NCBI GenBank assembly: GCA_900315715.1
Contig: ONAH01000136.1
Span: 1-47,266, forward strand
Direction: 5' to 3'
DNA length: 47,266 nt
Source of the DNA: an uncultured Eubacteriales bacterium
Lineage (GTDB): Bacteria; Bacillota; Clostridia; Oscillospirales; Acutalibacteraceae
The notes beneath the pieces are model-generated. The model ran no database searches. It saw only the letters and a list, made by a program, of their open reading frames with translations, and had not been told where the DNA came from. The position numbers and the translations under genes were made by a program. Positions 1-47,266 of the stretch are shown here, piece after piece (positions within the stretch are counted from its first letter, which is position 1; the number at the start of each line of letters is the position of its first letter).

Positions 1-3000
1 CCGACAAAAACATCATATTTTACAGGCGAAGCATTAAACACAGCAGGTATGAAAGTCACAGCTTCTTATAACAACGGAGCTACTAAGGATGTAACAGCCC
101 AAGCAACAGTTTCTGCACCCGATATGACTACGGCAGGAACAAAAGCAGTAACAGCCTCTTTCGGCGGACAAACAGTAACATTTAACATTACGATAAAAGA
201 GGTAACAGCAGTATCTCTTACGATAAATAAAGTCCCGAACAAATTTGAATATTATGTAGGAGAAGAATTAGACAATACCGGAATAGACGTAATAGCTATG
301 TTCAGCAATTCTACCACACGAAATGTATCATTGAGTATAACTTGTACACCGCCGGATATGACAACAGCGGGAGAAAAGAATGTAACGGTACACTTCGGAG
401 GACAGAGTGCACAGTATAAGATTACAGTATCAGAAATAATTCCCACAGCATTAAACATCAGTGTGCTGCCAACTAAGGTAGAGTATTACATCGGTGAAAG
501 TTTTACAACAAACGGAATTGCAATTTCGGCTTCGTTTAACAACGGTACAAGAAAAGACGTTACAAACAGTGTTACATACTCAGCACCGGATATGACCTCA
601 GAGGGCATAAAAGAGGTTACGGTATCATATAACGGAGTAACCACAAGCTTTGTAATAAATGTAAAATCTGCAACACTAACAGAAATAAAAGTCACAAAGA
701 TGCCCGATAAGCTTGATTATTATACAGGTGAAACCTTTAGTTCAAACGGAATGACAGTAATGGCAACATACAGTGACGGTGCATCAAAGGACGTATCATC
801 AGAAGCAGTATGTTCACAGCCGGATATGAGTACAGCAGGAAAAAAGGCAGTAGAAGTATATTTTGCAGGACAGAGTGCAGATATATATATTAATGTAACA
901 GAAGCAGTAGCAACAGGATTGACGATAACACAGTATCCGACCAAGCTTACATATTTTGTAGGAGATACTTTTGATCCAAGCGGAATAATTGTAACAGCAA
1001 CATTCAATGACGGAAGTTCAAGAGATGTAACAAATAGTGTAAGTTACTCACAGCCTGATATGAATGTTTCGGGAACGAAAGAGATAATAGTAACATTTGG
1101 AGATGTTAAAGCGTCATTTAATATAGAGGCTTTAGATGTTAATGTTACAGAAATCGTAATAACAAAGCTTCCCGACAAGCTTGAGTATAATGTCGGGGAT
1201 GAGTTTACATACAGCGGAATAGTTGTTACAGCGAATTTCAGTGACGGGACAAGCTCAGATGTTACAAGTTCTGTAACGGTATCACAACCCGATATGACAC
1301 TGCCCGGAACAAGACCTGTTACAGTTTCATACGGCGGAAAGACAGCGGATTATAGTATTAGTATAACCGACAGTATGATAAAGACAATAAGTATATCTGT
1401 TGCACATGAACCCGACAAAACATACTTCAATGTTGGAGAAGATTTTACTTCCGAAGGAATAATTGTGACAGCAGTATATTCAGACGGCAGTACAAAAGAC
1501 GTAACAGACAGCGTAACGATTTTCCAGCCTGACATGAATACAGCGGGTTCATATGATGTATTATTGTCATATGACGGACTAAGTACTACATATAAAGTAT
1601 ATGTTATTGCCGCAGAACTAACCTCTATAACAGTTGTACAGCCACCTGAAAAGACAGAGTATTATCTGGGAGAAGATTTCATCTCAGACGGAATGAAGGT
1701 TACGGCAACATTTAGTGACGGAAGTACAATAGATGTAAGTGACAGTGTGACTTATTCGCAGCCAGATATGTCAACGGCGGGCACAAAACAAATAACAGTA
1801 ACGTTCTCAGATAAGAGTACGGAAATTAGCATAAACGTACTTGAGATTTCATTGACGGGACTAACGGTGTCAAGCTATCCTGAGAAGCTAAGCTATACAA
1901 CAGGAGATATATTTGTGAAAGACGGATTGACGGTAACTGCATCATATAGTGACGGCAGCACAAGAGACGTAACAGAAATCATAATAATCTCAGAACCGGA
2001 TATGACAACAGCGGGTACAAAGCAGATCACATTAACATACGGCGATCAATCGACTGTATTTGAAATAAATGTAACAGAAGCTGTATTAAGTTCGGTTGGA
2101 GTGACAAGTTATCCAGCAAAGACAGAGTATGGTATAGGAGATAAACTTGACACGACAGGGTTGGTAGTAACAGTAAAATACGATAACGGGGCAACAAAGG
2201 ATATAACATCAGAAGCGGTAATTACAGAACCCGATATGAGTACATTAGGTACTAAGACAGTGAGCATAGAATATAATGGGTTAACAGCATCATTTGAGAT
2301 AACCGTTGCCGAAGTAACTTTAGTGGGTATACAACTTCAAGGCTACCCTACAAAGCGTGATTATCTTACAGATGAAGTGTTAATATATACCGGCTTATCG
2401 GTAGTAGCAACAATGAGTAACGGAAACATAACGTATATAACAAATAAAGCTCAAATAATTAATCCTGATATGAGTACGCCCGGTACTAAGGAAGTAATAA
2501 TAGAATACGAAGGAATGCAAACATCTTTTGAGATAACAGTAACAGAGAGAACGCTTCAGAATATACAGGTTGTACCACCCAGTAAGAAAGAGTATGTAAT
2601 AGGTGAGCAGTTAGATGAATTCTCAATGTCAGTAATAGCATATTACAGTGGAGGAAAACAGAAAGACGTAAAAGATCAGGTACAGATCACAGGTTTTGAC
2701 AGTACAACGCCCGGAACAAAAACAGTAGTGGTAAAATTCGGTGAATTTGAATCAAGTTTTACGGTAGAAGTATTGGCAGTAGAGGCAATATCATTAAATG
2801 TAACTCCGCCTTCAAAGACAGAGTATCAAACAGGTGACAACTTGGATACAACCGGAATGATAGTATATGCGAATTACAACAATAATACACAGAAAGAGGT
2901 AACAGATCAAGTTGAGATAACAGGTTTTGACAGCAGTAAAGCAGGAACAGTGAATGTAACGGTAGTATATGCCGCATTAAGTTCGGTATTTACTGTAACG
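1..3000 (+). repeat. Thirteen in-frame tandem repeats, mostly 234 bp each
   Basis: The codons for the PDM motif fall at 118, 352, 586, 820, 1054, 1288, 1528, 1762, 1996, 2230 and 2464. The spacing is exactly 234 bp except for one 240-bp step (1288 to 1528). Two further, more diverged units follow. The units differ in DNA sequence but keep their length, which fits selection on a fixed 78-residue fold rather than very recent expansion. Confidence 0.9.
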
Positions 3001-3225
3001 GTAAAAGAAAAAGAAAAAACTGTTATGGTGGGTGACTCTAACGGAGACGGAAGAATAACAGCAAAGGATTCGCTAAATGTACTTCGTTATTCAATAGGCT
3101 TGTGGAAAAATGTTTCAGCAGATATCATAGCAGCGTTAGATGTAGATAGAAACGGTAAAGTAACAGCGTCAGATGCACTGAGAATTCAGAGATATGCTAT
3201 TGGGCTGGTAAAAACATTAATTTAG
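1..3225 (+). CDS. Multi-Ig-like (Big_3) repeat protein with C-terminal dockerin, 5' partial
   Basis: The reading frame is open from base 1, so the gene starts upstream of the window; the Met at 49 is an internal residue. The visible part holds 13 copies of a bacterial Ig-like module of about 78 residues. Each copy has a YxxGE start, a DVT core and a PDMxTxG turn; in the last two copies the turn has drifted to GFDS. After a short Lys/Glu linker comes a type I dockerin of about 65 residues with two calcium loops (DSNGDG and DVDRNG), each followed by a helix ending RYxIGL. Dockerins bind cohesins on scaffoldins, so this is likely an exported stalk or adhesin docked to a cell-surface or cellulosome-like complex. 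No catalytic domain is visible; one could lie in the missing N-terminus. The signal peptide is outside the window. Confidence 0.9.
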   Translation, partial: PTKTSYFTGEALNTAGMKVTASYNNGATKDVTAQATVSAPDMTTAGTKAVTASFGGQTVTFNITIKEVTAVSLTINKVPNKFEYYVGEELDNTGIDVIAMFSNSTTRNVSLSITCTPPDMTTAGEKNVTVHFGGQSAQYKITVSEIIPTALNISVLPTKVEYYIGESFTTNGIAISASFNNGTRKDVTNSVTYSAPDMTSEGIKEVTVSYNGVTTSFVINVKSATLTEIKVTKMPDKLDYYTGETFSSNGMTVMATYSDGASKDVSSEAVCSQPDMSTAGKKAVEVYFAGQSADIYINVTEAVATGLTITQYPTKLTYFVGDTFDPSGIIVTATFNDGSSRDVTNSVSYSQPDMNVSGTKEIIVTFGDVKASFNIEALDVNVTEIVITKLPDKLEYNVGDEFTYSGIVVTANFSDGTSSDVTSSVTVSQPDMTLPGTRPVTVSYGGKTADYSISITDSMIKTISISVAHEPDKTYFNVGEDFTSEGIIVTAVYSDGSTKDVTDSVTIFQPDMNTAGSYDVLLSYDGLSTTYKVYVIAAELTSITVVQPPEKTEYYLGEDFISDGMKVTATFSDGSTIDVSDSVTYSQPDMSTAGTKQITVTFSDKSTEISINVLEISLTGLTVSSYPEKLSYTTGDIFVKDGLTVTASYSDGSTRDVTEIIIISEPDMTTAGTKQITLTYGDQSTVFEINVTEAVLSSVGVTSYPAKTEYGIGDKLDTTGLVVTVKYDNGATKDITSEAVITEPDMSTLGTKTVSIEYNGLTASFEITVAEVTLVGIQLQGYPTKRDYLTDEVLIYTGLSVVATMSNGNITYITNKAQIINPDMSTPGTKEVIIEYEGMQTSFEITVTERTLQNIQVVPPSKKEYVIGEQLDEFSMSVIAYYSGGKQKDVKDQVQITGFDSTTPGTKTVVVKFGEFESSFTVEVLAVEAISLNVTPPSKTEYQTGDNLDTTGMIVYANYNNNTQKEVTDQVEITGFDSSKAGTVNVTVVYAALSSVFTVTVKEKEKTVMVGDSNGDGRITAKDSLNVLRYSIGLWKNVSADIIAALDVDRNGKVTASDALRIQRYAIGLVKTLI

Positions 3226-3238
3226 GAGTGATATTATA

Positions 3239-4837
3239 ATGAAAATAACATTTCTAGGAGCTGCACACGAAGTTACAGGTTCATGTACACTTATTGAGAC
3301 AGGGAACGTAAAGTTCCTTGTTGACTGCGGAATGGAACAGGGACCTGATATATATGAAAATTGCGAATTACCGATATTACCGTCGGACATAGATTTTGTA
3401 CTTCTAACACATGCACATATAGACCATTCAGGAAAGCTTCCTCTGTTGTCAAAGCAAGGATTTTGCGGAAGTATCTATACGACATTTGCCACAACACGAT
3501 TATGTCGGATAATGTTAGAGGACTCCGCACATATTCAGGAAATGGAAGCAGAGTGGAAGAACAGAAAATCAAAGCGTTCGGGTGGAATAGAATATACCCC
3601 AATGTACACTACCACAGACGCAGAAAACTGTCTTAAACTGTTTCATCCGTGCAGGTATGAAAAACACATAAATATATCAGAAAATATCACCGCAAGATTT
3701 ATTGACGCAGGTCATCTGTTAGGTTCTGCATCAATAGAGATAACGATAGCAGAGGGCGATACAAAAAAAGTAATATTGTTTTCGGGAGATGTTGGAAATA
3801 TTGACAGACCGCTGATAAAGAATCCAACTAAACCGGAGTATGCTGATTATGTAGTGGTAGAATCAACATACGGCAACAGACTACATGGAGCAAGAGCAGA
3901 CTACGCAAGCCAGCTTGCAACCATAATCTATGAAACTTTCGAAAAAGGCGGAAATGTGATAATACCTTCATTTGCAGTAGGAAGAACACAGGAAATGCTG
4001 TATTTGATACGAGAGATAAAGGACAGCGGATATCTAAAAAAATTCGGAAACTTTCCGGTATGGATAGATAGTCCATTAGCTGTTGAGGCAACAGAGATAT
4101 ACAGTGAGGATATGTATGATTATTGTGACAGTGAAACGCTTGCATTATTGAAATCAGGTGTTGATCCGATAAAATTTCCGAATCTCAATCTTGCGATAAC
4201 AAGTGACGATTCAATAGCAATAAATAACGATCCAACACCAAAGGTAATACTATCGGCCAGCGGAATGTGTGAGGCAGGAAGAATCAGACACCATTTAAAA
4301 CACAATCTGTGGAGATCGGAATCGACAATCTTATTTGTAGGATATCAGGCAGAGGGAACACTTGGCAGAACGATAATAGACGGTGCAAAGAGAGTAAAGC
4401 TGTTCGGAGAAGAAATATCAGTAAATGCAAGAATAGCTTTGATGGACGGAATAAGCGGTCATGCAGACATGAAAATGTTGCTTGATTGGCTGGGTAATCT
4501 TCAGAACAGACCGGAGATGGTATTTGTAAATCATGGCGGTGATACGGTATGTGATGATTTTGCACAAACTATCGTAAGAAAGCTGTCATTTCCCGCTGCA
4601 GCACCATATACTGGAGCGTCATACGAATTAACTGAATTCAAATGTATAACTCACGGCAATACAGTTAAACTAAAGACTAAGGTAAATAAGAAAGCAAAAG
4701 CTGTATATGACAGATTGGTACAAGCAGGAAAAAGACTACTTGAGGTTATCGAACAGAATAAGGGACTTGCAAATAAGGATCTTGCAAAATTTGCCGATCA
4801 AATTAACGATCTGTGCAACAAGTGGGAGAGGAAATAA
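3239..4837 (+). CDS. MBL-fold metallohydrolase with beta-CASP and RNA-specificity domains
   Basis: This is a predicted zinc-dependent RNA-processing nuclease of the CPSF-73/YSH1-like beta-CASP family. The metallo-beta-lactamase motif HAHIDH lies at residues 58-63, a further metal-ligand His at about 159 (DAGHLLGSA) and an Asp at about 184 (SGDVGN). The beta-CASP cap occupies roughly 200-380, and the RMMBL segment with SGHAD and VNHGG follows. A Lys-rich tail of about 60 residues, outside the core fold, closes the 532-residue protein. The start has AGGAG ten bases upstream. It lies 13 bp behind the dockerin gene and may be co-transcribed with it. The exact substrate cannot be told; a general hydrolase role is the alternative. 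Confidence 0.88.
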   Translation: MKITFLGAAHEVTGSCTLIETGNVKFLVDCGMEQGPDIYENCELPILPSDIDFVLLTHAHIDHSGKLPLLSKQGFCGSIYTTFATTRLCRIMLEDSAHIQEMEAEWKNRKSKRSGGIEYTPMYTTTDAENCLKLFHPCRYEKHINISENITARFIDAGHLLGSASIEITIAEGDTKKVILFSGDVGNIDRPLIKNPTKPEYADYVVVESTYGNRLHGARADYASQLATIIYETFEKGGNVIIPSFAVGRTQEMLYLIREIKDSGYLKKFGNFPVWIDSPLAVEATEIYSEDMYDYCDSETLALLKSGVDPIKFPNLNLAITSDDSIAINNDPTPKVILSASGMCEAGRIRHHLKHNLWRSESTILFVGYQAEGTLGRTIIDGAKRVKLFGEEISVNARIALMDGISGHADMKMLLDWLGNLQNRPEMVFVNHGGDTVCDDFAQTIVRKLSFPAAAPYTGASYELTEFKCITHGNTVKLKTKVNKKAKAVYDRLVQAGKRLLEVIEQNKGLANKDLAKFADQINDLCNKWERK

Positions 4838-4841
4838 TAAT

Positions 4842-4879
4842 TAAAAAAGCCGACTAATGCGATAACACATTAGTCGGCT
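4842..4879 (-). terminator. Intrinsic terminator of spo0A, between convergent genes
   Basis: There is a perfect 12-bp stem (4848-4859 with 4868-4879) and an 8-base loop. On the minus strand it is followed by a run of six T (complement of 4842-4847), so it mainly stops spo0A transcription. On the plus strand the tail is only moderately T-rich, so it may stop the upstream nuclease gene less well. Confidence 0.88.
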
Positions 4880-4885
4880 AAATAT

Positions 4886-5665
4886 TTATGCAGTAGTTTT
4901 GAGCTGCAATCTAAGCTTATCGGAAATCATAGCTATAAATTCACTGTTAGTAGGTTTACCTCTTCCGGTGTGGATCGTATAACCGAAGTAGGAGTTGAGA
5001 ATATCAACATCACCCCTGTCCCAAGCAACTTCAATAGCATGACGAATAGCACGTTCAACTCTTGAGGAAGTGGTGTTGTATTTTTTAGCAACGGAAGGGT
5101 AAAGGCACTTTGTAACAGCATTGATAATCTCAGGTGTTTCTATTGCCATAATGATAGAGTCGCGCAGATAATGGTATCCCTTGATGTGTGCAGGAACACC
5201 GATTTGATGAAGAATCTGCGTTACGCTGACCTCAAGGTTTACTGATGATACAGGCTCAGATGCAATAAGCTTTTTTGATTTTACTTTTTTAACCTTGCAT
5301 AATTCGGAAATGCTAATTGCCATAGTGCTAACATTGTATGGCTTTATTACAAAGTAAGAACCACCGCAGGAAGCAATTTCCTTCTGAAGAACATCACTGT
5401 CAAATGATGATGCGACGATAAAGATAGGGTTAGATTCTGACATATCTTTGTCAAAGCTCTTGAGTACACCGACAGCGTCGGCGCGGGACATAAACATATC
5501 AATAATAACAACATCAGGGTTAAGTTCCTTGATCTGCTCCATAACAAGTATTCCGTCCTTACGGCAAAAGCTTACATCGATACCGTAAGAGTTGAAGCAG
5601 GTGATTTCGTCTGCGGAAAAAGCAGTGCTTTCTTCCGAAATAAGCAGCTTAATTTTATTTTCCAT
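4886..5665 (-). CDS. spo0A: Spo0A, sporulation master response regulator
   Basis: Spo0A is the phosphorelay-controlled transcription factor that commits cells to sporulation. The start is taken at the ATG at 5665 (MENKIK), because GGAGG lies nine bases before it; this gives 259 residues. The receiver (about 5-120) keeps the phosphorylated Asp56 and Lys108, but the usual acidic pair is Glu11-Glu12 and the switch Thr is a Ser. The C-terminal DNA-binding domain is very well conserved ([34 protein letters not shown]), which fixes the identity. It lies just downstream of spoIVB on the same strand, as in other Firmicutes, but has its own sigma-A promoter in the 103-bp gap. The receiver changes may tune phosphorylation. 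Confidence 0.96.
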
Positions 5666-5707
5666 TTTTTGTAACCTCCATTTACCATTAATTGGCTTGT
5701 TGTACAC

Positions 5708-5736
5708 ATAATACCATAAATTGGTAAAAATGGCAA
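5708..5736 (-). promoter_or_regulatory. Sigma-A promoter of spo0A
   Basis: On the minus strand, TTGCCA (5731-5736), a 17-bp spacer and TATTAT (5708-5713) lie about 40 bp before the chosen spo0A start. No convincing Spo0A box or sigma-H promoter was seen next to it. Confidence 0.75.
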
Positions 5737-5768
5737 TAGTTATTTTACAACAATTTTGTTACTGCTGG

Positions 5769-7007
5769 TTACAATACTGTAATAAAGCTTTCCTCCATAG
5801 AACAGTTTTCCATTTCAGTATACATATTTTGAGCAAAAATTCCATAACCCTTGGAAGAATTTGTCACGAGAACATGAGTAACAGCACCTATTAGTTTACC
5901 ATTTTGTAATATAGGGCTTCCACTCATTCCCTGAATAATACCGCCTGTTTTTGCCAATAATCTTTTATCTGTGGCAGTAATCTGTAAATTTTTCGTTTTA
6001 TTTGTTTCATCGTAGTCAACATGAGTTATTTCAATGTCGTAATATTTAGCACCATCGTCATCAAGTGTGCAAAGGATCTGTGCATGACCTTTTTTAACGT
6101 CTTGAATGTTAGCAATCTCAACGGGATCAAACATTTGAGCGGGAGAATTCAGAACACCATAAAGCCCCGTATCATCATTAATTAAAGCATATCCCAAAGA
6201 AGTATCATCGGCGAAATATCCGTTAATACTTCCGGTAATACCGTCTGACCCTTTTGTTATACTGCTAATTTTGGCATTAGTAATGACAGCTTTGTCAAGA
6301 GGGAGCAGACTTTCAGTATCGTTGTCACAAATACCGTGTCCGAGAGAAGCAAAGCAACCCGAATCGGGGTCATAGAAAGTCATGGTACCAAGACCGGCAC
6401 AAGAATCTCTAATCCATAGCCCAATTCTGTATTCATTGTCATCAGTAGTTTGTACAGGAGTAATGACGGTGTTTTCGGTATTGCCATCACGAGTAAAGGT
6501 TAGAGAAATGGGATTACCTTCGCTTTGCTGTACGGCAGTTGTAACATCTTTACATGAAAGGACATCTTCACCGTTAATCTTAATAATTGTATCGCCCTCT
6601 CTGAGGCCACAATTTGAACCGGGATTAATACTTTTTGAACCACACTGAATGTCAGAGCAATTAATAATTACAGCACCTTTAGTGTAAAATTTAATGCCGA
6701 AAATATTTCCACATGGAATGACATATTTTTTCTCCTGAGTATGAAGATTTATATCTTTTACGGGAATAATATTCATTAACATCAGTTTACCGTTCACAGA
6801 ATTAGCCCCGTAATTTCTGTTAAAACAAAGATCTTTTTCACAGTTATTGTCAAACGATAAGGAATGATAATTAGTAATAGAGAAAGAATCATTTTCATAA
6901 ACAGTGAAATTATCGGGCAATCTGTTATTTATTTCAGCACACATAGTAAAGATGAAGGTACAAATACCAGTAAGCAGTACACATACGGCTTTAATTGCCT
7001 TTTTCAA
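5769..7007 (-). CDS. spoIVB: SpoIVB, sporulation signalling serine peptidase (S55)
   Basis: SpoIVB is made in the forespore and secreted into the space between the membranes, where in Bacillus it triggers pro-sigma-K processing. The 412-residue protein starts with a hydrophobic signal anchor (about 4-24), then a PDZ domain around 110-185. The peptidase domain has the catalytic His224 (SLGHGI) and the Ser motif GMSGSP at 361-365, followed by GAVTHV and KGYGIF. The start codon is TTG at 7007, five bases after GGGAGGTG, so the N-terminus is well supported. It precedes spo0A in the standard order. No clear sigma-G promoter was recognised in the 144 bp shared with the divergent ATPase gene. Confidence 0.94.
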   Translation of the reverse strand: MKKAIKAVCVLLTGICTFIFTMCAEINNRLPDNFTVYENDSFSITNYHSLSFDNNCEKDLCFNRNYGANSVNGKLMLMNIIPVKDINLHTQEKKYVIPCGNIFGIKFYTKGAVIINCSDIQCGSKSINPGSNCGLREGDTIIKINGEDVLSCKDVTTAVQQSEGNPISLTFTRDGNTENTVITPVQTTDDNEYRIGLWIRDSCAGLGTMTFYDPDSGCFASLGHGICDNDTESLLPLDKAVITNAKISSITKGSDGITGSINGYFADDTSLGYALINDDTGLYGVLNSPAQMFDPVEIANIQDVKKGHAQILCTLDDDGAKYYDIEITHVDYDETNKTKNLQITATDKRLLAKTGGIIQGMSGSPILQNGKLIGAVTHVLVTNSSKGYGIFAQNMYTEMENCSMEESFITVL

Positions 7008-7151
7008 AAACTCACCTCCCTAAGAAATATTATTATCCTACAAAGCTCTTTTAAAATGGAAAATGTAAAGTGCAGAAAGAAAATGGAACAAAGCGCTGAT
7101 AAATAGAGATAATATGAAACAAATTGACTATATTTTTCAGAAAGGGTAATC

Positions 7152-9446
7152 ATGAATACTATAACAGGACTTAAAAGTTCAGAAGTTTTGAAAATGCGGA
7201 AAGCAGGAAAATGTAATAAACAAGAAAAAAACAGTTCAAAATCTTACGGAAAAATATTGTTTGAAAATATATTTACAGTATTCAATGTAGTAAATGCTGT
7301 ATTAGCAGTATTGTTGTTTATTTCAGGTTCTATAAAAAACTGTTTATTTATAATAGTAGTAATTTCAAATACGTTAATAGGAATAATACAGGAAATCAGA
7401 GCAAAAAAAACAGTTGATAAGCTTACCATAATAAATACCGGAAGAATAAATGTAATTCGTAACGGAAAACCACAGTCTGTACCGGTACATGAACTTGTGC
7501 TTGGAGATGTAATAAGTATAGGCAGAGGCGAACAAATACCAAATGATTGTAAAATACTTAGTGGAAATTGTGAGGTAAACGAATCTCTTTTGACAGGAGA
7601 ATCAGATCCGATAATAAAGAACAAAGGAGATAAGCTGTATTCAGGAAGTTATATTATAGGAGGAAAAGCAGTTTGTGAAATTGTATCGGCAGGAAATGAC
7701 AATTATGCTGATAAACTATTAAAACAAATAAAGTGTATGAATCAGCCAAATTCTGAGATTGTACAATTCATCAATAAAATCATATTGATAATAGCTTTTA
7801 GTATTATACCGATAGGTGGACTATTGTTTTATAATCAATACACATTATCGGACGGCACATATAAAGAAGCATTGACTGGAACAGCAACAGCAGTGATAGG
7901 AATGATACCGGAAGGCTTGATTTTACTAACATCTACGGTATTTGCAGTTGGAATAATACGTTTATCCAAAAACAATGTGCTTTCACAAGACTTATATGCA
8001 TTAGAAGCTATGGCACGCATAGATGTTCTGTGTCTTGATAAAACAGGTACAATAACAACGGGTAAGATGAAGGTAGCAGGTACAGTTACTGCAAGCGGTT
8101 TTAACGATAATGACGTTGAAAAAGCACTGCGTATTATCGCAGTGTGTTCAGAGGATAACAATGATGTAATTAAAGCAATACGTTTATATGTTAAGAGTAA
8201 TGAAAACTGTACGGTTCAAACAAGAGTACCGTTTACATCGGAGAGGAAATGGTCTGCGATAACAACAAAAGAATACGGAACAATAATAATGGGTGCAAAG
8301 GAGATAATTTTTAGCGGTAAAAGTATTGTGTCCGAAACAGATGATAATTATAGAAATATTGCACTAGCCGTATCTGAGAGAGGAATAAAAAATAATGCTA
8401 TTCCGGACGATATAAAACTTATAGGATATGTGAAGTTTACAGAAGAACTGAGAAACGGTATAAAAGAAACCTTATCATATTTTATAAAACAGGGTGTTGA
8501 AATTAAAATAATATCAGGAGATTCTCCAAATACAGTTCAGCGACTGTGCAGAGGTATATTAAAAGAAGAAAAACAGTGTATAGATATGTCGGTTGTGAGT
8601 GAAGAAGAAATAAAAAAATCAGTTGAAAACAATAAAATATTTGGCAGAGTATCACCGGAACAGAAAAGATTGATAATATCAGCACTAAAAGGCAGCGGAC
8701 ATAGAGTTGGAATGGTTGGTGATGGAGTAAACGATGTTCTTGCATTGAAAGAAAGCGACTGTTCTGCAGCACCTGTTTCTGGAAGTTCCGCAGCACGAAA
8801 TACAGCACGACTTGTACTTTTGGATTCTGACATTGCGTCGCTTGCAGATGTTGTAAAGGAGGGAAGACGTTGCGTAAATAATTTGCAAAGAAGTGCATCG
8901 CTGTTTTTTGTAAAGACAATTTTTTCTGTAATAATGTCCTTAGTATTTATGATAACGAATTTACGTTACCCATTGGAACCTATACAGATGACGTTGGTCA
9001 GCGGATTAACAATAGGGTTTCCTTCATTTGTTTTGTCATTTTTGAAAAATACCAAAAGAATAAAAACCAATATTGTGCATAGTATTGTAAGAAATTCTCT
9101 GCCTGCTGCATTGACAAGTGTAATCACAGTATTATGCATAGTATCGTTAGCAGTTGTATTAAATATTACTGATGAACAGGTATCTGGATTATGTGTAATA
9201 TCACTTGCAATTACAGGGATAACACTGACTATAAAAATATACAAACCAATTACGAAAATAAAGCTGTTTGTAACAGTAGTACAGATAGGAGGATTAGTAT
9301 CTGTGTTAGTGTTGTGGGCTGATTTTTTTAATGTAGCATTTTTTGTCGAAATCCCTTTTTTATATATTGCAACAGCTGTTATAGTATTAATACTAAATAT
9401 TGCGATAATAAATTGGTTCTCAGAGATGATAGATCATATAAAGTGA
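7152..9446 (+). CDS. Cation-transporting P-type ATPase, CtpE/P2-like
   Basis: This 764-residue membrane pump couples ATP hydrolysis to cation movement. It has the actuator motif TGES at about 148-151, PEGL in transmembrane helix 4, the phosphorylation motif DKTGT with Asp296, and the hinge GDGVND near 523. Six or so hydrophobic segments follow the usual P2 pattern, with two N-terminal helices at about 33-75 and four C-terminal helices from about 580. No N-terminal heavy-metal-binding domain is present, and the PEGL-type helix resembles calcium or CtpE-like pumps more than copper pumps. Ion specificity cannot be read from the sequence. The gene stands alone, divergent from spoIVB, where tsf and rpsB often precede pyrH in Firmicutes. 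Confidence 0.9.
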   Translation: MNTITGLKSSEVLKMRKAGKCNKQEKNSSKSYGKILFENIFTVFNVVNAVLAVLLFISGSIKNCLFIIVVISNTLIGIIQEIRAKKTVDKLTIINTGRINVIRNGKPQSVPVHELVLGDVISIGRGEQIPNDCKILSGNCEVNESLLTGESDPIIKNKGDKLYSGSYIIGGKAVCEIVSAGNDNYADKLLKQIKCMNQPNSEIVQFINKIILIIAFSIIPIGGLLFYNQYTLSDGTYKEALTGTATAVIGMIPEGLILLTSTVFAVGIIRLSKNNVLSQDLYALEAMARIDVLCLDKTGTITTGKMKVAGTVTASGFNDNDVEKALRIIAVCSEDNNDVIKAIRLYVKSNENCTVQTRVPFTSERKWSAITTKEYGTIIMGAKEIIFSGKSIVSETDDNYRNIALAVSERGIKNNAIPDDIKLIGYVKFTEELRNGIKETLSYFIKQGVEIKIISGDSPNTVQRLCRGILKEEKQCIDMSVVSEEEIKKSVENNKIFGRVSPEQKRLIISALKGSGHRVGMVGDGVNDVLALKESDCSAAPVSGSSAARNTARLVLLDSDIASLADVVKEGRRCVNNLQRSASLFFVKTIFSVIMSLVFMITNLRYPLEPIQMTLVSGLTIGFPSFVLSFLKNTKRIKTNIVHSIVRNSLPAALTSVITVLCIVSLAVVLNITDEQVSGLCVISLAITGITLTIKIYKPITKIKLFVTVVQIGGLVSVLVLWADFFNVAFFVEIPFLYIATAVIVLILNIAIINWFSEMIDHIK

Positions 9447-9497
9447 TATCAAATAATAAAAATTTATTAACCTGACGTAAATATTCAATATTTATCC

Positions 9498-9526
9498 TTT
9501 ACAGATTGGACAGTTTATTGTAAAAT
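9498..9526 (+). promoter_or_regulatory. Probable sigma-A promoter of the pyrH operon
   Basis: TTTACA (9498-9503), a 17-bp spacer and TAAAAT (9521-9526) lie about 65 bp before the pyrH start, in the only gap large enough for a promoter upstream of this eight-gene run. Confidence 0.6.
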
Positions 9527-9589
9527 AGTAGTAATAGCGAAAAAAAGAATCTGAGGAATCAGTGAAATAATAACGGAGGATTGATTAAA

Positions 9590-10297
9590 ATGGAACCTAA
9601 ATATAAAAGAGTTCTTTTAAAGCTAAGCGGAGAGGCTCTTGCAGGAGAGCAAAAATCAGGAATAGATTTTGATACGGTAACAAAATACTGTGAGCCTGTA
9701 AAAAAGCTTGTTGAAATGGGCGTAGAAGTTGCGATCGTAGTCGGAGGCGGAAATTTCTGGAGAGGCAGATCAAGCGGCAGTATGGACAGAACAAGAGCAG
9801 ATCACATGGGAATGCTTGCTACAGTAATCAATGCGCTTGGAGTTGCTGATACACTCCAGCAAATGGGAGTAGAGGCAAGAGTTCAGACAGCGCTTGCAAT
9901 GCCTCAGGTAGCTGAATTGTATGTTAAGGATAAAGCGGAAAGACATCTCAGCAAGGGCAGAGTGGTAGTGTTTGGCTGCGGAACGGGAAATCCATTCTTC
10001 TCAACCGATACAGGAGCAGCTTTGCGTGCCGTTGAAATAGGTGCAGATATAATGCTGAAGGCAACAATGGTAGATGGAGTTTACGACAAAGATCCACATA
10101 AATACGATGATGCAGTAAAGTTTGAAACAATAACATTCCAAGAGGTATTACAAAGAGGACTTCAGGTAATGGACAGCACAGCAGCATCACTTTGTATGGA
10201 TAATGCGCTGCCGATACTTGTATTCAGTGTAGAGGATACTGATAATATTGTAAAAGCCGTATGCGGTGAAAATGTGGGTACGGTAGTTACTAACTGA
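9590..10297 (+). CDS. pyrH: UMP kinase
   Basis: This enzyme phosphorylates UMP to UDP for RNA, DNA and cell-wall precursors. It is an amino-acid-kinase-fold hexamer unrelated to eukaryotic UMP kinases. The 235-residue protein has the N-terminal KLSGEAL motif, the glycine-rich [10 protein letters not shown] and the C-terminal DNALPILVF. The ATG at 9590 is chosen because GGAGG (9575-9579) sits ten bases upstream; the TTG at 9581 would sit directly on the ribosome site. It heads the conserved run pyrH-frr-uppS-cdsA-dxr-rseP-ispG-polC. Confidence 0.97.
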
Positions 10298-10345
10298 GAA
10301 AAGGTTTACATATATTAACATAATAAAATTACGGAGGAATTAATA

Positions 10346-10900
10346 ATGAAAGAAACACTAAAAAAATGCGAAGAAAGAATGAACAAAAGAGTAGATCATC
10401 TTGAGGTAGAGTACAGAGAGATCAGAGCAGGCCGTGCAAATCCTAATATACTTGACAGAGTGATGGTAGATTATTATGGCGCACCGACAGCAATTAACGC
10501 ATTAGCTGCTGTATCAGTTACAGAGGCAAGAACACTGACAATTCAGCCATGGGACGCTTCTGTACTCAGAGCAATAGAGAGAGCAATACAGTCTTCCGAT
10601 ATAGGAATTAATCCTCAGAATGACGGTAAAACGATCCGTCTTATTTTCCCGCCGCTCACAGAGGACAGACGTAAGGATATTGTTAAGGACGTAGCAAAAA
10701 TGGCAGAGGCAAAAAAGGTTCATATCAGAAACATTCGCCGTGATACAATAGAGGACTTCAAGAAGATGAAGAAAAACGGCGATATAACAGAAGATGATCT
10801 AAAGAAGATGGAGAAAAAAGTACAGGAGCTTACAGATAAATATGTAAAGCAGATAGATCAGCTTTGTGAGGCTAAGCAGAAGGAAGTAATGTCAATCTGA
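10346..10900 (+). CDS. frr: Ribosome recycling factor
   Basis: RRF works with EF-G to split the post-termination ribosome. The 184-residue length is typical. The signature RAGRANPNILDR at about 28-39, the central IQPWD and the long C-terminal coiled helices (KKMEKKVQELTDKYVKQID) are all present. The start has ACGGAGGA seven to eight bases upstream. It follows pyrH by 48 bp and is very likely in the same transcript. Confidence 0.98.
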   Translation: MKETLKKCEERMNKRVDHLEVEYREIRAGRANPNILDRVMVDYYGAPTAINALAAVSVTEARTLTIQPWDASVLRAIERAIQSSDIGINPQNDGKTIRLIFPPLTEDRRKDIVKDVAKMAEAKKVHIRNIRRDTIEDFKKMKKNGDITEDDLKKMEKKVQELTDKYVKQIDQLCEAKQKEVMSI

Positions 10901-10918
10901 CATTGATGGAGTAATGTC

Positions 10919-11668
10919 ATGGGATTGTTTTCAAATGTATCGTCGAAAGATGATATTGATATTACAAAAATTAAATTGCCCGAACACTTAGGTATAATAA
11001 TGGACGGCAACGGTAGGTGGGCAAAAAAGCGTGGATTGCCGAGAACAGCAGGGCATAAAGCAGGAGCAACAACCTTTAGAAAGATAAGCCGTTATTGCAG
11101 TAATATAGGGATAAAATATCTCACATTATATGCTTTTTCAACAGAGAACTGGAACAGGCCTCAAGAAGAGGTAAACACTCTAATGAGATATTTCAGGGAG
11201 TATTTACAGGAGGCACTCAGAGATTTTCGTGATGATACGATAATACTTCGGTTTATAGGAGATATCACAGCGTTTCCTGAGGATATACAGGAACTAATGA
11301 AAGAGAATCAAGAGCTTTCTTCAGTACGAGATGGAATGGTATTAAATCTAGCAATGAATTACGGCGGACGTGCAGAAATGGTTTATGCAATGAAGCAGAT
11401 AGGAGAGCGTATCTCAAAAGGAGAACTAACGCCAACTGAAATAGACGAAAAGTTGATTTCAGAATATCTATATACAGCAAACCAGCCTGATCCTGACCTG
11501 ATAATCCGACCAAGCGGAGAGCATAGAACGTCAAATTTTCTGTTGTGGCAGTCGGCCTATGCGGAATACTATATAGACGATGTACTATGGCCTGATTATA
11601 CAGAAAAAGATTTAAACAGAGCTTTGCTTGAATACTCAAAACGCAACAGGAGATTTGGTGGTGTATAA
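10919..11668 (+). CDS. uppS: Undecaprenyl diphosphate synthase (isoprenyl transferase)
   Basis: This cis-prenyltransferase extends farnesyl diphosphate with isopentenyl diphosphate to make the C55 lipid carrier for peptidoglycan. The catalytic Asp lies in IMDGNGRWAKKRG at about 27-39, followed by HKAG, TLYAFSTENW and the C-terminal DLIIRPSGEHRTSNF, all family signatures. Its 249 residues are normal length. It lies 18 bp after frr and 3 bp before cdsA. With dxr, ispG and ispH in this window, both ends of the isoprenoid route are encoded together. Confidence 0.97.
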   Translation: MGLFSNVSSKDDIDITKIKLPEHLGIIMDGNGRWAKKRGLPRTAGHKAGATTFRKISRYCSNIGIKYLTLYAFSTENWNRPQEEVNTLMRYFREYLQEALRDFRDDTIILRFIGDITAFPEDIQELMKENQELSSVRDGMVLNLAMNYGGRAEMVYAMKQIGERISKGELTPTEIDEKLISEYLYTANQPDPDLIIRPSGEHRTSNFLLWQSAYAEYYIDDVLWPDYTEKDLNRALLEYSKRNRRFGGV

Positions 11669-11671
11669 TAA

Positions 11672-12511
11672 ATGAAAACCCGTATATTATCTGCGGTAGT
11701 TGGAATACCAGTAGCAGTAGGAGTAATGATACTGGGAAACTTTTATGGAATAGCGATAGACATAGGTTTTGCACTGATAGCATCGATGTGCGTATATGAG
11801 GGATTATCATCGAATAAGCTTGATAAAAAGCTTACGATATCTGTTCCAAGTATTGCATTTTGTTTTATGTTTTGCCTATTTTACTCTTATGAATATGTAG
11901 TGCCGATATTAACATTTGTATATGTTACAGCATTGTTTTTATCGATGATATTTAATCATGAACAAGTAGTGTTCTCAGATTTGTCATACGCATTTATAAT
12001 AACGCTTATGTGTACGTTGGGACTGTGGTCATTAATATATGTGTTTGACAAATCCAGCAATATAGTAGGAATATTTTACGCAGTAACGGCACTTGCAACG
12101 CCATGGCTTGCGGACGCAGGAGCATATTTTGGAGGAAGTTCCTTAGGTAAGCGAAAGCTATGCCCGAAGATTAGTCCCAAAAAGACGGTAGAAGGTGCTG
12201 TGTCGGGAGTGATAGCAGGAACATTTCTGTCACTTCTGGTGGGAGTGATATTTGAGAACTTTTTCTTTCATGGCGGGGAAGTTGTAAATTACTTTTCATT
12301 AGGATTATTTGGTTTATTAGGATCGGTATTCTCAATAGTAGGCGATCTCAGTTTCTCACTAATAAAGAGGAGTATCGGAATAAAGGACTACGGTTCGCTA
12401 ATACCAGGACATGGAGGAATGCTTGATCGATTTGACAGTGTAATATTTACGTCGCCCGTAATGATGATAATGATAATGTTTTTGCCGATGGTATCAGGAA
12501 GGCTGGGATAA
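11672..12511 (+). CDS. cdsA: Phosphatidate cytidylyltransferase
   Basis: CdsA converts phosphatidate and CTP into CDP-diacylglycerol, the branch point of phospholipid synthesis. The 279-residue protein is nearly all hydrophobic, with about seven or eight membrane segments. It carries the C-terminal family signature SLIKRSIGIKDYGSLIPGHG followed by GMLDRFDS. The start is three bases after the uppS stop, so the two are translationally close. It precedes dxr by three bases in the same operon. Confidence 0.95.
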   Translation: MKTRILSAVVGIPVAVGVMILGNFYGIAIDIGFALIASMCVYEGLSSNKLDKKLTISVPSIAFCFMFCLFYSYEYVVPILTFVYVTALFLSMIFNHEQVVFSDLSYAFIITLMCTLGLWSLIYVFDKSSNIVGIFYAVTALATPWLADAGAYFGGSSLGKRKLCPKISPKKTVEGAVSGVIAGTFLSLLVGVIFENFFFHGGEVVNYFSLGLFGLLGSVFSIVGDLSFSLIKRSIGIKDYGSLIPGHGGMLDRFDSVIFTSPVMMIMIMFLPMVSGRLG

Positions 12512-12514
12512 GCA

Positions 12515-13663
12515 ATGACGGAATGTGTATCTATTCTTGGTTCAACAGGTTCAATAGGAACACAGGCACTTGAGGTATGCGAAAAGCTGAATATTCGTGT
12601 GGCAGCGATAACGGCAAATAGCAGTATTCAACTACTTGAAGATCAGATAAGACGTTATAAACCTAAATTGGCAGTAGTAGGAACAAAAGAGTATGCGGAT
12701 AAGGTAAAAATAGCAGTCGGTGATACAGATACAAAGATATCGTACGGTATGGACGGATTGATAGAAGCAGCTGTAATAGATGAAGCTGATACAGTGCTTA
12801 CATCTGTTGTAGGAATGATAGGACTAAGACCTACATTAGCTGCGATTTCTGCCAAAAAGAATATTGCATTAGCAAATAAAGAAACGCTTGTAACAGGCGG
12901 TAATCTTGTAATGAAAAGTGCAAAAGAAAACGATGTCAAAATTTACCCCGTGGATAGTGAACATTCTGCAATTTTTCAATGTTTGCAAGGCTGCAAAGAC
13001 AAAAAATCCCTTAAAAGGCTAATACTTACTGCGTCTGGCGGACCATTTTTCGGACGCACATATGAACAGTTAAAAAATGTCACACCGAAAGAAGCCTTAA
13101 ATCACCCAAACTGGAGTATGGGTGCTAAAATAACAATTGATTCAGCAAGTATGATGAATAAGGGATTGGAGATTATAGAAGCAAGATGGTTATTTGATGT
13201 TCCTGCAGATAGAATTGATGTAGTAGTACATCGTGAGAGTATAGTTCATTCTATGATAGAGTATGAGGATAACTCAGTAATTGCACAAATGGGAGTGCCT
13301 GATATGAAAATTCCAATACAGTATGCACTTACATATCCTGACAGAACAGCATGTGATGTAGGTATTTTGGATCTTACCAAAATAGGTACACTAACGTTTT
13401 TTGAGCCTGATTACAGTACCTTTAAATGCATAAGCGCATGTAAAAAGGCTCTTGAGATAGGTCAAACAGCCCCTGTACTTGTCAACGGAGCTAATGAAGC
13501 GGCGGTTGCACGTTTTCTTGGCGGTGAAATATCATTTACAGATATTGGTGATATAGTGTGGAATGTTATGCAGGATATCAAGCTTGAGCCAGCTGATTCT
13601 TTGGATAAGATACTTGAGGCAGACTCTGAGGCAAGAGAATATGCGAATACTTATCGTGCTTGA
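12515..13663 (+). CDS. dxr: 1-deoxy-D-xylulose 5-phosphate reductoisomerase
   Basis: Dxr makes 2-C-methyl-D-erythritol 4-phosphate, the committed step of the non-mevalonate isoprenoid pathway. The NADPH-binding GSTGSIGTQ is at about 9-17, LANKETLV near 130, the metal and substrate motif PVDSEHSAIFQC near 145-156, and SMMNKGLE near 212. Its 382 residues match the family. It starts three bases after cdsA, which supports operon transcription. Its partners ispG and ispH are also in this window; dxs and ispDEF are not. Confidence 0.97.
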   Translation: MTECVSILGSTGSIGTQALEVCEKLNIRVAAITANSSIQLLEDQIRRYKPKLAVVGTKEYADKVKIAVGDTDTKISYGMDGLIEAAVIDEADTVLTSVVGMIGLRPTLAAISAKKNIALANKETLVTGGNLVMKSAKENDVKIYPVDSEHSAIFQCLQGCKDKKSLKRLILTASGGPFFGRTYEQLKNVTPKEALNHPNWSMGAKITIDSASMMNKGLEIIEARWLFDVPADRIDVVVHRESIVHSMIEYEDNSVIAQMGVPDMKIPIQYALTYPDRTACDVGILDLTKIGTLTFFEPDYSTFKCISACKKALEIGQTAPVLVNGANEAAVARFLGGEISFTDIGDIVWNVMQDIKLEPADSLDKILEADSEAREYANTYRA

Positions 13664-13706
13664 ACTGATAAAAAATGACAGGATATAAATATTAGTATTA
13701 AACATT

Positions 13707-13737
13707 AACACCGTTCGGAATGATTCCGAATGGTGTT
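13707..13737 (+). terminator. Intergenic stem-loop between dxr and rseP
   Basis: A 14-bp stem (13707-13720 with 13724-13737, one G-U pair) has a 3-base loop and lies in the only sizeable gap inside the operon. The following bases are ATTACGAC rather than a T run, so it is a weak terminator at best. It could also be an RNA-processing or stabilising hairpin that sets the ratio of upstream to downstream genes. Confidence 0.5.
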
Positions 13738-13757
13738 ATTACGACATAAAAGACATT

Positions 13758-15122
13758 ATGGAAGGATCTGATTTTATTATTACTACAATAGCTTTGATAG
13801 TGATAGGAATTTTGATATTTGAGCTTATCATATTTATTCATGAATTTGGACATTTTATAACAGCAAAAAAGTTCGGAGTACAAGTGAACGAATTTGCTAT
13901 TGGAATGGGACCAAAACTATTTCAGTTTGAGAAGGGCGAAACAAAGTATTCGATACGTCTTCTACCGATAGGTGGATATTGTGCAATGGAGGGAGAAAAC
14001 GAAGAAAGTGATAACGAAAGGGCTTTGATTAATAAGCCCGTATGGCAGAGAATGATAATTGTACTTGCAGGTGCATTTAATAATATTGTGTTAGGTCTTG
14101 TGATGATGATGATACTAATGTGTCAGTCATCTGCTTTTTCATCTACGACAATAGCGGATTTTGCTCAGGCGGCATTTACATCTAAATCAGGACTTCAGGC
14201 AGGGGATACGCTTGTAAAGATTGGAGACTACAAAATATCCTGTTCAAGAGATATATCTTTTGCGCTGGCACTTATGGATATTAAAACGGTTGATGGAAAT
14301 GATTTCTCAATATATAAAGAAGATTGCGGTTATACGCTTTTAAGACAATATACATCTTTAAAAGAAGAGGATTATACAGAAGATGAACTGTTAGCAATAA
14401 CAAAAGCGTTTGATGCAGGGATAGAAAAGCTTAATGTTTGTACAACAAAGGAAGAGGCAGACACAATTACAAATGCTACATTGGCAGAGGTCAATAAGCT
14501 TGCAAAAACAGACTATAAACCCGAAGAAAGAGAGTATATGCCTGAAAGACGAAGATTTCGAACCAATGTAGACATAATCAGAAACGGAAGCAGGATAACA
14601 GTAGAGAATGTAGATTTCTATACTTACCTTGGAGAGAATGACGAGCCGACAGTAGCACTTGATTTTTCTGTTGAACCAATAAAAAAGAATGTAGGAACAT
14701 TAATAACCGAGTCTGCAAAGAGTACGTTTTCGGTAGTACGAATGGTATGGGTAAGTCTATCTGGACTAATAACAGGCAGATTTGGTATGAACGATATAGC
14801 AGGACCTGTCGGAACGGCTTCAGTTGTAAAGCAGGCGGCACAGGTTGGTTTAAAATCTGGCTTTGGAGAAGCTGTAAACAATATACTCTATGTGATGATG
14901 ATAATAACTGTAAACTTGGGTATAGTAAATGTGCTGCCTTTACCGGCACTTGACGGAGGACGTTTTCTTTTCATGGTTATTGAGGTAATAATAAGGAAAC
15001 CCGTTCCACAGAAATACGAAGGAGCGATACACACGATAGGATTTCTTATTTTACTTGGGTTTATTGGTTTTGTAACGCTGAATGATATTATAAAGATAAT
15101 AAACGGAACAGGTTTAGTATGA
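13758..15122 (+). CDS. rseP: RseP-family site-2 membrane metalloprotease (M50)
   Basis: This intramembrane zinc protease cuts membrane-bound regulators or signal-peptide remnants. The catalytic HEFGH is at 28-32 in the first membrane helix, the second motif NVLPLPALDGGRF is near the C-terminus, and hydrophobic segments occur at about 8-35, 95-120, 380-410 and 430-450. At 454 residues it is long for the family. The periplasm-side PDZ region contains an acidic, charged insert at roughly 190-270. The ATG at 13758 has no good Shine-Dalgarno sequence, and no alternative start codon occurs upstream before an in-frame stop at about 13686. The position between dxr and ispG is the usual one. Confidence 0.93.
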   Translation: MEGSDFIITTIALIVIGILIFELIIFIHEFGHFITAKKFGVQVNEFAIGMGPKLFQFEKGETKYSIRLLPIGGYCAMEGENEESDNERALINKPVWQRMIIVLAGAFNNIVLGLVMMMILMCQSSAFSSTTIADFAQAAFTSKSGLQAGDTLVKIGDYKISCSRDISFALALMDIKTVDGNDFSIYKEDCGYTLLRQYTSLKEEDYTEDELLAITKAFDAGIEKLNVCTTKEEADTITNATLAEVNKLAKTDYKPEEREYMPERRRFRTNVDIIRNGSRITVENVDFYTYLGENDEPTVALDFSVEPIKKNVGTLITESAKSTFSVVRMVWVSLSGLITGRFGMNDIAGPVGTASVVKQAAQVGLKSGFGEAVNNILYVMMIITVNLGIVNVLPLPALDGGRFLFMVIEVIIRKPVPQKYEGAIHTIGFLILLGFIGFVTLNDIIKIINGTGLV

Positions 15123-15138
15123 TAGGAGATGAAAGAAT

Positions 15139-16182
15139 ATGAGCAGTAAAATTCGTGTAAAAGCAGGAGATGTTGAGATAGGCGGAGGTGCTCCGATTAC
15201 AATACAATCCATGCTGAATGTTCCCTCAACCGACATTGAGGGAAGTGTAAAGCAGGCAAAAGAACTTGAAAATGCGGGTTGTCAGATAATCAGAATAGCT
15301 ATTCCAGATATGAATGCAATTAAGCTTATTGAAGCAATCAAAAAAGAGGTATCGGTTCCGATAGTAGCAGATATACATTTTGATTACAAGCTTGCGATAG
15401 AAGCGGTAAGTGCAGGGATAGACAAAGTGCGTATTAACCCTGGAAATATTGGCGGAGACGATAGGGTTCATGAAGTTGTAAAAGCATGCAGATCACGCAA
15501 TATTCCAATAAGAATAGGAGTGAATTCAGGTTCACTGGAGAAAAGCATACTTGCAAAATACGGTTCACCTACTGCAGAAGCATTATGTGAAAGCGCCCTT
15601 TTTCATGCGTCATTATTAGAGAAGTTCGATTTTTATGATATAGTATTGTCAATGAAATCATCAACAGTCGGTACGATGATAAAAGCGTATGAGCTTGCAA
15701 GCAAAAAATGCGACTATCCATTACACTTAGGTGTTACAGAAGCAGGTACAGAGCGAATGGGACTTATAAAATCGTCTGCGGGAATAGGATCACTGCTATT
15801 ACACGGGATAGGTGATACAATAAGGGTATCTTTGACTGACAGTCCTTTAAAAGAGGTTTATGCCGCAAGAGATATTCTGAAAGCGATAGATATTGATACA
15901 AGCGGCGTAAAGTTTATATCCTGTCCGACTTGCGGAAGAACAAGGATAGACCTTATATCTATAGCAAACGAAGCACAAAAACGACTTGCAAACTGCAAAA
16001 AAAGCATTACTGTAGCAGTAATGGGCTGTGTAGTTAATGGTCCGGGAGAAGCAAGGGAGGCCGATATAGGAATAGCAGGCGGTGACGGAGTTGGGCTTAT
16101 TTTCAAAAAGGGAGAGATAATACGCAAGGTATCCGAAGAGAAGCTTTTGGATACGCTTATGGAGGAAATCGAAAAACTCTGA
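15139..16182 (+). CDS. ispG: 4-hydroxy-3-methylbut-2-enyl diphosphate synthase (flavodoxin/ferredoxin)
   Basis: IspG (GcpE) is a 4Fe-4S enzyme that reductively opens methylerythritol cyclodiphosphate. Its TIM-barrel half contains VADIHFDYKLA and RINPGN. The C-terminal half has the cluster cysteines in CPTCGRT and MGCVVNGPGEA. The 347-residue length is that of the short bacterial form. It starts 16 bp after rseP behind AGGAGATG, in the pyrH-polC operon. The product is the substrate of IspH, encoded at 24974. Confidence 0.97.
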   Translation: MSSKIRVKAGDVEIGGGAPITIQSMLNVPSTDIEGSVKQAKELENAGCQIIRIAIPDMNAIKLIEAIKKEVSVPIVADIHFDYKLAIEAVSAGIDKVRINPGNIGGDDRVHEVVKACRSRNIPIRIGVNSGSLEKSILAKYGSPTAEALCESALFHASLLEKFDFYDIVLSMKSSTVGTMIKAYELASKKCDYPLHLGVTEAGTERMGLIKSSAGIGSLLLHGIGDTIRVSLTDSPLKEVYAARDILKAIDIDTSGVKFISCPTCGRTRIDLISIANEAQKRLANCKKSITVAVMGCVVNGPGEAREADIGIAGGDGVGLIFKKGEIIRKVSEEKLLDTLMEEIEKL

Positions 16183-16237
16183 TATATAATAGAATAAGTG
16201 TATATGAATTGAAAGTTAAAGAAAGGGAAGGTTAATA

Positions 16238-19200
16238 TTGAGTAAACTAATGGAAGCTATCAGAGGTTATGCATCAGAAGAATTGCTTGACAGATTGAGT
16301 CTTGGCCATCCCTCTGAGATGAGTATAAATATTAATAAACAGAACGATACAATGAATATCGTTGTAAAATTTACTAATCTTGTAACGCAGAGTGATATAC
16401 TTAGTCTTGAGAGAGAATTGATCAAAAGCCTTGAACTTACAAGCGTACGGATATGTACGGTATTTCCTCCGGAATTATTCACAACGGACTATTTCTCTGA
16501 GATATTAATATATATTAAGCGTGACAATGCTACATTAAAGCGTGCTTTTAATGATGCTGAGGCACGTATTGAGGATAATCGCTTTATAATAACACTCTAT
16601 CACGGTGGAGAAACCGTAATTCATGGACAAAATGCAGAGCGTTTGATATCTGATGCGATATATAAGATGTTTGGCAAGAGGTACAACGTAGAGTTCGACG
16701 GAATTACGGTAATGAGTTCGGAAAGTGAAGAATACATTGAAATGCAGCAGCAGGTAGAGGAGCGAAATGCAAGGGAAGAATCACTGGAACAAGTTGAGAA
16801 ACATGAAGAAGTAATGCGTTCGGCGGACGAGAGGAAAGAGAAGATAGAGAAATCCGCTCCCGAAATAGAAGTAAGAGAGGGCGAAACGTTAACTCCTGTA
16901 ATAGCAGATAAAAGTGCCAAACCGTTATTTGGCAGAGCATTGACAAAGATAAACACAATACCAATAAATACACTTACCGCAGAAACCGGAAGTTGTATGA
17001 TATGGGGAGATATATTCAGTCTGGATTTTCGAACAACAAAGGACGGTAAGAAGTACATAATATCCATTCTCATCACCGACTATACAAGTTCAATGACAAT
17101 AAAGATTATTGAGAGTTGTGATAAGTGCAAACCGCTTGATATTCTAAAAGCAGGATCAACTATTGTGGTAAAAGGTGATGTGCAGTTTGACCGATATGAT
17201 AATGAGATAGTCATGCATGCAGTATCTATTGCTACTGCGAAGAAGGTAAAAGTAGTAGATAAAGCCGCAAAAAAAAGATGTGAACTGCATCTTCATACAA
17301 ATATGTCTGATATGGACGGTGTCACACCGGCAGCAGATCTGATAAAGCGAGCTTATGAATGGGGGATGCCTGCGATAGCGATCACTGATCATGGAGTGGC
17401 ACAGGCTTTTCCAGAGGCGATGAATACGTTAAATGATATTCAGAAGAACGGAGGTAATATCAAAGTTATCTACGGTACAGAAGCATACTTTGTAGATGAT
17501 ACTGCAGAAGAAAACAGTAAACCTTTTGAGGGAGAAGATGCTATCTGCGAGAACTGTTCTCAGTTATCGACAGAGGAGCTTAAGAAGCTAAAAACATATC
17601 ATCAGATAATACTTGTAAAGAACCTAACGGGACTGAAAAATCTATATAAACTGATTTCTTATGCACATTTGAATTATTTTTACCGCAGACCGAGAATACC
17701 CAAATCTGTCCTTATGCGTCACAGAGAAGGCTTATTGATAGGAAGCGCATGTGAGATAGGAGAGTTGTATCACTCAATAGTAAAGGGCGAAAAATCATAC
17801 GAAGAACTAAAAGAGATAGCTTCATTCTATGATTATCTGGAAATACAACCTCTTGGAAACAACGAGTTTATGGTAAGAAACAATACTGTTGAATCGATAG
17901 AAGGTATAATAAACTTTAATAAGACGGTGATAAAGCTTGGAGAAGATTTAGGTATTCCCGTTGTAGCTACATGTGACGTTCATTTTTTGGATCCGTATAT
18001 GTCCGAGTACAGAAAAATCATTATGTCCAGCAAGGGATTTGACGATGCTGATCACCAGGCTCCTTTGTATCTGCGAACAACAAAAGAGATGCTAAAGGAA
18101 TTTTCATATCTTGGAGAAGAAAAGGCATACGAGATTGTGGTTGAAAACACAAACAAAATTGCTAATATGATAGAACAGATCAAGCCAATACCCGACGGAA
18201 ACTTTCCTCCGTTTATTGACGGTGCAGAGGAACAGTTGACAACGATAACGTGGGAACGTGCAAAGAGAATGTACGGAGATCCATTGCCGGAAATAGTAAA
18301 AGCCCGTCTTGACAGAGAACTTGGATCAATAACGAAGCATGGATTTTCAGTACTATATATGACAGCTCAGAAACTTGTAGCAGACTCTGAGGCCCACGGT
18401 TATCTTGTAGGTTCGAGAGGATCGGTAGGATCATCGTTTGTAGCAACGATGTCAGGTATATCCGAGGTAAATCCGCTTTGTCCGCATTATCTCTGTCCAA
18501 ACCCTGAGTGTAAGAACAGTGAATTTATAACTGACGGAAGCGTTGGATCAGGATTTGATCTTCCTGCAAAGAATTGTCCTAAGTGCGGTACTCCGTATCA
18601 CCGTGACGGTCACGAGATACCGTTTGAAACATTCTTAGGGTTTGACGGTGATAAAGTCCCCGATATAGATCTAAACTTTTCTGGAGAGTACCAGTCACAT
18701 TCACACAGATATACAGAACAGTTGTTTGGAAAAGAGAATGTGTTCAAAGCCGGAACTATTGCGACAGTAGCAGATAAGACAGCGTTTGGCTATGTAAAGA
18801 AATATGCGGAGCAGAACGGAAAGGTTCTGCATAAGGCAGAAGAGCAAAGACTTGCACAAGGTTGTACTGGAATAAAAAGAACAACCGGTCAGCATCCAGG
18901 AGGAATGGTAGTAGTACCAAGAGGAATGAGCGTATTTGATTTTTGTCCGATACAAAGACCGGCAAACGATCAGAAGTCTGATAATATAACTACACATTTC
19001 GACTTCCATTCCATACATGATACGATATGCAAGCTTGACGAACTTGGTCATGATGTACCAACAATATACCATTATTTAGAGGAATTTACAGGAATCAGTG
19101 TAATGGACGTATCAATGAGTGATCCTGATGTAATGTCACTGTTTACATCTACAAAGGCACTAGGAATAAAGCCTGAAGACATTGATTCACAAACAGGAAC

Positions 19201-20089
19201 ATTTTCACTTCCGGAATCGGGCACAAGTTTTGTGCGACAGATGCTTGTAGAATCACAGCCGAAAACATTCTCAGACCTTTTGCAGATATCAGGACTATCA
19301 CATGGTACGGATGTATGGATTGGAAATGCAGCCGAACTCATAAAAAACGGCACTTGCACGATTTCTGAAGTAATAGGTACCCGTGACAGTATTATGACGT
19401 ATCTTTTACACAAGGGGCTTGAACCCAAAATGGCATTTAAGATCATGGAGATAGTTCGTAAAGGCAAGGCAACAAAGCTTTTAACAGATGAGCATATTCA
19501 GGCTATGAAGGATCATGACGTACCACAATGGTATATAGATTCCTGTATGAAGATCAAGTACATGTTCCCAAAAGCGCATGCAGCGGCATATATGATATCA
19601 ACACTTCGACTTGGCTGGTACAAGGTACATAAACCGCTTGCCTATTACGCAGCATATTTTACAGTACGCGGAGAAAGCTTCGATGCAGAATCAGCGCTTA
19701 AAGGAAAGAGTGCGGTAGAAGATAAGATAAGGGATATAATAAACAAAGGAAATTCTGCAACAGCAAAAGATAAAACCGACCTTGCAACATTACAGATAGT
19801 AAACGAGATGCTTGCAAGAGGAATAAAGGTTCTTCCGATAAACATATATAAATCAGAGGCAAAGAAGTTTGTAATAGAGGGAGATGCGTTAAGACTTCCT
19901 TATTCATCAATGCCGGGAGTGGGAGAGGCTGCTGCGGAAAGTCTTGTAGAAGTGGTAAAAGAGGGCAGTTTCCTGTCAATAGAAGATATACAGATGAAGT
20001 CGAAGGTGTCAAAAACAGTGATAGAGATGTTAAGAGGAATAGGTGCATTCGGAGATTTACCCGAATCGAACCAGATGTCACTATTTTGA
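16238..20089 (+). CDS. polC: DNA polymerase III PolC-type alpha subunit lacking the exonuclease insert
   Basis: This is the replicative polymerase of Firmicutes. The order is an N-terminal region with a charged linker (about 1-225), an OB domain (about 245-345), a PHP domain (HLHT at 351-353, ITDHG near 382), a polymerase core with zinc-finger cysteines beginning at C753, PDIDLNFSG at 808-816, and a helix-hairpin tail. In ordinary PolC a DnaQ-like 3'-5' exonuclease of about 165 residues sits inside the PHP domain after the VDD motif. Here only about 32 residues separate D421 from the resumed YHQIILVKN, and no DxE exonuclease motif is present. The total is 1283 residues against about 1430 usually. 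The TTG at 16238 is preferred, six bases after GGGAAGG. Last gene of the pyrH block. Confidence 0.96.
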   Translation: MSKLMEAIRGYASEELLDRLSLGHPSEMSININKQNDTMNIVVKFTNLVTQSDILSLERELIKSLELTSVRICTVFPPELFTTDYFSEILIYIKRDNATLKRAFNDAEARIEDNRFIITLYHGGETVIHGQNAERLISDAIYKMFGKRYNVEFDGITVMSSESEEYIEMQQQVEERNAREESLEQVEKHEEVMRSADERKEKIEKSAPEIEVREGETLTPVIADKSAKPLFGRALTKINTIPINTLTAETGSCMIWGDIFSLDFRTTKDGKKYIISILITDYTSSMTIKIIESCDKCKPLDILKAGSTIVVKGDVQFDRYDNEIVMHAVSIATAKKVKVVDKAAKKRCELHLHTNMSDMDGVTPAADLIKRAYEWGMPAIAITDHGVAQAFPEAMNTLNDIQKNGGNIKVIYGTEAYFVDDTAEENSKPFEGEDAICENCSQLSTEELKKLKTYHQIILVKNLTGLKNLYKLISYAHLNYFYRRPRIPKSVLMRHREGLLIGSACEIGELYHSIVKGEKSYEELKEIASFYDYLEIQPLGNNEFMVRNNTVESIEGIINFNKTVIKLGEDLGIPVVATCDVHFLDPYMSEYRKIIMSSKGFDDADHQAPLYLRTTKEMLKEFSYLGEEKAYEIVVENTNKIANMIEQIKPIPDGNFPPFIDGAEEQLTTITWERAKRMYGDPLPEIVKARLDRELGSITKHGFSVLYMTAQKLVADSEAHGYLVGSRGSVGSSFVATMSGISEVNPLCPHYLCPNPECKNSEFITDGSVGSGFDLPAKNCPKCGTPYHRDGHEIPFETFLGFDGDKVPDIDLNFSGEYQSHSHRYTEQLFGKENVFKAGTIATVADKTAFGYVKKYAEQNGKVLHKAEEQRLAQGCTGIKRTTGQHPGGMVVVPRGMSVFDFCPIQRPANDQKSDNITTHFDFHSIHDTICKLDELGHDVPTIYHYLEEFTGISVMDVSMSDPDVMSLFTSTKALGIKPEDIDSQTGTFSLPESGTSFVRQMLVESQPKTFSDLLQISGLSHGTDVWIGNAAELIKNGTCTISEVIGTRDSIMTYLLHKGLEPKMAFKIMEIVRKGKATKLLTDEHIQAMKDHDVPQWYIDSCMKIKYMFPKAHAAAYMISTLRLGWYKVHKPLAYYAAYFTVRGESFDAESALKGKSAVEDKIRDIINKGNSATAKDKTDLATLQIVNEMLARGIKVLPINIYKSEAKKFVIEGDALRLPYSSMPGVGEAAAESLVEVVKEGSFLSIEDIQMKSKVSKTVIEMLRGIGAFGDLPESNQMSLF

Positions 20090-20108
20090 TAAAATTTCTA
20101 ATCTATAC

Positions 20109-20137
20109 TTTACATTTTGACAAATTTGGTATATTAT
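20109..20137 (+). promoter_or_regulatory. Probable sigma-A promoter of the AI-2E family transporter gene
   Basis: TTTACA (20109-20114), 17 bp, then TATTAT (20132-20137). An overlapping extended -10, TGG followed by TATATT (20127-20135), is an alternative reading. It lies about 40 bp before the gene. Confidence 0.55.
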
Positions 20138-20176
20138 AAAGATTGAAATTAAAACTAACAATAAAGGGGGATGCAG

Positions 20177-21490
20177 ATGTCCAAAGGAACATTCAAATCT
20201 ATATTAGCGCTGATTGCATTTGCAGGCATATTAGTTCTTGTCCTTACGAGACTTGATATACTGATTGGAGTATTAAAGAATTTCTTTAAGGTACTAACCC
20301 CTTTTGTTGTAGGCTTTGTACTTGCCTATGTATTAAACATTCCATATGTCTTTTTCATGAACAAAGCGTTTGTTTTTATGGACAAAGAACCTGCAAGAAT
20401 AAAAAACAAGGGTGATGAGTTTTTAGTAAAACTGCGCAAGCCTCTTTCCCTGATAGTAACATATGTAATTTTATTTGCAGTAATAGTGCTGTTATTAAGT
20501 ATAATTATACCTCAGATAACGAACAGCATACAGGGAGTAATAGATAATTTTGAGGTATATTATGTATCATTCCAGGAATGGGTGTTTAAGGTAGCGGCGA
20601 AATTTGGATTTGAATATGAGTTTATGTCAGAGATGTTTGAGGATCTCAACTCATTCATCCAGCAGCATATAGGATCCGGTGAGGGAAATGAGAACACAGG
20701 ATTGTTTGATATAAATACAATAATGCAGGGACTGACGAACTACCTGTTCCCACACATATTTGATTTTACAAAGAATGTATATAATATATTCTATAATTTT
20801 ATTCTGAGCGTTATAGTATCAATTTATTATCTAGCTAATAAGGAAACCTTGATGAATCAGATAAAAAAAATAACATATGCGATAGTACCGCAGAAATTTC
20901 TTGGCAGACTTCTTCGCACAGTAGACATCTGCAACAACAAGGTTGGTAAATTCTTATACGGAAAACTTATCGATTCAACGATAATTGGATTACTATGTTT
21001 TATTGTACTGCGTATTGTGGGAATAGAGTATGCAGTTCTGCTGAGTGTGTTTGTAGGAGTAACGAATATAATACCTTTCTTTGGACCAATAATTGGTGCA
21101 ATACCGGGTGTAGTATTACTAGTGATGATAGATCCGTTGCAAGCACTCATTTTCGGAATAATAGTAATAATAATACAACAGCTTGACGGAAACTTTATCG
21201 GGCCGAAGATACTGGGCAACCAACTTGGAATTTCGGGATTCTGGATAATGTTCAGTGTACTAGTTGGAGGAGGTTTGTTTGGTTTTCCGGGAATGTTAAT
21301 GGGAGTGCCTGTATTTGCTGTGATATATCAGATATTCGGTGAAAAGGTCAATGGAAGGCTTGTTAAGCTGGGATTTGCCACAGAAAAGACAGTACGAGTA
21401 GAACCGCTGCCGAGAGTAGCATATGAGGACGGCCATATAGTAGCAGATGATGAAGACGATGACGATATTTTCTTTGATGAAGATGAATAA
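20177..21490 (+). CDS. AI-2E family (YdiK/PerM/TqsA-like) membrane transporter
   Basis: The protein has about eight hydrophobic segments and a central soluble part near 110-190. Its C-terminal half carries the family pattern SVFVGVTNIIPFFGPIIGAIP and the glycine-rich GGGLFGFPGMLMGVPVFAV. The last 20 residues are nearly all Asp and Glu, an acidic cytoplasmic tail. The second ATG (20177) is chosen because AAGGGGG ends at 20170, six bases before it; the ATG at 20171 would abut the ribosome site. Members move AI-2, sodium/proton or auxin-like compounds, so the substrate is unknown. It has its own promoter and is followed by a hairpin terminator. Confidence 0.88.
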   Translation: MSKGTFKSILALIAFAGILVLVLTRLDILIGVLKNFFKVLTPFVVGFVLAYVLNIPYVFFMNKAFVFMDKEPARIKNKGDEFLVKLRKPLSLIVTYVILFAVIVLLLSIIIPQITNSIQGVIDNFEVYYVSFQEWVFKVAAKFGFEYEFMSEMFEDLNSFIQQHIGSGEGNENTGLFDINTIMQGLTNYLFPHIFDFTKNVYNIFYNFILSVIVSIYYLANKETLMNQIKKITYAIVPQKFLGRLLRTVDICNNKVGKFLYGKLIDSTIIGLLCFIVLRIVGIEYAVLLSVFVGVTNIIPFFGPIIGAIPGVVLLVMIDPLQALIFGIIVIIIQQLDGNFIGPKILGNQLGISGFWIMFSVLVGGGLFGFPGMLMGVPVFAVIYQIFGEKVNGRLVKLGFATEKTVRVEPLPRVAYEDGHIVADDEDDDDIFFDEDE

Positions 21491-21502
21491 GACATAGTAT
21501 TG

Positions 21503-21545
21503 AGTGAATATCTCTGCTTCATTCAGAGGTATTCACTTGATTTGT
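21503..21545 (+). terminator. Hairpin terminator after the AI-2E family gene
   Basis: A 14-bp stem with one G-U pair (21503-21516 with 21524-21537) and a 7-base loop is followed by TTGATTTGT. The T tail is imperfect, so partial read-through into the RpiR gene is possible. Confidence 0.6.
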
Positions 21546-21564
21546 CATATAAGGGGGAATAGTT

Positions 21565-22443
21565 GTGCAGAATTTACTTGATAGAATAAACAGCTCATAC
21601 AGCGGTCTTTCAAAAGGACAAAAGCTTATAGCGGCATATATTTCAACACGATATGATAAAGCAGCCTACATGACAGCCTCAAAACTTGGAGAGAATGTTG
21701 GTGTAAGCGAATCTACCGTAGTAAGATTTGCCACAGAGATAGGGTATGAGGGATATCCTGAGCTTCAGCGTGCAATGCAGGAAATGATAAGAGATAAGCT
21801 TACATCAGTGCAGAGGATAGACGTTGCATCAGACAGAATAGACTATGGCGATGTACTGTCCAGTGTGTTGAATCAAGATATAAAGCTTATAAAAAAAACA
21901 ATGGATGAGAATAATAATGAATCATTTGTGAAAGCCGTAGATGCAATAGTAAATTCGAGAACGATATACATTTTTGCAGTAAAAAGCTCCTTTGCACTGG
22001 CAAGATTTTTAGGTTATTATTTTGAACTGATTTTTGGAAATGTAAAGATAATAGAAACAACAAGTAAAACACAGATGTATGAACAACTGTTCCGAATAGA
22101 CAAACAGGACGTAATGATAGGAATAAGCTTTCCAAGATACTCTTCTTCGACTGTTGAAGCAATGACGTTTGCGGCATCGCAGGGTGCGCATGTAATTGCA
22201 ATAACAGATAGTATGACATCACCGGTAACGAAGATAGCAGATTGTGTTCTTATTGCAAAGAGTGATATGGCGTCAGTAGTTGATTCACTTGTAGCACCTC
22301 TTAGTTTAATAAATGCAATAATAGTTGCAACAGTTGAGCAAAAGAAAGATGAGGTAACACAAACCTTCAAGCAACTTGAGAGTATATGGGACAGATACGA
22401 CCTGTATATAAAGAACGGAGAGAGTGGAAGTAATGAGCAGTAA
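21565..22443 (+). CDS. MurR/RpiR family transcriptional regulator
   Basis: The N-terminal helix-turn-helix (about 1-77) contains SESTVVRFATEIGYEGYPELQ, typical of RpiR proteins. The C-terminal SIS domain (about 110-260), with the sugar-phosphate-binding pattern IGISFPRYSSSTVEA and ITDSMTSP, senses a phosphosugar. The 292-residue protein starts at a GTG six bases after AAGGGGGA. No sugar catabolic gene is adjacent, so its target is unknown; it overlaps the following flavoprotein gene by 11 bases and so may be translationally coupled to it. Confidence 0.92.
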   Translation: MQNLLDRINSSYSGLSKGQKLIAAYISTRYDKAAYMTASKLGENVGVSESTVVRFATEIGYEGYPELQRAMQEMIRDKLTSVQRIDVASDRIDYGDVLSSVLNQDIKLIKKTMDENNNESFVKAVDAIVNSRTIYIFAVKSSFALARFLGYYFELIFGNVKIIETTSKTQMYEQLFRIDKQDVMIGISFPRYSSSTVEAMTFAASQGAHVIAITDSMTSPVTKIADCVLIAKSDMASVVDSLVAPLSLINAIIVATVEQKKDEVTQTFKQLESIWDRYDLYIKNGESGSNEQ

Positions 22444-23674
22444 CAGCATAATAGTAGTAGGTGCAGGAGCGGCAGGATGTATGGCGGCAATAACTGCAGC
22501 TAAAAGAGGGTTAAGCGTTACTCTCATTGACAGAAATCCTAAGATTGGCAGAAAGATACTGATTACAGGTAAGGGCAGATGTAACGTTACAAATAATTGT
22601 GATAGAGATACACTCATGTCCTCTATTCCTACAAACAGCAGATTTTTGTACAGTGCGTTTGCAGCGTTTTCTCCGCAGGACACAATGAAGTTTTTTGAAG
22701 ATTGCGGAGTTCCATTAAAGACCGAACGAGGAAACAGAGTTTTTCCGGTATCCGATAAGTCAATGGATATTATTGATGCACTGTTTAGAAAGATAATTAA
22801 GTATGGTATAAGAATAGTTAACGACAGTGTTACCGATTTAATAATAGAAAAAAATAAGGTGACAGGAGTTGTTACCGAAAAGACAAAGTATGACGCCGAT
22901 AGTGTATTAATCTGCTGTGGAGGGTGTTCATATCCACAAACAGGTTCGGACGGATATGGTTATGTGCTGGCAAAACAAGCAGGCCATACAATTACAGAAC
23001 CCACACCGTCACTTATTCCAATAGAAGTGAATGAGACCTGGTGTGGCGAATTACAAGGGTTGTCTCTGAAAAATGTTTCCCTCAAAGTATTTAATAATAA
23101 GAATAAAGAGGTATATTCAGATTTTGGCGAAATGCTGTTTACACATTACGGCTTATCAGGCCCAATAATTTTAAGTGCAAGCTCACATATGAGTATAAAG
23201 AAAAGCAGTGAATATAGTTTTGAAATAGACTTAAAACCTGCATTGACAGCAGAACAGCTTGACCGCAGAATAATAAGCGATTTTGAAAAGTACCATAACA
23301 AAGATTTTATAAATTCACTTGTTGATCTTTTACCAAAGAAAATGATACCGGTATCAGTAATGCTGTCCGGGATAGATCCGCATAAAAAATGCAGTGAGAT
23401 AACAAAATCAGAAAGAGCGGCATTGTTGAAAGTAATAAAAAAACTTACACTTACATTCAAAAAGTTCAGACCTATTGAAGAGGCGATAGTTACGTCAGGA
23501 GGAGTAAAGGTAAAGGAAATAGATCCTAAGACAATGCAGTCAAAATTGTGCAGAGGTTTGTATTTTGCAGGAGAGGTGATAGATGTTGACGCATATACAG
23601 GTGGGTTTAATCTCCAGATAGCGTTCTCAACAGGATTTCTTGCAGGAAAATCAATAAATAATGACGAGGTGTAA
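22433..23674 (+). CDS. HI0933/YhiN-family FAD-dependent oxidoreductase
   Basis: A dinucleotide-binding GAGAAGCMAAITAA occurs at the N-terminus, followed by the family signature GRKILITGKGRCNVTNN. The C-terminal motifs GGVKVKEIDPKTMQS and GLYFAGEVIDVDAYTGGFNLQ are the usual flavin-binding end of this family. The exact reaction is not established for most members. The ATG at 22433 is chosen; a GTG at 22424 is possible but crowds the ribosome site. In clostridial genomes this family commonly precedes cmk, plsC and ispH-rpsA, as here; the stop is two bases before the cmk start. Confidence 0.92.
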   Translation: MSSNSIIVVGAGAAGCMAAITAAKRGLSVTLIDRNPKIGRKILITGKGRCNVTNNCDRDTLMSSIPTNSRFLYSAFAAFSPQDTMKFFEDCGVPLKTERGNRVFPVSDKSMDIIDALFRKIIKYGIRIVNDSVTDLIIEKNKVTGVVTEKTKYDADSVLICCGGCSYPQTGSDGYGYVLAKQAGHTITEPTPSLIPIEVNETWCGELQGLSLKNVSLKVFNNKNKEVYSDFGEMLFTHYGLSGPIILSASSHMSIKKSSEYSFEIDLKPALTAEQLDRRIISDFEKYHNKDFINSLVDLLPKKMIPVSVMLSGIDPHKKCSEITKSERAALLKVIKKLTLTFKKFRPIEEAIVTSGGVKVKEIDPKTMQSKLCRGLYFAGEVIDVDAYTGGFNLQIAFSTGFLAGKSINNDEV

Positions 23675-23676
23675 AT

Positions 23677-24339
23677 ATGATTAATGTTGCCATAGACGGA
23701 CCATCAGGAGCAGGTAAAAGCTCAATATGTACAGAAGCGGCAAAAAGACTTGGATTTGTTCATGTAGATACAGGTGCACTGTATCGTACAATAGCGTATT
23801 CGGCGATAATACATAGTATAAATACAGATGACGAAATTTCTCTGAAAAATTTGTTGAATATGACAAAGGTTGAGATTTTGTTTGAAAACGATACCCAGAC
23901 CGTACTACTCAATGGAGAAAACATAAACGATAAAATCAGATCAGAGGAGGTATCTCTGAAAGCATCAGATGTGTCAAAAATCCCGATAGTACGAGAGTTT
24001 TTGCTTGATTTGCAAAGAGAGTTAGCAAGAAACGGGAACGTACTAATGGATGGCAGAGATATCGGAACTGTAGTGCTACCAAACGCCGACGTAAAGATAT
24101 TTTTGACAGCATCACCCGAAAAAAGAGCAGAAAGAAGATACTTGCAACTACTTGCAAAAGGTGAAAAAATAGAGTATAATAATGTATTAGATAAGATAAT
24201 TAAAAGAGATTATCAGGATTCTCATCGAGAAATAGCTCCGCTAAAGCCCTCAGATGACAGTATTATTGTAGATACGTCAGAGCTTACATTCGAAGATTCC
24301 GTAAAAAAAATAATTGAGATTATTGAGGAAAAAGTATGA
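23677..24339 (+). CDS. cmk: Cytidylate kinase
   Basis: Cmk phosphorylates CMP and dCMP. The P-loop GPSGAGKSS lies at 8-16, the substrate motif VDTGALYRTIAY near 31-42, and DGRDIGTVVLPNA near 125. The length is 220 residues. It starts two bases after the flavoprotein gene with GAGGTG upstream, and its stop overlaps the plsC start (ATGA), a sign of translational coupling. Confidence 0.97.
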   Translation: MINVAIDGPSGAGKSSICTEAAKRLGFVHVDTGALYRTIAYSAIIHSINTDDEISLKNLLNMTKVEILFENDTQTVLLNGENINDKIRSEEVSLKASDVSKIPIVREFLLDLQRELARNGNVLMDGRDIGTVVLPNADVKIFLTASPEKRAERRYLQLLAKGEKIEYNNVLDKIIKRDYQDSHREIAPLKPSDDSIIVDTSELTFEDSVKKIIEIIEEKV

Positions 24340-24962
24340 AAAGGAAACCATTTTTCTATCCTATAGCGAGAGCAATATGTGTGTTTATTTTTAATGTGAT
24401 ATATCCCACAGAGATACAGAATGGCAAATGTTTACCAAAAGATGAGAGTGTAATCGTATGTAGTAATCATGTAAGTAATTTAGATCCTGTAATGATAAAT
24501 TACAGTCAAAAGAGAATGGTACTGTTCATGGCAAAGAAAGAGCTGTTTAAGAATAAGCTCTTTGCAAAGTTTATAGAGTCACTTGGAGCGTTTCCCGTTG
24601 ACAGAGGACAGGATGGCGGAAAAGCAATAGAAAATGCAAAGAAGTTGTTGCAAGAGGGCAACTGTATTGGTGTATTTTTAGAAGGAACACGTTCAAAGAC
24701 AGGAGAACTTGGCAGAGGTCATGGAGGTGCATTTATGATAGCACACCAGACAAATACCCCGATTATTCCGTGTTGTATAACTCCAAGCGAAAAATTTCTT
24801 AAGAAACGTAAAAAGACAAAAATAACATATGGAGAGCCTGTAACATGCGAAGAACTGGGTATAGTTGAGGGCACGACGAAAGAATATAGAGAAGCTGCAA
24901 GGCGATTTATGGAGATACTTGCTCAGATGAGAGAGAAACAGAGAAGCGAGTTTCAGGAGTGA
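24336..24962 (+). CDS. plsC: 1-acyl-sn-glycerol-3-phosphate acyltransferase
   Basis: PlsC adds the second acyl chain to make phosphatidate, the substrate of CdsA. The catalytic block is NHVSNLD at about 47-53, the phosphate-binding block is FLEGTRSKTGELG near 110-122, and a hydrophobic N-terminal anchor occupies about 7-25. The length is 208 residues. It overlaps cmk by four bases, and its stop falls just before the ispH-rpsA start, so the three form one tight unit. Confidence 0.95.
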   Translation: MKRKPFFYPIARAICVFIFNVIYPTEIQNGKCLPKDESVIVCSNHVSNLDPVMINYSQKRMVLFMAKKELFKNKLFAKFIESLGAFPVDRGQDGGKAIENAKKLLQEGNCIGVFLEGTRSKTGELGRGHGGAFMIAHQTNTPIIPCCITPSEKFLKKRKKTKITYGEPVTCEELGIVEGTTKEYREAARRFMEILAQMREKQRSEFQE

Positions 24963-24973
24963 AAGAAAAACAC

Positions 24974-26932
24974 ATGGAAGTAAAAGTTGCAAAAACGGCA
25001 GGTTTTTGTTTTGGAGTTGACAGAGCTGTTAAGATAGCAGAGAAACTTGCTAAAGAAGGGAAAAAAGTTCGCACACTTGGGCCGATAATTCATAATAAAA
25101 GTGTAGTGAAGGAACTGGAAGAAATAGGTGTGTTTTCAGTTGATACCGTTGAAGCAGCAGAAAGTGACAGTACACTGGTAATCCGTTCACACGGAGTTTC
25201 AAAAGAAGTGTATAATTTAATTAATGAAAATAAAATCGAGTTTGTGGATGCAACATGTCCGTTTGTTACAAAGATACATAAGATAGCTGAAGAAATGTCA
25301 GAGAAAGGCTATACTATACTTGTGGCAGGTGATAGCAGTCATCCGGAAGTAATCGGAATAATGGGATTTTGTCATGGAGATGTATATACATTCAAAAATT
25401 CTGATGAATTGGTAGAATTAACAAATAAAATTCCGGAATTGAAAAATAAACAGGTATGTCTGGTAGCACAAACGACATTTGATGTAAAAGAATTCAAAAA
25501 ATCTTTAAAAATATTCAAAAAACTATGTACAAATTCGATTTTTTTTGATACAATATGTAATGCGACCTCACAAAGGCAATTAGATACAGAGGAGTTGGCA
25601 GTTCAGTCGGATATAATGATCGTGATAGGCGGACGTCACAGCTCAAATACAAATAAGCTGTATGATATATGCAAAAAACGATGTGAAAGAACATATCTGA
25701 TAGAGACTGCTGATGAGCTAAGTCATATTTCTTTTCGGGAGGACGATAAAATAGGCATTACTGCCGGTGCATCTACTCCGGCAAGTATAATTAAGGAGGG
25801 ACTGGATATAATGAATAATAAATCCGGTGAGGCAATCGAAAACGTAGCAGAAGAGAACTTTGGCGAAATGTTGGAGGAATCTCTCAAGAGTCTGAACACT
25901 AACGACAGAATCATGGGAGTAGTTGATAAGATCGAACCAAACGCTGTTTATGTAAATCTTGACAGAAAGCAGACAGGTTATATTCCGATCAACGAGCTCT
26001 CAAATGATCCGAATGTAGATCCTAATGAGGTTGTTAAGGTAGGCGATGAGCTTGAGTTACTCATAATGCGTACGAATGATCAGGAAGGTATGATCATGCT
26101 CTCAAAGAAGCGTGTTGACTCTATGAAGGGTTGGGATGTATTTGAGAAAGCACTTGAGAATAATGAGGTTCTTGAGGGTGTTGTAACAGAAGTTATCAAG
26201 GGCGGCGTAATTGTCGTTTGTAACAATATTAAGGTATTTATACCTGCTTCACACTCAGGTGTAGGCAGAGGCAAGCCATTGGAGAATCTCGTCAAGACTA
26301 CTGTACAGTTCAAGCTTCTTGAAATCACAAAGCAGCAGGGTAGAAAGAGAGCAGTTGGATCAATCCGTGAAGTGCTTGCAGCAAAGAATGAAGAGATTAA
26401 AAATGCTTTCTGGAGCAGTGTAGAGGTAGGCAAGAAGTATACAGGAACAGTAAAATCTCTTACAAGCTACGGTGCATTTGTAGATATCGGCGGCGTAGAT
26501 GGCATGATACATATTTCTGAGCTCTCATGGCAGAGAATCAAGCACCCATCAGAGGTAGTAAATGTTGGCGATACAGTAGAGGTTTATGTAAAGGGTATTG
26601 ATGAGGAGAAGCAGAATATTTCTCTTGGATACAAGAAGGCAGAAGATAATCCTTGGACAAAGTTCACCACAAACTACAAAGTAGGCGATGTTATTGATGT
26701 AACAATCGATGGTATGTGTTCATTTGGAGCATTTGCAGTAATAATTCCTGGAGTAAAAGGTCTTATCCATATTTCTCAGATTGCAAATCGTAGAATCGAT
26801 AAGCCTCAGGATGAACTTAGCATTGGTCAGGTAGTAAAGGTAAAGATTACTGAGATCAAAGAAGAGAATAAGAGAGTATCTCTCTCAATCAGAGCTTTAC
26901 TGAACGAAGAAGAGAAGCCTGCTGAGGAGTAA
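24974..26932 (+). CDS. ispH: IspH (HMBPP reductase) fused to ribosomal protein S1
   Basis: The N-terminal 280 residues are IspH, the last step of the non-mevalonate pathway. The three 4Fe-4S cysteines are in AGFCFGVDRA, VDATCPFVTK and FDTICNATSQ, and the family end motif GASTPASIIKEG is present. The C-terminal 370 residues contain four S1 RNA-binding modules, e.g. SYGAFVDIGGVDGMIHISELSW, corresponding to ribosomal protein S1. This fusion is known in Clostridia. ATG 24974 is preferred; an in-frame GTG at 24959 sits on the AGGAG site. Isoleucine and lysine codons shift toward ATC and AAG in the S1 half, and a strong internal ribosome site precedes Met at 25811. Confidence 0.95.
   Translation: MEVKVAKTAGFCFGVDRAVKIAEKLAKEGKKVRTLGPIIHNKSVVKELEEIGVFSVDTVEAAESDSTLVIRSHGVSKEVYNLINENKIEFVDATCPFVTKIHKIAEEMSEKGYTILVAGDSSHPEVIGIMGFCHGDVYTFKNSDELVELTNKIPELKNKQVCLVAQTTFDVKEFKKSLKIFKKLCTNSIFFDTICNATSQRQLDTEELAVQSDIMIVIGGRHSSNTNKLYDICKKRCERTYLIETADELSHISFREDDKIGITAGASTPASIIKEGLDIMNNKSGEAIENVAEENFGEMLEESLKSLNTNDRIMGVVDKIEPNAVYVNLDRKQTGYIPINELSNDPNVDPNEVVKVGDELELLIMRTNDQEGMIMLSKKRVDSMKGWDVFEKALENNEVLEGVVTEVIKGGVIVVCNNIKVFIPASHSGVGRGKPLENLVKTTVQFKLLEITKQQGRKRAVGSIREVLAAKNEEIKNAFWSSVEVGKKYTGTVKSLTSYGAFVDIGGVDGMIHISELSWQRIKHPSEVVNVGDTVEVYVKGIDEEKQNISLGYKKAEDNPWTKFTTNYKVGDVIDVTIDGMCSFGAFAVIIPGVKGLIHISQIANRRIDKPQDELSIGQVVKVKITEIKEENKRVSLSIRALLNEEEKPAEE
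25793..25813 (+). promoter_or_regulatory. Internal ribosome binding site at the IspH/S1 boundary
   Basis: AAGGAGGG (25793-25800) is followed ten bases later by an in-frame ATG at 25811, exactly at the linker between IspH and the first S1 module. It would give a free S1 protein of about 373 residues. The same bases encode Lys-Glu-Gly of an IspH motif, so coincidence is possible. Confidence 0.45.
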
Positions 26933-26960
26933 TTCAAAAAAAGCGAATAACATTAAAACG

Positions 26961-26984
26961 GGAGGCATCCGCAAGGGTGCCTTC
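26961..26984 (+). terminator. Stem-loop with GCAA tetraloop after ispH-rpsA
   Basis: A 10-bp stem (26961-26970 with 26975-26984, two G-U pairs) is capped by a GNRA-type tetraloop. The tail TAATACTATAT is not a T run, so it may be a weak terminator or an mRNA 3'-end stabiliser. Confidence 0.45.
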
Positions 26985-27014
26985 TAATACTATATAAATA
27001 TAGAGGTGATAAAT

Positions 27015-29598
<2,584 letters not shown>

Positions 29599-29612
29599 TA
29601 ATATTTTTTTCG

Positions 29613-29647
29613 GAACAGAGAATATAGCTTTCTCTGTTCTAATTTTT
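29613..29647 (+). terminator. Intrinsic terminator after ligA
   Basis: A perfect 10-bp stem (29613-29622 with 29630-29639) and a 7-base loop are followed by TAATTTTTTG. It separates the housekeeping unit from the sporulation operon. Confidence 0.88.
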
Positions 29648-29703
29648 TGTGTGTCCGCATATTATATAACAAGAATTAGTATAAGAAGGACGTGCAGTAA
29701 ATA

Positions 29704-30630
29704 ATGGATAAAAACTTGATACCTGTATTTAATAGTTTTTCTGAGAGATTTTGTAAGGCACTCAAAACAAAAGACGAATTAATAAGCGAAATACGAATAC
29801 GCAGTAATAAGCCGGTTATAGTATATATTTCAAATATTCCTTATATAATAACAGAAGACGGAGAGCTAATTCCGGCAGACAGACATACGCTTTTGAACGA
29901 TGAGTGTATAAAGTTCTCATCAAGGGAGATAAAAAATGCATTTTCACGCATTTGTGAATACTCAGTATATAAATACCAGACAGATATAAACAACGGATTT
30001 GTTACGGTATGCGGAGGGCACAGGATAGGAATATGCGGAACAGCCGTGATAAGTGACAACAGGGTAAAAGCGGTGTCGGATATATCGTCACTGAATATTC
30101 GTATTGCGCACGAGTTTATCGGTTGCAGTAATGAGCTTTTAAGCAGAACAGGAATATCCTCAGGAATTTTGATATGCGGAGTGCCGTCATCGGGAAAAAC
30201 AACTCTATTGCGTGATATCGGACGAACTTTGTCGTCTGATATGATGAAGAAGGTCACAATAGCAGACGAAAGAGGAGAGATAACGGCACGCTATGCAGGC
30301 GAATACTGCTATGATATAGGTTTGTGTGATATATATAGCGGATATCCAAAGAGCAAGGCAATAATAGACGCTATTCGAACGATGTCGCCCGAATATATAA
30401 TATGTGACGAACTTACAGGAACAGATGTGCAAAGTGTAATATATACTTTGAATTACGGAGTTAAACTTATAGCATCACTGCACTGTGACAGTGCGGAGAG
30501 TGCGACAAGCAATAATTCGGTACGAACGCTTATAGATACAAACGCATTTGGAAAGATAATATTTCTTGACAGTAATGCTCCTTCAAAAATAAACAGGATA
30601 GTAACGAAGGAGGAGTTGTATGCTGATTAA
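29704..30630 (+). CDS. spoIIIAA: SpoIIIAA, stage III sporulation ATPase
   Basis: SpoIIIAA is a secretion-type ATPase thought to power the SpoIIIA-SpoIIQ channel between mother cell and forespore. The Walker A motif GVPSSGKTT is at 159-167, followed by VTIADERGEI, YIICDELTG (Walker B) and LIASLHCDS. The length is 308 residues. A sigma-E-like element (ATATT at 29659 and TATAAG at 29680) lies upstream but matches poorly. AAGGA is 13 bases before the ATG, an unusually long spacing. It overlaps spoIIIAB by 11 bases. Confidence 0.93.
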   Translation: MDKNLIPVFNSFSERFCKALKTKDELISEIRIRSNKPVIVYISNIPYIITEDGELIPADRHTLLNDECIKFSSREIKNAFSRICEYSVYKYQTDINNGFVTVCGGHRIGICGTAVISDNRVKAVSDISSLNIRIAHEFIGCSNELLSRTGISSGILICGVPSSGKTTLLRDIGRTLSSDMMKKVTIADERGEITARYAGEYCYDIGLCDIYSGYPKSKAIIDAIRTMSPEYIICDELTGTDVQSVIYTLNYGVKLIASLHCDSAESATSNNSVRTLIDTNAFGKIIFLDSNAPSKINRIVTKEELYAD

Positions 30631-31126
30631 AGTATTAGGTGCAGTAATGATAATGACATCAGGAGTGTTGATAGGTGTAAGTTTAAAGCAGAGACTTTCA
30701 AATCATGTAGAAAGATTAAAATCAATAAAAGAGTTTCTACTGTATGTAAAACGGAAACTCAGCTATGATATGCCGGGATTATCTGATATGTTTTCCGAGT
30801 ATGAGGGAGATACGGCAGGCGGAATGATAGAAAGTATAGCTTGCCTGCTTGAGCAGGGAAACAGCATTGTAGAGAGTGTTAGAAATGGAGTTGAACTTTC
30901 TGACGTAACAGACATACTATTTACCGGAGAGAGAAACTATATTGAGAATGTTTTCATACAGCTTGGCAGCAGTGACCGTGAAAGTCAGATTATCATGATA
31001 GATAATGCAGTGGATCGTATTGAAGGGATGATAGAAGAAGCTATACTGGAGGATGAAAAAAAATCAAAAATAGTGATGTCGATATCAGTATATTCAGGAG
31101 CGGTTTTGGCAATAATATTGTTATAA
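30620..31126 (+). CDS. spoIIIAB: SpoIIIAB, stage III sporulation protein
   Basis: This 168-residue protein has an N-terminal membrane helix (about 3-22), a helical cytoplasmic region resembling secretion-system GspF-like proteins, and a C-terminal hydrophobic end (about 152-168). The family ending SGAVLAIILL and the gene position after spoIIIAA identify it. It begins inside spoIIIAA behind AAGGAGG and is part of the feeding-channel complex built in the mother cell. Confidence 0.88.
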   Translation: MLIKVLGAVMIMTSGVLIGVSLKQRLSNHVERLKSIKEFLLYVKRKLSYDMPGLSDMFSEYEGDTAGGMIESIACLLEQGNSIVESVRNGVELSDVTDILFTGERNYIENVFIQLGSSDRESQIIMIDNAVDRIEGMIEEAILEDEKKSKIVMSISVYSGAVLAIILL

Positions 31127-31142
31127 AAGAGGGGATTTGTAA

Positions 31143-31337
31143 ATGGGTATAGACTTACTGTTTAAAATATCTGCAATAGGAATGATAGTAGCTGTATTGA
31201 CGCAGGTGTTGTCAAAAGCAGGCAGGGATGACCAAGCTATGTTGACAGCCCTTGCAGGATTGGTAATAGTTCTTACGATGGTGGTTCAACAGATAAGTTC
31301 GTTGTTTACCGATTTAAAATCGATTTTTGGTCTATAA
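31143..31337 (+). CDS. spoIIIAC: SpoIIIAC, small stage III sporulation membrane protein
   Basis: This 64-residue protein has two hydrophobic helices. The pattern LFKISAIGMIVAVLTQVLSKAGRD is typical of SpoIIIAC, and the second helix (about 33-52) carries ALAGLVIVLTMV. It lies 16 bp after spoIIIAB behind GAGGGGA and two bases before spoIIIAD, in the normal order. Confidence 0.93.
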   Translation: MGIDLLFKISAIGMIVAVLTQVLSKAGRDDQAMLTALAGLVIVLTMVVQQISSLFTDLKSIFGL

Positions 31338-31339
31338 AG

Positions 31340-31723
31340 ATGAATATAGTATCAATATGTGTTTTGGGAGTTTTTGCGGTAATTACAAGCATAGGGCTAA
31401 GGAAACACAGCCCTGAAACATCATCATTAATGCTGATATCATGTGCAGTAATGATAATAGTAATGTACCTTCCGACAGTAGATGTCATATTTAATTCAAT
31501 AAGGTCGCTGACAGAAAGAAGCACCCTTAACAGCGAATACATAAATATACTAATAAAATCCCTTGGGATATGCTACATTACTCAGATATCGGTAAATATT
31601 TGTAAGGAAAACGGCAGTATGTCAGTTGCTTCACAATTAGAGATAGTGGGAAAACTACTGATACTACTTCCAGCAGTACCGATACTGAATGATATAATAG
31701 AGATAGTAAATAAATTCATATAA
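31340..31723 (+). CDS. spoIIIAD: SpoIIIAD, stage III sporulation membrane protein
   Basis: This 127-residue protein has about three or four hydrophobic helices. It carries the family features IGLRKHSPETSSLMLISCAV and IKSLGICYITQ followed by NICKENG. It starts two bases after spoIIIAC with no clear ribosome site, so it is probably coupled to that gene. In complete operons spoIIIAE, AF, AG and AH follow; here none does, and the next gene has its own promoter 28 bp later. Confidence 0.92.
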   Translation: MNIVSICVLGVFAVITSIGLRKHSPETSSLMLISCAVMIIVMYLPTVDVIFNSIRSLTERSTLNSEYINILIKSLGICYITQISVNICKENGSMSVASQLEIVGKLLILLPAVPILNDIIEIVNKFI

Positions 31724-31750
31724 TATTTCATGATAATTAATAAACTGATA

Positions 31751-31779
31751 TTGACGGCAATATGGGAAAATGGTAGAAT
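31751..31779 (+). promoter_or_regulatory. Strong sigma-A promoter of the duplicated cysteine-peptidase-like gene
   Basis: TTGACG (31751-31756), a 17-bp spacer and TAGAAT (31774-31779) preceded by an extended TGG. It shows that the downstream gene is a separate vegetative unit rather than part of the spoIIIA operon. Confidence 0.75.
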
Positions 31780-31814
31780 ATAGAATAAAAATATTTTACC
31801 GAGGAAGATAGAGA

Positions 31815-32975
31815 ATGCCTGAAAATATAGATGTAAGATTTTATATGGAGAATAGACACCCGAAAAATAAGCTGTTAGACGGTGTAGGATCTGCACTTCA
31901 TTCTATGTGTGTGACAAAATCAATCTCTTGGGCAGAAGCATATGATCTCCTGATAAAAGCATCAGGAGAGTTAGGTCAGATGCCTCAGAACAAAAAAGCA
32001 ATACATTTAATGCTTAGTAGAAGCGGATTCTATTTACAGTCGGGAGCGATGGCAAATTACAGTATATCAGAGCTTATAGAGCTGTTTGATTCAATTTTCA
32101 GTGACGGAGAGGTAGTAATACTGAACTTATCACGAAGTGAACAAAATGGTCGATACATACCAATTGTACCGATTTATGAAAATGAGAAGGTACGATATGT
32201 TTTGAAATATCCTTTTAATGTTGTTAATAAAGCCAGTGTTGAGGAGGTGTGGATTTCTTGGAAGGACGGCCTTGATCACAGTATAATGCCAAGAAGGAAG
32301 CGAAAAACAAAACCCAAAACGCAAATAAACAATACAAAAGATAATGCGACTTTAAAAGTGTATAATGAAAATCCGAATGATAATCTTATAGGGGATTGTG
32401 TAGTACGGGCGGTTGCAGGTGTGTTTGGAATCAGCTGGGCAGAAGCAGTAGAAAAGCTTGCTAAGGCACAAGATTACGCAGGAACAATAATCAACAATAA
32501 CAGTAACATAGAAGCCCTCTTGAGAAAAGAGGGCTTCCAGGAATTTGAACCAATAAAAAGGAATGGAAAGATACTGACAGGCGCACAATTCTGTGATTTG
32601 ATACACGATATGTTTCAAGAGGGAACAAAAATCTTTGCGTATGCAGGAGTGTATCATGTAGTTGCAATTCTTGTATTTGAGAATGATTACAAGATAGTAG
32701 ATACATGGGACAGTACCAATGAAAAGATTATAAAATACTGGGCAAAGTTTCCCGAAGTAAGATCAAAGAGAAAAGAGCGTAAACAAGAACCTAAAAAAGA
32801 TGATAAGAAAGAAGTAATTCTATCACTTGACATTGGTACAAGAATAAAGCATGATACATTAGGAGAAGGGGAAATCATTGAAATAGGAAAAGGTATTGTG
32901 ACGATAAACTTTACAAGCGGTATGCAGAAGAAATTATCCGAACAGTGGGTACTTGCAAATTGTAGCGCTGTATAA
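31815..32975 (+). CDS. Duplicated papain-like (C39-like) protein with C-terminal Tudor-like domain
   Basis: I do not recognise a named family for the whole protein (386 residues). The second half has a cysteine-peptidase-like layout: Cys195 in GDCVVRAV, His281 in YHVVAIL, and Asp296 or Asp299 in VDTWD. Residues 36-72 align without gaps to 205-241 (SISWAEAYDLL against GISWAEAVEKL; SGF against EGF), so the first half is a copy. In it the Cys position is Ser26 and the His position is Ile115, so it is probably inactive. A Lys-rich stretch (160-178) joins the halves. Residues 339-380 (IGTRIKHDTLGEGEIIEIG) resemble the Tudor-like domain at the end of PcrA/UvrD. No signal peptide is seen, so it is probably cytoplasmic. 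It has its own promoter and a GAGGAAG ribosome site. Confidence 0.75.
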   Translation: MPENIDVRFYMENRHPKNKLLDGVGSALHSMCVTKSISWAEAYDLLIKASGELGQMPQNKKAIHLMLSRSGFYLQSGAMANYSISELIELFDSIFSDGEVVILNLSRSEQNGRYIPIVPIYENEKVRYVLKYPFNVVNKASVEEVWISWKDGLDHSIMPRRKRKTKPKTQINNTKDNATLKVYNENPNDNLIGDCVVRAVAGVFGISWAEAVEKLAKAQDYAGTIINNNSNIEALLRKEGFQEFEPIKRNGKILTGAQFCDLIHDMFQEGTKIFAYAGVYHVVAILVFENDYKIVDTWDSTNEKIIKYWAKFPEVRSKRKERKQEPKKDDKKEVILSLDIGTRIKHDTLGEGEIIEIGKGIVTINFTSGMQKKLSEQWVLANCSAV

Positions 32976-32995
32976 ATGATAAATATAGTATTATA

Positions 32996-33028
32996 GCCCG
33001 AAAGCGGTGTAGGCAACCTCTTTCGGGC
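32996..33028. terminator. Stem-loop between convergent genes, GCCCGAAAG family
   Basis: A 13-bp stem with one mismatch (32996-33008 with 33016-33028) has a 7-base loop. Flanking T runs are weak on both strands. The stem sequence is nearly the same as that of the terminator at 46606. Confidence 0.65.
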
Positions 33029-33084
33029 AAAATTGTGTTTAAGTGTATTTATTAATTCTATTAATGAAGAAAAAGAATTTTAAA

Positions 33085-34041
33085 TCAGTATTTAATGAAT
33101 TTTCTAAACCATATATCATTAATTTCGAATGACCTTCCGTTAAGGTATTCAAGTATTCCGCTGTCTGTTGTGAACTCAAAAATCAATTTGTAAGAACAAA
33201 GTGCCTGCCATTTTAGAGTAGTAATCTTGTTTTGTTTATTGGTTCCGTACTTTCCGTCACCTACAAGCGGGTGTCCAATGTAAGCCATGTGTGCTCTGAT
33301 TTGATGAGTGCGTCCTGTAAGAAGATCGATTTCAAGCAAACTCATATTATTAAACTCTTTTAAGACCTTATAACTTGTTTTAATTGTCTTGCTTTTTTTA
33401 GACGGCTTAGACGAAACATAAACTCTGTTTTGAGTTTCGTTCTTTTCAAGGTATGCAGTAAGTGTATCCTGCTTTTTTTTCAGGATTCCATGGACTACAC
33501 AAAGATAAAGTTTTTTAAGTTCTCTGTCCTTAATTTTCTGATTTAGTATTCGTAAAGCTTCGGCGTTTTTGCAAGCAATAACAATTCCGCCTGTATTTCT
33601 GTCAATGCGGTTTGCAAGGGAGGGTGCAAAGGAGTTTTCAGCTTTTGGATTATATTCATTTTTGTCATAAAGATAATGCTGTAACCTTGCAAGAAGCGAA
33701 TCAAAATGATAGTTTTCATCGGGGTGACAAAGCAAACCTGCGGGCTTATTTAGCAGTAAGATGTTTTCATCTTCATAAATAATGTTAAGATTTACAGGTG
33801 CTTTCAGAAAATCATAAGTATCGTATTGAGGTTCTTCAAAAAATTCATCTTTGATGTATAAGGTGATAACATCACCTTCGTGCAGTCTTGTAGAGATTTC
33901 GCACTTTTTACCGTTGACCTTAATATACTTTGTGCGAATATATTTGTACATAAGAGGTGCAGGCAAAGTTTTAAAGCGTTTACTAAGAAATTTATCAAGT
34001 CTCTGTTCAGCATCGTTCTTGTTGATAGTAATAGTTCTCAT
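33085..34041 (-). CDS. RluA-family pseudouridine synthase with S4 domain
   Basis: This enzyme isomerises uridine in rRNA or tRNA. The N-terminal S4 RNA-binding domain covers about 13-65. The catalytic Asp147 lies in ANRIDRNTGG, a variant of the usual HRLDxxTSG in which the first residue is Asn. The C-terminal motifs LLTGRTHQIRAHMA and HPLVGDGKYG are standard. The 318-residue protein looks like RluC or RluD, but the target uridine cannot be read. The ATG at 34041 has AGGGTGA upstream. It is convergent with the papain-like gene and divergent from the two-component system. Confidence 0.93.
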   Translation of the reverse strand: MRTITINKNDAEQRLDKFLSKRFKTLPAPLMYKYIRTKYIKVNGKKCEISTRLHEGDVITLYIKDEFFEEPQYDTYDFLKAPVNLNIIYEDENILLLNKPAGLLCHPDENYHFDSLLARLQHYLYDKNEYNPKAENSFAPSLANRIDRNTGGIVIACKNAEALRILNQKIKDRELKKLYLCVVHGILKKKQDTLTAYLEKNETQNRVYVSSKPSKKSKTIKTSYKVLKEFNNMSLLEIDLLTGRTHQIRAHMAYIGHPLVGDGKYGTNKQNKITTLKWQALCSYKLIFEFTTDSGILEYLNGRSFEINDIWFRKFIKY

Positions 34042-34220
34042 AATAAGTCACCCTGTAAAAAATCTATAAATACATAACTTATATTATATATTTAGCAAAA
34101 TAAAAAGTCAATAATTAATAATATGTTCTAAGATTTTAAATAAAAAATTAAGCTTTTAATGTATAATTATAATGTAGAAAAAGCTATATAGAAACAGATG
34201 CAGATTGAGAGGGTGATAAA

Positions 34221-34904
34221 ATGAAGCTTTTACTTGCAGAGGACGAAAGGCGAATGGCACAAGCATTAATGCAGTTGTTAAGGCTTGAGAATTATAAAGT
34301 AGATTGGGTAGCGGACGGAGAGGAAGCACTTACTGCGATAGAGTGCAGTGAATATGATGTAATAGTTCTTGATGTCATGCTGCCAAATGTATCGGGATTT
34401 GAAATAGCCGCTACGGCCAGACAAAAGGGAGTTACTACACCAATATTAATGTTGACAGCAAAAAGCGAACTTGACGATAAAGTAAAAGGACTTGACAGCG
34501 GTGCAGACGATTACCTTACAAAACCGTTTATGACAAAAGAATTGCTTGCAAGGCTACGCGCATTGACAAGACGAAATGCAAAAGGTTCAGACGGAATAAT
34601 GACGTATGGAGATATAATGCTTGATACAAATAAATATATAGTTACCTGTAAAACGACCGGTCAGAATGTAAGGTTAAGCGAAAAGGAGTTTAAGATATTA
34701 GAATACCTAATTTCAAACAAAGGGATGATACTTACAAGGGAACAATTTGCAGTAAGACTGTGGGGGTTTGATAGCGAAGCAGAGTATAACAATGTTGAGG
34801 TGTATATGTCCTTTACAAGAAAAAAACTAAAATTCATAGGTGCAGAAACGCAGATAAAATCAGTAAGAAAAATAGGCTATGAATTGAGGTATAATGATGT
34901 TTAG
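34221..34904 (+). CDS. OmpR-family response regulator
   Basis: The receiver (1-115) has Glu7-Asp8, the phosphorylated Asp51 (VIVLDVMLP), Thr79 and Lys101 (YLTKPF), a complete active site. The winged-helix DNA-binding domain (about 130-225) ends in SVRKIGYELRY. The length is 227 residues, and the start follows GAGGGTGAT. It overlaps its sensor kinase gene by 11 bases. Targets are unknown, but the carboxypeptidase gene 73 bp after the kinase is a candidate member of the same unit. Confidence 0.95.
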   Translation: MKLLLAEDERRMAQALMQLLRLENYKVDWVADGEEALTAIECSEYDVIVLDVMLPNVSGFEIAATARQKGVTTPILMLTAKSELDDKVKGLDSGADDYLTKPFMTKELLARLRALTRRNAKGSDGIMTYGDIMLDTNKYIVTCKTTGQNVRLSEKEFKILEYLISNKGMILTREQFAVRLWGFDSEAEYNNVEVYMSFTRKKLKFIGAETQIKSVRKIGYELRYNDV

Positions 34905-36177
34905 ACGATCCAGATTAAAAATAATTCTTCTTGTAATGGGATCGGTGCTATTGTTGTTTATGAGTTTGATAGGAGTAATATATGCGTCAAGCTATGCTGA
35001 AATAAACGAGCAAAACAAAGAAATGCTTCAAAGCTACGTTGATAGTTATTCTCTGTCGGATAAAAACAAAAAAATGCAGCAGTCTCCTGAAAAGAAGCAT
35101 ACCAATGATACACCCCGTAATAAAGATGAACAACCCCCCCATAATAAAGATGGAGAACCTCCACCGCGTCAGGAACTGTATAAGCATGTAGATTTTTACA
35201 GTGTAGCCTACGATAAGGACGGAACTGTACTGAAAATAGATAATTCTCAGTCAAATGTAATAGATGAAGAAGCCATACTGGAAATTGCAGAAACAATCAG
35301 GACTTCCGGTTTGGAGTATGGACGAAGCGACAGCTATATTTATCTTAATGTAAGGCGTGAGAGTTATAATCTTACAGTATTCATGGATAATACACTTACA
35401 AAAAACAATATGAGAACATTGATGAAAAACACATTTACATACAGCATTGTCTGTATTGCTGTGATAGTGATCTTATCGACATTTTTATCATTCCGAATAG
35501 TAGCCCCTCTTGAAGAAAACTATACTAAACAAAAGCAGTTTATATCCGATGCAGGGCACGAACTTAAGACGCCAGTATCAGTAATAAGTGCTAATGCTGA
35601 GTTACTAGAGCGTGAGATAGGTAGCGATAATATTTGGCTAAGCAATATAATATACGAGAACGAAAAAATGAGTGTTCTTATATCTCAGTTACTTGAACTT
35701 TCACGAACAGAGAGAGTAGTACAGCAATTTGAGCAGTTTAACATGAGTCGTACGGTAATGGGTGAAATACTGCCGTTTGAGAGTATAGTATTTGAAAAGA
35801 ATCTATCACTTGAGAGTGATGTTGATGAAAACATAATGATAACAGGCAGTAGCAAGGGGATAGCACAGCTTACAGGGATACTGCTTGATAATGCTGTAAG
35901 TCACTGTACACCTGGCGGAAGAATTGATCTTACATTAAAAGAGAAAAAGAAAACAGTTGTTCTTACAGTCATTAACGACGGAAAACCTATACCTTCTGAA
36001 CATATAGACAGAATATTTGATAGATTTTATCGTGTGGATTCTGCAAGGGGCGATGACAATCATTATGGATTAGGATTATCGATAGCAAAAGCAATAGTTA
36101 CATCGCACAAGGGAAAGATAGAAGTACGATGTTATGATGGTAAAGTAGAGTTTACTGCTCAGTTACCGCTTACATAA
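34894..36177 (+). CDS. Membrane sensor histidine kinase
   Basis: The 427-residue protein has membrane helices at about 9-31 and 182-204. Between them is an extracytoplasmic region that opens with a very hydrophilic Lys/Asp/Pro stretch (about 55-95), followed by a small folded domain. The phosphorylated His222 is in DAGHELKTPVSVI. The ATPase core has the N box ILLDNAVSH, the F box IFDRFYRVD and the G box YGLGLSIAKAI. It partners the upstream regulator, with which it overlaps. The ligand is unknown; linkage to a cell-wall carboxypeptidase suggests envelope sensing. Confidence 0.94.
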   Translation: MMFRRSRLKIILLVMGSVLLLFMSLIGVIYASSYAEINEQNKEMLQSYVDSYSLSDKNKKMQQSPEKKHTNDTPRNKDEQPPHNKDGEPPPRQELYKHVDFYSVAYDKDGTVLKIDNSQSNVIDEEAILEIAETIRTSGLEYGRSDSYIYLNVRRESYNLTVFMDNTLTKNNMRTLMKNTFTYSIVCIAVIVILSTFLSFRIVAPLEENYTKQKQFISDAGHELKTPVSVISANAELLEREIGSDNIWLSNIIYENEKMSVLISQLLELSRTERVVQQFEQFNMSRTVMGEILPFESIVFEKNLSLESDVDENIMITGSSKGIAQLTGILLDNAVSHCTPGGRIDLTLKEKKKTVVLTVINDGKPIPSEHIDRIFDRFYRVDSARGDDNHYGLGLSIAKAIVTSHKGKIEVRCYDGKVEFTAQLPLT

Positions 36178-36205
36178 CAATACAACACAATAAAATAGGT
36201 CTGAA

Positions 36206-36250
36206 AAATACACCTCCGTCATATAAATAATAAAAAACGGAGGTGTATTT
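36206..36250 (+). promoter_or_regulatory. Perfect hairpin that buries the ribosome site of the carboxypeptidase gene
   Basis: Bases 36206-36219 and 36237-36250 are perfectly complementary over 14 bp, with a 17-base AT-rich loop. The right arm contains GGAGG (36239-36243) and ends at the base before the ATG. In mRNA the whole ribosome site would be paired. The element has no T tail, so it does not look like a terminator of the kinase gene. Confidence 0.8.
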
Positions 36251-37393
36251 ATGTTAAAAAAGGTTTTAGCCCTGTTTGTTTCAATAGTTGTTTTGCTTAC
36301 AAACATTCCTGTTACAGCTTATGCAGAAGAAGCGGTAGAGGTTACAGCGCCGTCAGCACTATTAATGGACTATGAAACGGGTAAAGTCCTTTACGAAAAG
36401 AACAGTCATGAAGTAAGGGCGTGTGCTTCGATAACGAAGATAATGACCTTATGCCTGATATTTGAGGCGATTGATGCAGGGAAAATAAACTATGATACAA
36501 TAGTAACAGCTTCTCCGGCAGCAGCTGCAATGGGAGGGTCTGATATCTGGCTTGTTGAAGGAGAGCAAATGAGTGTAAATGACCTAATAAAAGCGATAGT
36601 TGTAGCTTCTGCAAACGATGCTGCTGTTGCCATGGCAGAGTATATAAGCGGAAGTGAAAAGGCTTTTGTAGAGCAGATGAACAAGAAAGCACAAACGTTA
36701 GGAATGAAGGATACGGTTTTTAAGAACTGTAACGGGCTTGATGAAGAAGGACATTTAACCAGTGCATACGATGTTGCATTAATGTCAAGAGAACTAATGA
36801 AACATAGTGAGGTGTATAATTATACTTCGATATGGCTTGACTATCTTAGAGATGGTGCGACGCAGATAGTTAATACAAATAAGCTTCTAAAAACATACGA
36901 CGGAATAACAGGATTAAAAACAGGAACAACCAGTCAAGCAGGAGCATGTATATCAGCAACAGCACAGCGTGAGGGAATGAATTTGATTGCAGTAATACTT
37001 GGAGCAGAGAATACAGCGGACAGATTTACAGATGCAGCGACTCTTCTAAATTATGGTTTTGCAAATTATACGTCAGTAACTCCACCCGAACCGGAGAAGA
37101 ATGTAACATATATAAACATAACAAAAGGTATGGAGAGTAAGGCTGCTGTGAAGCCCGATATCAGTGGAAAGTTCCTAATGGAAAAGGGAATGCAGGATAG
37201 TATTTTATCGGAGATAAAGCTAAAAGATGAAGTAGAAGCTCCGGTATCAAAAGGGCAGGAGATAGGAAGAGTAACATATAAAAGCGGAGAAACAGTACTT
37301 GGTGAGTTCCCGATAATTTCACTTGAGAATATTGAAAGGATAAATTTTTCAGGAGTATTGCAGATGATGTTCAGTTCTTTTCTATCATCGTGA
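36251..37393 (+). CDS. D-alanyl-D-alanine carboxypeptidase (DacF/PBP5-like)
   Basis: This secreted serine peptidase trims the terminal D-Ala of peptidoglycan stem peptides. A signal peptide covers about 1-25 (cleavage after AYA). The nucleophile Ser60 and Lys63 are in SITK, Ser120-Ala-Asn122 is the SxN motif, and KTGTT near 220 completes the site. A PBP5-type C-terminal domain (about 275-365) and an amphipathic end that may anchor the protein to the membrane follow. The length of 380 residues is typical. Translation is probably controlled by the hairpin covering its ribosome site. It follows the two-component system by 73 bp. Whether it acts in growth or in spore cortex synthesis (as DacF) is unclear. 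Confidence 0.93.
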   Translation: MLKKVLALFVSIVVLLTNIPVTAYAEEAVEVTAPSALLMDYETGKVLYEKNSHEVRACASITKIMTLCLIFEAIDAGKINYDTIVTASPAAAAMGGSDIWLVEGEQMSVNDLIKAIVVASANDAAVAMAEYISGSEKAFVEQMNKKAQTLGMKDTVFKNCNGLDEEGHLTSAYDVALMSRELMKHSEVYNYTSIWLDYLRDGATQIVNTNKLLKTYDGITGLKTGTTSQAGACISATAQREGMNLIAVILGAENTADRFTDAATLLNYGFANYTSVTPPEPEKNVTYINITKGMESKAAVKPDISGKFLMEKGMQDSILSEIKLKDEVEAPVSKGQEIGRVTYKSGETVLGEFPIISLENIERINFSGVLQMMFSSFLSS

Positions 37394-37526
37394 ATAAAAG
37401 TGTCTAAAAAAATAGTGAAATGTTACACAATATATCATCTATGTTTCAAATAAAATGCGATATATTTACAAAACAGAACTAAAAATAGCAAATTATTAAT
37501 TTTTTATCAAAAAAGTGAAAAATCAC

Positions 37527-37555
37527 TTGAAATACACCTTCGGATATTGTACAAT
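37527..37555 (+). promoter_or_regulatory. Sigma-A promoter of pgi
   Basis: TTGAAA (37527-37532), a 17-bp spacer and TACAAT (37550-37555) lie 34 bp before the start, in an otherwise featureless AT-rich gap of about 170 bp. Confidence 0.7.
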
Positions 37556-37589
37556 ATAATCATAGTTGTACATAAGGAGGAACTATTAT

Positions 37590-38927
37590 ATGTCCACAAG
37601 TTTAACGGATAAATACTTATCGGGTTTCATGAGCAAAGAGGAGCTTGAATACATCGCACCTCGTGTAAAAATAGCACATGATGCTCTTCACAACGGCACA
37701 GGTGCAGGTAATGATTTTTTGGGTTGGCTCACACTCCCGACAGATTATGATAAAGAGGAGTTTGCAAGAATTAAAGCAGCCGCAGAAAGAATCAAGAAAA
37801 ATACAGATGTGTTTGTAGTAATTGGCATTGGCGGATCGTATCTTGGAGCAAGAGCTGCGGTAGAGTTTTTAAGATCACCAAACTACAATGCTTTGAAGAA
37901 AGATACACCGGACATTTACTACACAGGCAACAGTATAAGTTCGACAGCACTTGCAGAGCTTCTTGAGATATGTGAGGGCAGAGATGTATCTATTAATATG
38001 ATATCAAAATCCGGTACCACAACAGAGCCTGCAATAGCTTTCAGATTATTCAGAAAGTTACTTGAGGAGAAGTATGGAAAAGAAGGTGCAAGAGAGAGAA
38101 TATTCTGCACAACAGATAAGAAAAAGGGAACATTAAAGAATCTGGCAGATACAGAGGGCTACGAAACATTTGTTGTTCCTGATAATGTAGGTGGACGTTA
38201 CTCAGTTCTAACCGCAGTTGGATTATTGCCGATAGCTGTATCTGGTGTAGATATTGACGCACTTATGGAAGGTGCTGCGAAAGCACAAGCAGAGTTTAAC
38301 AATCCTGATATTAACACAAACGACTGTTATAAGTATGCTGCAATAAGAAACGCACTTTATGCAAAGGGCTACACAACGGAGATACTGGTTTCTTATGAAC
38401 CGTCATTTACGATGATGTCGGAATGGTATAAGCAGCTCTTTGGTGAGAGTGAGGGAAAGGATAACAAAGGAATATTCCCAGCATCGGTAACATTCTCTAC
38501 AGATCTACATTCAATGGGTCAGTATATTCAGGAGGGCAGAAGAAACCTCTTTGAAACAGTTGTATCTTTTGACAAACCAAAGAGAGAGATCATGATTGAA
38601 GAAGATCCCGATAATGTAGATAAGCTCAACTTCTTGTCAGGTAAGGGTATGTCATATGTAAACCGCAAAGCATTTGAGGGAACAATACTTGCACATAATG
38701 ACGGTGGTGTTCCGAATATAGTGCTCAATGTTCCTGAGATGACAGAAGAAGAACTTGGTTATTTGATATATTTCTTTGAGAAGTCATGTGCAATCAGCGG
38801 TTATTTGCTTGGAGTAAATCCGTTCAATCAACCCGGAGTTGAGAGTTACAAGAAGAATATGTTTGCTTTACTCGGAAAGCCCGGATATGAGGATGCAAAA
38901 GCAGCGCTTGAAGCAAGACTTAGTTGA
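37590..38927 (+). CDS. pgi: Glucose-6-phosphate isomerase
   Basis: Pgi interconverts glucose 6-phosphate and fructose 6-phosphate in glycolysis. The two sugar-isomerase segments are clear: [13 protein letters not shown] near 75-88, [16 protein letters not shown] near 135-150, and the C-terminal [16 protein letters not shown]. The start is ATG 37590, nine bases after AAGGAGG, giving 445 residues; an upstream in-frame start at 37566 would precede the ribosome site. Codons look like those of a highly expressed gene. It stands alone with its own promoter. Confidence 0.97.
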
Positions 38928-39002
38928 TAGAAGAATTGTGTCTGAGATGATACTATATAATACGAACATATAACAATATGAAAATTGAAAGGAATGGTAA
39001 AA

Positions 39003-39419
39003 ATGGTAACTTTACTTATTGGCAAGAAAGGTTCCGGAAAGACAAAAAGACTAATCGACGAGGCTAATGCTGCTGTAAATAGTTCAGACGGCTGCGTAGT
39101 AGTTGTAGAGAAAGGTTCAAAGCTTACCTATGATCTTACACATAAGGCACGCCTAATCGATTCCGATGCATATAAGATTTCAGGTTATGAGGCTCTCTAC
39201 GGTTTGCTTAGCGGTATTTGTGCAGGTAACTATGATGTAACAGACATCTTTGTTGACTCCACATTCAAGATTGCAGGAAGCAACGGGGATGCACTCAAGA
39301 TGTTTGTAGATAAGCTTAACTTCCTTGCAGCAGAAGCAAATACATCAATTACACTCTTGATTTCTTCATCTAAGGATGAACTTCCGACAGATATTAAGGC
39401 TACACTTGAGGAACTTTAA
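39003..39419 (+). CDS. Small P-loop protein of unknown function
   Basis: I do not recognise a characterised family. The 138-residue protein begins with a beta strand and a Walker A motif (IGKKGSGKTKR at about 6-16). A hydrophobic strand ending in Asp (DIFVDS) may be Walker B, and a late strand SITLLISSS follows. It is too short for a complete AAA or kinase domain, so it may be a minimal ATP-binding protein. The ATG at 39003 is preferred, nine bases after AGGA. It has its own terminator and lies between pgi and the spoVG leader region. Codon choice resembles that of well-expressed genes. Confidence 0.7.
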   Translation: MVTLLIGKKGSGKTKRLIDEANAAVNSSDGCVVVVEKGSKLTYDLTHKARLIDSDAYKISGYEALYGLLSGICAGNYDVTDIFVDSTFKIAGSNGDALKMFVDKLNFLAAEANTSITLLISSSKDELPTDIKATLEEL

Positions 39420-39443
39420 TCGTCAGAGATAAATGATTATTAA

Positions 39444-39478
39444 ACGGGATAAGAATTATATCTTATCCCGTATTTTTA
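39444..39478 (+). terminator. Intrinsic terminator after the small P-loop gene
   Basis: A perfect 11-bp stem (39444-39454 with 39461-39471) with a 6-base loop is followed by ATTTTTATG. Confidence 0.9.
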
Positions 39479-39911
39479 TGCGATGTATAAAAAGGAAATG
39501 TAGCAATAAGATGTACTGCAACTTGCTGCGATGGATTATTAGAATGAAGAAAAAAGTTTTTTAGTAAATTGCAATAAAGTAATATATTAAACTGTTAATG
39601 TTGTATTGTGTTAATGTGAAAAAAATATGAAATAATATTATAAATATTGATAAACTTTATACTATTTTTATATATAAAAACATGTGTTTTTTATTTGAAT
39701 TGTTTAGAAAACATGGTTTAAAAATGACTGATACTGTCATATAAAGTAAATAAATATATATTCACAGTGATGTAAAAGAAAAATGTGGTATAATTAATAT
39801 TAGTATAAGCTTAATAGTTATATTAATATCAATTGTAAAACATGTACATCAAAGCTCCTTACATTAAAAGAATATGTTTACGTTACATAAATGACAAAAA
39901 GTGATATAGAG
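39479..39911. other. Very AT-rich stretch with no coding frame
   Basis: About 430 bp hold no credible gene on either strand and are markedly richer in A and T than the flanks. They contain short near-repeats (e.g. AAAACATG-type words near 39677, 39712 and 39838) and one extended -10 promoter. It may be a regulatory or small-RNA region upstream of spoVG. Confidence 0.5.
39786..39794 (+). promoter_or_regulatory. Extended -10 promoter element upstream of spoVG
   Basis: TGG followed by TATAAT (39789-39794) forms a perfect extended -10. No good -35 was found, which such promoters can lack. A transcript would start near 39801, more than 300 bases before spoVG. Confidence 0.45.
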
Positions 39912-39939
39912 AATGGATTTTTATATAAAAGGTAAGAAT
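39912..39939 (+). promoter_or_regulatory. Sigma-H-like promoter of spoVG
   Basis: AATGGATTT (39912-39920) matches the sigma-H -35 pattern RWAGGAxxT at all but one position, and AGAAT (39935-39939) matches the -10 HGAAT. The spacing is within a base or so of that expected for sigma-H. In Bacillus spoVG is a classic sigma-H gene. Transcription would start near 39946, leaving a leader of about 165 bases. Confidence 0.5.
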
Positions 39940-39989
39940 ACTAATACAAGAACCAACTATCAAGAGTTAATTAACCTAAACTAATTGAT

Positions 39990-40076
39990 TTAAGCTTTCC
40001 GAAGAGTATTCTGAAAGCTTAATATTGTCTTTATAAAATTGTGTGTCATTCAGTAAATCTGAATTCGGATTAACTG
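39990..40076 (+). other. Two inverted repeats in the spoVG leader
   Basis: The first is a perfect 10-bp inverted repeat (39990-39999 with 40013-40022). The second is a 26-bp near-palindrome at 40051-40076 centred on GAATTC, with one mismatch and one G-U. Both lie between the sigma-H-like promoter and the ribosome site, so they could act as RNA structure or as an operator. Confidence 0.5.
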
Positions 40077-40112
40077 CTAAGCTTTTACAAATATGAAAAA
40101 GGAGAGATGTAT

Positions 40113-40478
40113 ATGTTAATAACACATGTTAGAATCAGAACCATTGAAAACAATGGAAAACGTATGGTTGGAGTAGTTAGCATTACATTGGATGATATGA
40201 TTGTTATCCATGATGTGAAAATTCTTACAGGCACAGACGGACTTTTCCTTGCAATGCCAAGCAGGATGAAGAAGAGCGGAACATTCTCAGATATTGTTCA
40301 TCCGATCAGGAAGGATGTAAGAAGTGCCATTGAGAATATAGTTTTTGATGGTTACCGCTACATGTCAGATAATAATATCACCTCACTTGACCTGTATCCT
40401 GTTACAGATAAAGTTGATTTAAGAGAACAGACATACAGCGACTTTGAGATTCGTGAAGATAATACCTTCACAGAATAA
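40113..40478 (+). CDS. spoVG: SpoVG family protein
   Basis: SpoVG is a small nucleic-acid-binding regulator that influences septation, sporulation and envelope genes. The family core is clear: SITLDDMIVIHDVKIL, then GLFLAMPSRMKKSGTFSDIVHPI. The C-terminal tail of about 35 residues is longer than in Bacillus. ATG 40113 is chosen because AAGGAGAG ends at 40106; the ATG at 40107 would touch it. Length is 121 residues. It is preceded by a long structured leader with a sigma-H-like promoter and followed by a strong terminator. Confidence 0.93.
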   Translation: MLITHVRIRTIENNGKRMVGVVSITLDDMIVIHDVKILTGTDGLFLAMPSRMKKSGTFSDIVHPIRKDVRSAIENIVFDGYRYMSDNNITSLDLYPVTDKVDLREQTYSDFEIREDNTFTE

Positions 40479-40485
40479 ATAACGA

Positions 40486-40514
40486 AGCCCCCTCAAAGAG
40501 GGGGTTATTTTTAT
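40486..40514 (+). terminator. Intrinsic terminator of spoVG
   Basis: A GC-rich 7-bp stem (40488-40494 with 40498-40504), extended by a G-U and an A-T pair, has a 3-base loop and the tail TTATTTTTATT. The tail overlaps the stop codon of the convergent VWA gene. Confidence 0.88.
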
Positions 40515-41272
40515 TGAACAGGAATATTGTTAATCCTACAACGATTAAGCCATTCGTCATATTCTTCAAGGATTAAAGCATAAAGCTGTTTATCATCTAT
40601 TTCATTAAGATTGTTAACACTGATAAAGTTAGCATTATCAATAAATCTGCCCTTCAAAGTATCAAGACTTTCAAGGAAATCGAATTTTGTACTGCCAATA
40701 CCTATAAACTTCCAAAAGATATTGTAATGAGATGCTTCGATAATAGCACGCTTAGCGTTAGCACGATCAGAGTTACCGCCGTCAGTAATAAAGATGACAA
40801 AAGTAGGAATATTAGCCTTTTGCTTAATACCATAACGTTTTACTATTTGTTCCATAACAGGAGCATAGCAAGTACCACCGAAGTGTTCTTTTTTTGAAAG
40901 GATAACATTCTGAACATAACCGTTGAGATTAGCAGTAGTAACTGATGGAAGTTCCTTGTATTCGGAATCAAACCAGTAGAATTCCAATTCGGAATTGTCA
41001 TCAAAACACATAGCAACAGGGAATATTCTCTCCAGAACATTCTGAACTGTACCATCTTTGTACATTGGGATCATAGAGCCTGAATGATCTAAAACAAAAA
41101 CAACTCTAGCGATAGTAGCTGTAATGTTTTTTCTTTTTACTTCATCAAGAACCATTTCTTTGCGGAGAGAGATTTTACGATGAAGTTCTTCATTAGGAAC
41201 TGATCCGACAGGATTGTTCTGTACTGTAGGCTGATCTTTTTTGATAGATAAAAAATTATCGAATAGACTCAA
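40511..41272 (-). CDS. TerF/TerY-like von Willebrand factor A domain protein
   Basis: The 253-residue protein has a short N-terminal region (about 1-50, LRKEMVLDEVKRK), then a VWA domain with an intact metal-ion site: DHSGS at 62-66, GGTCYAP, and ITDGG. The pattern resembles the VWA proteins of tellurite-resistance/stress (Ter) systems, which bind calcium or magnesium and assemble protein complexes. No terC, terD or kinase partner is nearby, so it is an orphan here. The start is TTG at 41272, seven bases after AAGGGAGG; the longer frame to 41335 has no ribosome site and runs into the promoter. It has its own sigma-A promoter. Confidence 0.85.
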   Translation of the reverse strand: MSLFDNFLSIKKDQPTVQNNPVGSVPNEELHRKISLRKEMVLDEVKRKNITATIARVVFVLDHSGSMIPMYKDGTVQNVLERIFPVAMCFDDNSELEFYWFDSEYKELPSVTTANLNGYVQNVILSKKEHFGGTCYAPVMEQIVKRYGIKQKANIPTFVIFITDGGNSDRANAKRAIIEASHYNIFWKFIGIGSTKFDFLESLDTLKGRFIDNANFISVNNLNEIDDKQLYALILEEYDEWLNRCRINNIPVQ

Positions 41273-41306
41273 AATAATTCCTCCCTTAGAATATAATTGT
41301 GTAATT

Positions 41307-41335
41307 ATTATAGCATTACTCAAAAAAAAATGCAA
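41307..41335 (-). promoter_or_regulatory. Sigma-A promoter of the VWA gene
   Basis: On the minus strand, TTGCAT (41330-41335), a 17-bp spacer with a run of T, and TATAAT (41307-41312) lie 35 bp before the TTG start. Confidence 0.72.
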
Positions 41336-41367
41336 GAAACATTTTGATAATATTACATATTATATAG

Positions 41368-41392
41368 TGATACCGATAATAGTACGGTATCA
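41368..41392 (+). other. Small perfect hairpin before the DUF3343 gene
   Basis: An 8-bp perfect inverted repeat (41368-41375 with 41385-41392) with a 9-base loop lies just upstream of the AAGGAGGTGAT ribosome site. It may be an operator or leader structure; there is no T tail. Confidence 0.4.
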
Positions 41393-41413
41393 TTAGACAA
41401 GGAGGTGATCTGT

Positions 41414-41626
41414 ATGGAAAGTAAAAAATCAATAAAGTTTAATTCTGTAACACAGGCATTGCATGCGCAAGAAGTGCTTGCAGGAAAATCAATTAGATCG
41501 AAGATAGTAAGGACTCCGAAGCTAAGATCTGAAAGCGGTTGTGGATACAGTTTATATATAAATGGAGATATCACAAGGGCAAAAGAGATAATCAGATCAT
41601 CAGGCATACGAACAGCGGGTGATTGA
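41414..41626 (+). CDS. DUF3343-like putative Se/S carrier protein
   Basis: The 70-residue protein fits the small DUF3343 fold: an N-terminal strand-helix (KFNSVTQALHAQEVLAGK) and a single Cys43 in the loop SGCGYSL, where members of this family place their conserved cysteine. It is followed at once by a cysteine desulfurase-like gene, a partnership linked in the literature to selenium or sulfur transfer. ATG 41414 is used, behind a full-length AAGGAGGTGAT. It overlaps nothing and ends one base before the next ATG, so the pair is coupled. selD and yedF are not in the window. Confidence 0.75.
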   Translation: MESKKSIKFNSVTQALHAQEVLAGKSIRSKIVRTPKLRSESGCGYSLYINGDITRAKEIIRSSGIRTAGD

Positions 41627-41627
41627 T

Positions 41628-42767
41628 ATGATATATTTAGATAACAGTGCAACTACTTTTCCAAAGCCGCCGTCAGTCCGTAAAGCTATGATAGATGCCG
41701 TAACGCAGTATGGTGCAAATCCTGGGAGAAGCGGACACAGTATGTCAATCAGAGCAAGCGAAGAGATATTTAAATGCAGAAGTAGAGCGGCGAAGTTTTT
41801 TGGTGCAAACTCTCCTGAGAATGTAGTGTTTACTTTGAATTGTACCCATGCAATAAATATAGTGTTGAAAGGACTTCTCCATAAGGGAGATCATGTAGTT
41901 GTATCGGATATAGAGCACAATGCGGTTGTAAGGCCGTTGTATGCTCTTTCAGAGTGTGGAATAAGCTATACGGTTGTAAGGGTAAGTATAAATGATTCTG
42001 ATGAAACACTTGCGTCTTTTCGCAGTGCACTGCGTGACAACACAAAGCTAGTTGTATGCAATCATGTATCGAATGTATGGGGAATACGTCTGCCGATAGA
42101 GAGAATTACAGCGATGTGTCATCAATATGGCATAGAGGTACTTGTTGATGCGTCTCAGAGTGCAGGAGTATTACCTATAAATATGACCGATATAGGGATA
42201 GATTACCTTTGTTTACCGGGGCATAAGGGATTATATTCTCCAATGGGAGTAGGAATGTTAATAACAGCAGAAGGAGAGAAGCTGGGTACGTTAATAGAGG
42301 GTGGAACCGGCAGTAATTCAGCGGTTTTGGAACAGCCAACAATAATGCCAGACAGATTTGAGAGCGGCACACAAAATCTTCCTGCGATATCGGGGCTAAG
42401 AGCAGGAATAGAGTTTGTGGATGCAATTACGCCTGAGAAAATACACGCACATGAGATTAAACTATTATCAAATCTATACGATAGACTTCAAGAAAACAAA
42501 CGTGTAAAACTGTATACTCCACGTCCTAATAATAAGATTAGCGGAGGAGTATTGTCGTTTAATATAAAGGATACCGACAGTGAAACAGTTGCAGATTATT
42601 TGAACACACGTTATGGGATAGCAGTCAGAGCAGGACTGCATTGTGCACCGTTGGCACATCAGCATTTTGGAACGGAAACGCAGGGTGCAGTTAGAGTATC
42701 GCCGTCATACTTTACAACAGTGAGAGAAATCACAACACTATCACAGGCAATTAATTCGTATAAATAA
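41628..42767 (+). CDS. Cysteine desulfurase-like class V aminotransferase
   Basis: This PLP enzyme probably takes sulfur (or selenium) from cysteine (or selenocysteine). It opens with MIYLDNSATTFPKP, carries the PLP Lys200 in LPGHKGLYSP and the acceptor Cys339 in RAGLHCAPLAH, and ends with VRVSPSYFTT. The 379-residue length and sequence are closest to the SufS/CsdB-type group found beside DUF3343 proteins. The ATG at 41628 directly follows the upstream stop; a GTG at 41619 is an alternative. It is distinct from NifS/IscS, and no iscU or sufU is nearby. Confidence 0.88.
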   Translation: MIYLDNSATTFPKPPSVRKAMIDAVTQYGANPGRSGHSMSIRASEEIFKCRSRAAKFFGANSPENVVFTLNCTHAINIVLKGLLHKGDHVVVSDIEHNAVVRPLYALSECGISYTVVRVSINDSDETLASFRSALRDNTKLVVCNHVSNVWGIRLPIERITAMCHQYGIEVLVDASQSAGVLPINMTDIGIDYLCLPGHKGLYSPMGVGMLITAEGEKLGTLIEGGTGSNSAVLEQPTIMPDRFESGTQNLPAISGLRAGIEFVDAITPEKIHAHEIKLLSNLYDRLQENKRVKLYTPRPNNKISGGVLSFNIKDTDSETVADYLNTRYGIAVRAGLHCAPLAHQHFGTETQGAVRVSPSYFTTVREITTLSQAINSYK

Positions 42768-42776
42768 AAAATCAAG

Positions 42777-42805
42777 AGGGGACGACTGATAAAGAGCCGT
42801 CCCTT
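42777..42805. terminator. Bidirectional terminator between the desulfurase gene and nrdD
   Basis: An 8-bp stem (42777-42784 with 42798-42805, one G-U) is followed on the minus strand by CTCTTGATTTTTTATTT and on the plus strand by an A/T-rich tail. It is likely strongest for nrdD. Confidence 0.65.
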
Positions 42806-42811
42806 AATAAT

Positions 42812-45157
42812 TTAGATTTGTTCAGTTGAATTATTGTTTAAGTCATGTTTAACTCTGTCGTTAACCTCAGCACGTTTACCATCGTTAAAGCGTTCTACCG
42901 AACCAACAAGGTAACCGGTAATGCGTCTGATACGTTCAAAGCCTGAGCTTTCATCTGTTTCGGCTCTGCCGCATTGAGGGCAGGTATCACCGATAATACC
43001 CGTATATCCACAGCAAGGATCTCTGTCAACGGGGTGATTAATAGAACCATATCCGATACCGCTTTCCTTCATCATTCTGATAACGCTCTCAAAAGCGTCA
43101 AGGTTTTGTAGAGGATCGCCATCAAGTTCAATATATGAAATATGACCACCATTAGTAAGAGCATGGTAAGGGGCTTCAAGCTTAATTTTTTCAAAAGCGT
43201 TTATAGGGTAATAAACAGGGATGTGGAAAGAGTTTGTATAATAATCTCTGTCGGTAACTCCGGGAATAATACCAAAACGTTTAGCGTCAATTTTGACAAA
43301 TCTTCCGCTCAGTCCCTCAGCAGGAGTAGCGATAAGGGAGAAGTTAAGACCATACTTTTGGCTTGCCTGATCCATTCTCTTTCTCATGTAACCAACGATC
43401 TCAAGACCTAAATTCTGAGCTTCTTTTGTTTCACCGTGATGTTTACCGATAAGTGCTTTCAAACATTCAGCAAGACCAATAAAGCCTAAAGTAAGTGTAC
43501 CATGTTTAAGTACGTCCATAATTTTATCGTCTTTTGAGAGTGTTTCGGAATCAAGCCATACACCTTGCCCCATAAGGAAAGGATAATTACGTGGAGTTTT
43601 GTTAGCCTGAATCTCAAAACGGGCAAGGAGTTGATCAATAACAAGATCTATTTTTCTATCAAGCTGTTCATAGAAGAAATCGATATTACCATTACTGAGG
43701 ATAGCAATTCTGGGAAGATTAATTGAAGTAAAGCTTAAATTTCCTCTGCCAGTAACGATTTCTTTAGTTCTGTCATAGACATTAGCCATAACTCTGGTAC
43801 GGCAGCCCATGTAAGCACATTCTGTTTCGGGGTGACCTTCTCTGTAATATGGAAGATTAAATGGCGCGTCAATGAAACTGAAGTTTGGGAAGAGTCTTTT
43901 GGCAGAAACCTTCATAGCAAGCTTAAACAGGTCATAGTTAGGATCTTCTGGATTATAGTTAATGCCTTCTTTAACCTTAAAGATATGGATAGGGAAGATA
44001 GGAGTTTCACCGTTACCAAGACCTGCATCTGTTGCAAGAAGAACATTTTTGATAACCATTCTACCTTCAGGAGAAGTATCAGTACCATAGTTTATAGAAC
44101 TGAACGGTATTTGAGCGCCTGCACGGCTGTGCATAGTGTTAAGATTATGTACAAGAGCCTCCATAGCCTGATAGCAAGCACGGTCGGTTTCCTTTTGAGC
44201 ATGGTTGTAAGCAAATTTTTGAATTTTGTTTGCAGTTTTATCACCGTATTTTTCTGTAAGGAGTTCAAGTTCTCTTTTCATGTAGATTTCGCCGTTGTTA
44301 AGAGAGGGGATACAGCCGCTGTCATTTTCTGCGATATCAGCAAGAGTAAAAGCAGTATCCTGAGCGTTCTCATCGTCACAGAGAAGTTCAATAGCACGGG
44401 CAAGGTTTTGACGGTAAATACGTCTGTAAGTTTTTTTAACACCCTTAGACATACCATAATCGAAGTTAGGGATACTCTGACCGCCGTGCTGATCGTTTTG
44501 GTTAGACTGAATGGCGATACAAGCAAGTGCGCTGTAACTAGCAATATCATTGGGTTCTCTTAAGAAACCATGACCTGTACAGAAACCGTTGTTAAAGAGT
44601 TTTTCAATGTCAATCTGACAGCATGTAGTGGTGAGAGTAAGAAAATCAAGATCGTGAATATGAATATCGCCTGACGCATGAGCTTTAGCGTGTTCAGGCT
44701 TGAGGATATACATTTCATAGAATTGTTTTGCACCCTCTGAGCCATATTTAAGCATCGTACCCATAGCTGTATCGCCATCGATATTAGCGTTTTCTCTTTT
44801 GATGTCATTATCTCTTGCGGATTTAAAAGTAAGATCTTCATAAATGCGCATGAGTTTAGTATTCATAGTACGCATTCTTGTACGTTCAGCCCTGTAAAGG
44901 ATGTATTCTTTAGCTGTACGGGCGTGACCGTTTTCAATAAGAATTTTTTCAACTATATCCTGAACATGCTCAACAGTGGGCACACAGCCTTCGCCAAGTT
45001 CTGTTTCAAGGTATTCAATAACTTGATCAGCAAGGTCTTCAGCAACATCTCTGTCTTTGCCGCCGATAGCAGAAGCTGCCTTAAAAATCGCAGTAACAAT
45101 TTTTTCTTTATCAAAATGAACTGTTCTGCCGTCACGTTTAACAATAGCATTTATCAT
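42812..45157 (-). CDS. nrdD: Anaerobic (class III) ribonucleoside-triphosphate reductase
   Basis: NrdD makes deoxyribonucleotides with an oxygen-sensitive glycyl radical. The N-terminal ATP cone (about 1-95, IVKRDGRTVHFDKEKI) gives allosteric control. The C-terminal end has the zinc cysteines CCGYTG and CPQCG and the radical Gly760 in ERFNDGKRAE, preceded by RRITGYL. Length from ATG 45157 is 781 residues; the frame is open to 45223, but the promoter and a regulator box lie there. The activating enzyme gene nrdG, often adjacent, is absent. NrdR-like boxes and a strong promoter lie upstream. Confidence 0.97.
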   Translation of the reverse strand: MINAIVKRDGRTVHFDKEKIVTAIFKAASAIGGKDRDVAEDLADQVIEYLETELGEGCVPTVEHVQDIVEKILIENGHARTAKEYILYRAERTRMRTMNTKLMRIYEDLTFKSARDNDIKRENANIDGDTAMGTMLKYGSEGAKQFYEMYILKPEHAKAHASGDIHIHDLDFLTLTTTCCQIDIEKLFNNGFCTGHGFLREPNDIASYSALACIAIQSNQNDQHGGQSIPNFDYGMSKGVKKTYRRIYRQNLARAIELLCDDENAQDTAFTLADIAENDSGCIPSLNNGEIYMKRELELLTEKYGDKTANKIQKFAYNHAQKETDRACYQAMEALVHNLNTMHSRAGAQIPFSSINYGTDTSPEGRMVIKNVLLATDAGLGNGETPIFPIHIFKVKEGINYNPEDPNYDLFKLAMKVSAKRLFPNFSFIDAPFNLPYYREGHPETECAYMGCRTRVMANVYDRTKEIVTGRGNLSFTSINLPRIAILSNGNIDFFYEQLDRKIDLVIDQLLARFEIQANKTPRNYPFLMGQGVWLDSETLSKDDKIMDVLKHGTLTLGFIGLAECLKALIGKHHGETKEAQNLGLEIVGYMRKRMDQASQKYGLNFSLIATPAEGLSGRFVKIDAKRFGIIPGVTDRDYYTNSFHIPVYYPINAFEKIKLEAPYHALTNGGHISYIELDGDPLQNLDAFESVIRMMKESGIGYGSINHPVDRDPCCGYTGIIGDTCPQCGRAETDESSGFERIRRITGYLVGSVERFNDGKRAEVNDRVKHDLNNNSTEQI

Positions 45158-45203
45158 ATAATTGCCCCCATATAAAATAGACTTGTGTAAAGTTCTTGGC
45201 TTT

Positions 45204-45219
45204 ACACTATATATTGTAC
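45204..45219 (-). promoter_or_regulatory. NrdR-like box in the nrdD leader
   Basis: ACACTATATATTGT fits the NrdR consensus (ACAcwATATATwGTgt) and lies about 20-35 bases downstream of the predicted nrdD transcription start. Confidence 0.65.
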
Positions 45220-45243
45220 CCATAATTGGGGTGAGTAAGATTA

Positions 45244-45272
45244 AGTATAGCCCATAAAAAGTGATATGTCAA
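45244..45272 (-). promoter_or_regulatory. Sigma-A promoter of nrdD
   Basis: On the minus strand, TTGACA (45267-45272), a 17-bp spacer and TATACT (45244-45249) form a near-consensus promoter about 80 bp before the nrdD start. Confidence 0.8.
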
Positions 45273-45339
45273 GTGTCTTTGACTGAATTAAAGGAGAAAA
45301 ATGCGATAAAGGCAAAATTTTGTAGAATTCAACAATAAA

Positions 45340-45388
45340 CCCCTATATATTGTGTTTAGTATTCTTATGAATACAATATATAGTATTT
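45340..45388 (-). promoter_or_regulatory. Pair of NrdR-like boxes upstream of the nrdD promoter
   Basis: TATATATTGTGT (within 45340-45355) and ACAATATATAGTAT (within 45373-45388) have the NrdR core in opposite orientations. Their centres are 33 bp apart, about three helical turns, close to the spacing known for tandem NrdR boxes. They lie 70-120 bp upstream of the -35. Confidence 0.6.
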
Positions 45389-45591
45389 GCCCGTATTGGT
45401 TGATGAAGATACGGTATTGATTTAATAAAGCATGAATCGCCGTTATACTGCAATAATACGAGAATACGAATTGGTACTAGTTCTTATAAAATGATACTAA
45501 ATATGGTATTTCGTCCGGTAGTAGTGAAGATATAATTATAAATAAAAGAAGCAACACCAAATATGTTTGAAAAAAATGTGTAACATATGTA
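45389..45591. other. Non-coding gap between the nrdD control region and the ribU promoter
   Basis: About 200 bp of AT-rich sequence with no credible coding frame. A 6-bp inverted repeat at 45391-45414 and several GGTAT words are visible; no function is assigned. Confidence 0.4.
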
Positions 45592-45620
45592 TTGACAAAA
45601 ATATATCATAATAGTATAAT
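45592..45620 (+). promoter_or_regulatory. Consensus sigma-A promoter of the riboflavin transporter gene
   Basis: TTGACA (45592-45597), a 17-bp spacer and TATAAT (45615-45620) match the consensus at every position, just ahead of the FMN riboswitch. Confidence 0.9.
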
Positions 45621-45628
45621 GTTTACAG

Positions 45629-45751
45629 AAACTTCGGGGCGGGGTGAGATTCCCCACCGACGGTAACCGATTAATCGGAAGCCCGTGAGCCATTAATGGT
45701 TGAACAGGTGAAAATCCTGTGCCGACGGTATAGTCCGGATGAGAGAGGTTT
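45629..45751 (+). promoter_or_regulatory. FMN riboswitch (RFN element)
   Basis: The conserved core is present in order: GGGGCGGGGTGAGATTCCCC, ACCGACGGT, GCCCGTGAGC, CAGGTGAAAATCCTG, GCCGACGGTATAGTCCGGATG and AGAGAGG split across the junction helices. The closing helix P1 pairs 45629-45635 with 45745-45751. It senses FMN and controls riboflavin uptake through the terminator that follows. Confidence 0.97.
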
Positions 45752-45777
45752 AGTTTCGTATAATATCGATCTATATG

Positions 45778-45812
45778 CCCCCTATGAAGTGTATTTCATA
45801 GGGGGATTTTTC
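45778..45812 (+). terminator. Riboswitch expression-platform terminator
   Basis: A perfect 11-bp stem (45778-45788 with 45795-45805) with a 6-base loop is followed by ATTTTTC. It lies 26 bases after the aptamer, as expected for FMN-induced premature termination. Confidence 0.92.
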
Positions 45813-45892
45813 GATAAATACAGCTTTTCTTGCTCCGCAGTAACGGTGCCGAAGATATTCATGTCGGCGCTTTATCAGAAGGGAGTTTTTTT

Positions 45893-46594
45893 ATGAGCAA
45901 TTATTCAAAGTCAACCACCAATGTACAGAAACTATCGATTATGGGAATGTTGTGTGCGGTAGCATTTGTGTCCACGATGCTAATGCACAGTATACCGGTA
46001 ATGCCGTCAGCGCCTTATTTAAGCCTTGATCCCAAGGATGCAATAATAGCAATAGGCGGATTCATTTTCGGACCGGTAGCAGCTCTTATAATGACCGTAG
46101 TGGTATGTTTAGTAGAGATGGTGACGATAAGTTCAACAGGAGTTATAGGCTTAGTGATGAATGTACTATCAACAGGAGTGTTTGTGACAGTATCAACAAT
46201 AATGTATTACAGGAAGCCGAAGATAAAAAATGCAGTAATAGGACTTATTATTGGCGTTATTTCAATGACAGCAATGATGATACTTTGGAACTATTTGATA
46301 ACACCAATATATACAGGAATGGACAGAGGAATAATTGTACCAATGTTACCAAGTGTATTCTTGCCATTTAATCTGTTAAAAGGAACAATTAACTCAGCTC
46401 TAACACTTTTCCTTTATAAGAGTGTAGTAACGGTACTTAGAAAAGCAAAGCTGCTGCCGAATACAGAGAAAAAAGTTGTAGCTACTGAAAACGGAGAAAA
46501 AGCCTTTGCAATAACACCTTTGGTAATGATTTCATCAGTAATAATTCTTGTAACTTGCATATTGATTATTCTTGTTATTAACGGAAAGCTATAA
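45893..46594 (+). CDS. ribU: Riboflavin ECF transporter S component
   Basis: RibU is the membrane substrate-binding subunit of an energy-coupling-factor transporter for riboflavin. The 233-residue protein has about six hydrophobic helices and the S-component signature LDPKDAIIAIGGFIFGPVAAL with NVLSTGVFV. Control by an FMN riboswitch strongly supports riboflavin as substrate. ATG 45893 lies seven bases after AAGGGAG; the longer frame to 45830 would start in the leader after the terminator. The C-terminus has one extra helix (about 208-231) after a charged linker. The shared EcfA/EcfT subunits are encoded elsewhere. Confidence 0.93.
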   Translation: MSNYSKSTTNVQKLSIMGMLCAVAFVSTMLMHSIPVMPSAPYLSLDPKDAIIAIGGFIFGPVAALIMTVVVCLVEMVTISSTGVIGLVMNVLSTGVFVTVSTIMYYRKPKIKNAVIGLIIGVISMTAMMILWNYLITPIYTGMDRGIIVPMLPSVFLPFNLLKGTINSALTLFLYKSVVTVLRKAKLLPNTEKKVVATENGEKAFAITPLVMISSVIILVTCILIILVINGKL

Positions 46595-46605
46595 TAATAA
46601 AAATA

Positions 46606-46645
46606 GCCCGAAGGTGGTCTTACTAACCGCTTTCGGGCATTTTTT
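46606..46645 (+). terminator. Intrinsic terminator of ribU, GCCCGAAAG family
   Basis: A 13-bp stem with two G-U pairs (46606-46618 with 46626-46638) and a 7-base loop is followed by ATTTTTTAG. Its stem is closely related to the one at 32996. Confidence 0.92.
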
Positions 46646-46793
46646 AGATTGTGGTGTGAGTATATAGTTGTTCTATAAATAAAACATTGATATAATAAAT
46701 AAGATGATTACTTCTATTAAAAAACCAACAAATGCAAGAGCGAAGCGAATTGCCGATAATAGGGAATTAGATAAGAATTTAATAGCACAACGA

Positions 46794-47141
46794 TTAAATA
46801 TTGAAAATGGTTGTTGAGTACACAGACCAACCACCTATAACTATAATACAAATTATAGCAAGGGCTATATATATTACGATCAGTATCAAAAGATACAACT
46901 TGCCTTTAGGCATTGTTTTACAAAACACATAAATAGTAGATGGTAATGATAAAGCAAGCCAAATCAATAACTCAATGAAACCTAACATTATAGAAATATC
47001 TTTTTCCGAGCCTAAATCATAACTATAGCCTTTAGAATGACCGGTTATGTCAAGAAAAATCCAGCCAAAACATATTGGAAATGAAAACGAAATAAAACAT
47101 GTCCAAAAAAAGTTCAGACAATATATGATCTTGTTTTTCAT
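46794..47141 (-). CDS. Small membrane protein of unknown function
   Basis: I do not recognise a family. The 115-residue protein has three predicted membrane helices (about 7-30, 49-73 and 82-104), a short hydrophilic loop after the first helix (about 31-48, containing Gly-Tyr and acidic residues) and a short C-terminus. ATG 47141 is preferred, five bases after GGAGG; a TTG at 47153 overlaps the ribosome site. It is AT-rich and stands alone; no terminator was seen after it. Confidence 0.55.
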   Translation of the reverse strand: MKNKIIYCLNFFWTCFISFSFPICFGWIFLDITGHSKGYSYDLGSEKDISIMLGFIELLIWLALSLPSTIYVFCKTMPKGKLYLLILIVIYIALAIICIIVIGGWSVYSTTIFNI

Positions 47142-47266
47142 ACCAACCTCCAATAAATCCCGATTTATATTACACTAAACAATTGTTTAAATCTTTTCGC
47201 TTTGAAATCAAAGTTTCCAACAGTAATGACACCATATTATTGAAGTGTTTCCAAGTATCTTATTTA
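47142..47266. other. Window end, no gene recognised
   Basis: An AT-rich end of about 110 bp past the ribosome site of the small membrane protein. It presumably holds that gene's promoter; no clear -35/-10 pair was found and no coding frame enters from the right edge. Confidence 0.35.

Follow-up and report, generated by a model that had tools for sequence, protein, structure and literature searches.

In the 47,266 nt stretch of DNA analysed here (the window), from a gut bacterium related to Ruminococcus, a gene encoding a 386 aa protein, ORF386, has spoIIIAD on one side and a convergent rluA-family gene on the other, and so occupies the place where a preliminary description of the sequence expected spoIIIAE. 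The locus raises the questions of whether this position is meaningful and what kind of protein ORF386 is.

Genetic context of ORF386

The gene does follow spoIIIAD, as the preliminary description implied, but spoIIIAE is not missing from the genome. It was found on another contig (G000:C78:1228-2154), where spoIIIAE, spoIIIAF and spoIIIAG are intact together. The spoIIIA operon is thus split, with spoIIIAA, spoIIIAB and spoIIIAD at 29704-31723 of the window and spoIIIAE, spoIIIAF, spoIIIAG and a probable spoIIIAH at 979-4019 of locus L075. The same split is seen in the other genomes of the genus wherever the arrangement is visible, and the two blocks are 33 kb apart on a single contig of G010. 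The nearest relative, G012 (SpoIIIAA 91% identical), carries the spoIIIAA-spoIIIAD block, but where the window has the ORF386 gene it has an unrelated sequence of 392 bp. Because the intergenic sequences of the window and G012 are unrelated, the ends of the insertion cannot be placed.

Location directly 3' of spoIIIAD could suggest a sporulation protein that replaces SpoIIIAE. This reading is refuted by the separate spoIIIAE operon and retains virtually no probability. In addition, ORF386 has no match to the Spore_III_AE profile, G012 has the spoIIIAA-spoIIIAD block without ORF386, and ORF386 relatives in other genomes adjoin unrelated genes. The position of ORF386 after spoIIIAD is coincidental and has no functional meaning. 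In the Ruminococcus-type loci the neighbours of the ORF386-family gene differ every time, and both there and in the window the gene is solitary.

In two loci of distant relatives (L184 and L185), the ORF386-family gene is part of a conserved cluster with genes for a STAND-like ATPase, a WYL protein and an HD protein. The cluster of STAND-like ATPase, 901 aa WYL protein, HD protein and ORF386 relative spans 2399-7137 of L184 and 2-12993 of L216, from a Christensenellaceae and a Clostridia genome, and the STAND-like ATPase is very large, reaching 2742 aa in one locus. The cluster looks like an undescribed conflict system; comparison with PADLOC gave generic or weak matches only, and the cluster WYL protein is absent from the genome of the window.

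Two further arrangements were seen in the loci compared. A PNKP-type RNA-repair ligase/kinase/phosphatase adjoins one relative (L178, 7218-9791) and was not seen at the others. On contig C52 of the window genome (L212, 3537-6191), a single row of genes, all consistent in strand, encodes a YbjN-like protein, a subunit of a ClpP-type protease and a VirD4-like ATPase whose start seems to coincide with that of its ATPase domain. Three further gut Clostridia (L184, L185 and L214) also have the ClpP-VirD4 combination, which is unusual in bringing together a peptidase chamber and an ATPase resembling a DNA pump. A functional link between ORF386 and the ClpP- and VirD4-like genes that lie beside two relatives was considered and rejected: the window genome has such genes elsewhere, G012 has a VirD4-like gene without ORF386, and Ruminococcus callidus has an ORF386 relative with no VirD4-like gene close by.

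Domain organisation of ORF386

Features of the ORF386 gene and its surroundings are listed in Table 1. A promoter-like site found by comparison with consensus sequences suggests that it has a promoter of its own, although such a match does not by itself show function.

Table 1. Coordinates of ORF386, its domains and adjacent elements in the window.
Feature	Position	Strand	Basis
Promoter-like site TTGACG-17-TAGAAT, TG preceding the second hexamer	31751..31779	+	Consensus scan, 10/12 matches; consensus match alone
GAGGAA, probable ribosome binding site of ORF386	31801..31806	+	Sequence
ORF386, 386 aa: dead papain-like half, live papain-like half, Tudor tail	31815..32975	+	Full-length relatives, 48-57% identity
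N-terminal papain-like domain, residues ~9-150, triad lost (Ser26; no His at 113-115; ~Tyr132)	31839..32264	+	
Basic linker, residues ~151-177, Lys/Arg-rich	32265..32345	+	Sequence; pLDDT dip
C-terminal papain-like domain, residues 178-313, phrog_3754 member, triad intact	32346..32753	+	
Codon of Cys195, predicted nucleophile, DC motif	32397..32399	+	Invariant
Codon of His281, predicted general base	32655..32657	+	Invariant
Codon of Asp296, predicted third triad residue, DTWDS motif	32700..32702	+	Invariant
Charged flexible linker, residues 314-335	32754..32819	+	Low pLDDT, mean 54 at residues 321-330
Tudor domain, PcrA/UvrD/CarD type, residues 336-386 (His346, Lys372, Leu374 = PcrA RNA-polymerase-contact positions)	32820..32972	+	Contact residues from PMC5397179
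13-nt inverted repeat, 7-nt loop, between ORF386 and the convergent rluA-family gene	32996..33028	.	Possible terminator, weak T-run; absent from terminator-scan list

ORF386 is almost certainly composed of a dead papain-like half, a live papain-like half and a Tudor-like tail. Each of the three domains is of a known kind, while their combination as a whole is not covered by the profile libraries. No sequence match to ORF386 was detected in Pfam, the PDB or PADLOC (0 PADLOC families), and the NCBIfam search gave only a chance-level match, a weak one to a Pol IV model at residues 318-367, which presumably reflects the Tudor tail. In the open-licence literature, no description was found of a pseudo-peptidase joined to a live papain-like enzyme and a PcrA/UvrD Tudor tail. 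The preliminary description had called the protein undescribed and cytoplasmic. The former agrees with the lack of any Pfam, NCBIfam or PADLOC family or open-licence paper for ORF386, and the latter with its sequence, in which neither a signal peptide nor a membrane segment is apparent.

The C-terminal half and its phage relatives

Residues 180-310 match phrog_3754 (E 5e-11, positions 8-142 of the 145-position profile). At the sequence level the C-terminal half is related to this phage family, from which it is probably descended. No exception to Cys195, His281 or Asp296 was seen among the 88 distinct single-domain relatives or in the 10 full-length members. The scan pattern used to collect the 88 sequences contained the Cys, and so only the invariance of the His, which was in no search pattern, and of the Asp is unbiased in that set. 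The preliminary description had listed Cys195, His281 and either Asp296 or Asp299 as retained. The first three stand, but Asp299, the second Asp of the DTWDS motif, is less strictly conserved (Asp in 77/88 single-domain relatives), which identifies Asp296 as the third member of the triad. It is very probable that the C-terminal half is catalytically live.

By tblastn, single-domain proteins were found in two large replicons as well as 11 phage records, and a profile-guided scan of viral contigs returned 475 related stretches, 80 of which were kept. Scans of viral and genome contigs with single sequences recovered no ORF386 relatives because the peptides chosen are not conserved. In the phage loci, 3-4 conserved, uncharacterised genes on the same strand lie 3' of the single-domain gene, and a small gene for a helix-turn-helix-like, perhaps sigma-like, protein together with lysis genes is often found 5' of it. 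At 1879-3447 of L135 and in similar viral loci, the conserved row consists of genes for a transmembrane protein, a small helix-turn-helix-like (perhaps sigma-like) protein and the papain-like protein, followed by three genes predicting a ~144 aa low-complexity protein, a 70 aa protein and a ~283 aa Gly-rich protein. The predicted fold and triad of ORF386 provide a handle on phrog_3754, a family seen in hundreds of viral contigs and of no known function.

The N-terminal half is a degenerate copy

The gapless alignment of residues 36-72 with 205-241 at an offset of 169, noted in the preliminary description, contains 15 identities in 37 positions; none of 300 shuffles of the whole protein reached 15 (maximum 12). 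The Smith-Waterman score of the N-terminal against the C-terminal half is 80, and the mean for shuffled sequences is 28, with 0/2000 reaching 80. A profile built from relatives of the C-terminal half only, with ORF386 left out, also finds the N-terminal half (E ~2e-6). With full-length relatives included, profile-profile comparison of the two halves aligned 130 columns (E 3.5e-8), indicating that the entire domain was duplicated and not a single motif. The N-terminal half is likewise a remote homologue of the phrog_3754 relatives (HMM E ~2e-6, hhalign E 4e-9, with profiles built here), but it does not keep their catalytic residues.

That one copy is dead was borne out: the triad retained in the C-terminal half is lost from the N-terminal half, with Ser26 and Ile115 at the Cys and His positions as had been claimed. 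The His position of ORF386 falls at residue 113, 114 or 115 (R, Y or I), according to the alignment used, and is never His, and the equivalent of Asp296 is ~Tyr132. The nucleophile position is Ser or Thr in all 7 Ruminococcus-type members, ORF386 included. In three more distant members, a Cys (KSCAAL) may persist near this position and the His position is Met in 3/3, and in L182 a His is found beside the aligned position but without the Cys. The full triad is therefore missing from the N-terminal half throughout the family, and that of the C-terminal half is invariant.

Predicted structure

An AlphaFold2 model made with the full-length alignment had a mean pLDDT of 90.6 and a pTM of 0.79. Four helices followed by four strands are predicted in each half, at 23-35, 39-53, 60-69 and 84-94 (helices) and 100-106, 114-122, 125-132 and 141-148 (strands) in the N-terminal half, and at 195-204, 208-218, 229-238 and 256-266 and 272-277, 282-288, 291-296 and 304-311, respectively, in the C-terminal half. 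The equal order and spacing of these elements in a papain-like topology is in line with the two halves having the same fold. The model is also consistent with clustering of the triad, as Cys195 starts helix 195-204, His281 directly precedes strand 282-288 and Asp296 ends strand 291-296, which are papain-type positions. Since the phage sequences in the alignment have a single domain, homologous to the C-terminal half, the fold of the N-terminal half derives essentially from ten orthologs; in a model made from an alignment without N-half relatives this half was not resolved, and the N-terminal half of that model was not used.

Structural matches in the PDB were to YopQ (Z 7.8, model residues 25-153), AvrPphB (Z 6.4, residues 3-150), BpJOS (6.4) and SpvD (6.3) for the N-terminal half, and to Josephin-2 (Z 7.6), staphopain (7.2) and the ComA C39 peptidase (6.9) for the C-terminal half, where papain-like chains lead the matches. 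Among the other papain-fold neighbours are the deamidase OspI (Z 6.5) and phytochelatin synthase (Z 5.8). The preliminary description pointed to the C39, C58 and transglutaminase-like clans. Chains of the C39 and C58 types resemble ORF386 in fold (Z 6-7), and for all three clans there is no sequence match in Pfam or the PDB, a lack that does not speak against membership. The Z values are middling, and it is the recurrence of one superfamily for both predicted halves that persuades. Values of Z < 8 permit a papain-like fold for the model without telling a peptidase from a deamidase, transglutaminase or acyltransferase.

The C-terminal Tudor-like domain

In the AlphaFold2 model, residues 336-386 form a small β-barrel-like domain. 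Resemblance of the C-terminus to the PcrA/UvrD Tudor domain had been suggested from sequence, and the matches of family profiles and the predicted fold now agree on it over these residues. With E values up to 1 allowed, PF21196 (PcrA_UvrD_tudor) matches 7 of 9 family tails, the best at 7.8e-5, but not the ORF386 tail on its own, and CarD_TRCF_RID (PF02559) matches 3/9. A profile of the family tails matches the UvrD Tudor domain in the PDB (E 1.1e-5). The model of the tail superimposes on 7egs_B, the C-terminal domain of UvrD solved in complex with the lobe of RNA polymerase (49 of 55 residues, Z 7.3, rmsd 1.5), and on 5dma (Z 6.7, rmsd 1.4, 48 aligned), with a Foldseek probability of 1.00 for the PcrA/UvrD type. 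Ribosomal proteins are also among the matches to the fold.

PcrA binds RNA polymerase through its Tudor domain, and PcrA-type Tudor domains also bind UvrB (PMC8318588). Mutation of H681, W684, K712 or L714 of PcrA severely reduced binding to RNA polymerase, and the PcrA C-terminal domain did not bind DNA (PMC5397179). The equivalents in ORF386 are His346, Leu349, Lys372 and Leu374, so that three of the four contact positions are retained and Leu349 replaces the Trp. Across nine aligned tails these positions are His in 9/9, Phe or Tyr in 8/9 (the exception being Leu349 of ORF386), Lys or Arg in 9/9, and Leu, Phe or Met in 9/9. The strict form of the helicase interaction motif, which is gripped by PcrA (PMC8318588), is absent from RpoB of the host, in which a degenerate form, AAGEVL, is present. 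By analogy with PcrA, there is about an even chance that the tail binds RNA polymerase or another PcrA-type partner.

Distribution of the ORF386 family

Nine full-length chromosomal relatives were found in reference genomes, all with the order degenerate half, live half, tail, the tail being present in 8 of the 9. Six closer relatives, in Ruminococcus callidus ATCC 27760 and five Oscillospiraceae or Ruminococcus genome bins, share 48-57% identity with ORF386 over nearly the whole length. The other three, in one Christensenellaceae bin and two Clostridia bins, are ~30-34% identical. The sole full-length relative without a Tudor tail is that in L186 (5956-6915), where the frame ends just past the live half. 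The L186 sequence is the divergent relative from G885, the alignment of which first revealed the full-length family. The number of relatives is a lower bound because the two search patterns were narrow, one of them containing Asp296. Recurrence of the three-part design in at least 8 other genomes of gut Clostridia establishes ORF386 as a member of a real family.

Within the genus, the ORF386 gene is present in 1 of 22 genomes, and a full-length copy was found in 2 of 396 relatives. A search of 119 relatives of R. callidus yielded no further full-length member, and N-half matches in G496 and G647 were rejected as relatives as they fall on unrelated genes. The picture is one of a mobile accessory gene that is patchily distributed among gut Clostridia, as expected for an accessory, conflict-related gene and not for a housekeeping gene.

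Possible functions of ORF386

The reading preferred here, held tentatively and at somewhat less than an even chance, is that ORF386 is a phage-derived cytosolic cysteine peptidase with a dead half that has a binding or regulatory role and a tail that tethers the enzyme to RNA polymerase. Duplication or fusion of a catalytic half acquired from phage, the direction of transfer being presumed to be from phage to host, would have given rise to the two papain-like halves. The C-terminal half may act as a cysteine peptidase or isopeptidase via Cys195-His281-Asp296, as suggested by its predicted fold and residues, and the N-terminal half, with its fold kept and its triad lost, would most likely be a substrate-binding or regulatory pseudo-peptidase beside it. 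On the basis of homology to PcrA/UvrD and the retained contact residues, the tail most likely docks the enzyme on the β lobe of RNA polymerase, or on a partner with a similar hairpin such as UvrB. Once docked, the enzyme could have as its targets proteins that come into contact with the transcription machinery, such as factors made by phages or those of stalled complexes; that ORF386 is a peptidase with such a transcription-linked target is possible but on balance doubtful. Against the preferred reading are the degenerate RpoB motif of the host, the failure of the ORF386 tail alone to match PF21196, the Leu349 in place of an aromatic residue, and the tailless relative in L186. It is a good deal more speculative, and improbable at present, that ORF386 represents a class of bacterial proteases docked on RNA polymerase, in which a captured phage enzyme with a live and a dead half and a PcrA-type Tudor tether cleaves proteins engaging the transcription machinery, such as phage-made polymerase modifiers. 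If this is true, bacteria would have a new means of controlling transcription, or of defence, in a peptidase anchored to their RNA polymerase.

Several other explanations were weighed against the preferred reading. The live half could be a papain-fold enzyme of another kind (a glutamine deamidase, transglutaminase or acyltransferase) whose reaction modifies a partner reached via the Tudor tail, as the triad alone cannot separate these reactions and OspI and phytochelatin synthase are among the fold neighbours. However, the peptidases and deubiquitinases (Josephin, staphopain and ComA) are more numerous and slightly closer, differences that are within error, and a non-peptidase is considered rather unlikely. 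A different partner for the tail, namely a UvrB-like repair factor, the ribosome or nucleic acid, would place ORF386 in repair or translation quality control. Binding of UvrB by PcrA-type domains (PMC8318588), the lack of the strict RpoB motif in the host and the ribosomal proteins among the fold matches are compatible with this, but the PcrA/UvrD Tudor domain is the nearest by both sequence and Foldseek probability and the PcrA domain did not bind DNA (PMC5397179), leaving such a partner conceivable though not favoured.

Involvement in phage defence or conflict is also unlikely on present evidence, though far from negligible. ORF386 would then be one arm of a system, a peptidase effector freed or activated on infection and otherwise restrained by the dead half. 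The clusters of STAND-like ATPase, 901 aa WYL protein and HD protein in L184 and L185, the patchy spread, the variable neighbours in Ruminococcus and the phage homologues of the live half all fit with such a role. On the other side, ORF386 itself has no PADLOC match and the cluster only generic or weak ones, the gene stands alone in the window, as it does in the other Ruminococcus-type loci, and the window genome lacks the WYL protein of the cluster. The phage family of the live half could recall a decaying, functionless prophage remnant, but the frame is intact, full-length relatives of 48-57% identity are found in other species and share the invariant triad as well as a conserved dead half and tail, and there are no phage genes around ORF386 within the window. 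This explanation is largely refuted and very improbable.

Comparison with known systems

The set of Cys, His and Asp motifs in the C-terminal half is shared with the single-domain relatives of phrog_3754, which are phage proteins of ~125-145 aa such as that of Butyrivibrio virus Ceridwen [QHJ73765.1]. In contrast to ORF386, the phage proteins have neither the dead half nor the Tudor tail, and their genes are part of a conserved gene row of the late or lysis-adjacent type. With the papain-like peptidases, including Josephin deubiquitinases, the C39 peptidases of ComA and PCAT1, staphopain and enzymes of the AvrPphB/YopT type, ORF386 shares the predicted fold, the order Cys-His-Asp and the location of the Cys at the start of a helix, but it has no detectable sequence similarity to any such chain in the PDB. 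It further differs from them in being cytosolic, with no transporter fusion, and in the addition of a dead copy and a Tudor tail.

At the level of the family profile and the predicted fold, the tail resembles the PcrA/UvrD Tudor domain (PF21196) and the CarD/Mfd RID (PF02559), and most of the contact residues are retained. However, in PcrA, UvrD, CarD and Mfd the domain belongs to a helicase or transcription factor, whereas in ORF386 it is attached to a papain-like enzyme and has Leu349 in place of the conserved aromatic residue. An enzyme with a PcrA-type Tudor tail has a parallel in DinX, a mycobacterial Y-family polymerase in which the tail is flanked by disordered regions (PMC6511836), though DinX is a polymerase and ORF386 is peptidase-like.
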